This document shows positions 1-57,035 of a stretch of DNA of 57,035 nucleotides, in pieces. The position numbers and the translations under genes are program-made. The notes under the pieces are model-generated. The model was not told the origin of the DNA. It did no database searches and saw only the letters and a program-made list of their open reading frames with translations. How positions within the stretch are numbered: the stretch's first letter is position 1; each line of letters begins with the position of its first letter. This DNA is from a virus. The stretch is from IMG/VR virus record IMGVR_UViG_3300045303_000150, positions 1-57,035 of that record, one strand, 5' to 3'.

Positions 1-127
1 GCCCTCTCCAGCTCCAGCTTCTGGAGCACGAAGGGTGCCACCGACGACCTGAGCGCCGCGCTGGAAGCCGCACGGAAGCACAGGGGGGGCATCTGCGCCA
101 AGTGCGAGAAGGCCGCCGTCGCGGCCA
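1..127. repeat. 127-bp terminal direct repeat, left copy (assembly overlap)
   Basis: These 127 bases are identical to the last 127 bases of the window (56909-57035). The gene starting at 56804 stays in frame across the join and stops at 147. An exact 127-base overlap is what a k=127 de Bruijn assembler leaves on a circular contig, so this is best read as circular closure and not as a biological terminal repeat. Unique length is 56,908 bases. Confidence 0.95.
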
Positions 128-147
128 TTGAGACCGCCGGGAACTAG
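1..147 (+). CDS. Small Cys-containing protein, 3' part (gene spans the contig join)
   Basis: This is the C-terminal 48 residues of an 83-residue protein whose start is at 56804. Position 1 is the first base of a codon and the TAG stop is at 145-147. The full protein has a serine-rich middle and a CAKC pair (Cys67, Cys70 of the joined protein) near the C-terminus, with one more Cys at position 34. I do not recognise the family. It is the only gene of the transcription unit driven by the promoter at 56736-56764, because a GC-rich hairpin follows its stop. Confidence 0.85.
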   Translation, partial: ALSSSSFWSTKGATDDLSAALEAARKHRGGICAKCEKAAVAAIETAGN

Positions 148-155
148 CCCGGCGG

Positions 156-193
156 ACGGGGGCCGCCCGACAGCCGGTTACGGCGGCCCCCGT
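156..193 (+). terminator. GC-rich hairpin after the join-spanning gene
   Basis: A 12-bp perfect stem (156-167 with 182-193, ACGGGGGCCGCC type) encloses a 14-base loop. No U-run follows, so it may be a weak or factor-dependent terminator or an mRNA 3' end structure. It lies between the stop at 147 and the next start at 217. Confidence 0.55.
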
Positions 194-216
194 CACTACC
201 TCGAAAGGAAACGATC

Positions 217-387
217 ATGTTGCACAAGCTGACCGCCGCCCTGCTGGCCTTCGTCGCCGCGCTCGACCTCGCGGTGGGGGTCGTGGGGCTGGCCACCGGC
301 CACACCTTCAGCGCGGCCGCCGACGTGGCCGCTGGCCTGGTCTTCGCCATGCTCGCCGGACTTTTCTACAAGAAGGGCTTGCAGTAA
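217..387 (+). CDS. Small membrane protein, two TM helices (56 aa)
   Basis: ATG at 217 is preceded by GAAAGGAA. The 56-residue product is almost entirely hydrophobic, with two predicted membrane segments (about residues 5-25 and 33-50) and a short basic C-terminal tail ending YKKGLQ. No family is recognised; a small holin-like or envelope-modifying protein is possible, but this is only inference. Its TAA stop (385-387) lies inside the promoter of the next gene. Confidence 0.75.
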   Translation: MLHKLTAALLAFVAALDLAVGVVGLATGHTFSAAADVAAGLVFAMLAGLFYKKGLQ

Positions 388-408
388 CCCCCCGCTGGGG
401 GGTAAAGT
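379..408 (+). promoter_or_regulatory. Promoter with C6/G6 inverted-repeat spacer (copy 1)
   Basis: -35 TTGCAG 379-384, 18-bp spacer containing CCCCCC-gct-GGGGGG (388-402), -10 TAAAGT 403-408. The leader continues with CGGAACGAC and an AGGAGACC ribosome site before ATG 451. One of 16 such promoters in the genome. Confidence 0.88.
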
Positions 409-450
409 ATCTCTTGTAAGCGGAACGACTGACCAAGGAGACCCGCACAG

Positions 451-1044
451 ATGGACAACAACACCACCGCAATCTTCGCCAAGGACTTCTACGAGACCGG
501 CGACAACAAGGCCCACCGGGACACCTGGAAGCCGGGTGCACTGCGCCACGTCATCGCGGCGCTCGCGGGCACCCCGGTCCTGTTCGTCCAGGACAGCCAG
601 ACCGGCTTCACCGTGGTGGGCGTCAAGCTCACCGGCATCGGACACACCAGCGGTGGCGGCGAAACCCTCCAGTACGCGTTCCCCGACGGCACACGCGGTG
701 CCTGCCTGATCTTCGGCATGGGGACGGTCATCATTCCGATGGAGCAGATCGGAGCGAAGTGGGACGCGCTCAGCCGGTCCCGTCAGGAAGCGTCGCTGGC
801 GCAGCAGATCTACAGGGAACGCGTCGGCAAGCTGGAGAAGATCAGCTCCTCCCGCGTCCGCTCGCTGGCGCACGGTGTGCACGTCTCGCGCTACGTTCGC
901 AAGGAGTACAGCAACGGCAAGGGCACGTACGAGGAGATGGCCGACTGGGGCTCAGTCTCGGTTCAGGAGATCCGCGCAGCAGCGGACTGCGGTGACTGCC
1001 TCCAGCGCGACGGCCGTCACGAGCCGTCCTGCGCGCCGCGCTGA
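451..1044 (+). CDS. Hypothetical protein, 197 aa
   Basis: ATG 451 follows an AGGAGACC ribosome site and a copy-1 type promoter, which fixes the start. The N-terminal half (to about residue 100) looks globular and beta-rich. The C-terminal half is helical and basic and ends with a cluster of Cys and His (CGDCLQRDGRHEPSC) that could bind zinc. No family recognised. It is the only gene of its transcription unit; the next gene has its own promoter immediately downstream. Confidence 0.85.
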   Translation: MDNNTTAIFAKDFYETGDNKAHRDTWKPGALRHVIAALAGTPVLFVQDSQTGFTVVGVKLTGIGHTSGGGETLQYAFPDGTRGACLIFGMGTVIIPMEQIGAKWDALSRSRQEASLAQQIYRERVGKLEKISSSRVRSLAHGVHVSRYVRKEYSNGKGTYEEMADWGSVSVQEIRAAADCGDCLQRDGRHEPSCAPR

Positions 1045-1066
1045 CCGAAGTCCCTGGGTGGGGGTG

Positions 1067-1095
1067 TTGACAACCCCCACCCAGGGGGGCATACT
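1067..1095 (+). promoter_or_regulatory. Promoter with C5/G6 inverted-repeat spacer (copy 2)
   Basis: -35 TTGACA 1067-1072, 17-bp spacer with CCCCC..GGGGGG arms, -10 CATACT 1090-1095. The leader carries CGGAACGAC and AGGAGACC before ATG 1136. A perfect -35 with the weakest -10 of the set. Confidence 0.85.
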
Positions 1096-1135
1096 TGACC
1101 ACATCACGCGGAACGACAAGCCCAGGAGACCCGCA

Positions 1136-1417
1136 ATGAACACCTTCCCCAAGGCCCATCTCATGCAAGCCGCAGAGAACGCGCAGCTTGACCAGGACTT
1201 CGTCCGTGTCGACCCGGACGGCACCATCGCGATCGACTTCGAAAGCCACAAGCAGATGGCCATGTTCCTGGTCGACCTCGCGGCGGTCTGTCACTACCAG
1301 GGCGACGACCAGGCCCAGAAGGACATGGACGACCTGATCGACATGACCGACAAGATCCGCATCTTCCAGCGTGCACGGGGCATCGGCGTTCGCTTCGCGG
1401 GCTGGACGTGGGAATAG
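1136..1417 (+). CDS. Hypothetical acidic protein, 93 aa
   Basis: ATG 1136 is placed by the GGAGACC site and the upstream promoter; the longer reading frame begins before the promoter and is rejected. The product is acidic and mostly helical, with a DDQAQKDMDDLIDMTDK stretch. No family recognised. It heads an operon with the ParB-like gene, two further genes and a membrane protein (to 2934). Confidence 0.82.
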   Translation: MNTFPKAHLMQAAENAQLDQDFVRVDPDGTIAIDFESHKQMAMFLVDLAAVCHYQGDDQAQKDMDDLIDMTDKIRIFQRARGIGVRFAGWTWE

Positions 1418-1460
1418 CTCGCCCCGCCGGGCGGGTGACCAACTGAGAGAGGAACCCTTT

Positions 1461-2303
1461 ATGGCACAGAAAAAAGACTTCATGACGATCGAGGTCGAAG
1501 GCCAGGTTATCCAGGTTGAGCTGGTCAACGTCACGCCGGAGCTGGCCGAACAGTGGCTGTCCCGCAACGAGAACAACCGCTCGAAGAAGCAAGGCCACCT
1601 CAGCAAGATCATGCGTGCGATCGAGCTGGAGGAGTTCCGCTTCGCCGGAGACCCGATCCGCATCGCGGACACCGGCGAGCTGCTGGATGGCCAGCACCGC
1701 CTGGAAGCCGTCCGGCTCACCGGGCGCAGCATGTTGATGATCGTCATGCGCGGCTTCACCAAGGAAGCCCAGCTCTACATGGACTCGGGGAAGGCGCGCG
1801 GCCCCGGAGACCAGGTCACCCTTCAGTTGGGCGTGCCAGGCGGCAACAACTGGGCCAGCGTCGCTCGCCTGATCATTCGCTGGGACGCCGAAGACCTGCT
1901 GACCGGCATCCTCCAGGCGTCCAACGCTGAGGTGGTGGCCTTCTGCCGGGAGTACGAAACGGAGATGCGGGCCGCCGTCGCCGCCGCCAACGCGCAGTAC
2001 ACGAAGATCGCCGGTCGCAAGCCGGTCGCGGGCGCGGTGCACTTCTTCGCCAACCGGCTGGATTCCGACCTCTGCCACAAGTTCTTCCGCCAGCTCGCCA
2101 CCGGCGCGGACCTCAGTCCGGGCAACCCTGTGTTCGCACTCAGGGACTCGCTGCTGACTCGCAAGCGCTCTGACCGCTTCACGTCCAACGAGGAACTGAG
2201 CCTGTACGTGAGGGCCTGGAACGCGGCTCGCAAGGGGCAGACCCTCCAGCGTCTCCAGCTCCCGCGTGGCGGCCTCGCGCCCTATAACTTCGTGCTCGTC
2301 TAA
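1461..2303 (+). CDS. ParB-like nuclease / DNA-binding protein, 280 aa
   Basis: ATG 1461 follows GAGAGAGGA. The N-terminal 110 residues carry ParB/sulfiredoxin-fold features: FRFAGDPIRIADTG, then LLDGQHRLEAV (residues about 74-84), then a MDSGKARGPGD stretch. In this family the DGQHR box contributes to nucleotide or DNA handling. The rest is helical and resembles the actinophage ParB-like nuclease proteins. Role in the phage is unknown; host DNA degradation, replication control or partition are all possible. A second, unrelated ParB-like protein is encoded at 38497 beside the terminase. Confidence 0.75.
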   Translation: MAQKKDFMTIEVEGQVIQVELVNVTPELAEQWLSRNENNRSKKQGHLSKIMRAIELEEFRFAGDPIRIADTGELLDGQHRLEAVRLTGRSMLMIVMRGFTKEAQLYMDSGKARGPGDQVTLQLGVPGGNNWASVARLIIRWDAEDLLTGILQASNAEVVAFCREYETEMRAAVAAANAQYTKIAGRKPVAGAVHFFANRLDSDLCHKFFRQLATGADLSPGNPVFALRDSLLTRKRSDRFTSNEELSLYVRAWNAARKGQTLQRLQLPRGGLAPYNFVLV

Positions 2304-2323
2304 ACGATCAAGGGAGACCAACG

Positions 2324-2728
2324 GTGAAGACCGCAGATTTTTACGTGGGCCTGGGCGATGACGCCGAGTGGATCGGCTCGCTCGGTGACCTGGGCACGCC
2401 GTCCCATCAGGACAGGTTCGGCTTGTTCGGGCCGCCGGTGACCGGTGACGCGTACACGGAGGCCTCCTTCCGCGACATCGTGGGCAGCATCGTGGGTGCT
2501 GCCATCGAAGACGGCTACGGATGGGACGCAAGCTACGGCTGGCCATGGGGCCACCCGGACAGCAACGGCACGGACTACGCGTACGCCTACGTCAACGGCA
2601 CCATCCACGTCTTCGAGAAGGGCTTCAACGCCCAGGAGAACGTCCATGGCGCGTTCCTGATCACGCTCCACTACCCGAACGCGACCCGCAAGCCGGGCCG
2701 CTTCCCGACCATGGGAGTCAAGAAGTGA
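2324..2728 (+). CDS. Hypothetical protein, 134 aa
   Basis: GTG 2324 follows AAGGGAGACC. The product is compact, aromatic and Gly-rich (YGWPWGHPDSNGTDYAYAYV), with no Cys pairs or membrane segments. No function is recognised. It overlaps the next gene by 4 bases, so the two are likely translated together. Confidence 0.82.
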   Translation: MKTADFYVGLGDDAEWIGSLGDLGTPSHQDRFGLFGPPVTGDAYTEASFRDIVGSIVGAAIEDGYGWDASYGWPWGHPDSNGTDYAYAYVNGTIHVFEKGFNAQENVHGAFLITLHYPNATRKPGRFPTMGVKK

Positions 2729-2934
2729 CCGACCAGAAGCCGACCAAGAAGGTAGCCGCCACCATGCACCCGGAAGCTCGCATCTGGGCGTGGGCGATGT
2801 TCGTCCTTCTGGTGCTGGGCCCAGTGTTCTGGATGTGGACCGGAGAGTGGCGGTGGGCCGTCACCGGGCTGGCGCTCTCGTTCCTCGCGGGCATCACGAC
2901 GGCCATGATCAACGCGTTCGCACCGCGCCCGTAG
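2725..2934 (+). CDS. Small membrane protein, two TM helices (69 aa)
   Basis: GTG 2725 overlaps the upstream TGA (GTGA). A basic N-terminus (about 20 residues) is followed by two hydrophobic segments (about residues 25-42 and 48-65) separated by TGEWRW, a hairpin membrane topology. It closes the operon; a strong terminator follows. Confidence 0.75.
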   Translation: MTDQKPTKKVAATMHPEARIWAWAMFVLLVLGPVFWMWTGEWRWAVTGLALSFLAGITTAMINAFAPRP

Positions 2935-2943
2935 CCACCCCCG

Positions 2944-2981
2944 AAAGACCCCCGTGCTTACCCCAAAGCACGGGGGTCTTT
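2944..2981 (+). terminator. Strong intrinsic terminator, 16-bp stem
   Basis: Perfect stem 2944-2959 / 2966-2981 (AAAGACCCCCGTGCTT and its complement) with a 6-base loop; the A/T ends make it a symmetrical terminator. It isolates the 1136-2934 operon from the head-gene operon that starts at 2999. Confidence 0.9.
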
Positions 2982-2985
2982 CGCG

Positions 2986-2991
2986 TACGAT
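2986..2991 (+). promoter_or_regulatory. -10 element of a leaderless promoter (TACGAT)
   Basis: TACGAT lies 7 bases before ATG 2999, so transcription should begin at or next to the A of the start codon. No -35 is visible; the upstream space is the terminator hairpin. The same TACGAT-to-ATG spacing recurs at 38485. Confidence 0.6.
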
Positions 2992-2998
2992 CACCTGC

Positions 2999-3460
2999 AT
3001 GCCTACGAACCCGCGTGCCCGCAACCGGGCAGTGAAGCCCAACCCGCCGGACGTGCATGGCGCGCTCCTGGCCGTCGACGACGCTGACCTGGCTGCCACC
3101 TCCGACGGCGTGCCGGAGCCGTCCGCCATTAAGGCTGTGTGGTTCCCCGCGATCATCCAGGTGCCAGGCGAGGAACCTCGCTACAAGGGCAAGGCGTACG
3201 CCACCCCCGAAGGCCTGTACGTGTACTGGGGCGTGCCACCGCAGACCGAACCGGGCGTGGAGAACTGGGCCCCCGACTGGTACGCGGAGATCGACTTCGA
3301 GAAGACGAAGCGGCCCCCGACCGGCTGGGCCGCGCGCAACGGCTTCGTCATCCACACCACGAAGGGGCGCGTGGTGATCACCATGGAAGGCGGATGCGGC
3401 TGCCACTCGCCGCTGAAGCGCTGGTCACCCCAGTTCGCTCAGCGCATGGTCTCCTGGTGA
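2999..3460 (+). CDS. Hypothetical protein upstream of portal, 153 aa
   Basis: ATG 2999 has no ribosome site and sits 7 bases after a -10, so it is probably read from a leaderless message. An upstream in-frame start would lie inside the terminator hairpin. The product has a basic N-terminus, a Trp/Tyr-rich middle, and a conserved-looking GGCGCHSPLKRW box near the C-terminus that may bind metal. Position directly before the DUF1360 and portal genes suggests a head or packaging accessory role, but no family is recognised. Confidence 0.75.
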   Translation: MPTNPRARNRAVKPNPPDVHGALLAVDDADLAATSDGVPEPSAIKAVWFPAIIQVPGEEPRYKGKAYATPEGLYVYWGVPPQTEPGVENWAPDWYAEIDFEKTKRPPTGWAARNGFVIHTTKGRVVITMEGGCGCHSPLKRWSPQFAQRMVSW

Positions 3461-3762
3461 CACTGGCCTGGGTTCACGATCCCCTCTGGCTGATCGTGTA
3501 CGCGCTGGCCGCGTTCCGGCTGACCGTCCTCTGGACCCGCGATACCCTGCCCCCCCTGCCGTGGCTCCGGCAAACTGTTGCCACCCGTTGGGGTCATAAG
3601 GCGTGGTCGGAACTGATGGACTGCCCGTGGTGCGCTGGCTTTTGGATCAGCCTGGGCGTGGTGCTCGTGTCCTCCAGTCCGGCCGCGCCCGCGTGGCAGT
3701 GGCTGGCCGTTCCGCTGGCGCTCAGCGCCGTGACAGGGCTCCTCGCGGCCCGGAGTGAATGA
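3457..3762 (+). CDS. DUF1360-like membrane protein, 101 aa
   Basis: GTG 3457 overlaps the upstream TGA. The sequence has the DUF1360 layout: a first helix ending RLTVLWTRDTLPPL, a central CPWCAGFWIS motif, then one or two hydrophobic helices to the C-terminus. Members are small membrane proteins often encoded near structural genes of actinophages; function is unknown. The rest of the longer frame upstream overlaps the previous gene and is discarded. Confidence 0.75.
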   Translation: MTLAWVHDPLWLIVYALAAFRLTVLWTRDTLPPLPWLRQTVATRWGHKAWSELMDCPWCAGFWISLGVVLVSSSPAAPAWQWLAVPLALSAVTGLLAARSE

Positions 3763-3771
3763 GGTGGACTA

Positions 3772-6414
3772 GTGGGCCTGTTTGGCAAGAGCGAGACGCC
3801 GCGCCGCGCCGGTAAGGTCTTGAAGGCTTCCGGCATGCGTGTGCAGTCCGGCAATCAGGACACCATCCGCGCGCTCTCCCTGACGCGGCAGGAATGGCAG
3901 TCCGACGCGTGGGGCTACCGGGACATGATCGGCGAACTGCGGTTCGCTCTCCAGTTCCGCTCGCGCGCCGTGTCGCGCGTCAAGTACATGGCCGCGCAGG
4001 TCGTGCCAGGCGAAGACGAACCGATCCCGCTGGACTCCGACAAGGGCGTCACAGTCAGCTCGAAGCTGCGCGCCGCCGCCGCCGCTGAGCTGGCCCGCCT
4101 GCCGCTGGACTCCGGGTACAGCTTCCTGGGCGTGCTGGACGAGAACCTCGGGATCACCGGCGAGTGCTGGCTGCACGGCTACGAGAAGAACGGCCGCGAG
4201 CAGTGGGACGCGCTCAGCGTCGATGAGGTGGTGGCTGGCGGCGATGGGATTGTGCAGATCCGCCAGTACGGCTCGTCCACGCTGACCAGGGTGGACGAGG
4301 ACAAAGAGGAGATGTTGCGCCTCTGGGTCCCGCACCCCCGGTTCAAGATCCTCGCGGACTCGCCGATGAAGGCGCTGATCTCCACGTGTGAAGAGATCGT
4401 GCTCGCGGGTCGCGAGATGCGCGCCGCCAGCCGGTCCCGTGTCGCCGCCAACGGCCTGCTGCTGGTGCCGGACGGCCTGACGCTGCTGAACGCGCTGCGC
4501 GAGGATACGGAGCTGATCGAGGACAACGCCTTTATGGCGGACCTGGCGGCTACCTTGCTCGCGCCGATCGCGAACGAGGGTGACCCCGGCTCCGTGGTGC
4601 CCGCCGTGATTACCGGCAACGTGGACGACCTGGAGAAGATCCGGCACCTGCGCCTGGACCGCGAGACCTCAGCGGATCTGCTGGACAAGATCGACAAGGG
4701 CCTGGCTCGCATCGGGCGCGGCCTGGACATCCCGCCGGAGATCATCACCGGCATGGCGGAAGCCAACCACTGGACCGCCTGGCAGATCGACGCCAGCACC
4801 TACCGGCACCACATCGACCCCGCCGTCCGCATGATCGCGGACAGTCTCACCGAAGGCTTCCTGCGCCCCGCCCTGCTGGTACGCGGCTTCTCCATCGAGG
4901 AAGTCATGTCCATCCAGGTGTGGTACGACGCGGGCAACATCACCGAGAACCCGAACCGTGGCCAGGACGCCAAGGACGCGTACGACCGTGGCGCTATCGG
5001 CATGGACCCGCTTCGCCGCGCGCTGGGATTCAACGAAGCGGACGCGCCGGACGACGAAGAGATCCTGCGCATGGTGGCCTTCAAGATCGGGATCGATCCG
5101 GCCACCTCCGGCCTGCTGCTCCAGTCGCTGTTCGGCAAGACGGCGGAACCGATCTCGGCAGGCAACCCGACCGGCGAGAAGCAGATCGAGAAGCCCGCGC
5201 CGAAGCAGCTTCCGCCAGCCCCTGCTGGCCCAGGAGATGCACAGCCCAGCACGCCGGACCAGGCGACCCCGCCGCCGTCCGTCGGCGCTCAGCGCCTCCT
5301 GAACTTCCTGATGGCAGACGGCGCGCCAGCCGACGAAGACGACGCCGGGTGGATCGTTGTCGACGGCCGCAAGCTCACCGAGATCGATCGCTCCGACCGC
5401 GACCGGCTCATGCTCGCGGCGGACGCGGTGCTCACGCGCGCGCTGGAGAAGGCTGGTGCCCGCATCCGCTCCAAGGCGCAGAAGAACCCGACCCTGAAGG
5501 CGTCGCTGGTCGACATGCCCGCGCTCGAAGTGGGCGCGTTCGTCGGTCGCGACGCGGTGCTGGCCATGGGCATGAACGAACAGGAGCTACTCGGTGACGC
5601 GCTGGACGAGCTGGAAGGCAAGTTCAGCCGCTGGGTGGAAGCCTCCATCGAGCGCACCATCTCCGTGGTGCTCGCGCTCCTGCGCGTGAAGCCGGACAGC
5701 CGTCGCGGCAAGAAGATCGCCAAGCGGTTGCGCGACGGCATGGGCGCGCGCGTCGGCTCCGGCTGGGCCATGTTCCGGGACCGCCTGCTGGCGCTCGCTG
5801 AGCGGTACCTGTACGACCCGCACCCGGACACCGACGATGACGGCGAAGGCATGCCGGACGTGATTGTGCCGCCGCAGCTTGTGCGCGGCGTGCTGGCACA
5901 CGTCGGTGGCGTCCACCCGGACACCGGCGGAATCGACGACAAGGGCAACCCGATCCGCGCCGATCACCCGCTGGGTGGCATCGCGCAGGGCGAAGAGGTC
6001 TCTGCCGTCATGGCCGCCGAGGGGGCGGAGGAACTCGGGTTCGAGTGGGCGTACGGCATCACGCCGGTCAAGCACTTCGAGCCGCACCTTGCACTGGACG
6101 GGCAGCGGTTCTCCAGCTGGGCGGATCCGGCGCTCCGGACCAGCCCGCGCTATGCCTGGGTGGGCGAGATCTTCCGGCCCGGCGATCACGTGGGCTGCAT
6201 GTGCGACTACGTGATGACCTACGCGCTCAAGGAGTACGCGGAGATCGTTGCCGACGAGCTGGGCCCCGAGTCCGCGAACGCGCGCAGCGACCGCGAGCTG
6301 GCCGAGTCCGACGACGCGGCCGGACGGCGGGGCACCACGGCCCAGCTGGCACGTGACGAAAGGGAGCGGATCTTGAAGCTTCGAGACCGCTACATCCAGG
6401 CAGGGAAGGCGTAG
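3772..6414 (+). CDS. Portal protein fused to a MuF-like head domain, 880 aa
   Basis: GTG 3772 starts MGLFGK. Residues about 30-480 match the siphovirus portal pattern: helical, with RFALQFRSRAVSRVKYMAAQ and LDIPPEIITGMAEANHWTAWQID, typical of actinophage portals that form the DNA entry ring. A Pro/Ala/Gln linker follows (about 470-500). The C-terminal third ends with a MuF-type block: FEWAYG, an H-rich stretch, RYAWVGEIFRPGDHVGCMCDY (about 800-820), then a charged tail. MuF domains occur in minor head proteins. Portal plus MuF in one chain is nearly twice the usual portal length. It is followed 2 bases later by the protease gene. Confidence 0.88.
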   Translation: MGLFGKSETPRRAGKVLKASGMRVQSGNQDTIRALSLTRQEWQSDAWGYRDMIGELRFALQFRSRAVSRVKYMAAQVVPGEDEPIPLDSDKGVTVSSKLRAAAAAELARLPLDSGYSFLGVLDENLGITGECWLHGYEKNGREQWDALSVDEVVAGGDGIVQIRQYGSSTLTRVDEDKEEMLRLWVPHPRFKILADSPMKALISTCEEIVLAGREMRAASRSRVAANGLLLVPDGLTLLNALREDTELIEDNAFMADLAATLLAPIANEGDPGSVVPAVITGNVDDLEKIRHLRLDRETSADLLDKIDKGLARIGRGLDIPPEIITGMAEANHWTAWQIDASTYRHHIDPAVRMIADSLTEGFLRPALLVRGFSIEEVMSIQVWYDAGNITENPNRGQDAKDAYDRGAIGMDPLRRALGFNEADAPDDEEILRMVAFKIGIDPATSGLLLQSLFGKTAEPISAGNPTGEKQIEKPAPKQLPPAPAGPGDAQPSTPDQATPPPSVGAQRLLNFLMADGAPADEDDAGWIVVDGRKLTEIDRSDRDRLMLAADAVLTRALEKAGARIRSKAQKNPTLKASLVDMPALEVGAFVGRDAVLAMGMNEQELLGDALDELEGKFSRWVEASIERTISVVLALLRVKPDSRRGKKIAKRLRDGMGARVGSGWAMFRDRLLALAERYLYDPHPDTDDDGEGMPDVIVPPQLVRGVLAHVGGVHPDTGGIDDKGNPIRADHPLGGIAQGEEVSAVMAAEGAEELGFEWAYGITPVKHFEPHLALDGQRFSSWADPALRTSPRYAWVGEIFRPGDHVGCMCDYVMTYALKEYAEIVADELGPESANARSDRELAESDDAAGRRGTTAQLARDERERILKLRDRYIQAGKA

Positions 6415-6416
6415 GC

Positions 6417-8726
6417 ATGGCAGAGGAACACACGGGCGGCATGATCGCGCTGTTGCCGGAGAACCCGGAACAGTTCGTCGTGCCCGGCGGCGACCCGGCT
6501 GATCAGATTCACCTGACGCTGGTGTACCTCGGTGACGATGTGGCCAGCTGGCCGAACGCCGTCACCGAGGCCATGAAGAGTGCCGCGTCGTCGCTCGCGC
6601 AGGACTTCATGGGCACCGAGGCGCAGATCTTCGGGCACGCCGTCTGGAACCCGGACAGCGAAGAGTTCGAACCCGCGTCCGTCTACGAGCTGACCGACAA
6701 CGGCGTCCTGTGCGGCTACGCGGAGCGCGCTGGCGAGATGGCGCGCTCGGTCATGGGCGCGATGTATCCGGACCAGCACGTCCCCTACAAGCCGCACATC
6801 ACGGCGGGCTACAACCTGGACGTGACGAAGCTGTCCCTGACCGGCGATGTGCAGTTCCGCACGCTCCGGCTGGCGCTGGGCGGCGAGAACTTCGACTACC
6901 CGCTGACCATGGACTACGACCGACGTTATGGGGCGGAAGGGACTGAGCAGATGGCCGCGAAGATCGAAGTGCAGCCGACCCCACCCGAAGAGGACATTCC
7001 GGACAAAGCGCCCGAACTGTCCAACGGTATCCCGGTCACGTTCCCCGTGGTCATCGTCGAAGGCATGGAGACCGACGACGGCCGGTTCATCGTGCCCGGT
7101 GCGCTCACTCACCGCGCACTTCCGCTCTCCATCCTCGCGCAGACCGCGAACCCGGACGGCGGCGACGGCCACGACGGCGCGGAAGTCATCGGCCGCCTGA
7201 AGACCCTCACCCGGCACCCCGGACCCGAGGTGATCAACAAGGAGACCGGCGAGCCCTTCCCCGAAGGCTCGTTCGTCTGGAGCGGAACCGGCGAGCTGGA
7301 CCCGGACGCGCACGGCACCAAGCTGGCCATGCGCGGCTACCTCACCGGCAACAGCGCGGACCTCGCGGGCGTCGAAGCCGAGTTCGTCTGGGGCGAAGAG
7401 GCCGAAGACGACGGCGTCAAGAACGGCCCCAAGCAGATTCGCATGACCGCCGGGAAGATCGCGGCCACCACGCTCGTGCCGATCCCCGCGTTCGCCCAGT
7501 CCTACATCCTGATCGACGGCCAGGAGGCCGCGCCCAACGAAGAGGCCCTGGCGGCTTCGGCCGCGCCCGCGTGGCGCTGCGCCGAACTCGGCGACGACTG
7601 TTTCCCGTGCGCCGCCGGGCTGGACGTGGACCCGGTCGTGGCCGCCGCGACGCCGATCGGGCGCAACCTGCCGCCCGCGCACGCATTCGCCGATCCGGTG
7701 CTGGACGGCCCGACCGCGCTCACGCTGGACGAGGACAGCATCCCTGGCTTCATCGAGGTCTACGGCCACCTGGCAACGTGGGGCACCTGCCACACCAGCT
7801 TTCCCAACGCCTGCATCACGCCGCCGCACTCGCACGAGGACTACGCCTACTTCAACACCGGTGCCGTCCGGGTGCGCGACGCGGACCGCACGTACTCGGT
7901 GGCCGCCGGGCGCATCACCATGGGCGAGGGTGGCCACGCCAGCACGGCGCTGTCCGCCGCCGACGCGGCCGCGCACTACGACAACGTCAACACGGTCGTG
8001 GCCGACGTGACCGCCGGTGAAGACCAGTTTGGGATCTGGGTGCACGGAGTGATGCGCAAGACCGTCACCCAGGAGCAGATTGACGCCCTGCGTGCCAGCC
8101 CGCTGTCCGGCGACTGGCGGCCCTTCAACGGCGGCCCGCTGGAGCTGGTGGCCGCGCTGGCGGTCAACACCGGCGGGTTCCCGGTGCCTCGCGCTCGCGT
8201 CGCCGCCGGGGTGCCGGTTGCTCTTGTGGCCGCCGGGGTCGTGCGCCAGCCGCTCGCCGCCGGGCTGATCGACCTGGATGCGGTGGCCGACGAAGTGGAA
8301 CGGCGCATGGCCGAACGGACCGAGCTGGCGCAGCGTGCCACGGCGGCCCGCGTCGACATGCGGCTGACGAACGAAGATCGCATGGCCGACGCCATGTCCA
8401 CGCTGCTCAACCTGGACAACCGGATGCTGATCGCCGCCTGGGAGCTGGCCTTCGAGCCGGACGCCGTCGACGTGGAGTACGCCAAGAAGCCCAACTGGGT
8501 GAAGAAGGCTGGCGGCCTGCCGAAGTACATCAAGCGGATCGCCACGCACCTTCAGGAGAAGGGTATGGACGAGTCGCGCGCGATCGCGACGGCGGTCAAC
8601 GCGGCGAAGAAGATGTGCTCCACGGGGGACGTGAACTTCCCCGGCAAGCAGCAGGTCAACCCCGGCTCCCAGGCGGAAGCGTGTGCCGCCGTGGCGGACT
8701 GGGAGAAGAAGAAGGCGGCCAGCTGA
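6417..8726 (+). CDS. 2H-phosphoesterase domain fused to capsid maturation protease, 769 aa
   Basis: ATG 6417 follows the portal stop. Residues 1-150 form a 2H phosphoesterase-like domain with paired motifs H32-L-T34 (HLTLVYLG) and H127-I-T129 (PYKPHITAGY). Residues about 180-370 look like the prohead protease (TDDGRFIVPGALTHRALPLSI, GHDGAEVIGRL), which would cleave capsid precursors during assembly. Residues about 420-600 form a domain often attached to actinophage proteases (ITPPHSHEDYAYFNTGAV). The last 75 residues carry PNWVKKAGGLPKYIKRIA and DWEKKKAA, a recurring C-terminal module. Whether the 2H domain is active is unknown. Confidence 0.85.
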   Translation: MAEEHTGGMIALLPENPEQFVVPGGDPADQIHLTLVYLGDDVASWPNAVTEAMKSAASSLAQDFMGTEAQIFGHAVWNPDSEEFEPASVYELTDNGVLCGYAERAGEMARSVMGAMYPDQHVPYKPHITAGYNLDVTKLSLTGDVQFRTLRLALGGENFDYPLTMDYDRRYGAEGTEQMAAKIEVQPTPPEEDIPDKAPELSNGIPVTFPVVIVEGMETDDGRFIVPGALTHRALPLSILAQTANPDGGDGHDGAEVIGRLKTLTRHPGPEVINKETGEPFPEGSFVWSGTGELDPDAHGTKLAMRGYLTGNSADLAGVEAEFVWGEEAEDDGVKNGPKQIRMTAGKIAATTLVPIPAFAQSYILIDGQEAAPNEEALAASAAPAWRCAELGDDCFPCAAGLDVDPVVAAATPIGRNLPPAHAFADPVLDGPTALTLDEDSIPGFIEVYGHLATWGTCHTSFPNACITPPHSHEDYAYFNTGAVRVRDADRTYSVAAGRITMGEGGHASTALSAADAAAHYDNVNTVVADVTAGEDQFGIWVHGVMRKTVTQEQIDALRASPLSGDWRPFNGGPLELVAALAVNTGGFPVPRARVAAGVPVALVAAGVVRQPLAAGLIDLDAVADEVERRMAERTELAQRATAARVDMRLTNEDRMADAMSTLLNLDNRMLIAAWELAFEPDAVDVEYAKKPNWVKKAGGLPKYIKRIATHLQEKGMDESRAIATAVNAAKKMCSTGDVNFPGKQQVNPGSQAEACAAVADWEKKKAAS

Positions 8727-8764
8727 TAGGCTCAGCGCGTCGTTGACATGGTGGGTCCACCAGG

Positions 8765-8799
8765 AGCCCCCAGAGCCTTGAAAACTCTGGGGGCTTTTT
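8765..8799 (+). terminator. Intrinsic terminator after the protease gene
   Basis: An 11-bp stem (8765-8775 with 8785-8795, AGCCCCCAGAG) is followed directly by TTTT. It ends the portal-protease operon and also lies just past the end of the convergent minus-strand gene. Confidence 0.9.
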
Positions 8800-8804
8800 G
8801 GTGC

Positions 8805-9152
8805 CTAGGCGTCGGCCCCGAACGCGGAGTCACGCGCGCGCCGGAGCATCCGGATCACACGGTTGATGTCCTCGCGTGTGTGCATCACGGCGAACCCGGT
8901 GCACGGATGCGCCGGTGCTTCCGAGGTGGACGGATGCGGCTGGCCAGGCGTCGCGCCCGCCGTGTACGCCTCGTTGACGACGCTGGGCGGCGAGCCGGGG
9001 AAGATTGCGCTGCTCCGCAGATGCTCGGTCATCAGCTGCACGTAGCCGGGCTCCGGCTCGTCATACGCGCTGACCTGCTGCGCGGCTGGCTTCCAAATGA
9101 CCTGGGTGCGCCACTCGCCGTCGATGCTGGAATTGATGTTCTCGTGCGGCAT
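8805..9152 (-). CDS. Hypothetical minus-strand protein, 115 aa
   Basis: The start is the ATG at 9152 (minus strand), 6 bases after GAAAGGAG; an upstream in-frame GTG at 9167 is less likely. It is one of only two minus-strand genes. The sequence is polar and Pro-rich in the middle (PGSPPSVVNE, GQPHPSTSEAPAHPC), with a helical C-terminus (TREDINRVIRMLRRARDS). No family is recognised. Its opposite orientation between head genes suggests later acquisition or a regulatory or moron-type gene, which is inference. Confidence 0.75.
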   Translation of the reverse strand: MPHENINSSIDGEWRTQVIWKPAAQQVSAYDEPEPGYVQLMTEHLRSSAIFPGSPPSVVNEAYTAGATPGQPHPSTSEAPAHPCTGFAVMHTREDINRVIRMLRRARDSAFGADA

Positions 9153-9170
9153 TGCCGCTCCTTTCACTGC

Positions 9171-9194
9171 CCTTATCGGGTGATCCTTATCGGA
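9171..9194. repeat. Direct repeat CCTTATCGG x2 in the 9152/9283 intergenic region
   Basis: CCTTATCGG occurs twice with starts 15 bases apart, between the minus-strand start at 9152 and the plus-strand promoter at 9214. On the minus strand these read CCGATAAGG and lie 20-45 bases before the minus-strand start, a plausible operator or promoter position. A TGCTAGCCT (extended -10 like) on the minus strand lies further upstream. Confidence 0.4.
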
Positions 9195-9213
9195 CCGCGT
9201 TCAGGCTAGCATC

Positions 9214-9243
9214 TTGCCTAACCCCCACCTGAGGGGGTAAAGT
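9214..9243 (+). promoter_or_regulatory. Promoter with C5/G5 inverted-repeat spacer (copy 3)
   Basis: -35 TTGCCT 9214-9219, 18-bp spacer with CCCCC-acctga-GGGGG, -10 TAAAGT 9238-9243. The leader has GAACGAC and GAGGAGACC before GTG 9283. It drives a seven-gene operon inserted between the protease and the capsid genes. Confidence 0.87.
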
Positions 9244-9282
9244 CGAGAGTCTACTGAGAACGACCACCGAGAGGAGACCTCA

Positions 9283-9708
9283 GTGCGCAAGCTGATCGTC
9301 ATCGGGGCCACCGGGGGCAAGTGCCCGGACGAGGTCACGGAGATCGTGAAGAACCGGCTGCACGAACGCTGGCCGGACCACGTCCTGTACGCGGACGACC
9401 GCGAGCAGGCCTACGAAATGATCGACAAGGAGGACGAGCCGCCGATTCTGGCCTACGCGCCTGGCGTCTTCGGCGACGCCGTCGCCGGAGCCAAGATGTC
9501 CCCCAAGATCTGGACCGGGGAACCGCAGGTCATCCTGACCACCACCGGCCAGCCGTCGGAGTGGCACAAGACCACGGACCCCCGTCAGTTCCTGGAAGGC
9601 GCAATGCTCATGCTGGGCGTCCACACGCCCGCCCTGAACATCGAGAACGACACCGCGCTGGAGCTGATCGGCATGTTCCTCGCGGGTTCCGAAGCCCTCA
9701 CCTCGTGA
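9283..9708 (+). CDS. Hypothetical protein, 141 aa
   Basis: GTG 9283 is fixed by the upstream promoter and ribosome site. The N-terminus MRKLIVIGATGGKCPDEV resembles the first strand and turn of a nucleotide-binding alpha/beta fold, and the protein ends with a helical LIGMFLAGSEAL. No family is recognised. First gene of the operon 9283-11132. Confidence 0.8.
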   Translation: MRKLIVIGATGGKCPDEVTEIVKNRLHERWPDHVLYADDREQAYEMIDKEDEPPILAYAPGVFGDAVAGAKMSPKIWTGEPQVILTTTGQPSEWHKTTDPRQFLEGAMLMLGVHTPALNIENDTALELIGMFLAGSEALTS

Positions 9709-9908
9709 CCACCGGTCAGATCGCCTGGACCGCCGTGTACGCCGTCGCGCTCATCCTGATGTTCCCCGCGTACTTCCTCGATTGGACGTGGGGGCTTCCC
9801 AGCCCGCAGTACCTCCAGGCGGCGCTGATGGTGGCCGCCATGCTGGCAGGTGGCATCGCTGGCCTGCTCATTGAGACCCGACCTAAGAAAGGACGGCACC
9901 GCCGATGA
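9705..9908 (+). CDS. Small membrane protein, two TM helices (67 aa)
   Basis: GTG 9705 overlaps the upstream TGA. Two hydrophobic segments (about residues 4-24 and 38-56) flank a short WTWGLPSPQ loop, and the tail is basic (RPKKGRHRR), suggesting a cytoplasmic C-terminus. Function unknown. Confidence 0.75.
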   Translation: MTTGQIAWTAVYAVALILMFPAYFLDWTWGLPSPQYLQAALMVAAMLAGGIAGLLIETRPKKGRHRR

Positions 9909-10060
9909 ACCCCCTGGAGAACTGTTGGTGGGCGCTGAGGGATGCACTCTCGCGCGCCGCTGACAAGATCGAATGGTTCCTGCGCGGAATCACCGGAGCC
10001 TGCCGCGAATGCGGCCGCCGCCGTGGCTCGCACAAGCTCGATTGCGGGGCGGGCCGGTGA
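9905..10060 (+). CDS. Small Cys-containing protein, 51 aa
   Basis: ATG 9905 overlaps the upstream TGA (ATGA). The product starts MNPLENCWWALRDAL and has CRECGRRRGSHKLDC, a C-x2-C-x(10)-C arrangement with a His that could bind zinc. It is too short for confident family assignment; the start-stop overlaps at both ends and the preserved frame support it as real. Confidence 0.7.
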   Translation: MNPLENCWWALRDALSRAADKIEWFLRGITGACRECGRRRGSHKLDCGAGR

Positions 10061-10386
10061 TCGAGGCACGCATGGATCCGCACCTGAACGAATGCCGCTC
10101 GTGCGAACTGAAGGTGGTCTGGGCGGACGACGCAAAGACTCAGGGCGTTCGGTTCCCGCTGGACGCGGACATGGACGCGTCGCAGGAGAAGGGCAACATC
10201 GTGCTGTCCACCGGCGCGGACGGCGACCTGAAGGCCAGCTATCCCAGCGTCGGCCAGCTCGCCGGTATGCAGCGCGCCGGGCTGGTGCTGTACGCCCACC
10301 ACGCGCTCACGTGCCCTCGGAAGGACGAGTGGTACCAGGTCAAGAAGCACGGCAAGGCGACTCGGAAGGTGAGTGCGAAGCGATGA
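10057..10386 (+). CDS. Hypothetical protein with Cys pairs, 109 aa
   Basis: GTG 10057 overlaps the upstream TGA; an in-frame ATG at 10072 is an alternative start. The sequence has an N-terminal HLNECRSC pair and a later HHALTCPRKDEW, a plausible two-part zinc site. The C-terminus is basic (KKHGKATRKVSAKR), consistent with nucleic-acid contact. Family not recognised. Confidence 0.75.
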   Translation: MIEARMDPHLNECRSCELKVVWADDAKTQGVRFPLDADMDASQEKGNIVLSTGADGDLKASYPSVGQLAGMQRAGLVLYAHHALTCPRKDEWYQVKKHGKATRKVSAKR

Positions 10387-10682
10387 ACAGGCCGACCATC
10401 GCGCCCCGCGTGGCGCGCCTCCTGCTGGAAATGCGCGCCGACGAAGCCCGCGATCTGGAGCGCGGCATCCGCCGTAGCGAGCTCGTGAGCGAGGTCCAGA
10501 AGTGGGTCACGCGGAACAACCGGCGCAGTCTCGCTAGCGGCTACGTGCGCGTGTTGGTGCGCCGCCTGGAGGCGACCGGCCACGGCCGCCAGGAAGGCAA
10601 GTACATCGTGATCGTGGACTGGTCCGATATCGAGTTCAACGCCGCGTTCCCGGACGACTGGAAGGCCGAGGTGACCGCATGA
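10383..10682 (+). CDS. Putative small DNA-binding protein, 99 aa
   Basis: ATG 10383 overlaps the upstream TGA. Residues about 20-75 form a helical, Arg-rich stretch (LERGIRRSELVSEVQKWVTRNNRRSLASGYVRVLVRRLEATG) followed by a beta-like GKYIVIVDW, a layout like a winged helix. This is inference from pattern only. Confidence 0.65.
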   Translation: MNRPTIAPRVARLLLEMRADEARDLERGIRRSELVSEVQKWVTRNNRRSLASGYVRVLVRRLEATGHGRQEGKYIVIVDWSDIEFNAAFPDDWKAEVTA

Positions 10683-10903
10683 GCGAGCGCGCTGAGGAGC
10701 TGAAGATCTTGACTGGTCAGGCTCAGCACATTCAGACCATGGTCGAAAAGATCCGTCCGATGTTCCCGGACTTCGGCTATTCGTTCGCGGCGACCGGGAG
10801 CGCGGCGCAGAACCTGGTTCGCCAGCTGACTGAATTCGTTGAGGTGGTGGCCGAGTTGGACGCGCTGGTCGAGAAGCACGGGAAGCCGCATGGAAACACC
10901 TGA
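10679..10903 (+). CDS. Hypothetical helical protein, 74 aa
   Basis: ATG 10679 overlaps the upstream TGA. The product is helical (ERAEELKILTGQAQHIQTMVEKI; QNLVRQLTEFVEVVAELDALVEKH), suggesting a small coiled-coil protein. Function unknown. It overlaps the next gene by 14 bases. Confidence 0.72.
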   Translation: MSERAEELKILTGQAQHIQTMVEKIRPMFPDFGYSFAATGSAAQNLVRQLTEFVEVVAELDALVEKHGKPHGNT

Positions 10904-11132
10904 AGCGATCGTGGCCCGCATGGGGCCCGGAGAGATCCGGGCCCTGGCGGTGGCCGCCGTCGCGCTCGCCCAGGCGCAAGAGATTTCCCTGCCTGGCGTG
11001 AGTCATCGCGAGCACGTGCACGGGGTGATCCGTGGCAGCGCGCCGACGTTCTACAGCCACCTGGCTCGTCTGCTGCACACGGTGGCCGTCTTCCGTTCCA
11101 GGCAGGGTGCGCCCGCACGGCGGCGCGCATAG
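10890..11132 (+). CDS. Hypothetical helical protein, 80 aa
   Basis: ATG 10890 lies inside the end of the previous gene; the longer frame upstream is an overlap artefact. The sequence is Ala-rich and helical with a basic C-terminus (FRSRQGAPARRRA). Last gene of the 9283 operon. No family recognised. Confidence 0.68.
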   Translation: METPEAIVARMGPGEIRALAVAAVALAQAQEISLPGVSHREHVHGVIRGSAPTFYSHLARLLHTVAVFRSRQGAPARRRA

Positions 11133-11140
11133 CAAGAATC

Positions 11141-11213
11141 ACGGGGGTTTTAACCCCCGTAAGTCGGGGAGCCCTACGCGGGGCAAGCAGTACTGTCTTC
11201 CGCGTAGGGCTCC
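11141..11213 (+). terminator. Two hairpins between the small-gene operon and the capsid gene
   Basis: First, a perfect 20-base palindrome ACGGGGGTTTTAACCCCCGT (11141-11160). Second, a 14-bp stem, 11168-11181 with 11200-11213 (GGAGCCCTACGCGG), followed by TTGG. Together they should end the 9283-11132 transcript. The remaining 100 bases before the capsid start hold a short inverted repeat (GACGC-cta-GCGTC near 11250) and no clear promoter that I can defend. Confidence 0.75.
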
Positions 11214-11313
11214 TTGGCGTTAGCGGTCTAACTGCTCGTGCCACGGCGAGACGCCTAGCGTCGGCCAACCGTTGCCCCGGCATTGACCACTGACAAGAGG
11301 GAAGGATCTTTCG

Positions 11314-13005
11314 ATGAACATCGAAGAGATCATGGCCCGCCTTGCTGAGGCGACCGCCGACGAGCTGAGCGAAGCTCTCGCGGCCATCAAGCAGGAGGCC
11401 CAGGGAGTCGGCACCGAGTCGACTCTCGCCAACGTCGAGAAGCTGGAGAAGCTTCGCGACGCCCGCAACGCCGTGCTGGCCGAGATCGGCAACCGCGAGC
11501 AGCTCGCGGCCCGCCTCGACTCCGCACGCGGCGAGTTCACCGAGGAACCGACCGAGGTTCCCGACGAGCCGACCGAAGTTCCGACCGAGCCGGAGACCGA
11601 GGTTTCCGAGGTCGAGACCGAGCCGGAGACCGAGGACACCGTGACCGCGTCCGCGAAGCTGGGCAGCATCACCAAGGCCGCCAAGGCGAAGACCGCTCCG
11701 GCGGCCCGCGTCACCGGCGGTACCGTGACCGCCGTGACCCGCTCGACCGGCGCGACCGCGACCGTCCCGCTGGGCGTTCAGTTCTCGCGTGACGCCCTGA
11801 TGGACGCCCTGGTCGAGAAGCACAACGCGATCAGCAAGTCGACCGTGAGCGGCCGTCAGACCGTCGCCCGGATCGAGTTCTCCTACCCGGAGTCGCGCCA
11901 GCTCTCCAGTGACGTGTCCGCGTCGGTGAATACCCGCCGCATCCAGGACGCGGCTGGCCCGGAAGCCATCACGGCCGCCGGTGGCCTGTGCGCCCCGCTG
12001 GAAACCCTGTACGACATCAACGTGCTGGGCGTCACCTCGCGCCCAGTGCGTGACGCGCTCTCACGCTTCCAGGTCGACCGTGGCGGCATCCAGTTCCGCC
12101 TGCCCATGGACGCCCTGGTCATGCCCGCCGGTCTGGGTGTGTGGACCGCCGCCGACGACGCGGCCGTCTCGAACCCGCCGGACGGTACCCCCGAGAAGAC
12201 CTGCGCCGTGATCGAGTGCCCCGGCGTGGTCACCTCGATCGTGGACGCGATCTACCTGTGCCTCCAGTACCCGAACTTCACGGCTCGATTCGACCGTGAA
12301 TGGGTGGACGCCACCACTCGCGCCGCGATGGTCGCGCACGCCCGCTTCGCAGAGAACCGCCTCCTGGCGAAGCTGTTCACCGGCTCCAAGCTCCTGACCG
12401 CCGCCAAGGTCGTTTCGGCCGTTCGCGACGTGCTGGTGAACCTGGACAAGACGATCGCGTACTACCGCAACCGTCACCGCCTGGACAGCATGGTTCCGCT
12501 CCGCTTCATCCTGCCCCGCTGGGTGCTGGACCTGTTCCGCGCGGACATCGCTCGCGGTCTCGCCACGGCGCACGACCTGAGCGCCCTGGGCGTCGCGGAC
12601 ACCACGATCATGTCGTGGTTCCGGGCCCGCAACGTCAACGTGACGTTCCACCTGGACGGCCTGCCGTTCGACGACCCGACCGACAACCCGGACGTGGTCG
12701 ACGCGGACGACATCCCGCAGCAGTTCTACGACAACGCGGCCGCGTTCTCTGCCATCCCGCCCTTCATCAACAAGATCGACTCGGTCCTGTTCGCGGAAGG
12801 CGACTGGCTGTTCCTGGACGGCGGCACGCTCGACCTAGGCCTGGTGCGTGACAGCACGCTGAACCGCACCAACCGCTACCAGACCTTCGTCGAATCGTGG
12901 GAAGGCGCGGCCTTCAACGGCATCGAGTCGCTTCGCCTGGTGATGGAGGTCCAGCCCACGGGCTCGATCGTCGGCACCATCGACGGCTCCGCGCTGGTCG
13001 ACTGA
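11314..13005 (+). CDS. Major capsid protein with N-terminal scaffold-like region, 563 aa
   Basis: ATG 11314 follows GAGGGAAGGA. Residues 1-70 are helical and coiled-coil-like. Residues 72-108 are an acidic Pro/Thr/Glu tract (EEPTEVPDEPTEVPTEPE...). A basic Ala/Lys linker follows (about 112-130). From about 150 the protein has the feel of an HK97-fold capsid subunit (AAGGLCAPLETLYDINVLG, QVDRGGIQFRLP, VLPRW-like and LNRTNRYQTFVESWEGAAF). HK97-type capsids are commonly made with an N-terminal delta/scaffold region removed by the protease, which would fit the first 130 residues. A hairpin follows the stop. Confidence 0.85.
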   Translation: MNIEEIMARLAEATADELSEALAAIKQEAQGVGTESTLANVEKLEKLRDARNAVLAEIGNREQLAARLDSARGEFTEEPTEVPDEPTEVPTEPETEVSEVETEPETEDTVTASAKLGSITKAAKAKTAPAARVTGGTVTAVTRSTGATATVPLGVQFSRDALMDALVEKHNAISKSTVSGRQTVARIEFSYPESRQLSSDVSASVNTRRIQDAAGPEAITAAGGLCAPLETLYDINVLGVTSRPVRDALSRFQVDRGGIQFRLPMDALVMPAGLGVWTAADDAAVSNPPDGTPEKTCAVIECPGVVTSIVDAIYLCLQYPNFTARFDREWVDATTRAAMVAHARFAENRLLAKLFTGSKLLTAAKVVSAVRDVLVNLDKTIAYYRNRHRLDSMVPLRFILPRWVLDLFRADIARGLATAHDLSALGVADTTIMSWFRARNVNVTFHLDGLPFDDPTDNPDVVDADDIPQQFYDNAAAFSAIPPFINKIDSVLFAEGDWLFLDGGTLDLGLVRDSTLNRTNRYQTFVESWEGAAFNGIESLRLVMEVQPTGSIVGTIDGSALVD

Positions 13006-13017
13006 TCCGTCTGATGT

Positions 13018-13050
13018 GGGGTACGGCCCATCACGAGGGGGCCGTACCCC
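13018..13050 (+). terminator. Hairpin between capsid and the next head gene
   Basis: A 12-bp stem (13018-13029 with 13039-13050, GGGGTACGGCCC) lies in the 67-base gap after the major capsid gene. It is followed by TCTCCC, not a U-run, so it probably acts as a partial terminator or 3' stabiliser giving more capsid than downstream message. It shares TACGGCCC-TCACGA with the terminator at 31940. Confidence 0.65.
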
Positions 13051-13072
13051 TCTCCCAAGTTAGGAGGACATC

Positions 13073-13882
13073 GTGACGATCATTGCGCCAATCGAGGCAA
13101 TCCCGGCGGCCGCGCCGAACGTTGGCCTGCTCTCGTCTGCACGTCGCCCGAACGACGGCGCGCGGTGGGAAGGCGGCTTCGCATGGCGGCCGGAGCGCTG
13201 CATCACCACCCAGGGCTTCAGCCCGTGCACCAACCCGGACGCGCCGGACTTCATCGCTGACGGCGGTGGGGTCCAGTACCACGTTCCGGTTGGCTATCGG
13301 GTGCGCGACTACTGCACGACCATCGGCGGCCAGCTGGACGAGGACCGTGTCCGGCGGCAGGCCGAAGCGGTCGCCAGCTACGAGATCGCGCACGAGCTTT
13401 GGACCGGCGAGATCAGCGCGGCGGACCCCGTCACCATCGAGGGGTCGCCGTTCGTCAACCCGCACCTGGCCAGCACCGACGCCACCACCGTGGTCGGTAC
13501 CGGCACGTTCGCGGAACGGCTGGGCCAGCTGGAGGAAGCCGCGCGCGTCGCGGCCAAGGGCCAGCAGGTCTTCCTTCACGTGCCGATCCACCTCATCACG
13601 CCGGTGGCGAACCTGCTGATTCGTCGCGGCGAGGCGCTCTACACGGCGCTGGATTCGGTGGTGGTTGCTGACGCGGGCTACATCGGCACCAGCCCGGCGG
13701 GCGCGGCCGGTGAATGGATGTATGCGACCGGTCCGGTGGCCGTGCGCATGACGCCGGTGGAAGTCGAATTCGATCCGGCGGAAACGATTGACCGTCGAAT
13801 CAACCGGCAGGAGATCTGGGCTGACCGCCTTTTTGCGGCCTACTTTGATCCCTGCGTGCACTTGGCCATGGACACGGCCTAG
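13073..13882 (+). CDS. Putative virion structural protein, 269 aa
   Basis: GTG 13073 follows TAGGAGGACATC. Position between capsid and tail protein and the sequence character (WEGGFAWRPERC, HVPIHLITPVANLLIRRGEALYTAL, DSVVVADAGYIGTSPAG) suggest a head or capsid-associated structural protein. A minor capsid or head completion role is possible; I do not recognise a named family. It contains several Cys (CITTQGFSPC, YCTT) of unknown role. Confidence 0.7.
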   Translation: MTIIAPIEAIPAAAPNVGLLSSARRPNDGARWEGGFAWRPERCITTQGFSPCTNPDAPDFIADGGGVQYHVPVGYRVRDYCTTIGGQLDEDRVRRQAEAVASYEIAHELWTGEISAADPVTIEGSPFVNPHLASTDATTVVGTGTFAERLGQLEEAARVAAKGQQVFLHVPIHLITPVANLLIRRGEALYTALDSVVVADAGYIGTSPAGAAGEWMYATGPVAVRMTPVEVEFDPAETIDRRINRQEIWADRLFAAYFDPCVHLAMDTA

Positions 13883-13902
13883 GACAAGGAGGAGAAAACG
13901 CA

Positions 13903-14802
13903 ATGGCGTACAACGGCGCAGGAAGCCTCTTTGCCCTGGGCATGAGGATGACCAAGCTCGACCAGAACGGCAACCCGTTGGTCGGGGCTCGCAACTCGTA
14001 CACCACCGACTCGCTGATTCAGGCGCAGCTCGGTCTGGAATACGAGGATGGCGACGAAATCGTTCAGAAGAACGGTGCTGGCATCATTTGCCTGACCTAC
14101 AAGGCAAATGACAGCCTGAAGCGCGGCACCATTTCGGGGCTCCAGGTGTGCTCGCCGGACCCGAACGTTCTTCAGTTCGCGATCGGTGGCCGCGTGCTGG
14201 AGCGCGGCGCGAACCAGGTCGGCTACGCCGCGCCTGAGGTGGGCAGCGACCCGAACCCCAACGGCTTCTCGTTGGAGTTGTGGACGCGCGCGATCATCGA
14301 CGGCGCTTTCGCGGGGTATTTCTGGTGGGTCATCCCGCGTGCGAACCTTCGCCCGTCGGGTGACTGGACGCTGTCGGGTGCGGACCCGCTGGTTCCCGAG
14401 TTCGAGGGCACCGCGACCCAGAACCCGAACTGGCTGGACGGGCCGAACAACGATTGGGAGTTCGCTTCCGATCGCGTGTGGCAGTTCGTTCAGGTCGACA
14501 CGTTGCCGGACTTGACCCCCGCTTTCCACGCGGTCGTGGCCAACCCGGTGGTTGCCTCCCTCGCGGTCACTCCGGACCCCGGAGCGGCGGCCGTGGGCGG
14601 CACTCAGCAGATGGTTGCCACCGCGACGCTCACCCCGAGCGGCACGAAGATCGTCACGAACGCCGCCACCTGGGCGTCCAGCGACGAGACCAAGGCGACC
14701 GTTTCCCAGGCTGGTCTGGTCACCGGCGTCGCACCCGGCACCGCGAACATTTCCGCGACGTACGCGGGCCAGACGGACACCGTGGTCACCACCATCACGT
14801 AG
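13903..14802 (+). CDS. Probable major tail protein with C-terminal Ig-like domain, 299 aa
   Basis: ATG 13903 follows AAGGAGGAGA. Residues 1-210 resemble an actinophage tail tube subunit (DSLIQAQLGLEYEDGDEIVQKNGAG; FSLELWTRAIIDG). Residues 218-299 form a bacterial Ig-like group 2 domain (VASLAVTPDPGAAAVGGTQQ; ATWASSDETKATVSQAG-LVTGVAPGTANISATY). Such Ig domains decorate tail tubes and may bind cell-surface sugars. It lies before the connector genes, earlier than the usual tail-tube position; a capsid decoration protein is the alternative reading. Confidence 0.75.
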   Translation: MAYNGAGSLFALGMRMTKLDQNGNPLVGARNSYTTDSLIQAQLGLEYEDGDEIVQKNGAGIICLTYKANDSLKRGTISGLQVCSPDPNVLQFAIGGRVLERGANQVGYAAPEVGSDPNPNGFSLELWTRAIIDGAFAGYFWWVIPRANLRPSGDWTLSGADPLVPEFEGTATQNPNWLDGPNNDWEFASDRVWQFVQVDTLPDLTPAFHAVVANPVVASLAVTPDPGAAAVGGTQQMVATATLTPSGTKIVTNAATWASSDETKATVSQAGLVTGVAPGTANISATYAGQTDTVVTTIT

Positions 14803-14812
14803 TCCGAATCGA

Positions 14813-14868
14813 CCCTGAGGACGCGGGGCAGACCCCTCGCACGAGGGCAGACCCTCGCGTCCTCGGGG
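14813..14868 (+). terminator. Imperfect long hairpin after the tail protein gene
   Basis: A 13-bp stem (14813-14825 with 14856-14868, CCCTGAGGACGCG, one G-U) closes a loop that contains a tandem near-repeat (GGGCAGACCC-CTCGC twice). No U-run. It probably trims or attenuates the abundant tail protein message. Confidence 0.6.
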
Positions 14869-14925
14869 TTGCAGGCCACTCGCCTAGAGTGGATGGGTGA
14901 TGAACGCATCGGCAGGAGAGACCCC

Positions 14926-15738
14926 ATGACAGCACCGGACCCCGTGGATGTGTCCCCCGCACCGCGTTCGTCTGTGCTGTGCGCGCCATGGGCGACTCCT
15001 GCCGATGTGCCCGAAACCCGCCGCCCTCTCCTCTCCAACGAGGAGTGGGAAGTCAAGCTCATGCAGGCGTCGGAGATCCTCTTCTACCTCTCCGGCCGCC
15101 GCTTCTACGGCGGCGACTGCACGGAGACCGTGACGCTGCGCTCGCGGCCGCCAGCACCCGGCACCGGCTCGTGGCCCTACCACGCATCGTGGGGTGACTG
15201 CTCCTGCTGGAGCCTGGGCAGCATCATCGACTCCTGGCTGTACCCGCCGCCGTCCGGCCTGTACTCGGGGAACCACTACCGCGCGATGGCGATTCAGCTT
15301 CCGCGCGCGCCGGTCACCCAGATCACGGCCGTGTTGCAGAACGGCGTGCCGTTCACTGACTTCCGCGTGACTCGCTCCGGCTACCTGGAGCGCACCGACG
15401 GCGGAAGCTGGAATGTCTGCGACGACTCGACCGCCGTCACCTACAAGTTCGGCAACCCGCCGCCGGAGAGCGGCGTTCAGGCGGCCGTCGAACTCGCCAT
15501 CCAGTTTGCGCTGGCGGAAGCTGGCGACTCGGAATGCATGCTTCCTCAGCGCGTCCAGTCCGTCACCCGGCAGGGCATCACGATGACCGTGCTCGATCCG
15601 CAGGAGTTCCTGAAGGACGGCCGCACGGGCATCTACTTTGTGGATCTCTTCCTGGCCTCGGTTAACCCCTTGTCCAGGGGTCAACGTGCTAGGGTGTGGT
15701 CGCCGGATATCCCGTCTACCAGCAGGCAGGCACCATGA
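14926..15738 (+). CDS. Head-to-tail adaptor-like protein, 270 aa
   Basis: ATG 14926 has a good AGGAGAG site; the longer in-frame start at 14869 lies within the hairpin above. The pattern (NEEWEVKLMQASEILFYLSGRRFYGGDCTETV, then YRAMAIQLPRAPVTQITAVLQNG) is like actinophage head-tail connector proteins that sit under the portal. The C-terminus has an SVTRQGITMTV stretch typical of this class. It overlaps the next gene by 4 bases. Confidence 0.7.
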   Translation: MTAPDPVDVSPAPRSSVLCAPWATPADVPETRRPLLSNEEWEVKLMQASEILFYLSGRRFYGGDCTETVTLRSRPPAPGTGSWPYHASWGDCSCWSLGSIIDSWLYPPPSGLYSGNHYRAMAIQLPRAPVTQITAVLQNGVPFTDFRVTRSGYLERTDGGSWNVCDDSTAVTYKFGNPPPESGVQAAVELAIQFALAEAGDSECMLPQRVQSVTRQGITMTVLDPQEFLKDGRTGIYFVDLFLASVNPLSRGQRARVWSPDIPSTSRQAP

Positions 15739-15962
15739 GCCACGACCCGTACGCCCCCATTGGCCAGCCGCTGAACGCCAGCACGAGCGGCCGCACGCCG
15801 GACGTGGTCATCGTGGATGACCCGCCCGCAGAGACTCCCGACTCTGCGCCGGTGGCTGAACCCGCCGCTGAGCCCACGAGCGACGCGCCAGCGGCCCTGA
15901 CTCCTGAAGAGGAGCTGGCCGCACAGCTGGCCGCCCTGGACGCGCTGCGCGAGTCGGAATGA
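15735..15962 (+). CDS. Small acidic Pro/Ala-rich protein, 75 aa
   Basis: ATG 15735 overlaps the upstream TGA. The product is low-complexity (PPAETPDSAPVAEPAAEPTSDAP) with a short C-terminal helix (EEELAAQLAALDAL). Genes of this type often sit among connector genes; function is unknown. A partial palindrome AACCCC-ttgtcca-GGGGT at 15664-15681 lies upstream inside the previous gene. Confidence 0.75.
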   Translation: MSHDPYAPIGQPLNASTSGRTPDVVIVDDPPAETPDSAPVAEPAAEPTSDAPAALTPEEELAAQLAALDALRESE

Positions 15963-16495
15963 CGGGGCCGCTCGGTAAGCGGATCTCCGTGGCCGAACTC
16001 GGCCTGGCCATCCTGGCGGGCGTCCAGGAGCACTACGCCGCGTCCGACCTGACGTTGCCGGACCGGCAGTACCTCGCGCCCGGCAACCCGGAAGAGGTCG
16101 CGTGGGACTGCGAACAGCTTGTGGTCGCGCTGACCGGGATCGGGTGGGGGCAGGCTGAAGACCAGTCGTCGCTGGCCCCCAAGCCGGGCGCTCAGGTGTC
16201 CGTCAACGCGCTGCGCCACGCCATCTTCTCCGTGCAGATCGTGCGCTGTACGCCCAAGCCAGAGGGCAGGAACGCCACCTTTCCGACCGTCGAAGCAGTT
16301 CACGAAGCAGGCATCGTGTTCATGCAGGACGCTGGCATGATTTCCCAGGCACTGGTAGTGATCGCGTCGCGCATGCGCCAAGGACTGTCCGGCTCCGGCC
16401 TGGTGGAACCTGGCGTGGTCAACATGATCGGCCCCTCTGGTGGCCTGCACGCGGTTGAAGGGACCATCGCGATCACGTCGGGAGTTCTGACGTGA
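15959..16495 (+). CDS. Head-tail connector / tail terminator-like protein, 178 aa
   Basis: ATG 15959 overlaps the upstream TGA. Features: WDCEQLVVALTGIGWG, then AIFSVQIVRCTPKPEG, then helical VFMQDAGMISQALVVIASRM and a closing beta GGLHAVEGTIAITSG. The layout and position (just before an HK97 gp10-like gene) fit a tail terminator or head-tail stopper. Exact role is inferred. Confidence 0.65.
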   Translation: MTGPLGKRISVAELGLAILAGVQEHYAASDLTLPDRQYLAPGNPEEVAWDCEQLVVALTGIGWGQAEDQSSLAPKPGAQVSVNALRHAIFSVQIVRCTPKPEGRNATFPTVEAVHEAGIVFMQDAGMISQALVVIASRMRQGLSGSGLVEPGVVNMIGPSGGLHAVEGTIAITSGVLT

Positions 16496-16911
16496 CGCTG
16501 AAGTTCAAGCTGGCCAACCTGGATGTGAAGCTGTACCCCGGGGAGCCGGGGCTGTTCGTGCGCGACCCGGACGGCCCCGTGATTCGCGACCTGCGCCGCC
16601 GCATGACGCGCGCGAAGGCCGGAGCCCAGCGCATGGTGCGCAAGCGCACTGGCCGCCTGTTCGCCAGCATCCGCATGAACGACACCTTCACCAAGCGCGG
16701 CCCCATCGTCGAAGTGCTGGCCGGTGGACGCGGCTTCAAGTACACGATGGTGGAGCACGACGGCTCGCCGCCGCACATCATCCGCGCCCGGTTCAAGAAG
16801 TCCCTACGCTTCCAGGTCGCCGGTCAGACCGTCTTCCGCAAGCAAGTCCGCCACCCTGGCACGACCGGGACCAAGTTCCTGGAGCGCGCGTTGCCACTCG
16901 CTGGCGGCTGA
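16492..16911 (+). CDS. HK97 gp10-like tail component, 139 aa
   Basis: GTG 16492 overlaps the upstream TGA. It is basic and carries the TGRLFASIRMND...YTMVEHDGSPPHIIRA pattern with a C-terminal FLERALPLA, as in HK97 gp10-family proteins involved in tail completion. The usual length for the family is 110-150 residues, which agrees. Confidence 0.78.
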   Translation: MTLKFKLANLDVKLYPGEPGLFVRDPDGPVIRDLRRRMTRAKAGAQRMVRKRTGRLFASIRMNDTFTKRGPIVEVLAGGRGFKYTMVEHDGSPPHIIRARFKKSLRFQVAGQTVFRKQVRHPGTTGTKFLERALPLAGG

Positions 16912-16937
16912 TTCACCACCCACAGGAGAGATCGCCC

Positions 16938-17456
16938 ATGAAAAGCTTCGGCTCGCACACCCCGAAACCACCCGTCCGCGAACCGTTCCAGCTGAAGTAC
17001 CTCAGCGAGGACGGCGAGCCTCGCGTCTTCGATGGCCAGGTGGCCGCCGTCGCCAACGGGGCCGCGCTCACGTCCGTCATGCACTCGCTGCGCACGGACA
17101 ATGACGACGCCGTGGATCGCATCATGAACCTGCTGCTCCGGCAGATGGACGACAAGGACGGCCTGGTCAGCGTCAAGTGGCAGCCCATCGAGCTGGCGAA
17201 GCCGGTGGACCTGGACGACGATGAGCTGGCCGAGTTCGAGCCGTCCTACCGTGGCCCGGACGGCGAGATCTACCCGTTCAGCGACGCCGAGAAGCTGGAC
17301 TCCTGGAAGGATCCGTCCAGGTGGTCGACGCGCCGCCGGTGGCTGCACCTCATGCGCGAGGATGATGACGCCGTCATCGACGTGGACGACCTGATCAAGG
17401 TGCTCGAATGGGCCATCGGGCTGGCGTCTGAACGCCCTACGCCACCGCGTACCTGA
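16938..17456 (+). CDS. Tail assembly chaperone (G-like product), 172 aa
   Basis: ATG 16938 follows CAGGAGAGA. It is acidic, with a CTD of VIDVDDLIKVLEWAIGLASERP. Position directly before the tape measure gene and a downstream open -1 frame (17432-17716) identify it as the shorter of two tail chaperone products that handle the tape measure during tail assembly. It ends at TGA 17454-17456 unless ribosomes shift. Confidence 0.85.
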   Translation: MKSFGSHTPKPPVREPFQLKYLSEDGEPRVFDGQVAAVANGAALTSVMHSLRTDNDDAVDRIMNLLLRQMDDKDGLVSVKWQPIELAKPVDLDDDELAEFEPSYRGPDGEIYPFSDAEKLDSWKDPSRWSTRRRWLHLMREDDDAVIDVDDLIKVLEWAIGLASERPTPPRT

Positions 17457-17716
17457 TCTCCAGGTTCGCGGTAGAAGGCGAGTACGCCACGTACGTCCGG
17501 GGCAAGCTGGTGCTGGCAGGCATTGACTCGCGGGTGCCTCTCGCTACCTGGCTGGACGCCGTGTATGCCATCGTCGCAGAAGCCCCGCACTCGATCCTTG
17601 GTCCGCTGGAAGACCAGCTCACGATCCACTCAGGACGCATCCGGCCGGACCGGGAGACGTGGGGTATGTCTCCGGAGCAAATCCGGATGCAGAACAGGCT
17701 GACAGGGCAGCACTAG
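17432..17716 (+). CDS. Tail assembly chaperone extension (T-like), made by -1 frameshift
   Basis: This -1 frame is open from 17432 to TGA-free 17716 and encodes TAYLISRFAVEGEYATYVRG... WLDAVYAIVAEAP, clearly protein-like, but has no good start of its own. The shift must fall between 17432 and 17453. The best slip I can see is CGC-CCT-ACG at 17433-17441, where a proline tRNA on CCU could re-pair with CCC (17435-17437). The fused product would be about 259 residues. The exact slip site is inference. Confidence 0.75.
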   Translation, partial: TPYATAYLISRFAVEGEYATYVRGKLVLAGIDSRVPLATWLDAVYAIVAEAPHSILGPLEDQLTIHSGRIRPDRETWGMSPEQIRMQNRLTGQH

Positions 17717-17735
17717 CGCAGGAGGGAAGGCGGAC

Positions 17736-20513
17736 GTGGCACGCGTCATCGGCGAAGCGAAGATCCGTCTCTCCATTGAAGGCGCTGGCCTGGGCGCGGC
17801 CATCAAGCGTGAGATCAAGCAGGCCTCCCGCGAGGCGTTCAGCGGGGGCATTTTCGACGACGCGGACAAGGAAGCCGACGCCACCTCGAAGAGGGTTGGT
17901 AGCCGGTTCACGTCGATGTTCGGCAAGCTGACCAGCTTGGGCAAGTCGTTCGGGTCGGTGCTCGCCAGCGGCGCGAAGCTGGCGAGCATTGGCGCGGCCG
18001 CCGGTGCCGGGCTGGCGGGCATCACGTCCCTGACCACGGGCGTGATCGGGTTGATCGGCGTGCTGGGCAACGCCGCTGGCGTGGCCGGTCTGCTGCCCGC
18101 CGCGTTCGCTGGATTCCTTGCGGTGTCCACCACCATCAAGCTGGGCACCCAGGGAATCAGCGAGTCGTTCAAGGCGCTGGCGTCCGGCGACGTGGCGAAG
18201 TTCAACGAGTCGCTGAAGGGGCTCGCGCCGTCCGCGCAGGAGTTCGTGAAGTCGATCAAGGGCATCAAGCCTGAGTTCGACAAGATGCAGTTGCAGGTGC
18301 AGCAGAACCTGTTCGACGGCCTAGGCAAGGGCGTTCAGAACCTCGCAACCCGGTACCTGCCGGTGGCCCGTGACCTCTTCGGGAGCCTGGCCACGACCAT
18401 CAACGCGGCAGGCAAGGAGGCGATCAGCTTCGCCGACGACGGCGAGACCGTCGGTCAGGTCAGCCTGCTGGTCGATAGCCTGAAGTCCTCGTTCGCCAAC
18501 CTCGTGCCTGCCGTGAAGCCGGTACTGTCCGCGTTCCTGGACATCGGCCAGGTGGGTGGCTCGTTCCTGCCGCAGATCACGGCCGGAGTGAGCGGCCTGG
18601 CCATCAAGTTCGGCGACTTCATTCGGACGGCCGCGTCATCCGGCGCGCTGTCCGACTTTTTCCAGACCGCCATCGACACGGTCAAGCAGCTAGGCACGGT
18701 CCTCAAGAACGTGTTCGGGATCTTCCGTGGCGTCTTCGAGGCTGCCCAGGCCAGCGGTGGCGGCTTCCTAAACAACCTCGTGGAGATCACAGGGCAGATC
18801 AAGGAGTTCGTCAACTCGGCCCAGGGTATGACCGCTCTGACTACGTTCTTCTCGTCCATGAAGGCCGTCGTAGCCGCCGTCCTGCCTGTCTTTCTTCAGC
18901 TCGCCCAGGTGGTTGGCACGACCCTCGTTCCCATCATCGCGAACCTGGCGACCACCATCGGTCCCGCGCTGGTGCCGGTCGTGCAGGCGCTGGGCGTTGC
19001 GCTCCAGGCGGCCGCGCCTGGCATTGCCGCACTGGGCCAGGGCTTCGCCGCGCTGATTCAGGGGATCGCTCCGGCGCTGCCCGCGATCGGCCAGCTGGCG
19101 GCTGTCCTCGGCCAGGGCCTCGGTCAGGTGATGGCCACCCTGGGTCCGGTCATCGGCCAGTTTGCCCAGGTGCTCGCCGGTGTGCTGGCTCAAGCCATCC
19201 CGCCCCTGATTCCGATCATCACCAGCCTGGTGCAGATCATCGGCCAGATCTTGACCGCCGTCGCGCCGCTGATACCGCCGATCGTCCAGCTCGCGGCCGC
19301 CGCACTCGGCCCGCTGTTGACGATCATCCAGGCGCTGATACCGCCCTTCCAGCTCTTGATCAACAACGTCTTGAAGGCGATCCAGCCGATCTTGCCCGTG
19401 ATCGCGAATGCCTTCGCTCAGCTCGGTGCTGCCCTCGCGCCGCTGGCCGGTGCTCTCGGTCAGGCCGTGGTGCAGATCTTCAGTGCGCTGCTGCCCGTAT
19501 TGAATCCGCTGATAACCGCAATTCTCGCAATTGTGCAGGCCGTGATTCCGCTGATCCCGCCGCTGATCACAATTATCCAGACGCTCGCGCCTATCATCGC
19601 ATTGTTCGCGCAGCTGACCGCGACCATTATCGGATTCATAGCGAGCGCCATTACGCCGCTCGCAAATGCATTCGGCGTAGTCGCGTCGGTAATCGCTGGT
19701 GCTATGAACGTTGTGCTCTCGGTAATTTCCGGTGTCGTAAACACAGTGACAGCTATTTTCTCCGGGCTGCTCACAATTGTCTCGTCAATTTGGAACACGA
19801 TTTCTAGCACCATCACCGGAATCGTAGGTCGTATCGGAAGCTTTATAAGCTCCGGATTCCAGGGTTTCGTGAATACGGTGAAGACCGCATTCACCAATAT
19901 CGTAAATGCGGTCTCGTCTGGCGTGTCGAGCGCGGTCAGTTTCGTCGCCCAGCTACCCGGCAAGATATTGAGCGCCGTGGGCAATTTCGCGTCGCTATTG
20001 TTCAACGCCGGACGCGACCTTTTGCAGGGTCTTATCAATGGGATCACCGGCATGGTGAAGGGCGTTATCGACAAGGTTGTGAGCGTTGGCAAGTCGATCC
20101 TGAGCGGCATCAAGGGCGCGCTGGGAATCTCCAGCCCCTCGAAGGAGATGGCGAAGATCGGCGTCTTCATCGGTGAGGGTCTGATCAAGGGCATCGACAA
20201 GATCACTCCGGCCGTGAACAATGCGGCCAGCGCGCTGGCGAACGGCGTTACCGACACGATGGGCGCGCCCCTGAATATGGCCTTCGCGACCAACCCGACC
20301 GGCGCAAGCGGCAACAACCTGACCGCGATCCCTGGCACCGGGATGATCCAGAACAACTACATGCTGCCCGGCACCGACGTGAAGCAGTTCGCAGACACCG
20401 TGCTCCGGCGCGCGAACACCGACCTGCTCAGCGGGGCGTCCACGTTCTCCGTGCAGCGTCAGGGCGTGCAGGATGGCGTTAACGATCAGCACTTGACGGG
20501 GGTGGCACTGTGA
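17736..20513 (+). CDS. Tape measure protein, 925 aa
   Basis: GTG 17736 follows CAGGAGGGAAGG. It is a long, Ala/Gly/Val/Ile-rich helical protein with many hydrophobic stretches (residues about 100-160 and 380-720) and a C-terminal block NFASLLFNAGRDLLQGLINGITGMVKGVIDKV and GALGISSPSKEMAKIGVFIGEGLIKGI, typical of tape measure C-termini. At about 0.15 nm per residue the tail would be near 140 nm. Bases about 19480-20050 are visibly poorer in GC and use A/T-ending codons (ATT, AAT, GTA), unlike both flanks, suggesting a recombined segment. Confidence 0.93.
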   Translation: MARVIGEAKIRLSIEGAGLGAAIKREIKQASREAFSGGIFDDADKEADATSKRVGSRFTSMFGKLTSLGKSFGSVLASGAKLASIGAAAGAGLAGITSLTTGVIGLIGVLGNAAGVAGLLPAAFAGFLAVSTTIKLGTQGISESFKALASGDVAKFNESLKGLAPSAQEFVKSIKGIKPEFDKMQLQVQQNLFDGLGKGVQNLATRYLPVARDLFGSLATTINAAGKEAISFADDGETVGQVSLLVDSLKSSFANLVPAVKPVLSAFLDIGQVGGSFLPQITAGVSGLAIKFGDFIRTAASSGALSDFFQTAIDTVKQLGTVLKNVFGIFRGVFEAAQASGGGFLNNLVEITGQIKEFVNSAQGMTALTTFFSSMKAVVAAVLPVFLQLAQVVGTTLVPIIANLATTIGPALVPVVQALGVALQAAAPGIAALGQGFAALIQGIAPALPAIGQLAAVLGQGLGQVMATLGPVIGQFAQVLAGVLAQAIPPLIPIITSLVQIIGQILTAVAPLIPPIVQLAAAALGPLLTIIQALIPPFQLLINNVLKAIQPILPVIANAFAQLGAALAPLAGALGQAVVQIFSALLPVLNPLITAILAIVQAVIPLIPPLITIIQTLAPIIALFAQLTATIIGFIASAITPLANAFGVVASVIAGAMNVVLSVISGVVNTVTAIFSGLLTIVSSIWNTISSTITGIVGRIGSFISSGFQGFVNTVKTAFTNIVNAVSSGVSSAVSFVAQLPGKILSAVGNFASLLFNAGRDLLQGLINGITGMVKGVIDKVVSVGKSILSGIKGALGISSPSKEMAKIGVFIGEGLIKGIDKITPAVNNAASALANGVTDTMGAPLNMAFATNPTGASGNNLTAIPGTGMIQNNYMLPGTDVKQFADTVLRRANTDLLSGASTFSVQRQGVQDGVNDQHLTGVAL

Positions 20514-21436
20514 CGGCTCCGGCGGTCAACATCTACACGCACATGCCATCGGTCCCGACCGACGGCCAGTACCGCATGGGGCCTGGGCTGGACACCAGCG
20601 TGACGGACATCTGGCTGAACACTCAGATGGCCAACGGTACGTACATCGCGGTCGGCGAGCCGGAAGGCTGGGAGGGGATCGAGTTCATCACCCCGATCGA
20701 CCAGGCTGGTGGCCGCGACGGCGGACTGATTGGTCCCAACAGCGTCGCGCCCCGCACGTTGGCCGTGGAGGGTGCGATGGTCGCTCCGGACGCTGCGACT
20801 CTGCGGGACAACATTCGGACGATGCGGGCCATGCTGGGCCCCCGGAAGACCGTTGTCTGGGACCAGTACGACTTCGGCGAGCGCGTGCGGATGGGCCTGG
20901 TCTGCCGCGCCGTCGGTGACTTCCGCTCCACGCCGGTCATGGGACACCAGCGCGGCGGCGTCGCCACGCGCTTCAACTTCACCTTGGTGGCCGCGAACCC
21001 GCCATGGAAGTACGGCACCGGGCCTGCGCTCTCGAACTGCATGGGCCTGCCTGTGTCGTCCGTCTCTGGGCGCACCTACAACAAGACGTACAGCTGGAAC
21101 TACGGGGCGACGACGAACCCCGGCGGCATGATGAACCTGTTCAACGCGGGTGACATCGACGCGTGGCCGGTCTTCACCATCACCGGCGCGGTGGACAACC
21201 CGGTCATCTCCAACGAGAGCACCGGCCAGACGTTTACGCTGACCAGCTCGGTAGCGTCCGGTCAGACAGTCGTGATCGATGGGCGCACCGGAGTTATCAC
21301 GCCGTCGCAATACCGGATCGTTGGGCGACCTTTCCCCCTCGTGCCGGGGAACAACACGATACGCTGGCGTGCGACCAGCGGCACCTTCACCGTTGACGCG
21401 TCGCTCTGCCTGAGCTGGCGAAACACCTGGGAGTAG
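20510..21436 (+). CDS. Distal tail protein-like minor tail protein, 308 aa
   Basis: GTG 20510 overlaps the tape measure stop. The order and features (IEFITPIDQAGGRDGGLIGPNSVAPRTLAVEGAMVAPDAATLRDNIRTMRAML; then an ITGAVDNPVISNESTGQTFTL beta domain) match distal tail (Dit) proteins that form the hub at the tail end. Confidence 0.8.
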   Translation: MTAPAVNIYTHMPSVPTDGQYRMGPGLDTSVTDIWLNTQMANGTYIAVGEPEGWEGIEFITPIDQAGGRDGGLIGPNSVAPRTLAVEGAMVAPDAATLRDNIRTMRAMLGPRKTVVWDQYDFGERVRMGLVCRAVGDFRSTPVMGHQRGGVATRFNFTLVAANPPWKYGTGPALSNCMGLPVSSVSGRTYNKTYSWNYGATTNPGGMMNLFNAGDIDAWPVFTITGAVDNPVISNESTGQTFTLTSSVASGQTVVIDGRTGVITPSQYRIVGRPFPLVPGNNTIRWRATSGTFTVDASLCLSWRNTWE

Positions 21437-21439
21437 AGA

Positions 21440-22483
21440 ATGGCACTGATCACCCCGCCGGGGTATCTCCAGGCTGGCACGTACGACGCTGTCAAGGACC
21501 GTCAGTACCTGGTCACCACCCGGATGTACAAGCAGTCCGGCGACAACTCGCGCGCGCGCTCCGGCCTCCTGCCCGACCTCAACGCGTGGTCGGCTCCCTA
21601 CTCGAACACCGGCTTCAACATCACCATCGGCCCGTTCCGCGCCGTCATTTCCAACACGTTCGCCGCGAATGCCGGTGACTACATCGCGGTATCGGCCGCC
21701 AACGAATCGCGCACGCTGACAGGCAGCTCGCCGACCACCAACCGGATCGACGTGGTGGGCGTGCAGGTTCGGGACGCCTTCTACTCCGGCGCGTTCAACG
21801 ACGTGGACGTGGTTGTTGTGCAGGGCACACCCGCCGCCGGAACGCCCGCCGTTCCCACGCTGCCCGCTGGCTTCCTGCCCTTCTACCAGCTGGCCGTCAA
21901 CGCCAGCTCGACCCAGGCCGTGGTCACCGACGTACGCAAGCGGACGGCGCTGGTTGGCTCCCAGATCCCGATCTTCGACAACCAGGTGGGCGACGCTGGC
22001 GTCTACTTCGGCGAGAAGGAGGTACTGCCCGGCTCCGGCGCGATCCCTGCGCGTGAGCGCATGTGGGGGCAGGACTCCGCTTGGCACGGGATCACGCCGT
22101 ACGCGCTGGACTTCGGCGCCTACGTGCTGACCTCCAGCACGGCCAACCGCGTGATCGGCAGTCTCTCCGTGGCCGATCCCGGCTACCGGTACAAGCTCGT
22201 GTTCTCTGGGGCAATCTGGGCAGGCATTGACCCGGTTTGCGGCTGGGCATTCAACGTCCGTTCCGGCGGTTCCGGCGGCACGATCCACGGCACGCCGGGC
22301 GCGTACGAAACTCGCGACTCCGTGTACAACGGCACCAACTCGATCCCGATCACCGGCGCGTCTGCTGTCCTGACCGGTGCCATCACCCTGGAAATCTGGG
22401 CCCAGCGCAAGTTTGGCGCTGGCACTCAGGGCTTGGCCGTGGACCCCGGCACGGCCGTTTCCGTGCTGGTGGTGCCGATGTGA
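21440..22483 (+). CDS. Minor tail protein, 347 aa
   Basis: ATG 21440 follows the previous gene by 3 bases. Residues about 45-120 carry SGLLPDLNAWSAPY, FNITIGPFRAVISN and NRIDVVGVQVRDAF, common in actinophage baseplate or fibre-base proteins. The C-terminal part is beta-rich (SGGSGGTIHGTPGAYETRDSVYNG). Likely virion tail tip component. Confidence 0.75.
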   Translation: MALITPPGYLQAGTYDAVKDRQYLVTTRMYKQSGDNSRARSGLLPDLNAWSAPYSNTGFNITIGPFRAVISNTFAANAGDYIAVSAANESRTLTGSSPTTNRIDVVGVQVRDAFYSGAFNDVDVVVVQGTPAAGTPAVPTLPAGFLPFYQLAVNASSTQAVVTDVRKRTALVGSQIPIFDNQVGDAGVYFGEKEVLPGSGAIPARERMWGQDSAWHGITPYALDFGAYVLTSSTANRVIGSLSVADPGYRYKLVFSGAIWAGIDPVCGWAFNVRSGGSGGTIHGTPGAYETRDSVYNGTNSIPITGASAVLTGAITLEIWAQRKFGAGTQGLAVDPGTAVSVLVVPM

Positions 22484-23781
22484 CGAGCTTCGGCGACGCG
22501 GGCCCCGAGGACCCTCAGCAGGTCTCGTACTCCTACTGGCCGGTCAACTACATCAACGGCGACCCGACCACGATCACCAACGCGCCATTCCCGCTGTCCG
22601 GTGTCCAGTTCTCCATCCTGGCGCGCGGCGTCGGCGAGCTGCGCGCCAGCGTCCAGCTCGCCGACCCTGAGGTTCGCGCGATGTACCCGTGGGACAAGTT
22701 CGTGGCTCGTAAGACCGGCATCGTGGTGGTGCGCACGGTGACCAACCCGATCTCGGGAATCAAGGAGCACACGATCCCGTTCCACGGCGTGTTGTGGGGA
22801 GAGCCGAAAATCCCCTCTACGGGTCGAATGGACTGCACTTTTCAGACGGTCGAGTCGCTCTGGGCTCGCCGTCTGATCACCGGCCCGCCCCCGCTTGGCC
22901 AGCGTGACGGCTCCGGCAACCTTCTGCCGGGCTGCACATGGACAGGCGCAGACCAGGCGCAGATCGTGCGCGACCTGCTCAACCCCGGATTCTTCTCCCA
23001 GCTCGGAAACATCGGGGGCCTGTTCCCTGGCTGGATCAACGTCGAAGCGCCCGTGGCGAACATGGGCGTGCCGCGCGATATGACCTACCGGCGCGGCCAG
23101 GAAACCAACCTGCTGACGGCGCACCAGGATCGCTCGAAGATCATCAACGGCTACGAGTGGTACACGGCCATGCGCGTCCTTTCCGGAGCCAGCGCCTACG
23201 ATGCGACCTCGTTCCGCTGTCAGTTCGTGTGGGGCTATCCGCGTCTCGGCCGGACCTACGACGGCGGTGGCCAGATCCCGCGCTTCTCGTATTACGTGGA
23301 CGGGCGCGGAAACGTAGCCAATATCAGGTACGCCTACAACGCGGCCGCCGTGTCGAACATGGTGTGGGGCACCGGAGCTGGATTCGATGATGACGCACTT
23401 CGCGTCTATAGCCGATACTCCAACGACGTAACGAACGGATTCCTTGTCACCGAAGACAAGTACTCTAACCCGGACGTGAGCAACGGTTCCACGCTCCAGG
23501 AGCAGACGGACGCGAAGCTGATTCAGGGCTACACCAACGAGCAATTCATCGACTCGGTGCAGGTGCGCGGAGATCTGTTCCCGTACTTCGGCTCCTACAA
23601 TATCGGCGATGACTGTCTATTCACGACAGACGACTGGACGTGGCCGGACAACGCGGACGGCTCGCGGGGCGTCACGTACATCTCGCGCATTATGGGGTGG
23701 AAGGTCACGCCACCGGAAGGCGACAATGCCGAAACAGTCGAGCTGGTGCTGAGCGGAAGGGAGGACGTGGACAGTGGGTGA
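22480..23781 (+). CDS. Minor tail protein (tail tip), 433 aa
   Basis: GTG 22480 overlaps the upstream TGA; the longer frame is rejected because it overlaps a well-supported gene. Features include WPVNYINGDPTTITNAPFPLSG, WDKFVARKTGIVVVRT and a C-terminal TTDDWTWPDNADGSRGVTYISRIMGWKVTPPEG, consistent with tail-associated structural proteins of actinophages. No enzymatic motif seen. Confidence 0.75.
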   Translation: MTSFGDAGPEDPQQVSYSYWPVNYINGDPTTITNAPFPLSGVQFSILARGVGELRASVQLADPEVRAMYPWDKFVARKTGIVVVRTVTNPISGIKEHTIPFHGVLWGEPKIPSTGRMDCTFQTVESLWARRLITGPPPLGQRDGSGNLLPGCTWTGADQAQIVRDLLNPGFFSQLGNIGGLFPGWINVEAPVANMGVPRDMTYRRGQETNLLTAHQDRSKIINGYEWYTAMRVLSGASAYDATSFRCQFVWGYPRLGRTYDGGGQIPRFSYYVDGRGNVANIRYAYNAAAVSNMVWGTGAGFDDDALRVYSRYSNDVTNGFLVTEDKYSNPDVSNGSTLQEQTDAKLIQGYTNEQFIDSVQVRGDLFPYFGSYNIGDDCLFTTDDWTWPDNADGSRGVTYISRIMGWKVTPPEGDNAETVELVLSGREDVDSG

Positions 23782-24628
23782 AATTGATCCATACGGACAG
23801 ATCCAGGAGTTCACGCCCCGCAGCACCAACATCGTGGACGCCATCGCTGAAACGAAGCGGGTAACTGAATCTGCCTTGCGCTCGAACCCTCTTCGTAACG
23901 CGGTCGTGGACGACGGCTTGATGAAGTGGCGCGGCAACTACGCTGGCGGCCTGGGTGGCGCATACCTCTGGATCGGCGAGTTCTCGCCGAACGACGGCGT
24001 ACTGGGCAAAAGGCAGCGCGGCTTTGCCCTTTCCCGCGATGACCCGAAGCATGCACGCGTCTTGTGGGTCTACGACGATCAGGGCGAAGCTGCGAACCCG
24101 ATTAACAAACCTCTTCGCCAGCAGCTCACAATGCACGACGCGGACGACGCGCCGATCCTCCGTGAAGCCCGGTCGGGGGGGGTTCAGTGGCCGTGGGCCG
24201 CAGTTCCCATTTATCCGATCGTGGAGGACTTCTACGAAGTCGGGGTATTCGGTGGTGGCACGGAATTCCTGCCGATCATCCCGGCGGCGAACTGCATCAA
24301 CGGGGCCAACCGGGGTCTGTTCCGTGGCTACGGCCCGATGGTTGGGCATATGCTTAAGTTCTTCGGCTTCGTCGTGTCGACGCTGAACAATCCCGTTGTG
24401 GGCGTGCACCTGGAATTGGTGTGGAACAACCCGGCTGGCACCACGTATACGTCTTCGGAAATCTCGTGCGCTGGTGGCACGACGACCAACCTTTTCTGGG
24501 ATCTCGACTTCGCGGGCCAGGGCCTGATCGGTTACGAGGTTCAGGTGAATGTGGTTGGTCGACTCATTTCCGGCACATATAAATGGAGCTTTGTTTATCC
24601 CACTTTGTGCTATTCGCACGGGCTCTGA
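23774..24628 (+). CDS. Minor tail protein, 284 aa
   Basis: GTG 23774 overlaps the previous gene by 8 bases. It begins with a helical segment (FTPRSTNIVDAIAETKRVTESALRSNPL) followed by beta-rich sequence. The C-terminal GTYKWSFVYPTLCYSHGL end is typical of a tail fibre or tip gene. A G8 run at 24174-24181 lies in coding sequence and the frame is intact. Confidence 0.72.
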   Translation: MGEIDPYGQIQEFTPRSTNIVDAIAETKRVTESALRSNPLRNAVVDDGLMKWRGNYAGGLGGAYLWIGEFSPNDGVLGKRQRGFALSRDDPKHARVLWVYDDQGEAANPINKPLRQQLTMHDADDAPILREARSGGVQWPWAAVPIYPIVEDFYEVGVFGGGTEFLPIIPAANCINGANRGLFRGYGPMVGHMLKFFGFVVSTLNNPVVGVHLELVWNNPAGTTYTSSEISCAGGTTTNLFWDLDFAGQGLIGYEVQVNVVGRLISGTYKWSFVYPTLCYSHGL

Positions 24629-24647
24629 TCCACTGCGAGCGTAGACG

Positions 24648-24677
24648 TTCGCACCCCGCTATGGGGGTGTGTAACAC
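24648..24677 (+). promoter_or_regulatory. Weak relative of the inverted-repeat promoter
   Basis: -35-like TTCGCA 24648-24653, 18-bp spacer with CCCC-gctat-GGGGG, -10-like TAACAC 24672-24677, then a 39-base leader with GAGGAG before GTG 24717. It lacks GGAACGAC and has weak boxes. A small hairpin GCGAgCGTagACGtTCGC overlaps it. Confidence 0.5.
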
Positions 24678-24716
24678 TGCGAGGAGTTCTATCACCCTCA
24701 CACTCTGGAGCGCCTC

Positions 24717-25112
24717 GTGGACCTGACCTACCTGGAAGGTCAACCGGCATGGGTGGTGATTGTCGTTGTCTTCCTGCTCACTCTGGGTGCGCTGGGTGCC
24801 GCGTACCTAAGACGACGGTCCGCGCCCGATCCGGAAGAACCCCAGATTGAGGGGCCGCCGGATAAGGTGTCACTGCCCGCCGGTCACGATTCGTTCAACC
24901 CCGTGCGGGAAGCCATGGACATGGTTGCCGTCCAGGCGGCGCGCAACGCGGAGGAAGCGGATCGGGCAGAGGAAGAGGTGCGCAGGTTGAGTAAGCAACT
25001 TGCAGAGTGCGAGCGTGACCGCGCTGTGTTGGAGGAGCGCTACCAAGGCATTCGGGCCCAGCTCGAAGCTTGCCGACGCGAGCGCCACTACAGCCAGGAA
25101 GGCGAGCTGTGA
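24717..25112 (+). CDS. Membrane-anchored coiled-coil protein, 131 aa
   Basis: GTG 24717. One N-terminal membrane helix (residues 11-32, VVIVVVFLLTLGALGAAYL), then a Pro/Glu linker, then a strongly charged coiled coil (about 65-125, NAEEADRAEEEVRRLSKQLAECERDR). This single-pass layout with a long coiled coil resembles spanin-type or envelope-bridging proteins, but also many other phage membrane proteins. It overlaps the next gene by 4 bases. Confidence 0.75.
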   Translation: MDLTYLEGQPAWVVIVVVFLLTLGALGAAYLRRRSAPDPEEPQIEGPPDKVSLPAGHDSFNPVREAMDMVAVQAARNAEEADRAEEEVRRLSKQLAECERDRAVLEERYQGIRAQLEACRRERHYSQEGEL

Positions 25113-25960
25113 ACGCGGGAGAGAGCAGAGATCAGGCGCTCACCGACGCGCTGGCGACCGGCAACGCCGCGCTAGAGCAGGCCGCCCACGACATCGACCG
25201 GAAGCCGGACCGGCGCGAGGTCGCCAAGATCGCGTTCATCGCGGCCGTTGCGGTGTCGATGATCATGGGCGCGGTGGCCATCACCGTGTCCGGCCTCGCG
25301 TTCTCCAGTGCCTCGCGGGCGTCCGTCGCCCAGCAGGCCGCCGCGAAGGACCAGGAGGCTGCCCGCAAGCTCGCGGAGCAGGCCTATTCGTCCGCCCAGG
25401 AGGCAAACCGCGCGCTCCAGGAGCGTGGCCAGGCTCCTGTTCCGATCCCGGCACCGGACAGCTCAGACCCCACGGACACGCTCGTAGCCGCCGCGACCGC
25501 ACGCGTGCTCGCCCAGCTCCCCGATGCGCATCCGACGGCGGCACAGCTGGGCGCGGCCGTGGCGAGCTACTTCATCGTGAACCCGGTCACCCCGGCAGGC
25601 CCGACACCAGGTCAGATCTCCCAGGCGCTCGCGGGCTACCTGGCCACCAGCCCGCCGCCGTCCGGCCCGCCAGGCGAAGACGGCAAGCCGGGTACCGACG
25701 GGAAGAACGGGGTCGACGGCAAGGACGCGCCACCGCCTACGGACGCGCAGATCCAGCAGGCGTTCGTGAGCTACGTGCAGGCTAACCCCGAGTTCCTGCC
25801 GCAACAGCTGTGCCGCAACTACGGCCAGAACTTCAACCAGGCGAAGGACTTGACCAGCGCCGACGGTACCCGCTACACGCTGTACGGGTGCATCACCGAG
25901 ATCCAGGGTCCCATGCCCACCTCAACGAGTAGCAGTGTTCCCCTTTTGCCAGGAGGCTGA
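25109..25960 (+). CDS. Membrane protein with collagen-like repeat, 283 aa
   Basis: GTG 25109 overlaps the upstream TGA. A basic N-terminus leads into one membrane helix (about residues 40-65), then a coiled coil (QQAAAKDQEAARKLAEQAYSSAQEANRAL), helical repeats (AAQLGAAVASYFIVNPV; ISQALAGYLATSPP; IQQAFVSYVQANPE) and a collagen-like Gly-X-Y run (GPPGEDGKPGTDGKNG, about residues 192-207). The C-terminus has one Cys pair. It is likely displayed outside the membrane; role in lysis or superinfection exclusion is guesswork. Confidence 0.75.
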   Translation: MNAGESRDQALTDALATGNAALEQAAHDIDRKPDRREVAKIAFIAAVAVSMIMGAVAITVSGLAFSSASRASVAQQAAAKDQEAARKLAEQAYSSAQEANRALQERGQAPVPIPAPDSSDPTDTLVAAATARVLAQLPDAHPTAAQLGAAVASYFIVNPVTPAGPTPGQISQALAGYLATSPPPSGPPGEDGKPGTDGKNGVDGKDAPPPTDAQIQQAFVSYVQANPEFLPQQLCRNYGQNFNQAKDLTSADGTRYTLYGCITEIQGPMPTSTSSSVPLLPGG

Positions 25961-25961
25961 A

Positions 25962-26363
25962 GTGTTGAAGATCCGTGAAGCCGCGATGACGCCCGCCTTG
26001 GTGGCCGCGATCATCCAGGTTATTTCCGTGTTCATCTTCCCGTTCACCGACGAGCAGTCGGGCGTTCTCAACGCGGTTGTGGCGCTGATCGCGGCCGCCG
26101 TGACGGCCTTCTCGGTCGCCGTCGAAAAGGGCCTGGCCGTCCTGCTGGGTGGCGCGAACGTCTTGATCCAGCTCGTGATGGCCTTTGGGCTGACGCTGAC
26201 CACGGCGCAGCAGATGGCGGCCGCGACGTTCGCAACTCTGCTGGCTGGTTGGCTGACTCGTCAGAACGCCGTCGCGCCGGTGGCCGCCAGCGGCGCGCGT
26301 GTCGCTCCGGCACGTGCCAGCATGGCCCCCATCACGAGCCAGGCTGGTGGAACGCTGCACTGA
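25962..26363 (+). CDS. Holin-like membrane protein, 133 aa
   Basis: GTG 25962 with AGGAGG 5 bases upstream fixes the start (the frame extends further back). Three hydrophobic segments are visible (about residues 8-28, 35-52 and 60-95) with a Pro/Ala tail. Size and topology fit a holin that would let the GH25 endolysin (34252) reach the wall. The endolysin is 8 kb away, so the link is inferred. Confidence 0.65.
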   Translation: MLKIREAAMTPALVAAIIQVISVFIFPFTDEQSGVLNAVVALIAAAVTAFSVAVEKGLAVLLGGANVLIQLVMAFGLTLTTAQQMAAATFATLLAGWLTRQNAVAPVAASGARVAPARASMAPITSQAGGTLH

Positions 26364-26416
26364 CCGGCTAACCTTCTGTTCAGCCTCTCTCAGGGCTGCA
26401 CGGGAAATCTCTCCTA

Positions 26417-26450
26417 GACGCCCCTCGGATCGGCGGAACCGGGGGGCGTC
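26417..26450. terminator. Terminator between convergent genes
   Basis: An 8-bp outer stem GACGCCCC/GGGGCGTC (26417-26424, 26443-26450), extended by CGG/CCG inside, lies between the ends of the holin-like gene and the minus-strand HNH gene and can serve both. Confidence 0.75.
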
Positions 26451-26456
26451 GCCCGT

Positions 26457-26816
26457 TTAGAGGTACAGGTACCGTCCGTCATCGGTCAGGTACGCCCAGC
26501 GCATACCGCGCAGGAGAACCGGGAAGTCCTTCGCTCGATCCTCATGCTTTGGCACCAGGTATCCGCGCTCATCCGACCATGCCCGACGTGCATGCACAGA
26601 CTGTGGACAACCGTTGTGGATAACTGGGTCGAGCGCCAGCAGGTTGGACAGCGCATCGCGGTCGGGCCGCACAGTGCCGCCCATGCCTTTATTGCGACGA
26701 TGGTGCGCATCGAAAGTGTCGGGGTCGAGTGGTAAACCTGACACCTCGCACAGGCCTTCACACCTGATCAGGAGCTTCTCGCGGATGGCTGGCCAGTTCG
26801 GTTTCGGCGGAGTCAT
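26457..26816 (-). CDS. HNH endonuclease, 119 aa
   Basis: Minus strand, ATG at 26816. The core is CEGLCEVSGLPL (zinc side), DAHHRRNKGMGG (His-His catalytic block, about residues 45-56) and LSNLLALDPVIHNGC-QSVHARR (Asn and His). HNH nucleases cut DNA and in phages act in packaging, host DNA attack or homing. There is no ribosome site, and a -10 (TAAACT, plus-strand 26823-26828) lies 6 bases upstream, so the message is probably leaderless. Confidence 0.85.
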   Translation of the reverse strand: MTPPKPNWPAIREKLLIRCEGLCEVSGLPLDPDTFDAHHRRNKGMGGTVRPDRDALSNLLALDPVIHNGCPQSVHARRAWSDERGYLVPKHEDRAKDFPVLLRGMRWAYLTDDGRYLYL

Positions 26817-26822
26817 CGGGGT

Positions 26823-26851
26823 AGTTTACTTTCCCCCCGCAAGGGGGTAAA
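26823..26851 (-). promoter_or_regulatory. Minus-strand leaderless promoter of the HNH gene
   Basis: Reading the minus strand: -35 TTTACC (plus 26846-26851), 17-bp spacer containing the C/G inverted repeat, -10 TAAACT (plus 26823-26828), then 6 bases to ATG 26816. It uses the same palindrome as the plus-strand promoter at 26825-26853. Confidence 0.7.
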
Positions 26852-26853
26852 GT
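26825..26853 (+). promoter_or_regulatory. Promoter with C6/G5 inverted-repeat spacer (copy 4, divergent)
   Basis: -35 TTTACT 26825-26830, 17-bp spacer with CCCCCC-gcaa-GGGGG, -10 TAAAGT 26848-26853. It drives the recombination operon on the plus strand and overlaps the minus-strand promoter base for base. It lacks a clear GGAACGAC leader. Confidence 0.8.
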
Positions 26854-26876
26854 CGATGGGGAAAGGAGGCACTAAG

Positions 26877-27221
26877 TTGACCGACAACCAGCAGAAACCC
26901 ATGGGATCGAAGCAGTTCGAGGGCGAGATCCTGATCCCCATCTTGCTCGCCGCTCAGGCACAGGCCCGTTCAAAGGCACAGAACCTGTCGGCCGTGGGCC
27001 GTGCGATTCTCCGCAAGGCGAGCAAGGCCGCCGAACCCAGCACCGACGGCGTTGCCCACCCGGCGGCGCGGCCCAGCAACGCGGGCCGGAAGCGCATGCG
27101 CTTCCGTATGCCAGGTGATGAGTACGAAGTGATCAAGGAGCGCATCCGCGCATCCGGAGAGTCCGTGACAGCGGCCCTCGAAAAGGGGCTCGAACAGTAC
27201 GCCCGCACGGGCAAGTTCTAG
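26877..27221 (+). CDS. Putative ribbon-helix-helix type DNA-binding protein, 114 aa
   Basis: TTG 26877 with AAAGGAGG 7 bases upstream is the likely start; an in-frame ATG at 26856 lies only 2 bases after the -10 and should be upstream of the transcript. The C-terminal 45 residues (KRMRFRMPGDEYEVIKERIRASGESVTAALEKGLEQY) look like a ribbon-helix-helix unit, with a beta strand followed by two helices. The N-terminal part also looks helical and basic. As first gene after a palindromic promoter it is a candidate autoregulator. Confidence 0.65.
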   Translation: MTDNQQKPMGSKQFEGEILIPILLAAQAQARSKAQNLSAVGRAILRKASKAAEPSTDGVAHPAARPSNAGRKRMRFRMPGDEYEVIKERIRASGESVTAALEKGLEQYARTGKF

Positions 27222-27236
27222 GAGGAGAGAGACCCG

Positions 27237-28442
27237 ATGGCAGCCACAAGCAGCAGGGCAACCGCTAAGCCCGCCGCGACGACAGATGAGAAGGGGGGCC
27301 CGGTGGCCGCTGAGATCCCGGTCGCTGGGCCCTCCGGCAACCCGACGATGGAGGCCCTGAAGGGCATGATCACCGGGATGCAGGCCGCGATGAAGGCCAA
27401 GACCGACGACCAGTTCAACACCGTGAAGAAGACCGTCGAAGGTCTCGCCGCGACCGTCGACGACCTGGCCGCCACCGTGGTCGAGCTGAGCAACGGCTCA
27501 GGTGCCGGTGCGGTCATGGAGGAAGACGCGCTGAGTGACCGGATCGAAGGCCTGGTCATCCAGCACGTGCGGGCTCCCCTGGAAAGCATCCTGGAGCAGA
27601 CGCGCGCCGAGACCAAGGTGGTCCTGGAGTCCGCCACCGCCCTGGCGCAGTCCGGCATGCAGGCCACCCAGCTGGCGTCCGCCGTGATTCCTGGCAAGCG
27701 CATCCTCTCCGCGATCCGCGAGGTTATGCGGGCCGTCACCTACGTGCCCAAGGCCGGTGACTACGAGGGCGGCAAGAGCGGCAACTACAAGTTCCGCAAG
27801 TTCGATGACACGGCGGCCGCGATCGGCAAGGCGTTCCGCGACCACGGCGTCTTCATGCAGACGTTCACCAAGGACCGCACGATCGAGAGCTACGACAAGC
27901 CTTTCGCTAACGGTGGCAGCGCTCGCTGGACGGACGTGTATGTCGAAGTCCAGTTCGTCCTGACCAGCCTCGAAGACGGCTCGACCCTGACAATGGAGTC
28001 CTACGGCCAGGGCAAGGACAACAGCGACAAGGCCACCGCGAAGGCCATGACGATGGCCCTCAAGACCGCGCTCACCCAGGCATTCATGATCCCGACCGAT
28101 GAACCGGACCCGGACAGCGAGCGCCCCGGCGATCGCGACGACTACGGGCCGCCGGTCGGATCCGGCCAGCGCGCGCCGGAGCGCCAGCAGGAGCAGCCTC
28201 CTGCCCCGCAGCAGAGCCAGCAGGCGCAGCGCCAGGCCAGCCCCAAGGGCACTCCGGAGCAGCGCGCACAGGAAGGGCTCGCCGCCGCGCGGGCCATGGG
28301 CATGACGCGGGCCAAGCTGTCCGGCATCGTCAACTACGCCACCGAACAGGGCCTGGCCGATGTGCCGGTCACCAGCGCTGGCACCACCCAGCCCCTGCGC
28401 TTGTGGCTGCTGGCGATCCGGTCTGAATTGCCGGAGGACTGA
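27237..28442 (+). CDS. ERF-family single-strand annealing protein, 401 aa
   Basis: ATG 27237 follows AGGAGGAGAGA. Residues about 1-155 are a helical, coiled-coil-like extension. Residues about 160-280 carry the ERF core (KFRKFDDTAAAIGKAFRDHGV; LTMESYGQGKDNSDKATAKAMTMALKTALTQAFMIPTDE). A Gln/Pro linker and a C-terminal helical domain with ARAMGMTRAKLSGIVNYATEQG follow. ERF proteins anneal complementary single strands in phage recombination and genome circularisation. It works with the SSB (29443) and RusA (35452) in this genome. Confidence 0.9.
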   Translation: MAATSSRATAKPAATTDEKGGPVAAEIPVAGPSGNPTMEALKGMITGMQAAMKAKTDDQFNTVKKTVEGLAATVDDLAATVVELSNGSGAGAVMEEDALSDRIEGLVIQHVRAPLESILEQTRAETKVVLESATALAQSGMQATQLASAVIPGKRILSAIREVMRAVTYVPKAGDYEGGKSGNYKFRKFDDTAAAIGKAFRDHGVFMQTFTKDRTIESYDKPFANGGSARWTDVYVEVQFVLTSLEDGSTLTMESYGQGKDNSDKATAKAMTMALKTALTQAFMIPTDEPDPDSERPGDRDDYGPPVGSGQRAPERQQEQPPAPQQSQQAQRQASPKGTPEQRAQEGLAAARAMGMTRAKLSGIVNYATEQGLADVPVTSAGTTQPLRLWLLAIRSELPED

Positions 28443-29260
28443 TGGCCGACGAAGCGGAGATGCGGTCAGAGGATCAGTGGATCGCGGAAGCTGACCGCCG
28501 TGCGCAGGAGCCCACCGGATCCGAGTGGGACGATGCCCGCGAGGAACACAACGAAGCGCTGACGGCCGCCGACATCGCGGCCGCCAACTTCGAGCGGGCA
28601 CGTTCGATGAAGCGCAAGGACCCGCAGCATGCGGACTGTCCTGGGCGCGCGGAGTTCGACCCGGAGATGGGCGTGGTTTGCTACTGCGGAACGGTTCTCG
28701 GCTTCCCGCCGAACTCCATTTCCATGGACCTCGTGATGCCGCTCTCGCAGACCACGGCGGACGCGGAGCGCGCTCAGCCGGTGGTCGTTCAGGACGAGCT
28801 TCGTAACGTGACCTCGGTGACCGGCCTGGCGTCGGCCGTCCATCCGGCGGACCCGATCCTGGCATCCGTCGACGTGATCGACCCGACCTTGCCGTACGAC
28901 TCGAAGATGGTCGAAGAGCACCTTCTGGACGCGATGGCCCGGATCGAACGCGGCGCGCACTACGAGCGGTTCTGCGCTGAGGACTACGCGGACAAGGTGC
29001 TCAAGTACGAAGCCGCGCACGCGCGCGCTCTGCTCGAAGCGGCGAACCACGGCGGCGCGGCGGACATCCGTGCCGCCCGTGCCGCCGTCACCTGCGAGAC
29101 GGAGTTCATCCAGCGCATGATCGCGAAGATGAAGCTGGACGCGGTGAAGGCGAACATGCATTCGCTGCGCTCCATCATGTCCGGTTACCAGTCCGTCGCC
29201 AGCTCGATCCGTGCAGCGTATTCCGGTGGCGGTTCCAACGGCTCCAAGCCGAATTTCTGA
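28442..29260 (+). CDS. Recombination-operon protein of unknown function, 272 aa
   Basis: ATG 28442 is spaced one base past the previous stop overlap. [18 protein letters not shown] cluster (about residues 66-82) may bind zinc. The C-terminal 100 residues are helical ([39 protein letters not shown], then [22 protein letters not shown]). It lies between ERF and SSB, so a role in recombination or replication is likely, but I do not recognise a catalytic motif. Confidence 0.7.
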
Positions 29261-29269
29261 GAGGGAGAC

Positions 29270-29443
29270 ATGGAGAAGACGATCAAGGTCTTGAGGGCGC
29301 TCAACCTGGCGGTGGCCATCGCGTACTTCGCGGTCAGCTTCCGGCAGACCTGGCAGGAGCTTCAGGACCAGAAGGCCCTGCGCGAGGCTCAGGCCGCCCA
29401 CGAGCAGGCCGCGAAGCGCGAATACGACAGGGGTGTCCGCTGA
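29270..29443 (+). CDS. Small protein with one hydrophobic helix, 57 aa
   Basis: ATG 29270 follows GAGAGGGAGA. It is read [22 protein letters not shown], then an amphipathic charged helix ([25 protein letters not shown]). A small single-pass membrane protein seems likely. It overlaps the SSB start by one base. Confidence 0.7.
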
Positions 29444-29922
29444 TGGCTGGCGAGACTGTGATCACGGTCGTCGGCAACCTGACCGCCGATCCCGAGCTGA
29501 GGTTCACGCCGTCCGGCGCGGCCGTCGCGAACTTCACCGTGGCGAGCACGCCGCGCACGAAGAACAACCAGACCGGCGAGTGGGAGGACGGCGAGGCGCT
29601 GTTCCTGCGCTGCAACGCCTGGCGGCAGATGGCGGAGAACGTGGCCGAGTCGCTGTTCCGGGGCTCGCGCGTGATGGTTCAGGGGCGGCTGAAGCAGCGC
29701 TCCTACGAGAAGGACGGCCAGAAGCGCAGCGTGATTGAGCTGGAGGTGGATGAGGTCGGTCCTTCGCTCAAGTGGGCGTCCGCCAAGGTCAACCGTGTCG
29801 AGCGCGGTGGCGGCCAGCAGGCACGCGGGTCCGCGCCGGAATCCGACCCGTGGGGTAGCGCACCGGCCAGCCGTCCGTCGGGCGGCTACGGCGGTAGCTT
29901 CGCGGACGAACCGCCGTTCTGA
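29443..29922 (+). CDS. ssb: Single-stranded DNA-binding protein, 159 aa
   Basis: ATG 29443 overlaps the upstream TGA. The OB-fold is clear: [28 protein letters not shown], then [38 protein letters not shown]. The linker is Gly/Ser-rich and the C-terminus ends FADEPPF, the acidic tip that recruits partner proteins. It coats ssDNA during replication and ERF-mediated recombination. It is followed by a strong terminator. Confidence 0.96.
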
Positions 29923-29960
29923 TGAGGGATTCCGCGCACCCCCGATAGTGCGCGGATAGA

Positions 29961-29997
29961 CAAGGGCACCGGGACGACACGTCACCCGGTGCCCTTG
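29961..29997 (+). terminator. Strong terminator after ssb, abutting the next promoter
   Basis: Perfect 13-bp stem CAAGGGCACCGGG (29961-29973) with 29985-29997. The very next base begins the -35 of the following promoter (29998), so the transcription units meet with no gap. A second small stem CCGCGCAC-ccccgata-GTGCGCGG lies just upstream. Confidence 0.88.
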
Positions 29998-30026
29998 TTG
30001 CGTTCCCCCACAAAGGGGGGTAAAGT
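29998..30026 (+). promoter_or_regulatory. Promoter with C5/G6 inverted-repeat spacer (copy 5)
   Basis: -35 TTGCGT 29998-30003, 17-bp spacer CCCCC-acaaa-GGGGGG, -10 TAAAGT 30021-30026. Leader has GGGAACGAC and AAGGAGG before GTG 30063. Confidence 0.88.
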
Positions 30027-30062
30027 CTGGATCACCAACGGGAACGACAGAAGGAGGCCCCG

Positions 30063-30311
30063 GTGAATCTGGTCGAGAAGTTCGATATCACGCTCAAGCC
30101 TGTGCCCGAAGTGGACAACCAGGGCGAGCACTGCGACCAGTGCCAGAAGCTGGGCGCGCTGATCGCGGCCCAGATCTACTACCACGACGCGCAGACCGGC
30201 GAACACAGCATGGTGGACTGCTGCCTGGATTGCCTGGTCGAGACCGTGCGCGACGCCGCCCGCAAGACAAACCGGCCCCTCGTGGTCGAGATCGGAGAGA
30301 AGAGCCTGTGA
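30063..30311 (+). CDS. Zinc-ribbon-like small protein, 82 aa
   Basis: GTG 30063. Two Cys pairs (HCDQCQK about residues 23-29, and CCLDC about 53-57) suggest one bound zinc ion. The rest is acidic and beta-like. Function unknown; it heads the operon leading to the helix-turn-helix protein at 31401. Confidence 0.78.
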   Translation: MNLVEKFDITLKPVPEVDNQGEHCDQCQKLGALIAAQIYYHDAQTGEHSMVDCCLDCLVETVRDAARKTNRPLVVEIGEKSL

Positions 30312-30601
30312 ACGAGCTGACCACCAAGGAGCTGGAGGAGCACCACGGCCAGGAGCAAGCCGCCCTGCTGGCGATCCAGCAGGGCCTGAACTGGATGCAG
30401 GCCAACGGGTACGGCGACGTGCTCACCGGCAACCAGCTCCGCGCGCTCGCAGTGGGTCTCTACAGCATGATGCTGCCCCCGATGAAGTTCGCCATCACAG
30501 CCGAGATCGGTGACGGCCTGAGCGAGAAGTTCCCTGAGATTGGCGCTGCGATCGGCGCGATCTACCAGTCAGGACTGGAGGAGCTGCACCGTGCCGGGTA
30601 A
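30308..30601 (+). CDS. Hypothetical helical protein, 97 aa
   Basis: GTG 30308 overlaps the upstream TGA. Helical and amphipathic (EEHHGQEQAALLAIQQGLNWMQANGYG; ALAVGLYSMMLPPMKFAITAEIG), no motif recognised. It overlaps the next gene by 11 bases. Confidence 0.74.
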   Translation: MNELTTKELEEHHGQEQAALLAIQQGLNWMQANGYGDVLTGNQLRALAVGLYSMMLPPMKFAITAEIGDGLSEKFPEIGAAIGAIYQSGLEELHRAG

Positions 30602-31298
30602 GGAGCTGGAGATGCTGCCCGCCGTCCGGAACCTCCCGAGTCCGGCGGACTTCGCGAAAGCGCTGCGCGAGTGGCTGGAAAGCCAGATCGTGGCCGTCCG
30701 GTCTGAGCGCGGCGACGTGACGGCGGCCGAAGACACCTACGCCCTGGTGCGCTCCCTGCAGGGCGCACGGGAGGCGTTCGCGGACTACTCGCGGGCGTTC
30801 GCCAAGGTGGCCGGTATCGCGGCGCAGGAGATCGAGAACGAGCTTCTGGAGGCCGTGGGCGACAACGACGGAATCCCGATGGCCTCGCTCAACGTGCCGG
30901 ACACGGACGGCACCACCATCAAGCTGGGCCGCAACATGCCCAACGCGCACACGATCGACGTGGATCCGATCTTCGGTGCGCTGGCCCTCTACCTGCTCAA
31001 CACGACCGAGATTCAGCAGGACGTGCTGAACGCGGCGACTAGCGTGCTGCTCTCGGAAGACTTGATCCCAACGGCGCGCGCCGACTTCGGTGACGTGCTC
31101 AGCCGCATGATGATTGTGGCCATGGAGGAGATCTTGAAGGTCGGATCTTTCTCCCCGCAGATCAGCAAGGTGAAGGCGCTGGCAACCCAGCTCGCCGGAC
31201 TCGGCCAGGACGACCTGGCCGCCACGGTGTCACACGCCGTGCGCACCAAGAAGGAATACAAGGGCGTCACCATCACAAGGGAGCAGCCGAAGAAATGA
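30591..31298 (+). CDS. Hypothetical protein, 235 aa
   Basis: GTG 30591 lies within the end of the previous gene and is chosen because it has a nearby GGAGGAG; the longer frame is an overlap artefact. The N-terminal half is helical (ADFAKALREWLESQIVAVRSERGDVTAAEDTY), as is the C-terminal half (MMIVAMEEILKVGSFSPQISKVKALATQL). No family recognised. Confidence 0.74.
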   Translation: MPGKELEMLPAVRNLPSPADFAKALREWLESQIVAVRSERGDVTAAEDTYALVRSLQGAREAFADYSRAFAKVAGIAAQEIENELLEAVGDNDGIPMASLNVPDTDGTTIKLGRNMPNAHTIDVDPIFGALALYLLNTTEIQQDVLNAATSVLLSEDLIPTARADFGDVLSRMMIVAMEEILKVGSFSPQISKVKALATQLAGLGQDDLAATVSHAVRTKKEYKGVTITREQPKK

Positions 31299-31408
31299 TC
31301 GAAATTGGGGATAACCTGGCGTTCGTGTCGGCCTGGGTGGCAATGCTGGTGATCATCGCTACCACCGTGATCGCCCTGGCAGCCATCCTGAGGGACCGCG
31401 ATGAGTGA
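31295..31408 (+). CDS. 37-residue single-pass membrane peptide
   Basis: ATG 31295 overlaps the upstream TGA and its own TGA (31406-31408) overlaps the next start. It is almost entirely one hydrophobic helix (WVAMLVIIATTVIALAAIL) with charged ends (MIEIGDN; RDRDE). Translational coupling at both ends supports a real gene. Confidence 0.65.
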   Translation: MIEIGDNLAFVSAWVAMLVIIATTVIALAAILRDRDE

Positions 31409-31940
31409 GCGCGAGGCGAAAGCTATCACCCATCTGGTCCGGGCGAAGCAGCTGCTGGCCGATCTCGACCGCGACGCGCGTGGTACGAACGTGGACCTGG
31501 TCCGCGCGGGCGTCAAGCACGAGGTCTCAGCGGCCCTGGAGGCCCTCCAGTCGGGCGTGACGGGTAATCGGGACGGGAAGGTGCGCAAGAACGCCGCCAC
31601 GACCAGCAGGGGCGCGGCGAAGCGCATCAAGGTGAAGTCCGGTACCCAGCGCGCCCGCGTACTGCTGGCCATCGCGGGCAACTCCCACCGGTTCGGCGCG
31701 ACCGACTACGAGCTGTGCCGCGAGCTGGGCATCAAAGCGTCCTCACTCCGGCCACGGCGCGGCGAGCTGGTGGACGAGGGCTACGTGACGGCGGGTGAGC
31801 TGGTCAAGAGCCGTGAGCACGAGGGCAGCGACTGGACCGTCTGGACCGTGACGGCTTCAGGGCAGGCGCTGGCGTACTCGCTGGCGCGCGAGGCTCGCCC
31901 AGCCCCGCCGCCACCCGGCGAACAGCTGTCCCTGGCATGA
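31401..31940 (+). CDS. Winged-helix-like DNA-binding protein, 179 aa
   Basis: ATG 31401. The N-terminal half is helical and basic (KVRKNAATTSRGAAKRIKV). Residues about 82-155 look like a winged helix (RARVLLAIAGNSHRFGATDYELCRELGIKASSLRPRRGELVDEGYV, then a beta wing WTVWTVT). It ends EQLSLA, close to the QL[SD]LF motif that binds the host beta clamp. A regulator or replication adaptor is possible. A strong terminator follows at once. Confidence 0.7.
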   Translation: MSEREAKAITHLVRAKQLLADLDRDARGTNVDLVRAGVKHEVSAALEALQSGVTGNRDGKVRKNAATTSRGAAKRIKVKSGTQRARVLLAIAGNSHRFGATDYELCRELGIKASSLRPRRGELVDEGYVTAGELVKSREHEGSDWTVWTVTASGQALAYSLAREARPAPPPPGEQLSLA

Positions 31941-31999
31941 GTACGGCCCGTCACGATCTTGCCGTGACGGGCCGTACTAAGCTTCGGGGGTCTTCCCCC
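31940..31999 (+). terminator. Strong terminator plus second G5/C5 hairpin
   Basis: A perfect 16-bp stem AGTACGGCCCGTCACG (31940-31955 with 31963-31978) begins at the last base of the preceding stop codon. A second small hairpin GGGGG-tctt-CCCCC (31986-31999) follows. They close the 30063-31940 operon. About 80 bases with nothing I recognise remain before the next gene. Confidence 0.88.
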
Positions 32000-32078
32000 A
32001 GCGGACCCGACCGCTGGCTTCTTTCCACCCTGGTCGCCACGCGGCGACCTGTTCGAACCAACGCAAGGAGACTACCCC

Positions 32079-32537
32079 ATGCATCCGGAGCTGGACGAGT
32101 GGTACCCGCCGATCGTGGCCCAGTTGCCCATGAACATTCTGAAGTGGAACATCGCAAGTTCGCGTCCGCAGGGAATTGGATTGCGCGCCAGGAAAACGAA
32201 ACTGCGGGTAGCCAATACTTCCCGCCTGGTTCCTGAACTTTCGGCGTACCAGCCGCGTCGCCCTGACGTTGTTATTGACTGGCCCCTTCCGGACTATCTC
32301 AGCTTTGACCTTAGCGGGACGTTTGTATACATGCTTGAGGACCGCAACGGTAGGCCTTGCTACGTCGGCAAGACGTGCGCTCTTTCGTCGCGCATTGGCC
32401 AGCATTCGGTTAATAAAGAATTCGTTCGTACTGTTGCTTGGCGTGTTCGCAGGGGAGAACGCGACTTGGATCTGGAATCCATTCTGGACGGAATTTTCGA
32501 GCCGTACCTTTTGAGTGACGGAAGGGTGCGCGCATGA
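32079..32537 (+). CDS. GIY-YIG nuclease-like protein, 152 aa
   Basis: ATG 32079 follows GCAAGGAG. Residues about 80-150 fit the GIY-YIG fold: FVYMLEDRNGRPCYVGKT (V-Y-M ... Y-V-G), then the catalytic-type Arg in ALSSRIGQH, and a late Glu in DLESIL. Such domains cut DNA in homing or repair enzymes. The middle of the gene is less GC-rich than its neighbours (many TT- and A-rich codons), hinting at transfer. It is translated into the following initiator gene by a 4-base overlap. Confidence 0.78.
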   Translation: MHPELDEWYPPIVAQLPMNILKWNIASSRPQGIGLRARKTKLRVANTSRLVPELSAYQPRRPDVVIDWPLPDYLSFDLSGTFVYMLEDRNGRPCYVGKTCALSSRIGQHSVNKEFVRTVAWRVRRGERDLDLESILDGIFEPYLLSDGRVRA

Positions 32538-33436
32538 GCATTGAGATCATGTCCATGGTCTGGAAGACCGACGTGGGCCCGGCAACCCATAGACTCGTGC
32601 TGCTTGCTCTCGCGGATGCGGCCAATGACGAGGGCGTGTGCTGGCCGTCTATGGCGGTAGTGGCCATGAAGGCGGGATGCGGGCTGAGCACGGCTCGCAA
32701 GGCAGTCGCCGAACTGGAAGCGGACAACCTGCTCATCCGCCAGCTTCGTCCAGTGTCAGGTAAGCGAAACCAGAGCAACGTCTACCAGCTCAACGTGTCC
32801 GCGCTTGAGGCCCGGAAGAGTGCCGCTCAAATCGAGCGGGAGTCAAAGAAGACCGCCGCTCCCCCTCAGTCTGAGCGGGACTCCCCCTCAGATCTGGCGG
32901 CAACTCCCGCTCAGACTGAGGGGCGGAATCATAAAGAAGAACCACCAAGTGAACCCAATCCCTCCGGGGGGAGCGCTGACGCGCCCGCCCTCTTCGAAGA
33001 TCCTTCGCTTCCTGATCAAGAGCCGGAAGACAAAGAAGCAGGGACCGAGGATGGTGACCGCCATGCCGCGCCGCCGGTCTCCGCGAATGTGGTCGTAGCC
33101 GCCTACGTGGACAGCTTCCGCGTGCAGGCGAGGGGCAAGGACCCCATCGGCCGCTACATTGCCCAGGTGGGCCGTGAGGCCAAGAAGCTGCTGGAGCAGG
33201 GCGCGACCTCGGACGACCTCCTGGCGGCCGCCAAGGCGCTGGGCAGGACCCCGTACGCCTCGCTGGAGCAGCAGTACACCCGCGTCTTGGCAGGCATCCC
33301 CACGGCGGCGCAGAATGGCCGGAGCCGCACGAGCGTCGTCCCGCCGCCGGACGTGCTGGCTGAGCGCAAGGCCTGGTTCGAGCAGCACGCCGAACCCGCC
33401 GCCCCCGTCGTGGATTACGACGGCCCGCAGTTCTGA
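32534..33436 (+). CDS. Replication initiator-like protein (O-type) with HTH, 300 aa
   Basis: ATG 32534. Residues 15-85 form a helix-turn-helix region of the type used by phage replisome organisers (TDVGPATHRLVLLALADAANDEGVCWPSMAVVAMKAGCGLSTARKAVAELEADNLLIRQ). A polar linker of about 110 residues (SKKTAAPPQSERDS ... GTEDGD) is coded by the repeat array at 32823-32923. A C-terminal helical domain (VVVAAYVDSFRVQARGKDPIGRYIAQVGREAKKLL) follows. It is expected to bind an origin and recruit the loader encoded next. Confidence 0.82.
   Translation: MSIEIMSMVWKTDVGPATHRLVLLALADAANDEGVCWPSMAVVAMKAGCGLSTARKAVAELEADNLLIRQLRPVSGKRNQSNVYQLNVSALEARKSAAQIERESKKTAAPPQSERDSPSDLAATPAQTEGRNHKEEPPSEPNPSGGSADAPALFEDPSLPDQEPEDKEAGTEDGDRHAAPPVSANVVVAAYVDSFRVQARGKDPIGRYIAQVGREAKKLLEQGATSDDLLAAAKALGRTPYASLEQQYTRVLAGIPTAAQNGRSRTSVVPPPDVLAERKAWFEQHAEPAAPVVDYDGPQF
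32823..32923. repeat. Candidate replication origin: four related repeats inside the initiator gene
   Basis: Units at 32823-32841 (CCGCTCAAATCGAGCGGGA), 32862-32880 (CCCCTCAGTCTGAGCGGGA), about 32883-32902 (CCCCCTCAGATCTGGCGG core) and 32905-32923 (TCCCGCTCAGACTGAGGGG). The second and fourth are perfect 19-base inverted copies of each other. An A-rich stretch (ATCATAAAGAAGAA) follows at 32929. The position in the linker of an O-like gene matches the lambda arrangement. Confidence 0.6.
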
Positions 33437-33448
33437 GAGGAGATCATC

Positions 33449-34141
33449 TTGACTTCGAGCTTGCGCGTACCCCCCATCGGGGGGGATCATTGGGATATGA
33501 ACGCCAGCAGGGACCTGGAACGACGCGTCGCGCAGATCATGCGGGAACGTGGCCTTCAGCCTGCCACTGACGAACAGATGGCCCAGGCCGACGCCGACGC
33601 CCGCCGCGAATGGAACGAGACCAAGGCCCGGATCATGCTGGGCCGCCTGGACGCGCGCTACCGCGACGCCGTCCCCCGCCACCAGCTCTCGCACAACTGG
33701 CTGGCCGACTTCAGGCTGGGCGACCGCTACGGCCTGGTGATCCTCGGCGAGCCGGGCGTGGGCAAGACGTGGGAGGCCTGCTCCATCGCGCGCGTGCTCC
33801 TGCTCCAGGACAGCGTGCCGGTCTCGGTCGTGCACGCGGGCAATCTGATGGAGGCGCTCAAGCCCAACCGCGACGGCGCGTCCGACCTCGGCCAGTTCCA
33901 GGTCGCGCCCGTCCTCGTGCTGGACGACCTCGGTGCGGAGCGCTCCACTGAGTGGTCGCTCTCTCAGCTGCACCTGCTGGCCGAGTACCGCAACGTCCGG
34001 CGCCTGCCGACGATCATCACCACGAACCTGTCCGGCGCTGAGCTGCGCGAGCGCTACAGCGATCGCACTATTGACCGGTTCGTGGAGGGCTCGAAGCTCT
34101 TGACGATCGTGGGCAAGTCGCACCGCGTCACCCCGATCTGA
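33449..34141 (+). CDS. DnaC-like helicase loader ATPase, 230 aa
   Basis: TTG 33449 has GAGAGGAG 6 bases upstream; ATG 33497 is an alternative start 6 bases after a possible -10. Counting from the TTG, Walker A is GEPGVGKT (residues 100-107), Walker B is VLVLDDLGAE (D159, D160), and the sensor region is RLPTIITTNLSG (186-196). It should load the host replicative helicase at the origin bound by the upstream initiator. Length agrees with phage DnaC-like loaders. Confidence 0.88.
   Translation: MTSSLRVPPIGGDHWDMNASRDLERRVAQIMRERGLQPATDEQMAQADADARREWNETKARIMLGRLDARYRDAVPRHQLSHNWLADFRLGDRYGLVILGEPGVGKTWEACSIARVLLLQDSVPVSVVHAGNLMEALKPNRDGASDLGQFQVAPVLVLDDLGAERSTEWSLSQLHLLAEYRNVRRLPTIITTNLSGAELRERYSDRTIDRFVEGSKLLTIVGKSHRVTPI
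33461..33490 (+). promoter_or_regulatory. Possible internal leaderless promoter with C6/G7 inverted repeat
   Basis: TTGCGC 33461-33466, then CCCCCC-atc-GGGGGGG, then GATCAT 33485-33490, 6 bases before ATG 33497. The -10 is poor. It lies inside the first codons of the TTG-started loader gene, so one DNA element may serve two different starts. Confidence 0.5.
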
Positions 34142-34156
34142 TCCCTGAGGATCACC

Positions 34157-34204
34157 GAGGGGACCTGCTGGCACGGCTCGAAAGACCGGCCGGTGGGTCC
34201 CCTC
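34157..34204 (+). terminator. Terminator after the loader gene
   Basis: Arms GAGGGGACC 34157-34165 and GGTCCCCTC 34196-34204 followed by TTTCAG. The 30-base interior has its own CGGCT/CCGGCC pairing. A TGTACGCT (extended -10 like, 34220-34227) follows before the ribosome site of the endolysin. Confidence 0.65.
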
Positions 34205-34251
34205 TTTCAGGGGGCAAACGTGTACGCTGGGAGCCGACCAGAGGAGAGAGC

Positions 34252-35277
34252 ATGGCCAACGCTTCAGGCGTGATCTTCGGCGCGGATGTGAGCCATCACC
34301 AGAACTCGCTGCCCCCGCTGGCGCTGTCCAGCCTGAGCTTCCTGATCGCCCGCACCGCACAGGCCAACGGCGGCAAGTACGGCACCACGAAAGACAAGAT
34401 GTACGGGACCCACAAGGCGGCCGCGATCCGTGCGGGCGTCCTGTTCTCCGCGTACTTCTACATCGGCGTGGGCCTCACGCCTCAGCAGAACGTGGACCTT
34501 CACGCCTCCATCGAGCCGGACCGCAGTATCCCGGTGATGCTGGACTGGGAGGAAGGCTCCGGCGACGGCGCTTTCCTGCGGGCCGTCCATCGCGCCTTCG
34601 TCGCCGCCGGGTACCGCGTCTGGGGCAGCTACGCGCCGAACTGGTACTGGAAGGCTCAGGGCCAGCCCAACCTGGCAGGCCTGCCGCCGATCGTGTCCAG
34701 CCGTTACCCGAACATGGTGCCGGGCCCGCTGGCGAGCGAGTGGGCGGAGACGCCGGAAAGCTTCTGGAGCGGCTACGGCGGCAACACCGTGCTGATGATC
34801 CAGTTCACCAGCTCTGGCCGGATCAACGGCTACAACGGCAACCTCGACCTGAACGCGTTCCGTGGCACGCGGGCCCAGCTCGCACAGCTCTGGTACGGCG
34901 CTGGCCAGCCGGTGGTCGAACCCGAACACGAAGGAGATGACGAAGTGTCCCTGATCGCAACCATCGACATGATCGCCAGCGGCGACAAGCGGACCGAGTA
35001 CCTGCGCGAGCTGCCCGGCGGCAAGAACGCCCGGCTGGTCATCCGCGTGCCAGAGATGGACTGGACTACGCACGCGGGCGCGGCCACCGTGTGGCTGGGC
35101 AACGTCATGGTGTTCGGCTCCGGCAACGGCGGCCTGCCCGGCACGGACCCCTACTTCCAGGAGCCGACCGGAGACAAGGCCGTCGACTACGACCGCGTGA
35201 TCCCGATCCCGGACGCGCTGTACGGAAGCCTCGACTACTCCTGCAACCTCCCGTGGAAGCTGGAGATCTGGGGATGA
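34252..35277 (+). CDS. GH25 lysozyme endolysin, 341 aa
   Basis: ATG 34252 follows GAGGAGAGAG. Residues 5-215 are a GH25 muramidase: GADVSHHQ (D12), IPVMLDWEEGSG (D98, E100) and a closing MIQFTSSGRINGYNGNLDLNAF. It cleaves the glycan chains of peptidoglycan to release progeny. Residues about 231-341 form a separate domain of unknown family, probably wall-binding. A good internal ribosome site (AAGGAG 34931-34936) and GTG 34945 sit exactly at the domain junction and could yield the C-terminal domain alone. Confidence 0.92.
   Translation: MANASGVIFGADVSHHQNSLPPLALSSLSFLIARTAQANGGKYGTTKDKMYGTHKAAAIRAGVLFSAYFYIGVGLTPQQNVDLHASIEPDRSIPVMLDWEEGSGDGAFLRAVHRAFVAAGYRVWGSYAPNWYWKAQGQPNLAGLPPIVSSRYPNMVPGPLASEWAETPESFWSGYGGNTVLMIQFTSSGRINGYNGNLDLNAFRGTRAQLAQLWYGAGQPVVEPEHEGDDEVSLIATIDMIASGDKRTEYLRELPGGKNARLVIRVPEMDWTTHAGAATVWLGNVMVFGSGNGGLPGTDPYFQEPTGDKAVDYDRVIPIPDALYGSLDYSCNLPWKLEIWG
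34945..35277 (+). CDS. Possible internal-start product: endolysin C-terminal domain, 110 aa
   Basis: GTG 34945 is in frame in the endolysin and has AAGGAG 8 bases upstream, as good as any start in this genome. The product begins MSLIATIDMIASGDKRTEYL and covers only the putative wall-binding domain. Several phage endolysins are known to assemble with such truncated partners. This is inference and may be a chance site. Confidence 0.45.
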   Translation: MSLIATIDMIASGDKRTEYLRELPGGKNARLVIRVPEMDWTTHAGAATVWLGNVMVFGSGNGGLPGTDPYFQEPTGDKAVDYDRVIPIPDALYGSLDYSCNLPWKLEIWG

Positions 35278-35450
35278 TCGATTGGGACGAGGTCGCCAAG
35301 GTCGCCTACAGCGCGTACTGCGAGTCGGTGGGCGGCATCGCCTTCAACGGCGACCAGTTGCCGACGTGGGCTGAGCAGAAGGAGCGTTCGCCACGGATCG
35401 CGGGCGCATGGATCGCGGCCGTGAAGGCGGCAGTCGAGGCGGCCACCTGA
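35274..35450 (+). CDS. Hypothetical protein, 58 aa
   Basis: ATG 35274 overlaps the endolysin stop. It is a compact helical protein (MIDWDEVAKVAYSAYCESVGG; RSPRIAGAWIAAVKAAVEAA). No family recognised. Confidence 0.72.
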   Translation: MIDWDEVAKVAYSAYCESVGGIAFNGDQLPTWAEQKERSPRIAGAWIAAVKAAVEAAT

Positions 35451-35451
35451 C

Positions 35452-35874
35452 GTGGACGCGGACTACGTCCTGCATCTCCCGTGGCGTCGGCCACCGATCA
35501 GCGCGAACGATCGGTGGCCGCACTACACGGTGAAGGCGAAGATCGAGAAGGAAGTGAAGCTGGCCGCCTGGGCGCTGGCCCGCCGCGCCAAGGTGCCCGC
35601 GCTGGACGCCATCCTGGTCGAGCTGGTCTGGTACCCCGGCACCAATCGGCGCGTGGACGGCGACAACGCCGCGCCCACCCTGAAGTACCTGATTGACGGA
35701 CTGGTTCAGGCGGGTGTCCTGCCGGACGACAACAGCGAGCGCGTGCTGAGGTCCTCGTGCCGCGCCGTCCTGCGCCGCAACGACCCGTGGAACAAAGCGG
35801 ACCCACGCCTTATTCTCGCGATCACAGACGCGTCCGCGCTGGCCCCGTTGCCGCATTACGCCCCGGAGGAGTGA
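35452..35874 (+). CDS. rusA: RusA-like Holliday junction resolvase, 140 aa
   Basis: GTG 35452 is 1 base past the previous stop. The family pattern is visible: an N-terminal PPISANDRWPHY, then NRRVDGDNAAPTLKYLIDGLVQAGVLPDDNSERV, with the Asp residues that coordinate Mg2+ (VDGDN, IDGL, PDDN). It should resolve branched DNA before packaging and fits with the ERF recombination system. Length is typical (120-145). Confidence 0.9.
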   Translation: MDADYVLHLPWRRPPISANDRWPHYTVKAKIEKEVKLAAWALARRAKVPALDAILVELVWYPGTNRRVDGDNAAPTLKYLIDGLVQAGVLPDDNSERVLRSSCRAVLRRNDPWNKADPRLILAITDASALAPLPHYAPEE

Positions 35875-35877
35875 GCG

Positions 35878-36570
35878 TTGAAGGTCTACAACGTGCTCAC
35901 GGACCCGGCGGGGCGTCCGCTCCAGCGCCAGACCGCGCGCTTCACGCTTCGAACAGCGGGCAACCCGTTCACGGACATGTCCAGCGAGGTCTTCCAGGCG
36001 TACGCGGAAGACACCAACACGTCCGGGATCTGGATTGCTGACCTGATTCCGAACTCCCAGTACGAAGCTGACGGCACGTACTACCACGTGGACGAGCGGG
36101 ACGGGCTGCGAATCCTTGATGGCCAGTGGGACTTCGTGGTACCGGACGGTCCCAACCCTGGCTCGGTCCCGACTGGCGTACCCGCTGGCGCGTGGTGGGT
36201 GCGCGATCTCCTGGTAATCCCGCCGACGCCCGGCACGCCGTTCCCGCCGGTGCCACCGCACGCGCTCGGTGACCACACGGACGTGGACACCACCGGCGAG
36301 GTCGCTGGCCGCGTGCTCAAGTTCAACGGCACCAAGTGGGTTCCGGCCGTCGACTCCGGCGGTGGCGGATCGGCTGGCTTCGAGCACTTCCAGGACATTC
36401 CCGCGAACGTGACGCACGTGGTCCACAACCTCGGGTACCGGCCAGCCGTTAGCCTGTTCACTGCCGACTGGGCAGGCCAGTTCGACGAGTTCCGCGTGAC
36501 TCACGTGGACGCGAACATCTTCGACGTGACCACGGACACCCTGTTTCGTGGCTGGGTGACAGCAAGTTAG
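35878..36570 (+). CDS. Tail fibre / minor tail protein, 230 aa
   Basis: TTG 35878 with GGAGG 8 bases upstream; no ATG or GTG fits. The N-terminal 100 residues are beta-rich (VLTDPAGRPLQRQTARFTLRTAG; GIWIADLIPNSQYEADGTYYHV). The middle has a DHTDVDTTGEVAGRVLKFNGTKW motif typical of phage fibre repeats, and the end is a beta domain (THVVHNLGYRPAVSLF). First of four fibre-like genes. Confidence 0.75.
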   Translation: MKVYNVLTDPAGRPLQRQTARFTLRTAGNPFTDMSSEVFQAYAEDTNTSGIWIADLIPNSQYEADGTYYHVDERDGLRILDGQWDFVVPDGPNPGSVPTGVPAGAWWVRDLLVIPPTPGTPFPPVPPHALGDHTDVDTTGEVAGRVLKFNGTKWVPAVDSGGGGSAGFEHFQDIPANVTHVVHNLGYRPAVSLFTADWAGQFDEFRVTHVDANIFDVTTDTLFRGWVTAS

Positions 36571-36579
36571 GAGACGCCC

Positions 36580-37317
36580 GTGGCCGCAACTAGCGCCCTG
36601 TCCGTGAAGGACATGGCGAACCAGAAGATCATCAACCTGGGTGCGCCGTCGAACCCCAACGACGCCGCCCGCAAGACCGACGTGGACACCGCGCAGTCCG
36701 CCGCGCAGACCTACACGGATACCCAGCTGGCGGCCGTTGTCTCCGGTCAGACCCTCAAGGGTGCCGTCCGCGCCGTCTCGACCACCAACGTCACCTTGGC
36801 CACGCCGGGTACCACCATCGACGGCCTGACCGCCGCGAACGGCGAGATCTTCCTGCTGGCCGGTCAGACCACGGGCAGTCAGAACGGCCCCTACGTCTTC
36901 AACGGTTCGGCCAGCCCGATGACGCGGGCCACCAACTGGGACTCCGCTGGCGAAGCCGTGGTGGGCTCCTACTGGGTCGTCCGCGAAGGCACCAACGCGG
37001 ACAAGTTCGCGCTGATGACGAACGACTCCTTCACCCTGAACACGACTACGGCGGCCTTCGCCTACATCGGGTCCGTGGCCGGTGGCGGCTTCACCTCGTT
37101 CAAGCAGGACGTGCCCGCGATCAGCGCCGGTGCGACCGGCACGATCACCCACAACCTGAACACGCGCGATGTGGCGTGGGCGCTGCGCCTGACCGGCAGT
37201 CCCTACAACTACGTCACGGACGTGGAGATCGAGGCGACCACGGTCAACACGCTCGATATCAAGCCGGACGTGGCCATGACTTCCGCTCAGTACCGCATCA
37301 TGATCTGGGCCACCTGA
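36580..37317 (+). CDS. Tail fibre protein, 245 aa
   Basis: GTG 36580 follows TAGGAGACG. The N-terminal MANQKIINLGAPSNPNDAARKTDVDTA is the fibre-attachment repeat seen in many siphovirus fibres. The C-terminal domain (FTSFKQDVPAISAGATGTITHNLNTRDVAWAL) is similar in plan to the end of the previous gene. Likely host-recognition component. Confidence 0.78.
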   Translation: MAATSALSVKDMANQKIINLGAPSNPNDAARKTDVDTAQSAAQTYTDTQLAAVVSGQTLKGAVRAVSTTNVTLATPGTTIDGLTAANGEIFLLAGQTTGSQNGPYVFNGSASPMTRATNWDSAGEAVVGSYWVVREGTNADKFALMTNDSFTLNTTTAAFAYIGSVAGGGFTSFKQDVPAISAGATGTITHNLNTRDVAWALRLTGSPYNYVTDVEIEATTVNTLDIKPDVAMTSAQYRIMIWAT

Positions 37318-37892
37318 TGACCGCACCCGGTCCGCACACGACCAACGTGGGCCCGACCGCCGTGGATCGCAACCAGTACAGCGATGCGTTCTCCAGCTGT
37401 GGACGTGTGCAAGCTGTCGGCGCACAGCCGGTGCAGCTGGGCCAGACCGCGTTCGCTGGCGGCCGCGCCCCACGCACGGCCCGCTTCAACGAGAAGCTGC
37501 GCTTCCGTGTCGACTCGGCGCTGGCCCTCGGCGGCGCGGTGACGGCCGCGATCTATCAGGGATCGGACCCGTTCAACCTGACGAAGACGGTCGCGGACTT
37601 TTCCATTACGGCGGAGTTTGGATCGGCAGGCCTCAAGCAGGTGGCCATTCCCAGTACCGACGCCCTGGAGGCCCAGTACATCTACCTGGCGTGGGTTCGC
37701 ACCGGCCCGGCGCTGCTCAATCCGGCGCTGTCAGCCGCCGGTAACAGTGGCATCGCGGACATGCTCAATGCGACAACGGCAGCCTGCCCGGTCTCCGGCA
37801 CCAAGTCGGGAACCACGCTTCCCGCGACCCTGAACCTGTACACCGGATGGAACTACCTGGGCACCTTGCCCTGGTTCTCGCTGGCCGTCTGA
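37317..37892 (+). CDS. Fibre-associated protein, 191 aa
   Basis: ATG 37317 overlaps the upstream TGA. The sequence is beta-rich (DRNQYSDAFSSCGRVQ; AGGRAPRTARFNEKLRFRVDSALALGGAV) and ends LYTGWNYLGTLPWFSLAV. It is within the fibre cluster, so a receptor-binding or fibre-tip role is inferred. Confidence 0.7.
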   Translation: MTAPGPHTTNVGPTAVDRNQYSDAFSSCGRVQAVGAQPVQLGQTAFAGGRAPRTARFNEKLRFRVDSALALGGAVTAAIYQGSDPFNLTKTVADFSITAEFGSAGLKQVAIPSTDALEAQYIYLAWVRTGPALLNPALSAAGNSGIADMLNATTAACPVSGTKSGTTLPATLNLYTGWNYLGTLPWFSLAV

Positions 37893-37903
37893 GGAGATAA
37901 GCG

Positions 37904-38467
37904 GTGGCGTCCCAGAACTCGTTGTCAGACAAGCTGCTGACGCGCGACCCGTCCGTCGCGCTTGGGGCCGCCACCAAGCAGTACGTGGATGCCCAGGTGC
38001 AGGCGGCGCAGACACAGAACGTCGTCGCGCCTACCCGCCTGACGGCCGTCTCTAGCGACGCCACTACTGCCGCGATCGTCTTCACCAACCTGACGACCAC
38101 GTTCACTCCGGCGCGCGTCGGTGCTCGCTACCGGCTCAACATGCAAATCATGTGGCTCGCTGACGCGGTGAGCACGACCGGCTTCTGGGTGTACTGGAAG
38201 CACGGCGGCACGCCCACCACGGCGGACAACCAGGCGAACCGCACGCTCATGCGCTCGCACGCGGACGCTGGTGGCGTTGACAACAGCTTCTGGTCTGTGG
38301 ACATCGTGGCCACCGCGCTCACGAACATCACGGCCACGCTGGGTCTGAACTTGCCGAACATCAGCGGTTCTGACCCTGGCCCGGTGCGCCTACACGTGGT
38401 CACGTCCACGGGAACCAACGCCGCGCAGTTCGGCTCCGTGTATTGGGTGGATCGCGTGGGCTACTAA
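37904..38467 (+). CDS. Tail fibre protein, 187 aa
   Basis: GTG 37904 follows GAGGAGATAA. It has the fibre motif LLTRDPSVALGAATKQYVDAQVQAA at the N-terminus, and a beta-sandwich-like C-terminal domain (TFTPARVGARYRLNMQIMWLADAVSTTGFWVYWKH). Last gene of the fibre cluster; the next gene begins 29 bases on. Confidence 0.78.
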   Translation: MASQNSLSDKLLTRDPSVALGAATKQYVDAQVQAAQTQNVVAPTRLTAVSSDATTAAIVFTNLTTTFTPARVGARYRLNMQIMWLADAVSTTGFWVYWKHGGTPTTADNQANRTLMRSHADAGGVDNSFWSVDIVATALTNITATLGLNLPNISGSDPGPVRLHVVTSTGTNAAQFGSVYWVDRVGY

Positions 38468-38484
38468 CCCCACCCCGTGGGGGA

Positions 38485-38490
38485 TACGAT
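38485..38490 (+). promoter_or_regulatory. -10 element of a leaderless promoter (TACGAT)
   Basis: TACGAT is 6 bases before ATG 38497. A CCCC-accccgt-GGGGG repeat lies immediately upstream (38468-38483), a relative of the spacer palindrome. No ribosome site is present. Confidence 0.62.
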
Positions 38491-38496
38491 GGCTGC

Positions 38497-39213
38497 ATGG
38501 AGCATGCCAACATCCTGCGCACGGAGCTTGTCCCGATCAGCTCCATCACGCCCCACCCGGCGAATGCCCGCCAGGCGAACGCCTCCATCGTGGAAGGCAG
38601 CCTCCGCGACTTCGGCCAGTACGTGCCGGTCCTCGTGCAGGAGTCGACCGGCTACATCCTCAAGGGCAACAACACCCATCGGATCATGGCTGAGAAGCTG
38701 GGCAAGGAGCACATCCAGGCCACGTTCGTCTCCTGCTCTGACCGGCTGGCGCGCGCGATTCTCGCCGTCGACAACCGGTCCACGGACGGCGCTGGCTACG
38801 ACGAGACCCGCCTGCTCGCACTGCTCGAAGAGCTGGAAGACGACGGCACCCTGAGCGCTGCAGGGTTCGACGAGACCGACATCGGCGACCTGCTCTCCCG
38901 GCTCGAAGACGACGAAGATCCGGTGCCCGAAGACCCGGATCCGCTCGATCACACCCCGCCCCCGCCCGCGCCGCCGCCAGAGGTTCACGACTCGGCCAGC
39001 GTCAAGGACTCGGGGCCGTCACTGGCGGACGAGTCGAAGGCCTACGAGGAGAACCGCACGCGCGTGATCATGCTCAACTACGCGATGCCGATCTACACGT
39101 ACGTCTTCGATCAGCTGGAGAAGCTCGCACGCAAGTCCGGCGCACTGCCCGCCGATGTGGTGCTGGACCTGATCGAGCGCCAGACTGGTGTCCCTGCGCC
39201 GGTGATCGAATAG
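38497..39213 (+). CDS. ParB-like nuclease domain protein, 238 aa
   Basis: ATG 38497 is leaderless; an upstream in-frame start would cover the promoter palindrome and overlap the fibre gene. Residues 10-105 form the ParB N-terminal fold: VPISSITPHPANARQANASIVEGSLRDFGQYVPVLVQE, then GYILKGNNTHRIMAEKLG. A linker of Pro/Asp and a helical tail follow. It sits just before terminase, as in many actinophages, and may take part in DNA handling before packaging. Confidence 0.85.
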   Translation: MEHANILRTELVPISSITPHPANARQANASIVEGSLRDFGQYVPVLVQESTGYILKGNNTHRIMAEKLGKEHIQATFVSCSDRLARAILAVDNRSTDGAGYDETRLLALLEELEDDGTLSAAGFDETDIGDLLSRLEDDEDPVPEDPDPLDHTPPPPAPPPEVHDSASVKDSGPSLADESKAYEENRTRVIMLNYAMPIYTYVFDQLEKLARKSGALPADVVLDLIERQTGVPAPVIE

Positions 39214-39251
39214 CTGGCGCGTACCTCTCCAGAAAACCACGCCACGGGGGG

Positions 39252-39257
39252 TAGACT
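39252..39257 (+). promoter_or_regulatory. -10 element of a leaderless promoter (TAGACT)
   Basis: TAGACT is 7 bases before ATG 39265, preceded by a G6 run but with no C-run partner close by and no ribosome site. Same spacing as the other leaderless starts. Confidence 0.6.
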
Positions 39258-39264
39258 CTCTGTC

Positions 39265-39717
39265 ATGGCCAGCAAAGCAGTGACTGAAGCCCAGGAGGCG
39301 TTGGACGGCGGCAAGCTGCTGGACCTGGTAGCGGCCGGTTCGAGTATCGCGGCCGCCGCGCGGGCCATCGGACTCAAGGAGCGCACCGGCCAGCGGCTGT
39401 ACCACGCCGAACTCCAGCGCTACTTCCAGGAGAACGCCACCCAGCGCGAAGAGCTGGTGGGCCGCGAGCTGCGCACGCTCGATCTGCTCCAGCGCAAGGT
39501 GATGCGCCAGGCGCTGGACGGCGACCTCAAGGCCGTGGACCGCGTGCTGGCCATCATGGACCGGCGCGGCAAGATGCTCGGTCTGGACGCGGCCGCGAAG
39601 GTCACCGTGGAGGTCTCGCGCGTCGACGAGAAGCTGGCCGAGATCGTGCAGATCATCGACGGTTCGATCGTGGCGGCCGCCGAACTGGAGTACGTCACCC
39701 TGCCAGAGGCCGGATGA
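39265..39717 (+). CDS. Terminase small subunit-like protein, 150 aa
   Basis: ATG 39265. An N-terminal helix-turn-helix-like region (LLDLVAAGSSIAAAARAIGLKERTGQRLYHAELQRYF) is followed by a long helix (RELRTLDLLQRKVMRQALDG-DLKAVDRVLAIMDRRGKMLG), the usual plan of small terminases that recognise the packaging site. It overlaps the large subunit gene by 4 bases. Confidence 0.82.
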   Translation: MASKAVTEAQEALDGGKLLDLVAAGSSIAAAARAIGLKERTGQRLYHAELQRYFQENATQREELVGRELRTLDLLQRKVMRQALDGDLKAVDRVLAIMDRRGKMLGLDAAAKVTVEVSRVDEKLAEIVQIIDGSIVAAAELEYVTLPEAG

Positions 39718-41510
39718 ACAGCCCGCTGGCGGACAAGATCGAAGAGGTCATCGCCAGCCTGCCGCCGCACGAGCAGGCTCAGCTTCGCGCGAAGCTCGTG
39801 CGCGTCATCACGCACCGCAAGGCGTTGCACCGGTTTCCGACGCCTGGCCACCTGAGCAAGTTCCACCGGCCGGAGTTCATGCAGACGCCCATGCTGGACC
39901 GGCTGGACCAGGCGCTGATGATGGCTGAGCGCGGCGACGCCCAGCGGATCATCGTCAACACGCCGCCGCAGGAGGGCAAGACCAGTCGCCTGCAAGACGC
40001 GTGCGCCTGGATGCTCCTGCGCGACCCGCGTCGACGCATCGTGTTCGCCAGCTATGAGCAGTCCATCGCAGCCCAGAGCTCGCTGGAGATCCGCCGCTTG
40101 ATCGAGGCGCACGGCGGGGGCTATCGCGGGCAGGCCCAGCACCTCGATCACGAAGACGTGCTGGGCCTGCTGCTGGACCCGGACCGCGCGCAGCAGACCA
40201 ACTGGAGCCTGGCCGACGTGCCGGGCCGCAAGACGGCGCGCCCCGGCTCGGTCACCGCCGTCGGTGTTGGGTCCTCGCTGTCCGGCCGCCCGGCGGACAT
40301 CATCGTCATTGACGACCCGATCAAGGACAGCAAGCAGGCCGACTCGCCGACGTGGCGCAAGGCCGTCACCGACTGGTACCAGTCGGTCGTCATCGCGCGC
40401 CTGCCGCCCAAGAGTGTCATCGTGGTCGTCCAGACCCGCTGGCACGAAGACGACCTGACCGGCTGGCTCCTCAAAGAGGAGTCCAAGTCATCGGTCAAGG
40501 AGTGGTTGCACATCAACGTGCCCGCCCAGGCCGACAGCGAGGACGACATCCTGGACCGCAAGGTCGGGGAGTACATGATCTCCGCGCGCGGTCGCACGCC
40601 AGCCGACTGGGAGAAGCGCCGACGCGAGGTCGGTACCCGCTGGTGGTTCGCGATGTACCAGGGCGCGCCGTCCGCGCCCGAAGGCGGCACGTTCAAGCGC
40701 GAGTGGTTCGACAAGTACCGGGTGGCCGAAGCGCCGCCCCTGCGCAACGTCATCACGCTCGTGGACCCTGCCGACAACACCGGCGCTGGCGACGAAGCAG
40801 GCGTGGTCACTGGCGGCCTGGGAGCCAACGGCGAGATGTACATCCTGGAGGACAACTCCGGCTCCTACACGGTGGCCGAGTGGGTGCGCGTCGCCCTCTA
40901 CGCGATGCTGCGCCACGGCTCCGGCAAGCTCGTCTACGAGCAGTCCCTGTCCGGTCTGCGCCGATCGATCAAGGCCGAGTGGAAGCGCATTCGCGTGCAG
41001 GCCCGCGAGCTGGCCCGCGCCCAGAAGGAGTGGTCCAGCTTCGACGCGAAGGACTGGCCGGAGGATCCGCACGCCGTCGCCATCCGCGACGCGCACGACG
41101 TGCTGGCCGACGAAGACGACACGGCCGCCGAGAAGACCGCGCTGCTGGCCGCGCTGATCGCGCTCTGGCCTTACGTGCCCGCGATCCTCCGACTTCCCGA
41201 GACGGGCCCGCCGGTCAAGACCATCCAGGCACGCGGCTCGAAGTCGCTGCGCGCGGAGCTGGTCTCCCCTCACTTCGAGGGCGGCCGCGTCCACCACGTC
41301 GGCACGCTGGCGCAGATGGAGCACCAGATGTGCACGTGGCTGCCCTCGCAGGACAGCCCGGACCGGATGGACGCCGAAGTTCACCTCGTTGACGAGCTGG
41401 CTAAAGCCGCCACGGCGGCCAGCGTGCAGCGCCCCCCTGCAGGGAACAGGCTCCCCGCGAAGGCTCAGCCTCTTCCGCAGATCATGCGAAGCACGAGGTA
41501 CATGCGATGA
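39714..41510 (+). CDS. terL: Terminase large subunit, 598 aa
   Basis: ATG 39714. The ATPase has Walker A NTPPQEGKT (residues 82-90) and Walker B IIVIDD (196-201), with a coupling region VVVQTRWHEDDLTGWLL. The nuclease half begins VITLVDPADNTGAGDEAGVV, with the metal-binding Asp in VDPAD, and continues to a C-terminal VHLVDELAKAAT. It powers DNA entry through the portal and cuts the concatemer. It lies 18 kb from the portal gene through the join, an unusual separation. Confidence 0.93.
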   Translation: MNSPLADKIEEVIASLPPHEQAQLRAKLVRVITHRKALHRFPTPGHLSKFHRPEFMQTPMLDRLDQALMMAERGDAQRIIVNTPPQEGKTSRLQDACAWMLLRDPRRRIVFASYEQSIAAQSSLEIRRLIEAHGGGYRGQAQHLDHEDVLGLLLDPDRAQQTNWSLADVPGRKTARPGSVTAVGVGSSLSGRPADIIVIDDPIKDSKQADSPTWRKAVTDWYQSVVIARLPPKSVIVVVQTRWHEDDLTGWLLKEESKSSVKEWLHINVPAQADSEDDILDRKVGEYMISARGRTPADWEKRRREVGTRWWFAMYQGAPSAPEGGTFKREWFDKYRVAEAPPLRNVITLVDPADNTGAGDEAGVVTGGLGANGEMYILEDNSGSYTVAEWVRVALYAMLRHGSGKLVYEQSLSGLRRSIKAEWKRIRVQARELARAQKEWSSFDAKDWPEDPHAVAIRDAHDVLADEDDTAAEKTALLAALIALWPYVPAILRLPETGPPVKTIQARGSKSLRAELVSPHFEGGRVHHVGTLAQMEHQMCTWLPSQDSPDRMDAEVHLVDELAKAATAASVQRPPAGNRLPAKAQPLPQIMRSTRYMR

Positions 41511-42010
41511 GGATCGAGAACCAGACTCACGCGGTGCCCGGTCAGGTGCGCGGCCCGGCGGCGCAGCGTCACCAGGTGCGAGAAGTGACGCTGCGCATCG
41601 AGAGCCTGCCGTCCGGCCAGCTACGCGTGAGCAGTCCGGCGGCGCGCGGCTGGGCCGTGGTGGTGTCCAGCCAGCACGAGCTGTCCCGTGCCGTCACGTC
41701 CGCGTTCACGGAGGCGCAGTGCGCGGCCTACTCGCGCTGGCGTGGCGAGCGCTACGACCTGGACGACCTCACGGAGCCCATGGACGGCGACCCGCTGGCC
41801 CCGCCGCGCCCGCCTGCTCGCCGTCGACGCAACACCGGGGCGGTCGGGTGGGGGCGCAACCAGCAGCGCCCGGACACGCACGACGCGGAGGCGTGGACGA
41901 AGCTTCCGGACGGCCGCTGGCAGTCTCCTAAGGGGAAGTGCTGGCGGCCGGACACGGTGATGGCTCAGCGGGTCGTCGCGCGACGCGTCGCCGCTGGGCT
42001 CCCGATCTAG
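41507..42010 (+). CDS. Hypothetical protein, 167 aa
   Basis: ATG 41507 overlaps the terminase stop. The N-terminal half is beta-like (REVTLRIESLPSGQLRVSSPAARGWAVVVSS). The middle has PPRPPARRRRN, and the end resembles a Trp-containing repeat (WTKLPDGRWQSPKGKCWRPDTV). Function unknown; last gene of the terminase operon. Confidence 0.72.
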   Translation: MRIENQTHAVPGQVRGPAAQRHQVREVTLRIESLPSGQLRVSSPAARGWAVVVSSQHELSRAVTSAFTEAQCAAYSRWRGERYDLDDLTEPMDGDPLAPPRPPARRRRNTGAVGWGRNQQRPDTHDAEAWTKLPDGRWQSPKGKCWRPDTVMAQRVVARRVAAGLPI

Positions 42011-42036
42011 ACATACCCCCCAACGTGGGGTATTGT
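42008..42036 (+). promoter_or_regulatory. Promoter with C6/G4 inverted-repeat spacer (copy 6)
   Basis: -35 TAGACA 42008-42013 (overlapping the previous stop), 17-bp spacer with CCCCCC-aacgt-GGGG, -10 TATTGT 42031-42036. Leader has GAGAGAGG before GTG 42069 and lacks the GGAACGAC word. Confidence 0.75.
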
Positions 42037-42068
42037 CAGGTGACAAACACCAGCTGAGAGAGGTAATC

Positions 42069-42389
42069 GTGACAAGCATCGAGGAGTACCTGACCGAGCT
42101 GGAGACCGGCGGGTGGACGGTCTCCGCGCTGGACGATCAGCGCACAGTCACCAAGGCCGAGATTCGCGTATCCGGCGAAGTCACCGGCTGCTGCTGGGAC
42201 CTGGAAGTCTTCTTTCGTCGGTCCGCTGTCACCACCGACGATGACGGGCTGGTGAACATCACCCGGACTGGTGGCCAGGATGCGGAGGGTGCATACCTGG
42301 ACCCCTTCTCTTCCAGCTCCGGCACGCTGGAAGCCGTCGTTGCCTTCGACTACGCGAAGTCCTACCTGGAGAGGTCGAAGGCCAATTGA
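42069..42389 (+). CDS. Hypothetical protein, 106 aa
   Basis: GTG 42069 follows GAGAGAGG; the earlier in-frame TTG at 42033 lies within the -10. It is a compact acidic protein (MTSIEEYLTELETGGWTVSALDDQRTVTKAE) with a C-terminal helix. The next gene starts inside its stop (TTGA). Confidence 0.75.
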   Translation: MTSIEEYLTELETGGWTVSALDDQRTVTKAEIRVSGEVTGCCWDLEVFFRRSAVTTDDDGLVNITRTGGQDAEGAYLDPFSSSSGTLEAVVAFDYAKSYLERSKAN

Positions 42390-42721
42390 GCTGCGCTGAA
42401 TGCGAAGACGGCTCATGCGCGTGCGCCGAAGGATGCCCGGACTGCGAGGGCACCCGCGTGTGCTCGCACTGCCACGGGGTTACCGTGGTCGAGATCTCCC
42501 TGAAGCGTCGGCGCTCCGGTGAGACCGGCTATGTCTGGTGCTCGATCTGCAACCGGCACACGCGGGCGCACCCGACCCAGCCGGACTACGAAGACCTGCG
42601 CACCGCTCGCCCCGGCAAGTACAAGAAGATGATGGGGATCGAGCGTTGCCGCGCTTGCCACGCCCCGTTCCAGACCTCGGGTAACCGCCCGTACGCCTAT
42701 CGCCTATCGGAGGCATCGTGA
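42386..42721 (+). CDS. Cys-rich zinc-binding protein, 111 aa
   Basis: TTG 42386 overlaps the upstream TGA. The first 35 residues have eight Cys (MSCAECEDGSCACAEGCPDC, then CSHCHG), followed by CSICNRH and CRACHAPF, which suggests two or three zinc sites. Such proteins may contact nucleic acid or protein partners. No named family. Confidence 0.75.
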   Translation: MSCAECEDGSCACAEGCPDCEGTRVCSHCHGVTVVEISLKRRRSGETGYVWCSICNRHTRAHPTQPDYEDLRTARPGKYKKMMGIERCRACHAPFQTSGNRPYAYRLSEAS

Positions 42722-43086
42722 AGACCATCAATCTGCTCGCCAATACGGGAAGCATGCTCGCGCCGGTGACCACGGTCAGCCTGTCCAACGACACGCTGGA
42801 CTACATCACCGCCAAGGGCTGGCAGCTCCCGCTGGAGGAAGGCCAGAACGCCCTGTACGTCGCGGTCCGCGTGTCCGAACTCCTGGGACTCGCGACCCAG
42901 GACGTGAGCTACGAAGCGGCGCGCCTGGCCGCCACGTTCAGCCGGACGGACGAAGTGGACCGGCGCGAGCTGGACCCGGCGAGGGTGCAGTACGCGGCGA
43001 GCGCGGCCAGCGAGATTGCGCGCCTGCTGGAGCAGCTCGACCGGCATCACGCCACCGTGCTCCAGAACGTGGAGCGCGTGGACTGA
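42718..43086 (+). CDS. Hypothetical protein, 122 aa
   Basis: GTG 42718 overlaps the upstream TGA. It is mixed alpha/beta at the start and helical at the end (ARVQYAASAASEIARLLEQLDRHHATVLQNVERV). Function unknown; a terminator follows. Confidence 0.74.
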   Translation: MKTINLLANTGSMLAPVTTVSLSNDTLDYITAKGWQLPLEEGQNALYVAVRVSELLGLATQDVSYEAARLAATFSRTDEVDRRELDPARVQYAASAASEIARLLEQLDRHHATVLQNVERVD

Positions 43087-43098
43087 CGACGGCCGCGA

Positions 43099-43133
43099 GC
43101 GAACCCCCGAAGGTAACGACTTCGGGGGTTCGC
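43099..43133 (+). terminator. Intrinsic terminator
   Basis: Perfect 14-bp stem GCGAACCCCCGAAG (43099-43112 with 43120-43133) followed by TGCTTTC. Ends the 42069-43086 operon just before promoter copy 7. Confidence 0.88.
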
Positions 43134-43149
43134 TGCTTTCGGGACCCCC

Positions 43150-43179
43150 TTGACGGCACCCCCCGATGGGGGGTATAGT
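43150..43179 (+). promoter_or_regulatory. Promoter with C6/G6 inverted-repeat spacer (copy 7)
   Basis: -35 TTGACG 43150-43155, 18-bp spacer CCCCCC-gat-GGGGGG, -10 TATAGT 43174-43179. Leader has GGGAACGAC and CGGAGACC before ATG 43219. It drives at least nine genes to 46619. Confidence 0.9.
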
Positions 43180-43218
43180 TCATCAGGTAAGGGAACGACG
43201 GAACGGAGACCCTGACGC

Positions 43219-43401
43219 ATGCCAACCCCCGAACCCGTGAAGCTCAGCCTTCTCGCTGGCCAGTGGATCGCACAATGCCCGCACTGCGACGAGACCACCT
43301 CCAAGCAGGACAAAGCCCGCACGTGCGGCGCGATGCAAACCCACCTCTGGCGGGCACACGACTACCCCGCCCTGTACACGCCCACCTTCACGGAGCGGTG
43401 A
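43219..43401 (+). CDS. Small zinc-finger protein, 60 aa
   Basis: ATG 43219. It has CPHCDETTSKQDKARTC followed by GAMQTHLWRAH, giving C-x2-C-x12-C-x5-H, similar in spacing to the three zinc-finger genes at 48251-49074. Probably binds one zinc ion; function unknown. Confidence 0.78.
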   Translation: MPTPEPVKLSLLAGQWIAQCPHCDETTSKQDKARTCGAMQTHLWRAHDYPALYTPTFTER

Positions 43402-43402
43402 C

Positions 43403-43579
43403 ATGGGTAAGCACTCGCTGCGCGAGGACCACGACCCGCCCACCGACCAGATCCCGGTGACGAAAGAAGCCGTCGCCAAGCTGGGCAAGCACCACGTCAA
43501 GCCGTCCCCGACGAAGCGACCCGCCGTCGCTCCGAAGCCGGAACCGTTCGCCCCGCACAGGGGAAAGCTCGACAAATAA
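43403..43579 (+). CDS. Basic low-complexity protein, 58 aa
   Basis: ATG 43403 is 1 base past the previous stop. It is Lys/Pro/His-rich (GKHHVKPSPTKRPAVAPKPEPFAPHRGKLDK), likely unstructured, and might bind nucleic acid. Support is modest: good position and clean frame. Confidence 0.6.
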   Translation: MGKHSLREDHDPPTDQIPVTKEAVAKLGKHHVKPSPTKRPAVAPKPEPFAPHRGKLDK

Positions 43580-43589
43580 ATGGGATGCC

Positions 43590-43626
43590 GGGCGCGGCGC
43601 GGATGACCAGGTTCCGCGCCGCGCCC
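43590..43626 (+). terminator. Very GC-rich intra-operon hairpin
   Basis: A 13-bp stem GGGCGCGGCGCGG (43590-43602 with 43614-43626) without a U-run lies between 43579 and 43654. It may be a processing or attenuation site that sets levels of the HicA-like gene downstream. Confidence 0.6.
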
Positions 43627-43653
43627 GCCCCGCCACCTGAGAGAGGGACACCT

Positions 43654-43863
43654 ATGGGACACCGTGCCCGACGCAAGGAAGTCGAACAGATCCTGTCGAA
43701 GCTGCAGCGGCAAGGCTGGACGATCAGCTTCACGGCCAACACGCACATGCGGTGCGCACCGCCGGACCCGGACAAGCCCATCGTCTTCGGCAGTCACTGC
43801 GAAGAGCCCAGAGCCCTGGCGAACTTCAGGGCCACCCTGCGCCGCTCCGGCGCGGACATCTGA
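43654..43863 (+). CDS. HicA-like small protein, 69 aa
   Basis: ATG 43654 follows GAGAGAGGGA. The pattern RRKEVEQILSKLQRQGWTISFTANTHMRCAPPDP ... ALANFRATLRRSGADI resembles the HicA mRNA-interferase fold, with the key His in the NTHM turn (residue about 31). HicA toxins are normally paired with HicB, and no HicB-like gene follows. It could be an orphan nuclease or an RNA-binding relative. Confidence 0.65.
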   Translation: MGHRARRKEVEQILSKLQRQGWTISFTANTHMRCAPPDPDKPIVFGSHCEEPRALANFRATLRRSGADI

Positions 43864-43874
43864 GAGAGGACCTC

Positions 43875-44492
43875 ATGGACGTGGAACACAACGAAGAGAC
43901 CGCCTGGCGGAATCTGCTTGGCCAGCACAGGACTGAGCTGACCTCCCTTGCGCACCAGGAGCACGTCAGCTTCCTGAACGCACGCGGCGAGGCCAGGGCG
44001 ACCGACCCCAAGGACAAGCTGAACGTGACGCTGGCCTACGAGCGCGCTTTCATGCACGCCGAGACCGCGCACAGGCTCTTCCAGCTCGCAGACCACCTGA
44101 GCCTGAAGGTCGAGTTCGCGCGCGGCGAGTTCGAAGGTCGTAAGCAGGCCAGCGAAGACCAGGAGGAACCGACTCCCGCCGCGCCCAGTATCGGCCGGTA
44201 CGCCTACTGCGACATCGTGCGCGGCTTCGAGCACGACGATGAAGACCAGGAAACCCCGTTGCTCGTTGAGCTGGCCAACCCGGACGACCCGGAGCTGGCC
44301 ACGTTGACGCGGCAGATCATGCGCAGTGCTCCGGCTGGTACGGCCTACGCCTACAGCTACGACGATTCGGATGTGCCGGTCCTGAAGACCACGCACCTTA
44401 TCGCGCTGGCCAGCGTGTCGACGGCGTCACCGGACCAGGCCGCGCGGCTGATCGAGGCTCGCCAGAAGTGGAACACGGAGCGCGGCAAGTGA
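43875..44492 (+). CDS. Hypothetical protein, 205 aa
   Basis: ATG 43875 follows GAGAGAGGA. The N-terminal half is helical (LNVTLAYERAFMHAETAHRLFQLADHLSLKVEFARGEFEG). The C-terminal half is mixed, with a late helix (DQAARLIEARQKWNTERGK). No family recognised. Confidence 0.74.
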   Translation: MDVEHNEETAWRNLLGQHRTELTSLAHQEHVSFLNARGEARATDPKDKLNVTLAYERAFMHAETAHRLFQLADHLSLKVEFARGEFEGRKQASEDQEEPTPAAPSIGRYAYCDIVRGFEHDDEDQETPLLVELANPDDPELATLTRQIMRSAPAGTAYAYSYDDSDVPVLKTTHLIALASVSTASPDQAARLIEARQKWNTERGK

Positions 44493-44761
44493 GCCGGGAA
44501 GGGAAGGCGTCGGCGAACGCCCGCGCTTGGGGACGGGCCGTCATCTGGCTGGAAGCGCAGATGCTGCACACGGCCTGGGACTGGTCGGGCTTCACGCCCC
44601 GCCAGGTCGAAGAGGTCCGGGCGAAGCTGCGCGCGTGCGTCACCAACATGCGCGCCATTGCCCAGCTCACCCCGATGCAGGAAGCCCAGCTCCGCGACGA
44701 ACTGATCGCCGTCATGACCGCGCACGAGCAAGGAGAGGAACCCACCGATGAGCAGCAGTAG
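44489..44761 (+). CDS. Hypothetical helical protein, 90 aa
   Basis: GTG 44489 overlaps the upstream TGA. Helical (AWGRAVIWLEAQMLHTAWDWSG; VEEVRAKLRACVTNMRAIAQLTPMQEAQLRDELIAVM). It overlaps the next gene by 14 bases. Confidence 0.72.
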   Translation: MSREGKASANARAWGRAVIWLEAQMLHTAWDWSGFTPRQVEEVRAKLRACVTNMRAIAQLTPMQEAQLRDELIAVMTAHEQGEEPTDEQQ

Positions 44762-45359
44762 GTTGCACCGGGAAGGCCTGGTCATCTGGGAGGGCAGCAC
44801 GCCCGTGGCCACCTTCATCACCGAGACGCGCGCCAACGAGACCGTGCGGTCCGTGAACGCCCAGCGCGAGAAGGATGACTTCGCGGAGAACGCGTTGCGC
44901 CAGGGCTCCATCAACGTCTCCTGTCCGTACTGCGAGTCGGCGGGCCTGATTCCCCGCATGATCCCCACCGGCTCCACAGAGGACTACTTGGCGGACATCC
45001 GCCTGGGTCACGTCGCGGTCTGCCACCCGACCGTGTACGCGACGACCGCGCGCGCCCGGCACGACGCCATCTACATGAAGGCCGCCGACGCGGCCCGCGA
45101 GCGCGCCAAGGAGGCCGAGAAGCGCCGGTGCGCCAACAGCGGGCACGGCGTCGGACAGTACGGGCCGTCCGACTGGGAGTGGCGCAGCAACAACGACGGG
45201 TACTGGGTCTGCGACATGTGCGATGAGGTGATCGACTTCGACGCCATGAGCGAGTTGAAGATCCCCGGCTACCGCTTTGGCGGAGGACGCATCACCTTCA
45301 GCTCGGACAACTACGCGCGTGACATCGCTGCTGGCTGGCGGAAGCCGGAGGCCGACTGA
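44748..45359 (+). CDS. Zinc-binding protein of unknown function, 203 aa
   Basis: ATG 44748 follows AAGGAGAGGA. Two zinc-type sites: CPYCESAG at about residues 60-67 with HVAVCH further on, and CANSGHG ... CDMCDEV near residues 128-163. The middle is a charged helix (DAARERAKEAEKRRC). No family recognised. Confidence 0.74.
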   Translation: MSSSRLHREGLVIWEGSTPVATFITETRANETVRSVNAQREKDDFAENALRQGSINVSCPYCESAGLIPRMIPTGSTEDYLADIRLGHVAVCHPTVYATTARARHDAIYMKAADAARERAKEAEKRRCANSGHGVGQYGPSDWEWRSNNDGYWVCDMCDEVIDFDAMSELKIPGYRFGGGRITFSSDNYARDIAAGWRKPEAD

Positions 45360-46171
45360 TGAGGCCTGACTCAATGTGGACGGGGTGTCCATTCTGCAAC
45401 TGGAAGTCCTACGTCTTTCTGGACGGCGCACTGGGCGCGCACGAGCAGCTGACCTCACGTCTCAGCCACCACGTCGTGGCCAGCCACGGACTTCACTGCT
45501 GGCGGGCCATCGACGACGACGCGGCCCTGTACCTGATTGTCGGTGCGAGCGAGGAGCGCAAGCCGGGCACCGCAAAGTTCCGGCACGCCGAAGGGACCCG
45601 CTACAACGTAGTCGGCTCCTGCGCACGGTGCGGGTGGCAGAACACCTGGAATGGCTATCGACGCATCGACAACGCCACGGCCACGGCACGCGCCGCCTAC
45701 GCGAAGCACAGCTGCTCCGTTCCAGGCTTTCACGGTGTTGGCACCTACCACTACGGCGCGAACCCCGAGATGCACATCAGGCTGGAGGCCAAGGTGGTCC
45801 CGCCAAGCAGCCAGCGCATAGTCGGCCTCGCGTCACCGCCACCGGCCGAAGACCAGATGACGTTCGCCGACGTGGGGGCGAGCGCACGCTGGGCCGCCGA
45901 AGTGGACAACGCCGTCAAGTACATGCGTCAAGCCGCCAACAGGACGGAGAAGCTCGTGGACGCCAGCGTCAGCCAGGATGAATGCGCGCCCGCGCCTATA
46001 CCCCCCCGCGAGGTGGTCGAGACGTACGTGAAGACCATCCAGGAAATGACCTCCACACTGGCACTTCAGCTCGCCGGAGCGCGCCCGAACCGGCATGAGC
46101 TGTACTCGCGGGCCATCGCGTCGCTCGTGAGCGCCACGGAGGATCTGAGCGACCTGGGGATGGCGCTGTGA
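45359..46171 (+). CDS. Zinc-binding protein of unknown function, 270 aa
   Basis: ATG 45359 overlaps the upstream TGA. It starts MRPDSMWTGCPFCNW with His-rich LSHHVVASHGLHC and has a second CARCGWQ ... CSVPGFH site, so it resembles a tandem zinc-finger protein. The C-terminal 100 residues are helical. A chance CCCCCCC-gc-GAGG run at 46002 is coding and not a promoter. Confidence 0.74.
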   Translation: MRPDSMWTGCPFCNWKSYVFLDGALGAHEQLTSRLSHHVVASHGLHCWRAIDDDAALYLIVGASEERKPGTAKFRHAEGTRYNVVGSCARCGWQNTWNGYRRIDNATATARAAYAKHSCSVPGFHGVGTYHYGANPEMHIRLEAKVVPPSSQRIVGLASPPPAEDQMTFADVGASARWAAEVDNAVKYMRQAANRTEKLVDASVSQDECAPAPIPPREVVETYVKTIQEMTSTLALQLAGARPNRHELYSRAIASLVSATEDLSDLGMAL

Positions 46172-46422
46172 TCTTCAAGCGCAAGCCCCCAAAGCAGAAG
46201 TACAGCCTGCTCCTGATCGTCACCCACAACGGCGACCGCTACAACGGCGTCATGCCGGGCGACCCCAAGGTGATCCGGAGCCAGCTGGAGCACGTGCAGG
46301 AGCACCAGTGCGGTGCCGTCATCCTGCCCACCGAGAAGTACGGCGAACGCCTGGTGGAGGGCGACGAGATCAAGGAGTTCACGGTGGCCGCCTACGACGG
46401 CCCGCACTGGTGGGAGTCCTGA
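46168..46422 (+). CDS. Hypothetical protein, 84 aa
   Basis: GTG 46168 overlaps the upstream TGA. It has a basic N-terminus (MIFKRKPPKQKYSLLLIVTH) and an alpha/beta body; no motif recognised. Confidence 0.73.
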   Translation: MIFKRKPPKQKYSLLLIVTHNGDRYNGVMPGDPKVIRSQLEHVQEHQCGAVILPTEKYGERLVEGDEIKEFTVAAYDGPHWWES

Positions 46423-46619
46423 TGGCCAGGGGCGGTTACGTCTACGTGGTGGTGGACGGGGAGGTCCCGTTGACCGCCTTCACGGTGCGCTACGAGCTGG
46501 GCCAGTGGTACCGGCGCGAGGCGCACCAGCACCCTGGTGCCACGTACTGCCGGGTGAAGGACGGCGGCTACCCGACGCCGCCGGTGTGGATCGACCCGAT
46601 CCTGGTTGCTGGCTATTAG
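46422..46619 (+). CDS. Hypothetical small beta-rich protein, 65 aa
   Basis: ATG 46422 overlaps the previous stop by one base. Beta-strand-like and aromatic (GGYVYVVVDGEVPLTAFTVRYELGQWYRREAHQH). Function unknown; end of the 43219 operon. Confidence 0.72.
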   Translation: MARGGYVYVVVDGEVPLTAFTVRYELGQWYRREAHQHPGATYCRVKDGGYPTPPVWIDPILVAGY

Positions 46620-46646
46620 CAGTTGCAACGTACCTGGTACCCCCTC

Positions 46647-46675
46647 TTGCGGACCCCCACAAGAGGGGGTACAGT
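46647..46675 (+). promoter_or_regulatory. Promoter with C5/G5 inverted-repeat spacer (copy 8)
   Basis: -35 TTGCGG 46647-46652, 17-bp spacer with CCCCC-acaaga-GGGGG, -10 TACAGT 46670-46675. An additional GTACCCCCTCTTG / CAAGAGGGGGTAC inverted repeat (46638-46650 with 46660-46672) extends the dyad. Leader has AGACGAC and AGGGAGAAC before ATG 46715. Confidence 0.87.
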
Positions 46676-46714
46676 TCTTTTCGTAAGGCAGACGACCGAA
46701 CAGGGAGAACGCGC

Positions 46715-47080
46715 ATGACCGCCACACTCGCCACCCAGGACAGCCGCTACAGCTTCGTGATGCCGCACACCGGTCAGACCGCGCTTCTCTTCTCGCCGGT
46801 CCACACCGGCACCGTGGCCAAGATCAAGCGCGTGAACAGCGGCTACATCGTGGTCACGGTCGAAAAGGCGGAAGGCGCGTTCAGCGGTCGCTGCTTCGGC
46901 CCGTTCGTCGGCGAGGTCGGAACGCTGTTCGAGAAGCGCGATGGCAGCCAGTGGAAGGGCGACTTCGTCAACCGGATCGGCGAGCGCGTCGACCTGGGTG
47001 CCAGCTCCAACCTGAAGGCGTTCATCTGCGACCTGATCGACGTTCTCTCGCGCCAAGGAGCCGAACACGGCACCTGGTGA
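46715..47080 (+). CDS. Hypothetical protein, 121 aa
   Basis: ATG 46715 is fixed by the promoter and ribosome site. Beta-rich (VHTGTVAKIKRVNSGYIVVTVEKAEGAFSGRCFGPF), with a small C-terminal helix (AFICDLIDVLSRQG). No family recognised. Confidence 0.76.
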   Translation: MTATLATQDSRYSFVMPHTGQTALLFSPVHTGTVAKIKRVNSGYIVVTVEKAEGAFSGRCFGPFVGEVGTLFEKRDGSQWKGDFVNRIGERVDLGASSNLKAFICDLIDVLSRQGAEHGTW

Positions 47081-47088
47081 CCCAGACC

Positions 47089-47130
47089 GGAAGATCTGCG
47101 GCGAACTTCTCTTCTCGCCGCAGATCTTCC
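47089..47130 (+). terminator. Strong intrinsic terminator
   Basis: Perfect 16-bp stem GGAAGATCTGCGGCGA (47089-47104 with 47115-47130) followed by TTCTC. A second small palindrome CCGAAGAATCTTCGG (47152-47166) lies just before the ribosome site of the next gene and could mask it. Confidence 0.88.
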
Positions 47131-47178
47131 TTCTCGACCCCGCAGACACCCCGAAGAATCTTCGGAAAGGAGACCGAC

Positions 47179-47790
47179 ATGCCGAACGTTGACCGGCTGT
47201 TCAATGCCCTGATGAGGATCACCCTCTTCAGCGAGTCGTGGAATCAGGAGCAGTGGTTGGGCTTTAAGCACCTCGCAACCTCTGATGTGGAGAGGTTCCC
47301 GCACGCGCAGAAGGTGCCCATCATCAACTGCCAGACCAGCCATTGCCTCTTCGGTCAGGGCTGCCTGGACGCTGGCCTGATCTTCGTTGCCGACCCCGGC
47401 GACGACGTGGCGTCCGACGTGATCGAGGCCGCCGACCTCCCCGCGCTCCTGGACGGCACGCTGGATGACTGGTGCATCCTGCCTGCCAGCGAAGGCGGCG
47501 CGAAGTGGTTCGAGGTGGACTACGACGATGCCACCGCGCTCTCCTACGGCAAGAACACGCTCCTGGACCTCTGGGCCATTAGCTACTGCATCACGGACGG
47601 CAAGATGGCGCTTCCAAGCAGCCTGCCCGCCGCCGGTGGGGAGCAGGCCGTTCCCGACCTGAAGGCCGCTATCGACGCATGGATCAACACGAACCACGCG
47701 CGTCGTGTGGTTATGGGATACAGCCACCGCCAAGCCTTCGTGAACGGCACGCCCTGCGAGTGCGCGCCGTGCAAGGCTCGACCCGCCTGA
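47179..47790 (+). CDS. Hypothetical protein, 203 aa
   Basis: ATG 47179 follows GGAAAGGAGA. It has several Cys and His (INCQTSHCLFGQGC; YCITDG; CECAPCKA at the end) and an acidic middle. No promoter is visible between the terminator at 47130 and this gene, so it may rely on read-through. No family recognised. Confidence 0.74.
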   Translation: MPNVDRLFNALMRITLFSESWNQEQWLGFKHLATSDVERFPHAQKVPIINCQTSHCLFGQGCLDAGLIFVADPGDDVASDVIEAADLPALLDGTLDDWCILPASEGGAKWFEVDYDDATALSYGKNTLLDLWAISYCITDGKMALPSSLPAAGGEQAVPDLKAAIDAWINTNHARRVVMGYSHRQAFVNGTPCECAPCKARPA

Positions 47791-47821
47791 TTCGCGTAGG
47801 CAACGGATGCTGTACGCTCCG

Positions 47822-47851
47822 TTGCCTACGCCCCCCAAGAGGGGGTATAGT
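47822..47851 (+). promoter_or_regulatory. Promoter with C6/G5 inverted-repeat spacer (copy 9), long leader
   Basis: -35 TTGCCT 47822-47827, 18-bp spacer CCCCCC-aaga-GGGGG, -10 TATAGT 47846-47851. CGGAACGAC and AGAGAGAACCGCA follow, but where every other copy has a start codon this one reads ACC. The next start is ATG 47934 with a second ribosome site, giving an 80-base leader. Confidence 0.85.
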
Positions 47852-47933
47852 AGGCACCAGCGGAACGACCGTAGAGAGAACCGCAACCCCGTTTGCAAGT
47901 AGCCCAACCCAACGAGCTAGGAGAGCCTGGAAG

Positions 47934-48251
47934 ATGCGCATCAAGACCCGCAAGTACAAGGAAGGCGAGTCGCTTCCGTCGGACGTGTGCCCCGGTTGCC
48001 GCAACCACAAGAAGTCGAGGAGCGGCATGGGGACGTGCGGTCACCGCGACTGCATCGACTACCTGAACACGATCTCGATCAATGGTGCCACCAAGGACGA
48101 CAAGGACCCGGCGACCGGCCAGGAGTTCCGCAACAAGCGCACCGGCAAGGTCTACAAGGGGTCGTACTCCTTCGGTGAGGGCAAGAACACGGGCGTCAAG
48201 ATGAAGGACGGCTCATCCTTCCGTCTCAGCGACCTTGAGGCCATGGACTGA
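47934..48251 (+). CDS. Zinc-ribbon-like protein, 105 aa
   Basis: ATG 47934 follows TAGGAGAG. It has CPGCRNHKK and CGHRDC near residues 19-40, a possible C4 zinc site, followed by a Lys/Gly-rich basic body (GKVYKGSYSFGEGKNTGVKM). Function unknown. Confidence 0.75.
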   Translation: MRIKTRKYKEGESLPSDVCPGCRNHKKSRSGMGTCGHRDCIDYLNTISINGATKDDKDPATGQEFRNKRTGKVYKGSYSFGEGKNTGVKMKDGSSFRLSDLEAMD

Positions 48252-48463
48252 TGGGCCAGCGCATCCTCAACGAGGACCCATTCCCGGACCTGTTCGACCG
48301 GCGCATGAGCGCGGCGGAGATGGCCAGGTTGAAGAAGGTGCACAGCCGGAAAGTCCTGGAAGCCTCGCTGAAGCGCCTCACGTGCCCCGAGTGCGAGACC
48401 GTCTATGACGGCCAGGGCGACCGCGACAAGTGCATGCGCTGGCACAAGGGCCTGATCTCGTGA
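48251..48463 (+). CDS. C2-x12-C-WH zinc-finger protein (paralog 1), 70 aa
   Basis: ATG 48251 overlaps the previous stop by one base. The C-terminal half has CPECETVYDGQGDRDKCMRWH, giving C-x2-C-x12-C-x3-H. Two further genes within 600 bases share this exact spacing, so this is a small paralogous family. Confidence 0.8.
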   Translation: MGQRILNEDPFPDLFDRRMSAAEMARLKKVHSRKVLEASLKRLTCPECETVYDGQGDRDKCMRWHKGLIS

Positions 48464-48633
48464 GCGCCAGCGGCCTGCCGGAGTCCCTGGAGAAGGGGCG
48501 CGCGTCGGACCGTGAGGTGGCCGAGATGTCCCGCAAGACTCGAATCCTGTGCGGGTGCTCCGTGTGCAAGACCACCTACGTCAATGCCGGGTACGCCTGG
48601 CGCTGCGAGCGGTGGCACTGGCGGGAAAAGTGA
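48460..48633 (+). CDS. C2-x12-C-WH zinc-finger protein (paralog 2), 57 aa
   Basis: GTG 48460 overlaps the upstream TGA. The zinc-type motif is CSVCKTTYVNAG then WRCERWH, again C-x2-C-x12-C-x3-H. The N-terminal half is polar and helical. Confidence 0.78.
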   Translation: MSASGLPESLEKGRASDREVAEMSRKTRILCGCSVCKTTYVNAGYAWRCERWHWREK

Positions 48634-48641
48634 GTTCCATC

Positions 48642-48682
48642 GTGGGGGCGCATCGGGTCGACTCGGCTCGGTGCGCCCCCAC
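48642..48682 (+). terminator. Hairpin between zinc-finger genes
   Basis: An 11-bp stem GTGGGGGCGCA (48642-48652 with 48672-48682) with a 19-base loop and no U-run. It probably attenuates downstream expression. Confidence 0.6.
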
Positions 48683-48712
48683 ACCCATACGCCTCACCAT
48701 CGACGGAGAATC

Positions 48713-48901
48713 ATGAACGCCCCCGACTTCTGGCTGGCCCGCTTCGGCGCGCCGCACATCGTCCACCTGGACCCCGCCGGGGGCTGGACGCATCTCTGGA
48801 TCGACAACGGAAGTCTCCACACCGGCTGGACGGCGGACCCGCCCACCGACCTCGTGACCCGCTTCGTGGGGCTCACCCTCCCAACTCGAAAGGCCCCGTG
48901 A
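48713..48901 (+). CDS. Hypothetical small protein, 62 aa
   Basis: ATG 48713 follows GACGGAGAA. Trp-rich and beta-like (NAPDFWLARFGAPHIVHLDPAGGWTHLWIDNGSLHTGW). No zinc site. Function unknown. Confidence 0.7.
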   Translation: MNAPDFWLARFGAPHIVHLDPAGGWTHLWIDNGSLHTGWTADPPTDLVTRFVGLTLPTRKAP

Positions 48902-49074
48902 TGGCTGACCGCAAGAGGACCAAGCCGGAGCTGATCCGGCACGTGGCGAACCTGCGCTACCTGCGCGAGATGGGCTCCAAGCGCCTGCTGGACAACACAT
49001 GTACCGGCTGTGAGGCCACGTTCATGGAGCGCTGGGCCCGCGACGCGTGCGAGGCGTGGCACAACGAGAAGTGA
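48901..49074 (+). CDS. C2-x12-C-WH zinc-finger protein (paralog 3), 57 aa
   Basis: ATG 48901 overlaps the upstream TGA. Basic N-terminus (MADRKRTKPELIRHVANLR), then CTGCEATFMERWARDACEAWH, with the same C-x2-C-x12-C-x3-H spacing as the genes at 48251 and 48460. Confidence 0.78.
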   Translation: MADRKRTKPELIRHVANLRYLREMGSKRLLDNTCTGCEATFMERWARDACEAWHNEK

Positions 49075-49092
49075 TTCACCTGATCAGGCTAC

Positions 49093-49121
49093 TTGCCAGC
49101 CCCGACAAGAGGGGGTAAAGT
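49093..49121 (+). promoter_or_regulatory. Promoter with C4/G5 inverted-repeat spacer (copy 10)
   Basis: -35 TTGCCA 49093-49098, 17-bp spacer GCCCC-gacaaga-GGGGG, -10 TAAAGT 49116-49121. Leader has CGGAACGAC and CGGAGACC before ATG 49160. Confidence 0.88.
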
Positions 49122-49159
49122 AGTTCAGGTAAGCGGAACGACGGAACGGAGACCCGCAC

Positions 49160-49378
49160 ATGCACGAGAAGCTCAAGGCCGAAGCCGTCCGCCTGGACAA
49201 GCTGCTGGCCAAGCAGGAGGCCCACGAGCCCACCGAGCAGGAACGCGCGCTGGATCGCATCGTCGCCGCCAAGCAGCAGGCGTTCGCCGAAGCCAAGCAG
49301 CGCAGCCGACGCGGCCAAACGGACCGCAACTATCAGGGCAAACACCGCAAGCCCAAGAAGGGGAGGCACGAGAAGTGA
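49160..49378 (+). CDS. Small basic helical protein, 72 aa
   Basis: ATG 49160 is set by the promoter and ribosome site. It is a charged helix (KLKAEAVRLDKLLAKQEAHEPTEQERALDRIVAAKQQAFAEAKQ) with a strongly basic tail (RSRRGQTDRNYQGKHRKPKKGRHEK), suggesting nucleic-acid binding. Confidence 0.76.
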   Translation: MHEKLKAEAVRLDKLLAKQEAHEPTEQERALDRIVAAKQQAFAEAKQRSRRGQTDRNYQGKHRKPKKGRHEK

Positions 49379-49581
49379 GCGAACCGGTCACTTTCCAGAT
49401 GTTCATCAACGGCCGCGAAGCCGTCCTGAGTGCCCAGGAAAAGGGCTCCCGGCTCCGTGCGCTGGAGCGCGGCGAGCGCGAGGCCGAGACCCATCGACAG
49501 GTGGTCATCTCGGAACAGCACGGTGACGCCCCGCCGTGGACGCTGGCCAGCTGGGTCGACGGCGTCAAGACGACCGGATGA
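49375..49581 (+). CDS. Hypothetical protein, 68 aa
   Basis: GTG 49375 overlaps the upstream TGA. Mixed, with a charged helix (SRLRALERGEREAETHRQVVIS). No family recognised. Confidence 0.73.
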   Translation: MSEPVTFQMFINGREAVLSAQEKGSRLRALERGEREAETHRQVVISEQHGDAPPWTLASWVDGVKTTG

Positions 49582-49787
49582 GCCGGGACCGGGGCAACGA
49601 GGACCGTGCCCTGATCTACACGGTCAAGCTGGACGGCACGGAGAGCGATCCCAAGCGACGCGCGGAGGCGTTCACCCATGCGACCAAGAAGGCCGACCGC
49701 CACGAGGTGGTCTGCATGCTGAAGCACCGACCCGGCAAAGCGCCGGTCGTAGTCGCCTTGTGGCGGAATGGAGTGCGTGAGGTATGA
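49578..49787 (+). CDS. Hypothetical alpha/beta protein, 69 aa
   Basis: ATG 49578 overlaps the upstream TGA. Layout beta-helix-beta-beta (LIYTVKLDG; RAEAFTHATKKADRHEVVCMLKHRPG; APVVVALWRNG), a plausible small ferredoxin-like or RNA-binding fold. Function unknown. Confidence 0.73.
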   Translation: MSRDRGNEDRALIYTVKLDGTESDPKRRAEAFTHATKKADRHEVVCMLKHRPGKAPVVVALWRNGVREV

Positions 49788-49981
49788 GTGACGATGTGAC
49801 CTACTCGGTGTGGGCCGACGGGCGCTGCAAGGAGATGAACATCCTGACGCCTCAGGCCGCCGAGAAGGCGGCACTGAAGCTGGTGGACTCCAAGGCCTTC
49901 CGGCTGGTGACCATCTTCAAGATCACCGAGAACGCCAACATCGGCCACGCCGAGTGGATCGAGGGCGAGCGCATCCTGTGA
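49784..49981 (+). CDS. Hypothetical protein, 65 aa
   Basis: ATG 49784 overlaps the upstream TGA. Helix-beta (LTPQAAEKAALKLVDSKAFRLVTIFKI). Function unknown. Confidence 0.73.
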   Translation: MSDDVTYSVWADGRCKEMNILTPQAAEKAALKLVDSKAFRLVTIFKITENANIGHAEWIEGERIL

Positions 49982-50223
49982 TCGTCACCGAGGGCCCAGG
50001 GCGTGGCGAACCCTGGGCATGCGACACGACCGAGGACGACTCTGGCAACCAGAACACGCGGCGCTGGCACCGTGCCTATTTCGCCGTGCGCGGCGACGCC
50101 CGCCGGTGCGGTCAGAGCGCGGTCAACGTGCGCGGCGGGGTGATCATGAAAGCCGTGCTGCTCCGGATGGGCGACGACGGTTCGTACTACCCGATGGGCA
50201 CGTACGTCCGCCGCGATCCCTGA
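49978..50223 (+). CDS. Hypothetical protein, 81 aa
   Basis: GTG 49978 overlaps the upstream TGA. It has two Cys (WACDTT; RRCGQS) and a C-terminal beta stretch. Its stop is 2 bases before the -35 of the non-coding RNA promoter. Confidence 0.72.
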   Translation: MIVTEGPGRGEPWACDTTEDDSGNQNTRRWHRAYFAVRGDARRCGQSAVNVRGGVIMKAVLLRMGDDGSYYPMGTYVRRDP

Positions 50224-50225
50224 GC

Positions 50226-50254
50226 TTGACAGCCCCCCAGTCGGGGGGTAAAGT
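50226..50254 (+). promoter_or_regulatory. Promoter with C6/G6 inverted-repeat spacer (copy 11), drives the ncRNA
   Basis: -35 TTGACA 50226-50231, 17-bp spacer with CCCCCC-agtc-GGGGGG, -10 TAAAGT 50249-50254: consensus at every position. No GGAACGAC or ribosome site follows; the RNA structure begins at once. A 10-codon leaderless reading frame (ATG 50262 to TAG 50294) overlaps the first stem. Confidence 0.92.
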
Positions 50255-50412
50255 ACAGGACATGCAGGACGAACCGAGACGGCTAGTCCCCTAGGCACCC
50301 AGTAGTCCTGCAAGGCGGGTGGTGTAGCACGCACCCCAGAGGTAGTAGGCCGAGTGACTCCGGCTGAACCCGACGGAAGACCAGGAGCAGCGACCCTGGA
50401 CCGCCGCCCCAA

Positions 50413-50488
50413 CGTCCCGCCAGAAGCTCCACGGTGGACAGCCCTCGGTGCGCGCCAGGGCTGGCGAAGTTCGACTCTTCGGGGGACG
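50413..50488 (+). ncRNA. tRNA-like element 1 within the ncRNA
   Basis: 76 bases with a 6-bp acceptor-type stem (CGTCCC 50413-50418 with GGGACG 50483-50488) and a perfect T-arm (CGAAG-TTCGACT-CTTCG, 50465-50481). The middle does not fold as D and anticodon arms; it makes a long AGCCCT/AGGGCT hairpin instead. Not a functional tRNA by eye. Confidence 0.5.
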
Positions 50489-50638
50489 GCAAGGTCAGCG
50501 CCCGCAGAACCTTTCTCGGCGGGTGGGGATAGCTCGCACATCCTCAGGTTCGCCCGGCACACCGGGCGGCAACTGTGCGGGGGCAACGGCCTAACCGATC
50601 GGCGTGGAGAGGTACCGCGAAGCGCCGTACGAAGGGTC

Positions 50639-50703
50639 GTGGGTGTACGCCAACTGGAAGAGCGGTGGCTGCATGCGTTGCGGGTTCGAGTCCCGCCACC
50701 CAC
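50639..50703 (+). ncRNA. tRNA-like element 2 within the ncRNA (degenerate anticodon arm)
   Basis: 65 bases with a perfect 7-bp acceptor stem (GTGGGTG 50639-50645, CACCCAC 50697-50703), TA at positions 8-9, a D-loop-like AACTGGAAGAGC, and a perfect T-arm (GCGGG-TTCGAGT-CCCGC, 50680-50696). The anticodon region is only about 15 bases and lacks a proper stem, so it is a tRNA-derived or tRNA-mimic element. Confidence 0.65.
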
Positions 50704-50867
50704 GCGTTACGCGGCAGGCACAACAAGGGCATCACGCCCGAAGGACCGGCATCCGCGTGCATCCCGCGCCATGGCTAGCGGGTGCAGGTTCGGGGCCACC
50801 CTTAGCCGGGGAAGCCTGGGATTGCCCTTAGCGGGGAGCACCAATCCGAAAGCCCCACCAAAGCGCC

Positions 50868-50905
50868 GCCGCTCGTGCTTCTCCCGAATCACGAGCGGCG
50901 GTTTC
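50868..50905 (+). terminator. Strong intrinsic terminator of the ncRNA
   Basis: Stem CGCCGCTCGTG / CACGAGCGGCG (about 50868-50878 with 50890-50900) followed by GTTTCATTT. It separates the ncRNA from the GGAACGAC leader (from 50912) and ATG 50937. Confidence 0.9.
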
Positions 50906-50936
50906 ATTTACGGGAACGACTCGACAGAGGAGAACC

Positions 50937-51200
50937 ATGGGCAAGTCCAATCGGGCCGACGGGTACCGCTTCCGCCTGTACGACGACAACGGGAGGCCGA
51001 AGCACGAGGAGACGTTCAGCTCGCCGGATGACGCGCGAGTGGCTGCCCACTCGTTCGCCACCGACGGAGGCACCAAGCACCGCTACGGCACCAAGACCGG
51101 CAAGTACATCGTGGTCGTGGAGCATCGCGGCGTCGACGGCGAATGGGGCACCACGAGCGAGCACCCCATTACCCCGATTCAAACCCGGAGGACCAAGTGA
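50937..51200 (+). CDS. Hypothetical protein, 87 aa
   Basis: ATG 50937 follows GAGGAGAACC. Its leader has GGGAACGAC, the word normally found between an inverted-repeat promoter and the start codon, but the promoter lies 650 bases upstream beyond the ncRNA. The product is basic with a YGTKTGKYIVVVEHRGVDGEW beta segment. Function unknown; first of five coupled genes to 52399. Confidence 0.76.
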   Translation: MGKSNRADGYRFRLYDDNGRPKHEETFSSPDDARVAAHSFATDGGTKHRYGTKTGKYIVVVEHRGVDGEWGTTSEHPITPIQTRRTK

Positions 51201-51427
51201 GCGACCAGTTCCGCATCCTGACCAACATTCCCGGCAAGCGCACCCGCGAGGATGGCCCGTACTCCAGCCTCCGTTCCGCGAACACTGCCGTGTCCGGCAT
51301 CAAGACCACGCTGGCCAAGGCGTGGAAGAACGAAGAGGCCAGGGTGTGCACGCTCTGGATCGAGCGCAACGACAATGGCCACTGGGTGGCCGTCGGTGGC
51401 GTCGACGAATTCCAGGTGGGCGGCTAG
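51197..51427 (+). CDS. Hypothetical protein, 76 aa
   Basis: GTG 51197 overlaps the upstream TGA. Similar in plan to its neighbour (SLRSANTAVSGIKTTLAKAWKNEEARVCTLWIERNDNGHWVAV): helix, then two beta strands. Possible distant paralog; function unknown. Confidence 0.73.
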   Translation: MSDQFRILTNIPGKRTREDGPYSSLRSANTAVSGIKTTLAKAWKNEEARVCTLWIERNDNGHWVAVGGVDEFQVGG

Positions 51428-51660
51428 TGGGCCGTCCGGCCGAGACTTACCGCGTCATCTCGGCCATCCCAGAAGGGGCCCTCACGGAGGGCCCCTTCCA
51501 CGGGCAGGGCGAGCTGAACGCGTACCTGCGCCGGTGGATTCCCACGCTGCGCGGCGCGTACAAAGGCCTGACCATCGACGTGACCACCGAGGTCTTCGAC
51601 CGCGAGCGGTTGCGCTGGGTCCGGCACAACTTCACCCGAGTGAAAGGGAACCCTAAGTGA
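51427..51660 (+). CDS. Hypothetical protein, 77 aa
   Basis: GTG 51427 overlaps the TAG of the previous gene by one base. Layout beta, helix, beta (TYRVISAIPEGAL; GELNAYLRRWIPTLRGAYKG; LTIDVTTEVF). Function unknown. Confidence 0.72.
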   Translation: MGRPAETYRVISAIPEGALTEGPFHGQGELNAYLRRWIPTLRGAYKGLTIDVTTEVFDRERLRWVRHNFTRVKGNPK

Positions 51661-51890
51661 GTGTCGATATGCGGACCGCGCCATATTGCGTGACCGTGAC
51701 CACCCACACCACGAACACCGTGACCGGCTGGGAAACCCCGGAACGGGCGCTCATGCAGGCGGCCATGCTGCACGCGGCGCGCAAAGGCCATGAGCACCTG
51801 GGCTGGTGGGCGTGCGACGTGAAGCAGCGCACCGGCCGCGACAAGTGGCGCACCATCCAGAAGTTCAGCGTGGGGCGGGTGGTCCTGTGA
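51657..51890 (+). CDS. Hypothetical protein, 77 aa
   Basis: GTG 51657 overlaps the upstream TGA. Layout beta, helix, beta (YCVTVTTHTTNTVTGW; ERALMQAAMLHAARKGHEHLGWWACDV). Similar plan to the two preceding genes. Function unknown. Confidence 0.72.
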   Translation: MSVDMRTAPYCVTVTTHTTNTVTGWETPERALMQAAMLHAARKGHEHLGWWACDVKQRTGRDKWRTIQKFSVGRVVL

Positions 51891-52399
51891 TCTACGCGCT
51901 CGCCTGGATCATCGGGATCTGCAACCCGCTGTCCGCGCTCCTGGTCGGTCCGTGGCTGGCCCGTCGCGTTGCCTGGGCCCGGAAGGCTCAAGGCGTCGGC
52001 TGGGCGCTTCTCGCGCTCGCTCAGGTCGCCTTCCTGGCGTTCGGGTTCGCCAGCCAGCTGGACGGCTTCCGGTTCGCTCAGCCGCTCATGATTCCGCTGG
52101 CACTGATGAACTTCGCCGCGTGGCTGAGCATGCGTCGCCCGTCGGCGCGTTCGGCCGAAGCAGGTGCGCGCGCCGTGCAGGCGATGGCGGAAGGAATGCG
52201 GGTCGCACAGGTTGCCGAAGTGCTGCTGCGCATGGATGCGGAGCAGCAGCGCATAGACGATGAAGGCGACGCTGAGCTGGCCTGGTACTACTACCGCGAA
52301 GAGGTGGAAGACGCTCTGGGTCTTCCCTCGGGCGCGCTGGACTCGGCCGATTCAATGTCGTGGGAACCTCTCCTTGACTCCCCCGACAACAGGGGGTAA
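51887..52399 (+). CDS. Membrane protein with charged C-terminal helix, 170 aa
   Basis: GTG 51887 overlaps the upstream TGA. Three hydrophobic segments (about residues 2-22, 37-55 and 63-83) are followed by a soluble helical tail (ARAVQAMAEGMRVAQVAEVLLRMDAEQQRIDDEGDAELAWYYY). Its TAA stop (52397-52399) is part of the next -10. Confidence 0.75.
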   Translation: MIYALAWIIGICNPLSALLVGPWLARRVAWARKAQGVGWALLALAQVAFLAFGFASQLDGFRFAQPLMIPLALMNFAAWLSMRRPSARSAEAGARAVQAMAEGMRVAQVAEVLLRMDAEQQRIDDEGDAELAWYYYREEVEDALGLPSGALDSADSMSWEPLLDSPDNRG

Positions 52400-52402
52400 A
52401 GT
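52374..52402 (+). promoter_or_regulatory. Promoter with C5/G5 inverted-repeat spacer (copy 12)
   Basis: -35 TTGACT 52374-52379, 17-bp spacer CCCCC-gacaaca-GGGGG, -10 TAAAGT 52397-52402. Leader has CGGAACAAC and AGGAGACC before ATG 52436. It lies entirely within the end of the upstream gene. Confidence 0.88.
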
Positions 52403-52435
52403 TCACCTCAGCGGAACAACGAGAGGAGACCCGCA

Positions 52436-52663
52436 ATGCCACGAGGACGCTACGGCGCATTCGCCCAGCGCAAGCCGCACGGCGAATGCAGCAAGGGCCA
52501 CGAGATCTTCGAAGAGAACAAGCTCAACGGCACGTGCCGCGCCTGCACCACCGCCCACAAGTGGGCCAGCCGCAACAACCTGTTCAACGACGACCCGCGT
52601 GCCATCGCGCGGGCCAATGAGCTCTACGCCAAGTACCGCCAGCAAGCCGGAAAGGACTCCTGA
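52436..52663 (+). CDS. Zinc-finger / HNH-like small protein, 75 aa
   Basis: ATG 52436. It has CSKGHEIFEENKLNGTCRAC, a C-x3-H-x(10)-C-x2-C site, then a helical tail (TTAHKWASRNN; ARANELYAKYRQQAG). This looks like the metal site of HNH-type proteins without clear catalytic His-Asn. Confidence 0.72.
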   Translation: MPRGRYGAFAQRKPHGECSKGHEIFEENKLNGTCRACTTAHKWASRNNLFNDDPRAIARANELYAKYRQQAGKDS

Positions 52664-52665
52664 TC

Positions 52666-52854
52666 ATGGCTCGCAAGACAATTCGATACAGCCTCAACGA
52701 GGGCGAATCGATTGAGGACGCTCAGGACTTCATCGAGCGCGAGTACCCCGGCGTGCGCGCCGTGTCCGCCGTCCGCACCGAGGGGCCCGGCACCTACTCG
52801 CTCACCTTCTCCGGCACCGGCCCCGGCATGACCAAGCTGAACAGGGACTGGTGA
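52666..52854 (+). CDS. Hypothetical protein, 62 aa
   Basis: ATG 52666 is 2 bases past the previous stop. Beta-helix-beta (IRYSLNEGESIEDAQDFIEREYPGVRAVSAVRTEGPGTYSLTFSG). Function unknown. Confidence 0.73.
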   Translation: MARKTIRYSLNEGESIEDAQDFIEREYPGVRAVSAVRTEGPGTYSLTFSGTGPGMTKLNRDW

Positions 52855-52856
52855 CC

Positions 52857-52889
52857 ATGTCAGAGATCAACTTCACGATCCGTACCTGA
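52857..52889 (+). CDS. Possible 10-residue leader peptide
   Basis: ATG 52857 to TGA 52887-52889 encodes a 10-residue peptide (MSEINFTIRT) whose stop overlaps the start of the helix-turn-helix gene (TGATG). It could couple or regulate translation of that gene. Too short for certainty. Confidence 0.35.
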   Translation: MSEINFTIRT

Positions 52890-53365
52890 TGGCGCAGAAG
52901 AGAGCTCGAAGCCTGAGCCGCGTGGGGCGGTCTGTGGTCAACACCAGTCGCCCCGCACGGCCTGGGCGAGACAAGTCAGGTGCGCCGCCCCTGCCCGTGC
53001 TGCCAGTCGTGCCCCTGGACGTGTACCGGCCAGGGCTGGAGCTGGAGTTGGTGCAGGCGATCGCGTACGCACGCGGTCAGGACCACACGCTGTCCCGCCA
53101 GTTCGGGGTGAGCGTCAGTACGGTGTCCAAGATCCGACGCGGCAAGCACGCCGCCCAGCAGTGTCGAGAGGATGACGAAGTGCTGTACCGCGCATGGTCG
53201 ATGGAGGGTCGCACGACGTGCGTGGGGATAGCCACGCACCAGCTCGCACGGGCTGAGGCCGACGCCCGCATTTTCATCAGCGAGCACGGCGTGTCTCAGG
53301 TGGACATTCAGCAGAAGAAGGGCGTGATCTGGACTCGGATAGACACGCTGCACGCTCCCGCTTGA
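52889..53365 (+). CDS. Helix-turn-helix DNA-binding protein, 158 aa
   Basis: ATG 52889. Residues about 65-95 contain a classic helix-turn-helix (DHTLSRQFGVSVSTVSKIRRGKHA). The N-terminus is basic and Pro-rich, and the C-terminal half holds helices (TCVGIATHQLARAEADARIFISEHGV). It is a candidate regulator of the inverted-repeat promoters. Its stop lies at the -35 of promoter copy 13. Confidence 0.8.
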   Translation: MAQKRARSLSRVGRSVVNTSRPARPGRDKSGAPPLPVLPVVPLDVYRPGLELELVQAIAYARGQDHTLSRQFGVSVSTVSKIRRGKHAAQQCREDDEVLYRAWSMEGRTTCVGIATHQLARAEADARIFISEHGVSQVDIQQKKGVIWTRIDTLHAPA

Positions 53366-53390
53366 CACCCCCCACAAAGGGGGGTAAAGT
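53362..53390 (+). promoter_or_regulatory. Promoter with C6/G6 inverted-repeat spacer (copy 13)
   Basis: -35 TTGACA 53362-53367, 17-bp spacer CCCCCC-acaaa-GGGGGG, -10 TAAAGT 53385-53390. Nearly identical over 32 bases to copy 16 at 56736. Leader has AGGAACGAC and AGGGAGAACC before ATG 53428. Confidence 0.92.
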
Positions 53391-53427
53391 TCTCTTCATC
53401 AGGAACGACCAACCAGGGAGAACCGAA

Positions 53428-53610
53428 ATGCCAAGCACCGACCTCTACCGGGCCCACTCCACCGCGAAGACCAGCGAGCTGGTGAAGACCTACCGGGAGG
53501 CCATGGCACTGGCCGCCGGTCAGATCGCGGACCAGATCGCCACCGACGTGGACGTGGAGGGCAGCACGGACGGCGGCCGGACCTGGAAGGTGCTGGGCAC
53601 CACCAAGTAG
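53428..53610 (+). CDS. Hypothetical protein, 60 aa
   Basis: ATG 53428. Helical with a beta end (TSELVKTYREAMALAAGQIADQIATDVDVEGSTDGGRTWKVLG). Function unknown. Single-gene unit closed by the hairpin at 53617. Confidence 0.74.
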   Translation: MPSTDLYRAHSTAKTSELVKTYREAMALAAGQIADQIATDVDVEGSTDGGRTWKVLGTTK

Positions 53611-53616
53611 GCAGCG

Positions 53617-53645
53617 CACCGGGGGTGGCCAGCCCGCCCCCGGTG
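53617..53645 (+). terminator. Hairpin abutting promoter copy 14
   Basis: CACCGGGGGTGG and CCGCCCCCGGTG form a GC-rich stem ending at the base before the next -35, so terminator and promoter meet as at 29997/29998. Confidence 0.75.
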
Positions 53646-53674
53646 TTGACTCCCCCGACAACGGGGGGTATAGT
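53646..53674 (+). promoter_or_regulatory. Promoter with C5/G6 inverted-repeat spacer (copy 14)
   Basis: -35 TTGACT 53646-53651, 17-bp spacer CCCCC-gacaac-GGGGGG, -10 TATAGT 53669-53674. Leader has AGGAACGAC and AGGGAGACCC before GTG 53711. Drives the operon to 56334. Confidence 0.9.
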
Positions 53675-53710
53675 TCAAGTCATCAGGAACGACCGAGAGG
53701 GAGACCCGAA

Positions 53711-54325
53711 GTGGCCAAGCCCAAGGACGACGCCCGCCAGGTGCTGGACCGCACCGCCCGGCACTACGGCTGGGTCGTGTCGCCGGTCGCCATGTTCGAT
53801 CGCGTCTGGACCGCGCAGACCAGCAAGGGCAAGACCATTCAGGTCCGGCTCACCGCGCGCATGAGCGTGTCCACGGTGAAGGTCTGGAGCAGCCGCAAGC
53901 TGATCGTCAGTCTGGGTGCCCGCGACGCCGAGAAGCTGCATCGCACCGTGGTCTTGCTGGGATCGCATGCCCCGCGAGGCACGTCCAACGGCAACGACCG
54001 TGGCAACGTCTACGACCGGCGCAAGCGCAAGCTGGCGCTCCTGGAGCGCGACGGCAACGGCGAGTTCGCCCTCTGCGCCACGTGCCCCACGATCGTCGAC
54101 TTCGAGTCGGCCACCGTGGACCGGCACCCGATCGCCGGGTGCGACGGCGGCAAGTACGGCCCGCCATCCGACCTTTCCAACGTGCGCTTGCAGTGCGAGC
54201 GCTGCGCCGCCAAGCAAGGCGGCCACCTGGGCGCGGCCCGCCGGACCGCGAACGCGCAAGCTGGCCGCGTGCTGGCACCCGATGAGCTGCCCGGTCTCCG
54301 GAAGCTCCTGAAGCTGGGACGATGA
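53711..54325 (+). CDS. HNH endonuclease-like protein, 204 aa
   Basis: GTG 53711. The N-terminal 80 residues form an alpha/beta domain (RQVLDRTARHYGWVVSPVAMF; TIQVRLTARMSVSTVKV). The C-terminal half has CATCPTIVDF, DRHPIAGCDGGKYGPPSDLSNVRLQCERC, an HNH plan with two Cys pairs, a central His and the Asn of LSNVRL. It may cut DNA. It has a domain beyond the usual HNH size. Confidence 0.78.
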   Translation: MAKPKDDARQVLDRTARHYGWVVSPVAMFDRVWTAQTSKGKTIQVRLTARMSVSTVKVWSSRKLIVSLGARDAEKLHRTVVLLGSHAPRGTSNGNDRGNVYDRRKRKLALLERDGNGEFALCATCPTIVDFESATVDRHPIAGCDGGKYGPPSDLSNVRLQCERCAAKQGGHLGAARRTANAQAGRVLAPDELPGLRKLLKLGR

Positions 54326-54594
54326 TCATGAAGAGGACCCTGGGCCGCCTGCTGCGCAAGCTGGCCGACAAACTGGACACCCAGTACGTGCTGCGCCGCC
54401 CGGACGAGCTTGATCCCGGCGACCGCATCCTGGTCGAGTGCGCCGTCTACCTGAACGAGGACGACTACCCGCCCGGCTCGCACGTCCACGTCCGCCCGAT
54501 CAGCCCCTGGAACGGCGACTACGTGTGGACCTGGTCATCCCGCCACGGCGCGAACCGGCACCCGTGGGTTCCGCTCAAGGTCGGTCGGTTATGA
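54322..54594 (+). CDS. Hypothetical protein, 90 aa
   Basis: ATG 54322 overlaps the upstream TGA. A basic helical N-terminus (MIMKRTLGRLLRKLADKLD) is followed by beta and Trp-rich sequence (VYLNEDDYPPGSHVHVRPISPWNGDYVWTWSS). Function unknown. Confidence 0.73.
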   Translation: MIMKRTLGRLLRKLADKLDTQYVLRRPDELDPGDRILVECAVYLNEDDYPPGSHVHVRPISPWNGDYVWTWSSRHGANRHPWVPLKVGRL

Positions 54595-54872
54595 GGTACG
54601 TGCCGCGCCGTCTTCGCCCGTTTGACTGGCAGATGTGCGCTATCAAGCTGATCGGGGCGCCGGTCCTCGCGCTCTTCGCGACCATCGCGCTGATCGGCTG
54701 GACCAACCCGGACATGCTGCACACGACGATGGAGAACGGCCAGGTGATCCACGAGGACAAGCGCGCGACCCCTGAGGCCGCCCAGGAGGCGTACTGCAAT
54801 CGCCTGAGGGAAGACGCCCCGACCAACGCGTGGGCCGCGCACGTGCTCACTGAGCGGACGGAATGCCGATGA
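54591..54872 (+). CDS. Single-pass membrane protein, 93 aa
   Basis: ATG 54591 overlaps the upstream TGA. One membrane helix (about residues 20-37, IGAPVLALFATIALIGW) follows a basic N-terminus, and a soluble C-terminal part has two Cys (AYCNRL; TECR). Function unknown. Confidence 0.74.
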   Translation: MRYVPRRLRPFDWQMCAIKLIGAPVLALFATIALIGWTNPDMLHTTMENGQVIHEDKRATPEAAQEAYCNRLREDAPTNAWAAHVLTERTECR

Positions 54873-55312
54873 AGATCATGGTGGCCGGATCGCGCACGTG
54901 GGGCCAGTGCCCGCACGATTCAAATGCGCACTGGGTAGATCGCCTTCCCGGCGGGTGCATGGTTGTGGCCAGACATCGCAAGATCATGACTCAGGCGCTT
55001 GTGGAGCACGTGATGCCGCACTTCGGCGAGTTCCTGACGCTCATGCACGGCGACTGTGAAGGTGCCGACCAGCTGGCCGCGTCCATCTGGGACGGCCTCA
55101 AGCTGGGTCCGGTGCAGGCTTTTCCGGCCCGATGGTCAGACCTGGGTGGTCGCGCCGGACACGTTCGAAACGGGATCATGGTGGCCCACATGCCGGACCT
55201 GGTCCTGGCGTTCCACCTGGGCAACTCGCGGGGTACCGCCGACGCCATCAGGCAGGCTCGCGCCGCCGGACTGCGCACGGAGGTCTACGGGGAGGACGGA
55301 CGGCGTGCCTAG
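54869..55312 (+). CDS. SLOG (YpsA/DUF2493-like) nucleotide-binding protein, 147 aa
   Basis: ATG 54869 overlaps the upstream TGA; ATG 54863 is an alternative. The SLOG Rossmann pattern is clear: KIMVAGSRTW, LTLMHGDCEGADQLA, PARWSDLGGRAGHVRNGIMV, DLVLAFHLGNSRGTADAI. These proteins bind nucleotides or nucleotide-derived signals; some work in defence signalling. In a phage it could sense or trap such a signal, which is inference. Confidence 0.87.
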   Translation: MKIMVAGSRTWGQCPHDSNAHWVDRLPGGCMVVARHRKIMTQALVEHVMPHFGEFLTLMHGDCEGADQLAASIWDGLKLGPVQAFPARWSDLGGRAGHVRNGIMVAHMPDLVLAFHLGNSRGTADAIRQARAAGLRTEVYGEDGRRA

Positions 55313-55733
55313 CCCTGAGGAGATCGAGCAGCTGAAGGCGTTCCCTGCCCGCATGGCCGAATGGCGCGCGGCCAACCCGACGCCGATCACGTCGCCGCCG
55401 CTGGACCGAACCGGGATCACCGCTGACCAGATCCAGTTCGCCTACCAGGTGCACCGCGAACTGGCGGCGGCTCAGCAGTTCCTGCGCGTGCCGGAGTCCC
55501 GCGTGCTCACCACGCCAAGGACCAAGACGATCATGAGCGCGTGGACGCCGAAGCCAGCGCCGCGCCGCGCGCCGTGGCCCGCTGTCCTGCCGGGCGCGCC
55601 GCTGGCCGTTCGCGTCACAGTCATCCCGCTGATCTTCGTCATCACCCTGGGCGTGGCCATGATCGCGCTGTGCTGGCTGGGCTGGCGCGCGTTCGCGGCC
55701 CGGATGAACGCGGCCGCCGCCAGGCTGCCATGA
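55305..55733 (+). CDS. Membrane protein with soluble N-terminal domain, 142 aa
   Basis: GTG 55305 overlaps the previous gene by 8 bases. The N-terminal 90 residues are soluble and helical (DQIQFAYQVHRELAAAQQFLRVPESRVLTTP). A long hydrophobic segment lies near the C-terminus (about residues 105-132, VTVIPLIFVITLGVAMIALCWLGW). Function unknown. Confidence 0.73.
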   Translation: MPSPEEIEQLKAFPARMAEWRAANPTPITSPPLDRTGITADQIQFAYQVHRELAAAQQFLRVPESRVLTTPRTKTIMSAWTPKPAPRRAPWPAVLPGAPLAVRVTVIPLIFVITLGVAMIALCWLGWRAFAARMNAAAARLP

Positions 55734-55891
55734 GGTGCCATTGCGGCGACTCGGATTGCTGGCACTTTCCCGGCTGGCCGTGGTGCCGCCCGTGCGAGGA
55801 ACATCACCGCGCTCCGGAGTGTGCGATCAATGAGCTGGGCCAGTCGCTGTGCTGGGACGGACGACCGTGGAAGGAAATCGAGCATGAGTGA
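55730..55891 (+). CDS. Small Cys-rich protein, 53 aa
   Basis: ATG 55730 overlaps the upstream TGA. Rich in Cys, His and Trp (MRCHCGDSDCWHFPGWPWCRPCEEHH), so probably a zinc-binding miniprotein. No family. Confidence 0.7.
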   Translation: MRCHCGDSDCWHFPGWPWCRPCEEHHRAPECAINELGQSLCWDGRPWKEIEHE

Positions 55892-56159
55892 TCTGCCCTA
55901 CCTGACCACCGGCCAGCTCCGGGCGCTGCGCATCGCGGCCAAGCACATGCCGCGCTCGCCGCGTTCGGAGCGCGTGGAGAACCACCCCCTTGGCCGCCAG
56001 TACGTGACCGAGCTGGAGACAATGGGGCTCCTGGCCGTCTGTCCGGGTGGCCTGCAGCCTCATGGCCGCGCCGGTACCCGAGAGGTCACCTCGCTGGCCG
56101 TCGCGGTTCTGCGGGCGCACTGGACCGGGGAACGCATGACCCAACCCAAGGAGCAGTAA
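55884..56159 (+). CDS. Hypothetical protein, 91 aa
   Basis: ATG 55884 lies in the end of the previous gene. Residues 10-70 may form a winged-helix unit (LTTGQLRALRIAAKHMPRSPRSERVENHPLGRQYVTELETMGLLAV). Role unknown. Confidence 0.7.
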   Translation: MSDLPYLTTGQLRALRIAAKHMPRSPRSERVENHPLGRQYVTELETMGLLAVCPGGLQPHGRAGTREVTSLAVAVLRAHWTGERMTQPKEQ

Positions 56160-56163
56160 GGCA

Positions 56164-56334
56164 GTGACTCAGTACAAGCCCAATCAGCGTGTTTGCCCTG
56201 TGTGCGATAGAGGTCCGGTGAACGTGGTCGAGGTCGGGAAGCGGCTGGTGATCGAGGACCACAAGGTCAGGATCGGCGGCAAGGAGTTCGAGTGCCTGGG
56301 ATCGGGCAAGAACTTCAACGACTACCCGCGCTGA
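56164..56334 (+). CDS. Small protein with CxxC, 56 aa
   Basis: GTG 56164 follows AAGGAGCAGTAAGGCA. It has CPVCDRG near the start and one later Cys (EFECLG), a possible half zinc site. Last gene of the 53711 operon; function unknown. Confidence 0.68.
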   Translation: MTQYKPNQRVCPVCDRGPVNVVEVGKRLVIEDHKVRIGGKEFECLGSGKNFNDYPR

Positions 56335-56376
56335 CCTGCTGGAACGTGCGGTGACTGGTCCGTTCGAGTGACCTCC

Positions 56377-56406
56377 TTGACAACCCCCCAACTTGGGGGG
56401 TAATGT
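56377..56406 (+). promoter_or_regulatory. Promoter with C6/G6 inverted-repeat spacer (copy 15)
   Basis: -35 TTGACA 56377-56382, 18-bp spacer CCCCCC-aactt-GGGGGG, -10 TAATGT 56401-56406. Leader has CGGAACGAC and AGGGAGACCC before ATG 56449. Confidence 0.9.
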
Positions 56407-56448
56407 TCTCTACATCAGCAAGACGGAACGACCGCACAGGGAGACCCG

Positions 56449-56724
56449 ATGTCGAACACCTTCGCCCTCATTGAGACCCGCACCAACTCGCACGACCTGA
56501 TCCAGATGCAGGACGGCTCGTACCGCCTGGCCTGCACTCCGGACGCGGAGAAGCTCCCCAAGGGCAAGATGTTCGAGGCTGGCAGCGCCTACCAGGCCAG
56601 GGACTGGAACTCGGCAACGGAGAGCTTCGTGCCCCGCGTGGACGCCGATGGCCAGCCGGTCATGATCGCCCGCACCCCCGTCTGCAACCGCTGCAACGGC
56701 TCGCGTGGCTCCATGGGCCGCTGA
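56449..56724 (+). CDS. Hypothetical protein with CxxC, 91 aa
   Basis: ATG 56449. Mostly beta-like (FALIETRTNSHDLIQMQDGSYRLACT) and ending CNRCNGSRGSMGR, a possible zinc knuckle. Single-gene unit. Function unknown. Confidence 0.76.
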   Translation: MSNTFALIETRTNSHDLIQMQDGSYRLACTPDAEKLPKGKMFEAGSAYQARDWNSATESFVPRVDADGQPVMIARTPVCNRCNGSRGSMGR

Positions 56725-56735
56725 GCGGACGGGTG

Positions 56736-56764
56736 TTGACACCCCCCACAAAGGGGGGTAAAGT
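56736..56764 (+). promoter_or_regulatory. Promoter with C6/G6 inverted-repeat spacer (copy 16)
   Basis: -35 TTGACA 56736-56741, 17-bp spacer CCCCCC-acaaa-GGGGGG, -10 TAAAGT 56759-56764. Leader has AGGGACGAC and AGGGAGAACC before ATG 56804, which reads across the contig join. Confidence 0.92.
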
Positions 56765-56803
56765 TCTTCCTATCATCAGGGACGACCACCAGGGAGAACC
56801 GAA

Positions 56804-57035
56804 ATGCCGAACTACTCGATCAAGTACAAGACCGGTAAGGCCCACATCGACGGTCTGGAGTCCGGTGCGCAGGGCGGCGAGTTCGGCTACGCACTCAGCG
56901 CCTGCTCAGCCCTCTCCAGCTCCAGCTTCTGGAGCACGAAGGGTGCCACCGACGACCTGAGCGCCGCGCTGGAAGCCGCACGGAAGCACAGGGGGGGCAT
57001 CTGCGCCAAGTGCGAGAAGGCCGCCGTCGCGGCCA
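56804..57035 (+). CDS. Small Cys-containing protein, 5' part (gene spans the contig join)
   Basis: ATG 56804 is fixed by promoter copy 16 and the AGGGAGAACC site. It encodes MPNYSIKYKTGKAHIDG and onward; after 56908 the sequence is the repeated start of the window, and the gene ends at TAG 147. The whole product is 83 residues. Uninterrupted reading across the join supports a circular contig. Confidence 0.85.
   Translation, partial: MPNYSIKYKTGKAHIDGLESGAQGGEFGYALSACSALSSSSFWSTKGATDDLSAALEAARKHRGGICAKCEKAAVAA
56909..57035. repeat. 127-bp terminal direct repeat, right copy (assembly overlap)
   Basis: Identical to bases 1-127. See the left copy for the interpretation as circular closure. Confidence 0.95.

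Follow-up and report, generated by a model that had tools for sequence, protein, structure and literature searches.

A tRNA-like domain without an anticodon arm in a predicted noncoding RNA of an uncultured actinophage

The window analysed here, a 57,035-nt record of an uncultured virus, contains what its sequence signals well support as a noncoding transcription unit of ~640 bases that has a promoter and a terminator to itself. Only one structured part of this RNA is recognisable, a tRNA-like domain that is absent from an earlier reading of the same DNA made from its letters alone (hereafter the sequence-only reading) and that would be unable to decode as drawn. We tentatively interpret the unit as an autonomous noncoding RNA of the phage in which a tRNA mimic is embedded and which RNase P probably cuts; its role would be that of a decoy or of end protection. 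This interpretation leads the field while falling somewhat short of an even chance. The gap, the promoter family, the terminator-like hairpin, the lack of coding and the tRNA-like domain can each be located in the sequence, at the following window positions:

50226-50254, + strand: promoter box TTGACAGCCCCCCAGTCGGGGGGTAAAGT, with a palindromic C6/G6 between -35 and -10
50263-50312, + strand: 5' hairpin with an 8-bp closing stem, TGCAGGAC/GTCCTGCA; z = -3.14, pair probability 0.8-0.99
50413-50489, + strand: possible second tRNA-like element, with T-arm CGAAG-TTCGACT-CTTCG (50465-50481) and a 6-bp acceptor-like pairing CGTCCC/GGGACG
50638-50704, + strand: tRNA-like domain; Rfam RF00005, 30.0 bits, alignment to phage tRNA-Trp
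50765-50784, + strand: hairpin CCCGC-GCCATGGCTA-GCGGG, 20 nt identical to an unannotated tRNA-like RNA of Mycobacterium phage Rey
50799-50836, + strand: direct repeat CCCTTAGC(C)GGGG, two near-identical copies 26 nt apart, near the RNA 3' end
50866-50901, + strand: terminator-like hairpin CCGCCGCTCGTG...CACGAGCGGCGG, then TTTCATTT; -29.9 kcal/mol, z = -5.78
50909-50936, + strand: leader motif of the next gene, ACGGGAACGAC...GAGGAGAACC; 659 nt to the nearest box, against 11-15 nt at its siblings
50937-51200, + strand: downstream gene of 87 aa, coding by codon usage and without a family match

The virus is an uncultured actinophage, a virus of high-GC bacteria, and portal, capsid, tape-measure, terminase, endolysin, SSB and Erf-like genes were found in the window. 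Its capsid protein is ~39-40% identical to capsids of Arthrobacter and Gordonia phages and 54-56% identical to those of a few virus contigs, including G003 and G020, which share synteny or the promoter system with the window; the same protein had no match in the bacterial genomes searched. A tyrosine integrase was not found in the window, for which reason a phage attachment site inside a tRNA was rejected. Elsewhere in the window, a 769-aa structural ORF (6417-8726) has portal/protease PHROG matches in its central part and, over residues 4-164 at the N-terminus, a match to an RNA-ligase PHROG; it has no Pfam match.

The longest gene-free gap of the record spans 50224-50936, between a gene ending at 50223 and one starting at 50937, and it is noncoding. 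Trained on 20 genes, a codon-usage test scored true frames at no less than 0.13 (mean 0.33) and the six frames of 50262-50905 at -0.24 to -0.42, in the manner of wrong frames; GC codon periodicity disappears within the gap; and the ORFs inside it had no PHROG family match at E<=0.01. The sequence-only reading was therefore right that this long stretch holds no credible gene. An open frame of 225 codons (50354-51031) does cross the region and would favour missed protein-coding genes filling it. Against that explanation stand all six codon scores, the absent periodicity and the lack of family matches, which leave it scarcely credible; at the sequence level, the codon statistics refute a protein-coding reading.

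Immediately upstream, the box at 50226-50254 reads TTGACA-17-TAAAGT and agrees with the consensus at 10/12 positions; promoter sites of this kind number three in 48000-53000, where 0.5 would be expected. It belongs to a family marked by a C5-6/G5-6 palindrome between the hexamers, represented by 13 copies on the window + strand and by many in the relatives G003 and G020, so that the consensus promoter claimed earlier is both confirmed and placed within a repeated phage promoter family. The regulon outlined by these 13 palindromic boxes (CCCCC-N4-GGGGGTAAAGT) spans 397-56780 on the + strand and also occurs in both relatives, with the boxes followed by a conserved leader, GAACGACC...GGAGAACC, ahead of the start codon. 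Eleven of the 13 copies have GAACGACC about 11-17 nt past the box, with a ribosome site and start codon at short distance, one exception aside. At 26843 the start codon directly follows the box, and at 26823-26856 divergent copies of the palindromic box overlap in an operator-like arrangement, flanked by a 119-aa ORF pointing leftward and a gene pointing rightward. The box at 50226-50254 is the sole copy in which the leader, ribosome site and ATG of its gene, here 50937, lie 659 nt onward, so that the RNA separates a box from the leader usually found next to it.

Transcription is expected from the promoter position to start near 50261. At the other end, the terminator claimed earlier survives as a strong 3' hairpin (z = -5.8), whereas its T tract (TTTCATTT) is weak and a terminator scan omitted the hairpin from its list. 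The element had also been drawn too far, to 50936: positions 50906-50936 already belong to the next gene, as its leader and ribosome-binding site. These signals together predict a likely transcript of ~50261-50905.

Within it, the Rfam tRNA model RF00005 matches 50639-50704 at 30.0 bits over the full model length (curated cut-off 29 bits; E = 6.6e-6), the sole match in the 57-kb record, and 50638-50704 combines this above-threshold score with paired acceptor and T stems. The acceptor (50638-50645/50697-50704) is an unbroken helix of 8 Watson-Crick pairs, that is, 7 pairs plus a C-G extension; 8-bp helices are by themselves not rare in shuffled sequence (~2.2 expected). T8 and A9 are kept, the D-arm (50648-50664) consists of three pairs closing a CAACTGGAAGA loop that includes the two guanines, and the T-arm (50680-50696) is perfect, GCGGG-TTCGAGT-CCCGC; the discriminator is G, and CCA is not encoded. 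A 15-nt linker (50665-50679; GTGGCTGCATGCGTT) stands where a normal tRNA has ~22 nt of anticodon arm and variable loop, and it contains no five-pair stem with a seven-base loop, so that the domain has no anticodon arm able to decode. ARAGORN at default settings reported no tRNA in the window, and with lowered thresholds it returned 119 hits there and was useless. The best database match of the domain is the tRNA-Trp(CCA) that Streptomyces phage Paolo encodes (E = 0.04; 71% of the domain aligned), with a 7-8 nt gap over the anticodon; this and other actinophage tRNA-Trp have D-loop and T-arm segments in common with the domain, which differs from them in its missing anticodon arm, its other acceptor stem and its embedding in a longer unit. 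Constraining the 644-nt RNA to form the acceptor and T stems costs +1.7 kcal/mol; in the unconstrained ensemble the acceptor is paired ~5% and the T-stem ~40%, and other pairings dominate.

Perfect T-arms occur only twice on the + strand, both within the 650 nt, where shuffles predict 0.02. The other one lies in 50413-50489, which we regard as a possible second tRNA-like element; its acceptor-like CGTCCC/GGGACG pairing is not significant alone, and the Rfam tRNA model found no match in this segment.

The RNA as a whole has z = -0.37 against shuffled sequence, and its 120-nt windows average z = -0.17, compared with -0.44 for control windows elsewhere in the genome. The interior thus shows no gain in folding over shuffled or coding sequence, at odds with the earlier description of a region packed with stems. 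The exceptions are local and number three: the 5' hairpin (z -3.1), the tRNA-like domain and the terminator. The 8-bp stem previously described as a long-range closure is real (50263-50270/50305-50312) and closes a local 50-nt hairpin instead. Nearer the 3' end, a pattern scan of viral contigs for the double CCCTTAGC repeat gave nothing. The 20-nt hairpin identity with phage Rey (E = 2) may be chance, and a scan of viral and genome contigs for a third example of the 50765-50784 hairpin recovered only Rey-like phages and chance matches. In Rey itself (L203:2479-2586), the unannotated ~106-nt tRNA-like RNA containing this hairpin lies between tRNA-His and tRNA-Cys, and its acceptor stem differs in sequence in a relative while the pairing is kept.

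Searches for homologues by blastn in phage and plasmid collections returned none, and neither the syntenic relatives G003 and G020 nor about 50 other capsid- or terminase-related virus records shared anything beyond promoter and leader. A neighbouring gene led to one more contig, which lacks the RNA; the H93 match lies in a 1.6-kb unannotated stretch that no RNA family matched. In the data examined, the RNA is specific to this phage.

The sequence-only reading had likened the element to GOLLD and ROOL and proposed a comparison with Rfam. GOLLD, ROOL, OLE and tmRNA were all without a match and are rejected, being excluded at Rfam sensitivity; the likeness failed even at permissive thresholds. 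The model of the conserved GOLLD 3' domain (RF02032) gave no match at E <= 10, whereas the same tool, as a positive control, recovered the GOLLD of Mycobacterium phage Rey with a score of 182.5 bits, a tRNA lying within it. ROOL reached neither its gathering score nor E <= 10, and neither Rfam nor ARAGORN found a tmRNA (RF00023) with a tag ORF between tRNA-like halves. No tRNA island of the kind near GOLLD appeared, ARAGORN counting 0 tRNA against one tRNA-like match in the window. GOLLD resembles the present RNA as a large noncoding RNA of actinobacterial phages, sometimes with a tRNA inside, and its linker can contain tRNAs (PMC12286853); the window RNA differs in having no match to it and no conserved 3' domain, and thermodynamics give no sign of a large ordered fold.

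By way of working, the nearest analogue is mascRNA in MALAT1. The mascRNA/menRNA family (RF01684, in MALAT1/MENbeta) likewise has a tRNA-like domain of ~60-67 nt, made up of acceptor, T-arm and a reduced D-arm and set within a longer noncoding transcript, and it was the second-best Rfam family for the window domain. The comparison concerns how the RNA might work: mascRNA/menRNA is an animal nuclear RNA, the window domain scores 18.7 bits against a cut-off of 42.5, and mascRNA has a longer stem at the anticodon position where the window has its 15-nt linker. The mascRNA of MALAT1, a tRNA-like domain without a conserved anticodon loop, is recognised through its elbow by RNase P and RNase Z (PMC11693755).

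In the favoured interpretation, the phage regulon promoter would drive an RNA of ~50261-50905, with the hairpin ending transcription. The mimic, derived from or resembling a phage tRNA-Trp, would have lost the anticodon arm while keeping the acceptor, the T-arm and the D-loop/T-loop elbow. From these retained parts we infer that host tRNA machinery, most likely RNase P, may recognise the elbow and the 12-13 bp acceptor/T stack and, as with mascRNA, cut at about 50638, releasing a ~377-nt 5' RNA and a tRNA-like/3' RNA. Because the released RNA could not decode, its use would be either as a decoy occupying tRNA-binding enzymes, whether tRNA-targeting defence nucleases or processing enzymes, or in stabilising the ends of the parent RNA. 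For YrlA, the tRNA-like domain was proposed as a possible competitive inhibitor of anticodon nuclease (PMC7790460), and two recent papers link phage tRNAs to escape from tRNA-cutting defences (PMC10264068, PMC11555353). A bolder version, in which an anticodon-less tRNA, or possibly two, in a ~640-nt regulon-promoter transcript defines a new phage RNA class whose processed product serves as a decoy for host enzymes that handle or cut tRNAs, we consider unlikely. A phage RNA that keeps only the non-decoding half of a tRNA would separate decoy and processing roles from codon supply.

The mimic is favoured by the sole RF00005 match, the two perfect T-arms, the 8-bp acceptor and the small folding cost, and likewise by the promoter, displaced leader and terminator, the lack of a coding frame and the rank of mascRNA-menRNA. 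It is weakened by the lack of homologues, an interior no more stable than shuffled or coding sequence, the low pairing of its stems in the free ensemble and the possibility of a decayed tRNA-Trp gene. That last possibility, in which the region is the remnant of a phage tRNA gene or small tRNA array, its tRNA-Trp-like gene having lost the anticodon by deletion, and now decays without function, is the chief rival, less probable than the mimic while still a serious contender. Phages are rich in tRNA genes, the domain itself is matched best by tRNA-Trp genes of phages, aligned with a gap over the anticodon, and a relic would fit both the ordinary stability of the interior and the conservation not found in the relatives searched. 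Decay is harder to reconcile with a perfect acceptor (8/8) and T stem (5/5), with retained elbow residues, with an acceptor that differs in sequence from the tRNA-Trp match and yet is fully paired, and with a dedicated promoter and terminator around a unit whose tRNA-like share is only ~67/644 nt. If the domain is a relic only, the case still cautions against reading an ornate RNA into a promoter, a terminator and a long gap.

Third in rank, and distinctly unlikely, is a long 5' leader with an attenuator controlling the 87-aa gene 50937, its hairpin a conditional terminator and its tRNA-like part a sensor. The RNA does lie exactly between a standard box and that gene's standard leader and ribosome site, and the gene has no box of its own; such a leader was, however, not seen at other box-driven genes of the window, G003 or G020, an antiterminator pairing was not identified, the hairpin is very strong, and gene 50937 has no recognisable function to regulate. 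The size, phage location and embedded tRNA-like part could also suggest a large ornate RNA of a new kind, assembling as GOLLD or ROOL do and bearing tRNA-like parts in a linker, the place where GOLLD carries tRNAs in published work (PMC12286853) and in phage Rey here. The absent GOLLD/ROOL match, the lack of excess folding stability and the lack of homologues make this highly improbable, and by any test run here the window RNA is not an ornate RNA.

Most remote of the RNA-based explanations, with very little probability, is a Y RNA or Y-RNA array using a host Ro60 protein. YrlA resembles the window RNA as a bacterial noncoding RNA with a tRNA-mimicking domain and occurs in related phages: two capsid-related records (G037 and G044) have Y-RNA-like arrays beside a Ro60 gene, and the YrlA model (RF02553) scores 16.7 bits over the region. 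That score is far under the cut-off of 69 (E = 1.9) and amounts to noise. In YrlA the module lies within a Ro60-binding stem and its order is circularly permuted (T-arm, acceptor, D-arm), whereas the window domain has its arms in normal order, no Ro60-binding stem was identified, and a search of the window for the Ro60/TROVE partner (PF05731) found none. In the related phages, G037 (IMGVR_UViG_3300009978_000030; L183:5800-7851) carries, immediately upstream of a Ro60/TROVE gene borne by the phage, tandem Y-RNA-like RNAs with permuted tRNA modules, whose YrlA score of 37.3 bits falls below the cut-off. In G044 (L201:1590-2300), a Y-RNA-like array whose units share AAGGTGAGGGATACTTCG and have T-arms lies upstream of a second phage TROVE gene. 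In another related phage, G021, a single degenerate tRNA-like element whose T-arm is perfect (L187:14118-14222, - strand) lies between structural genes.
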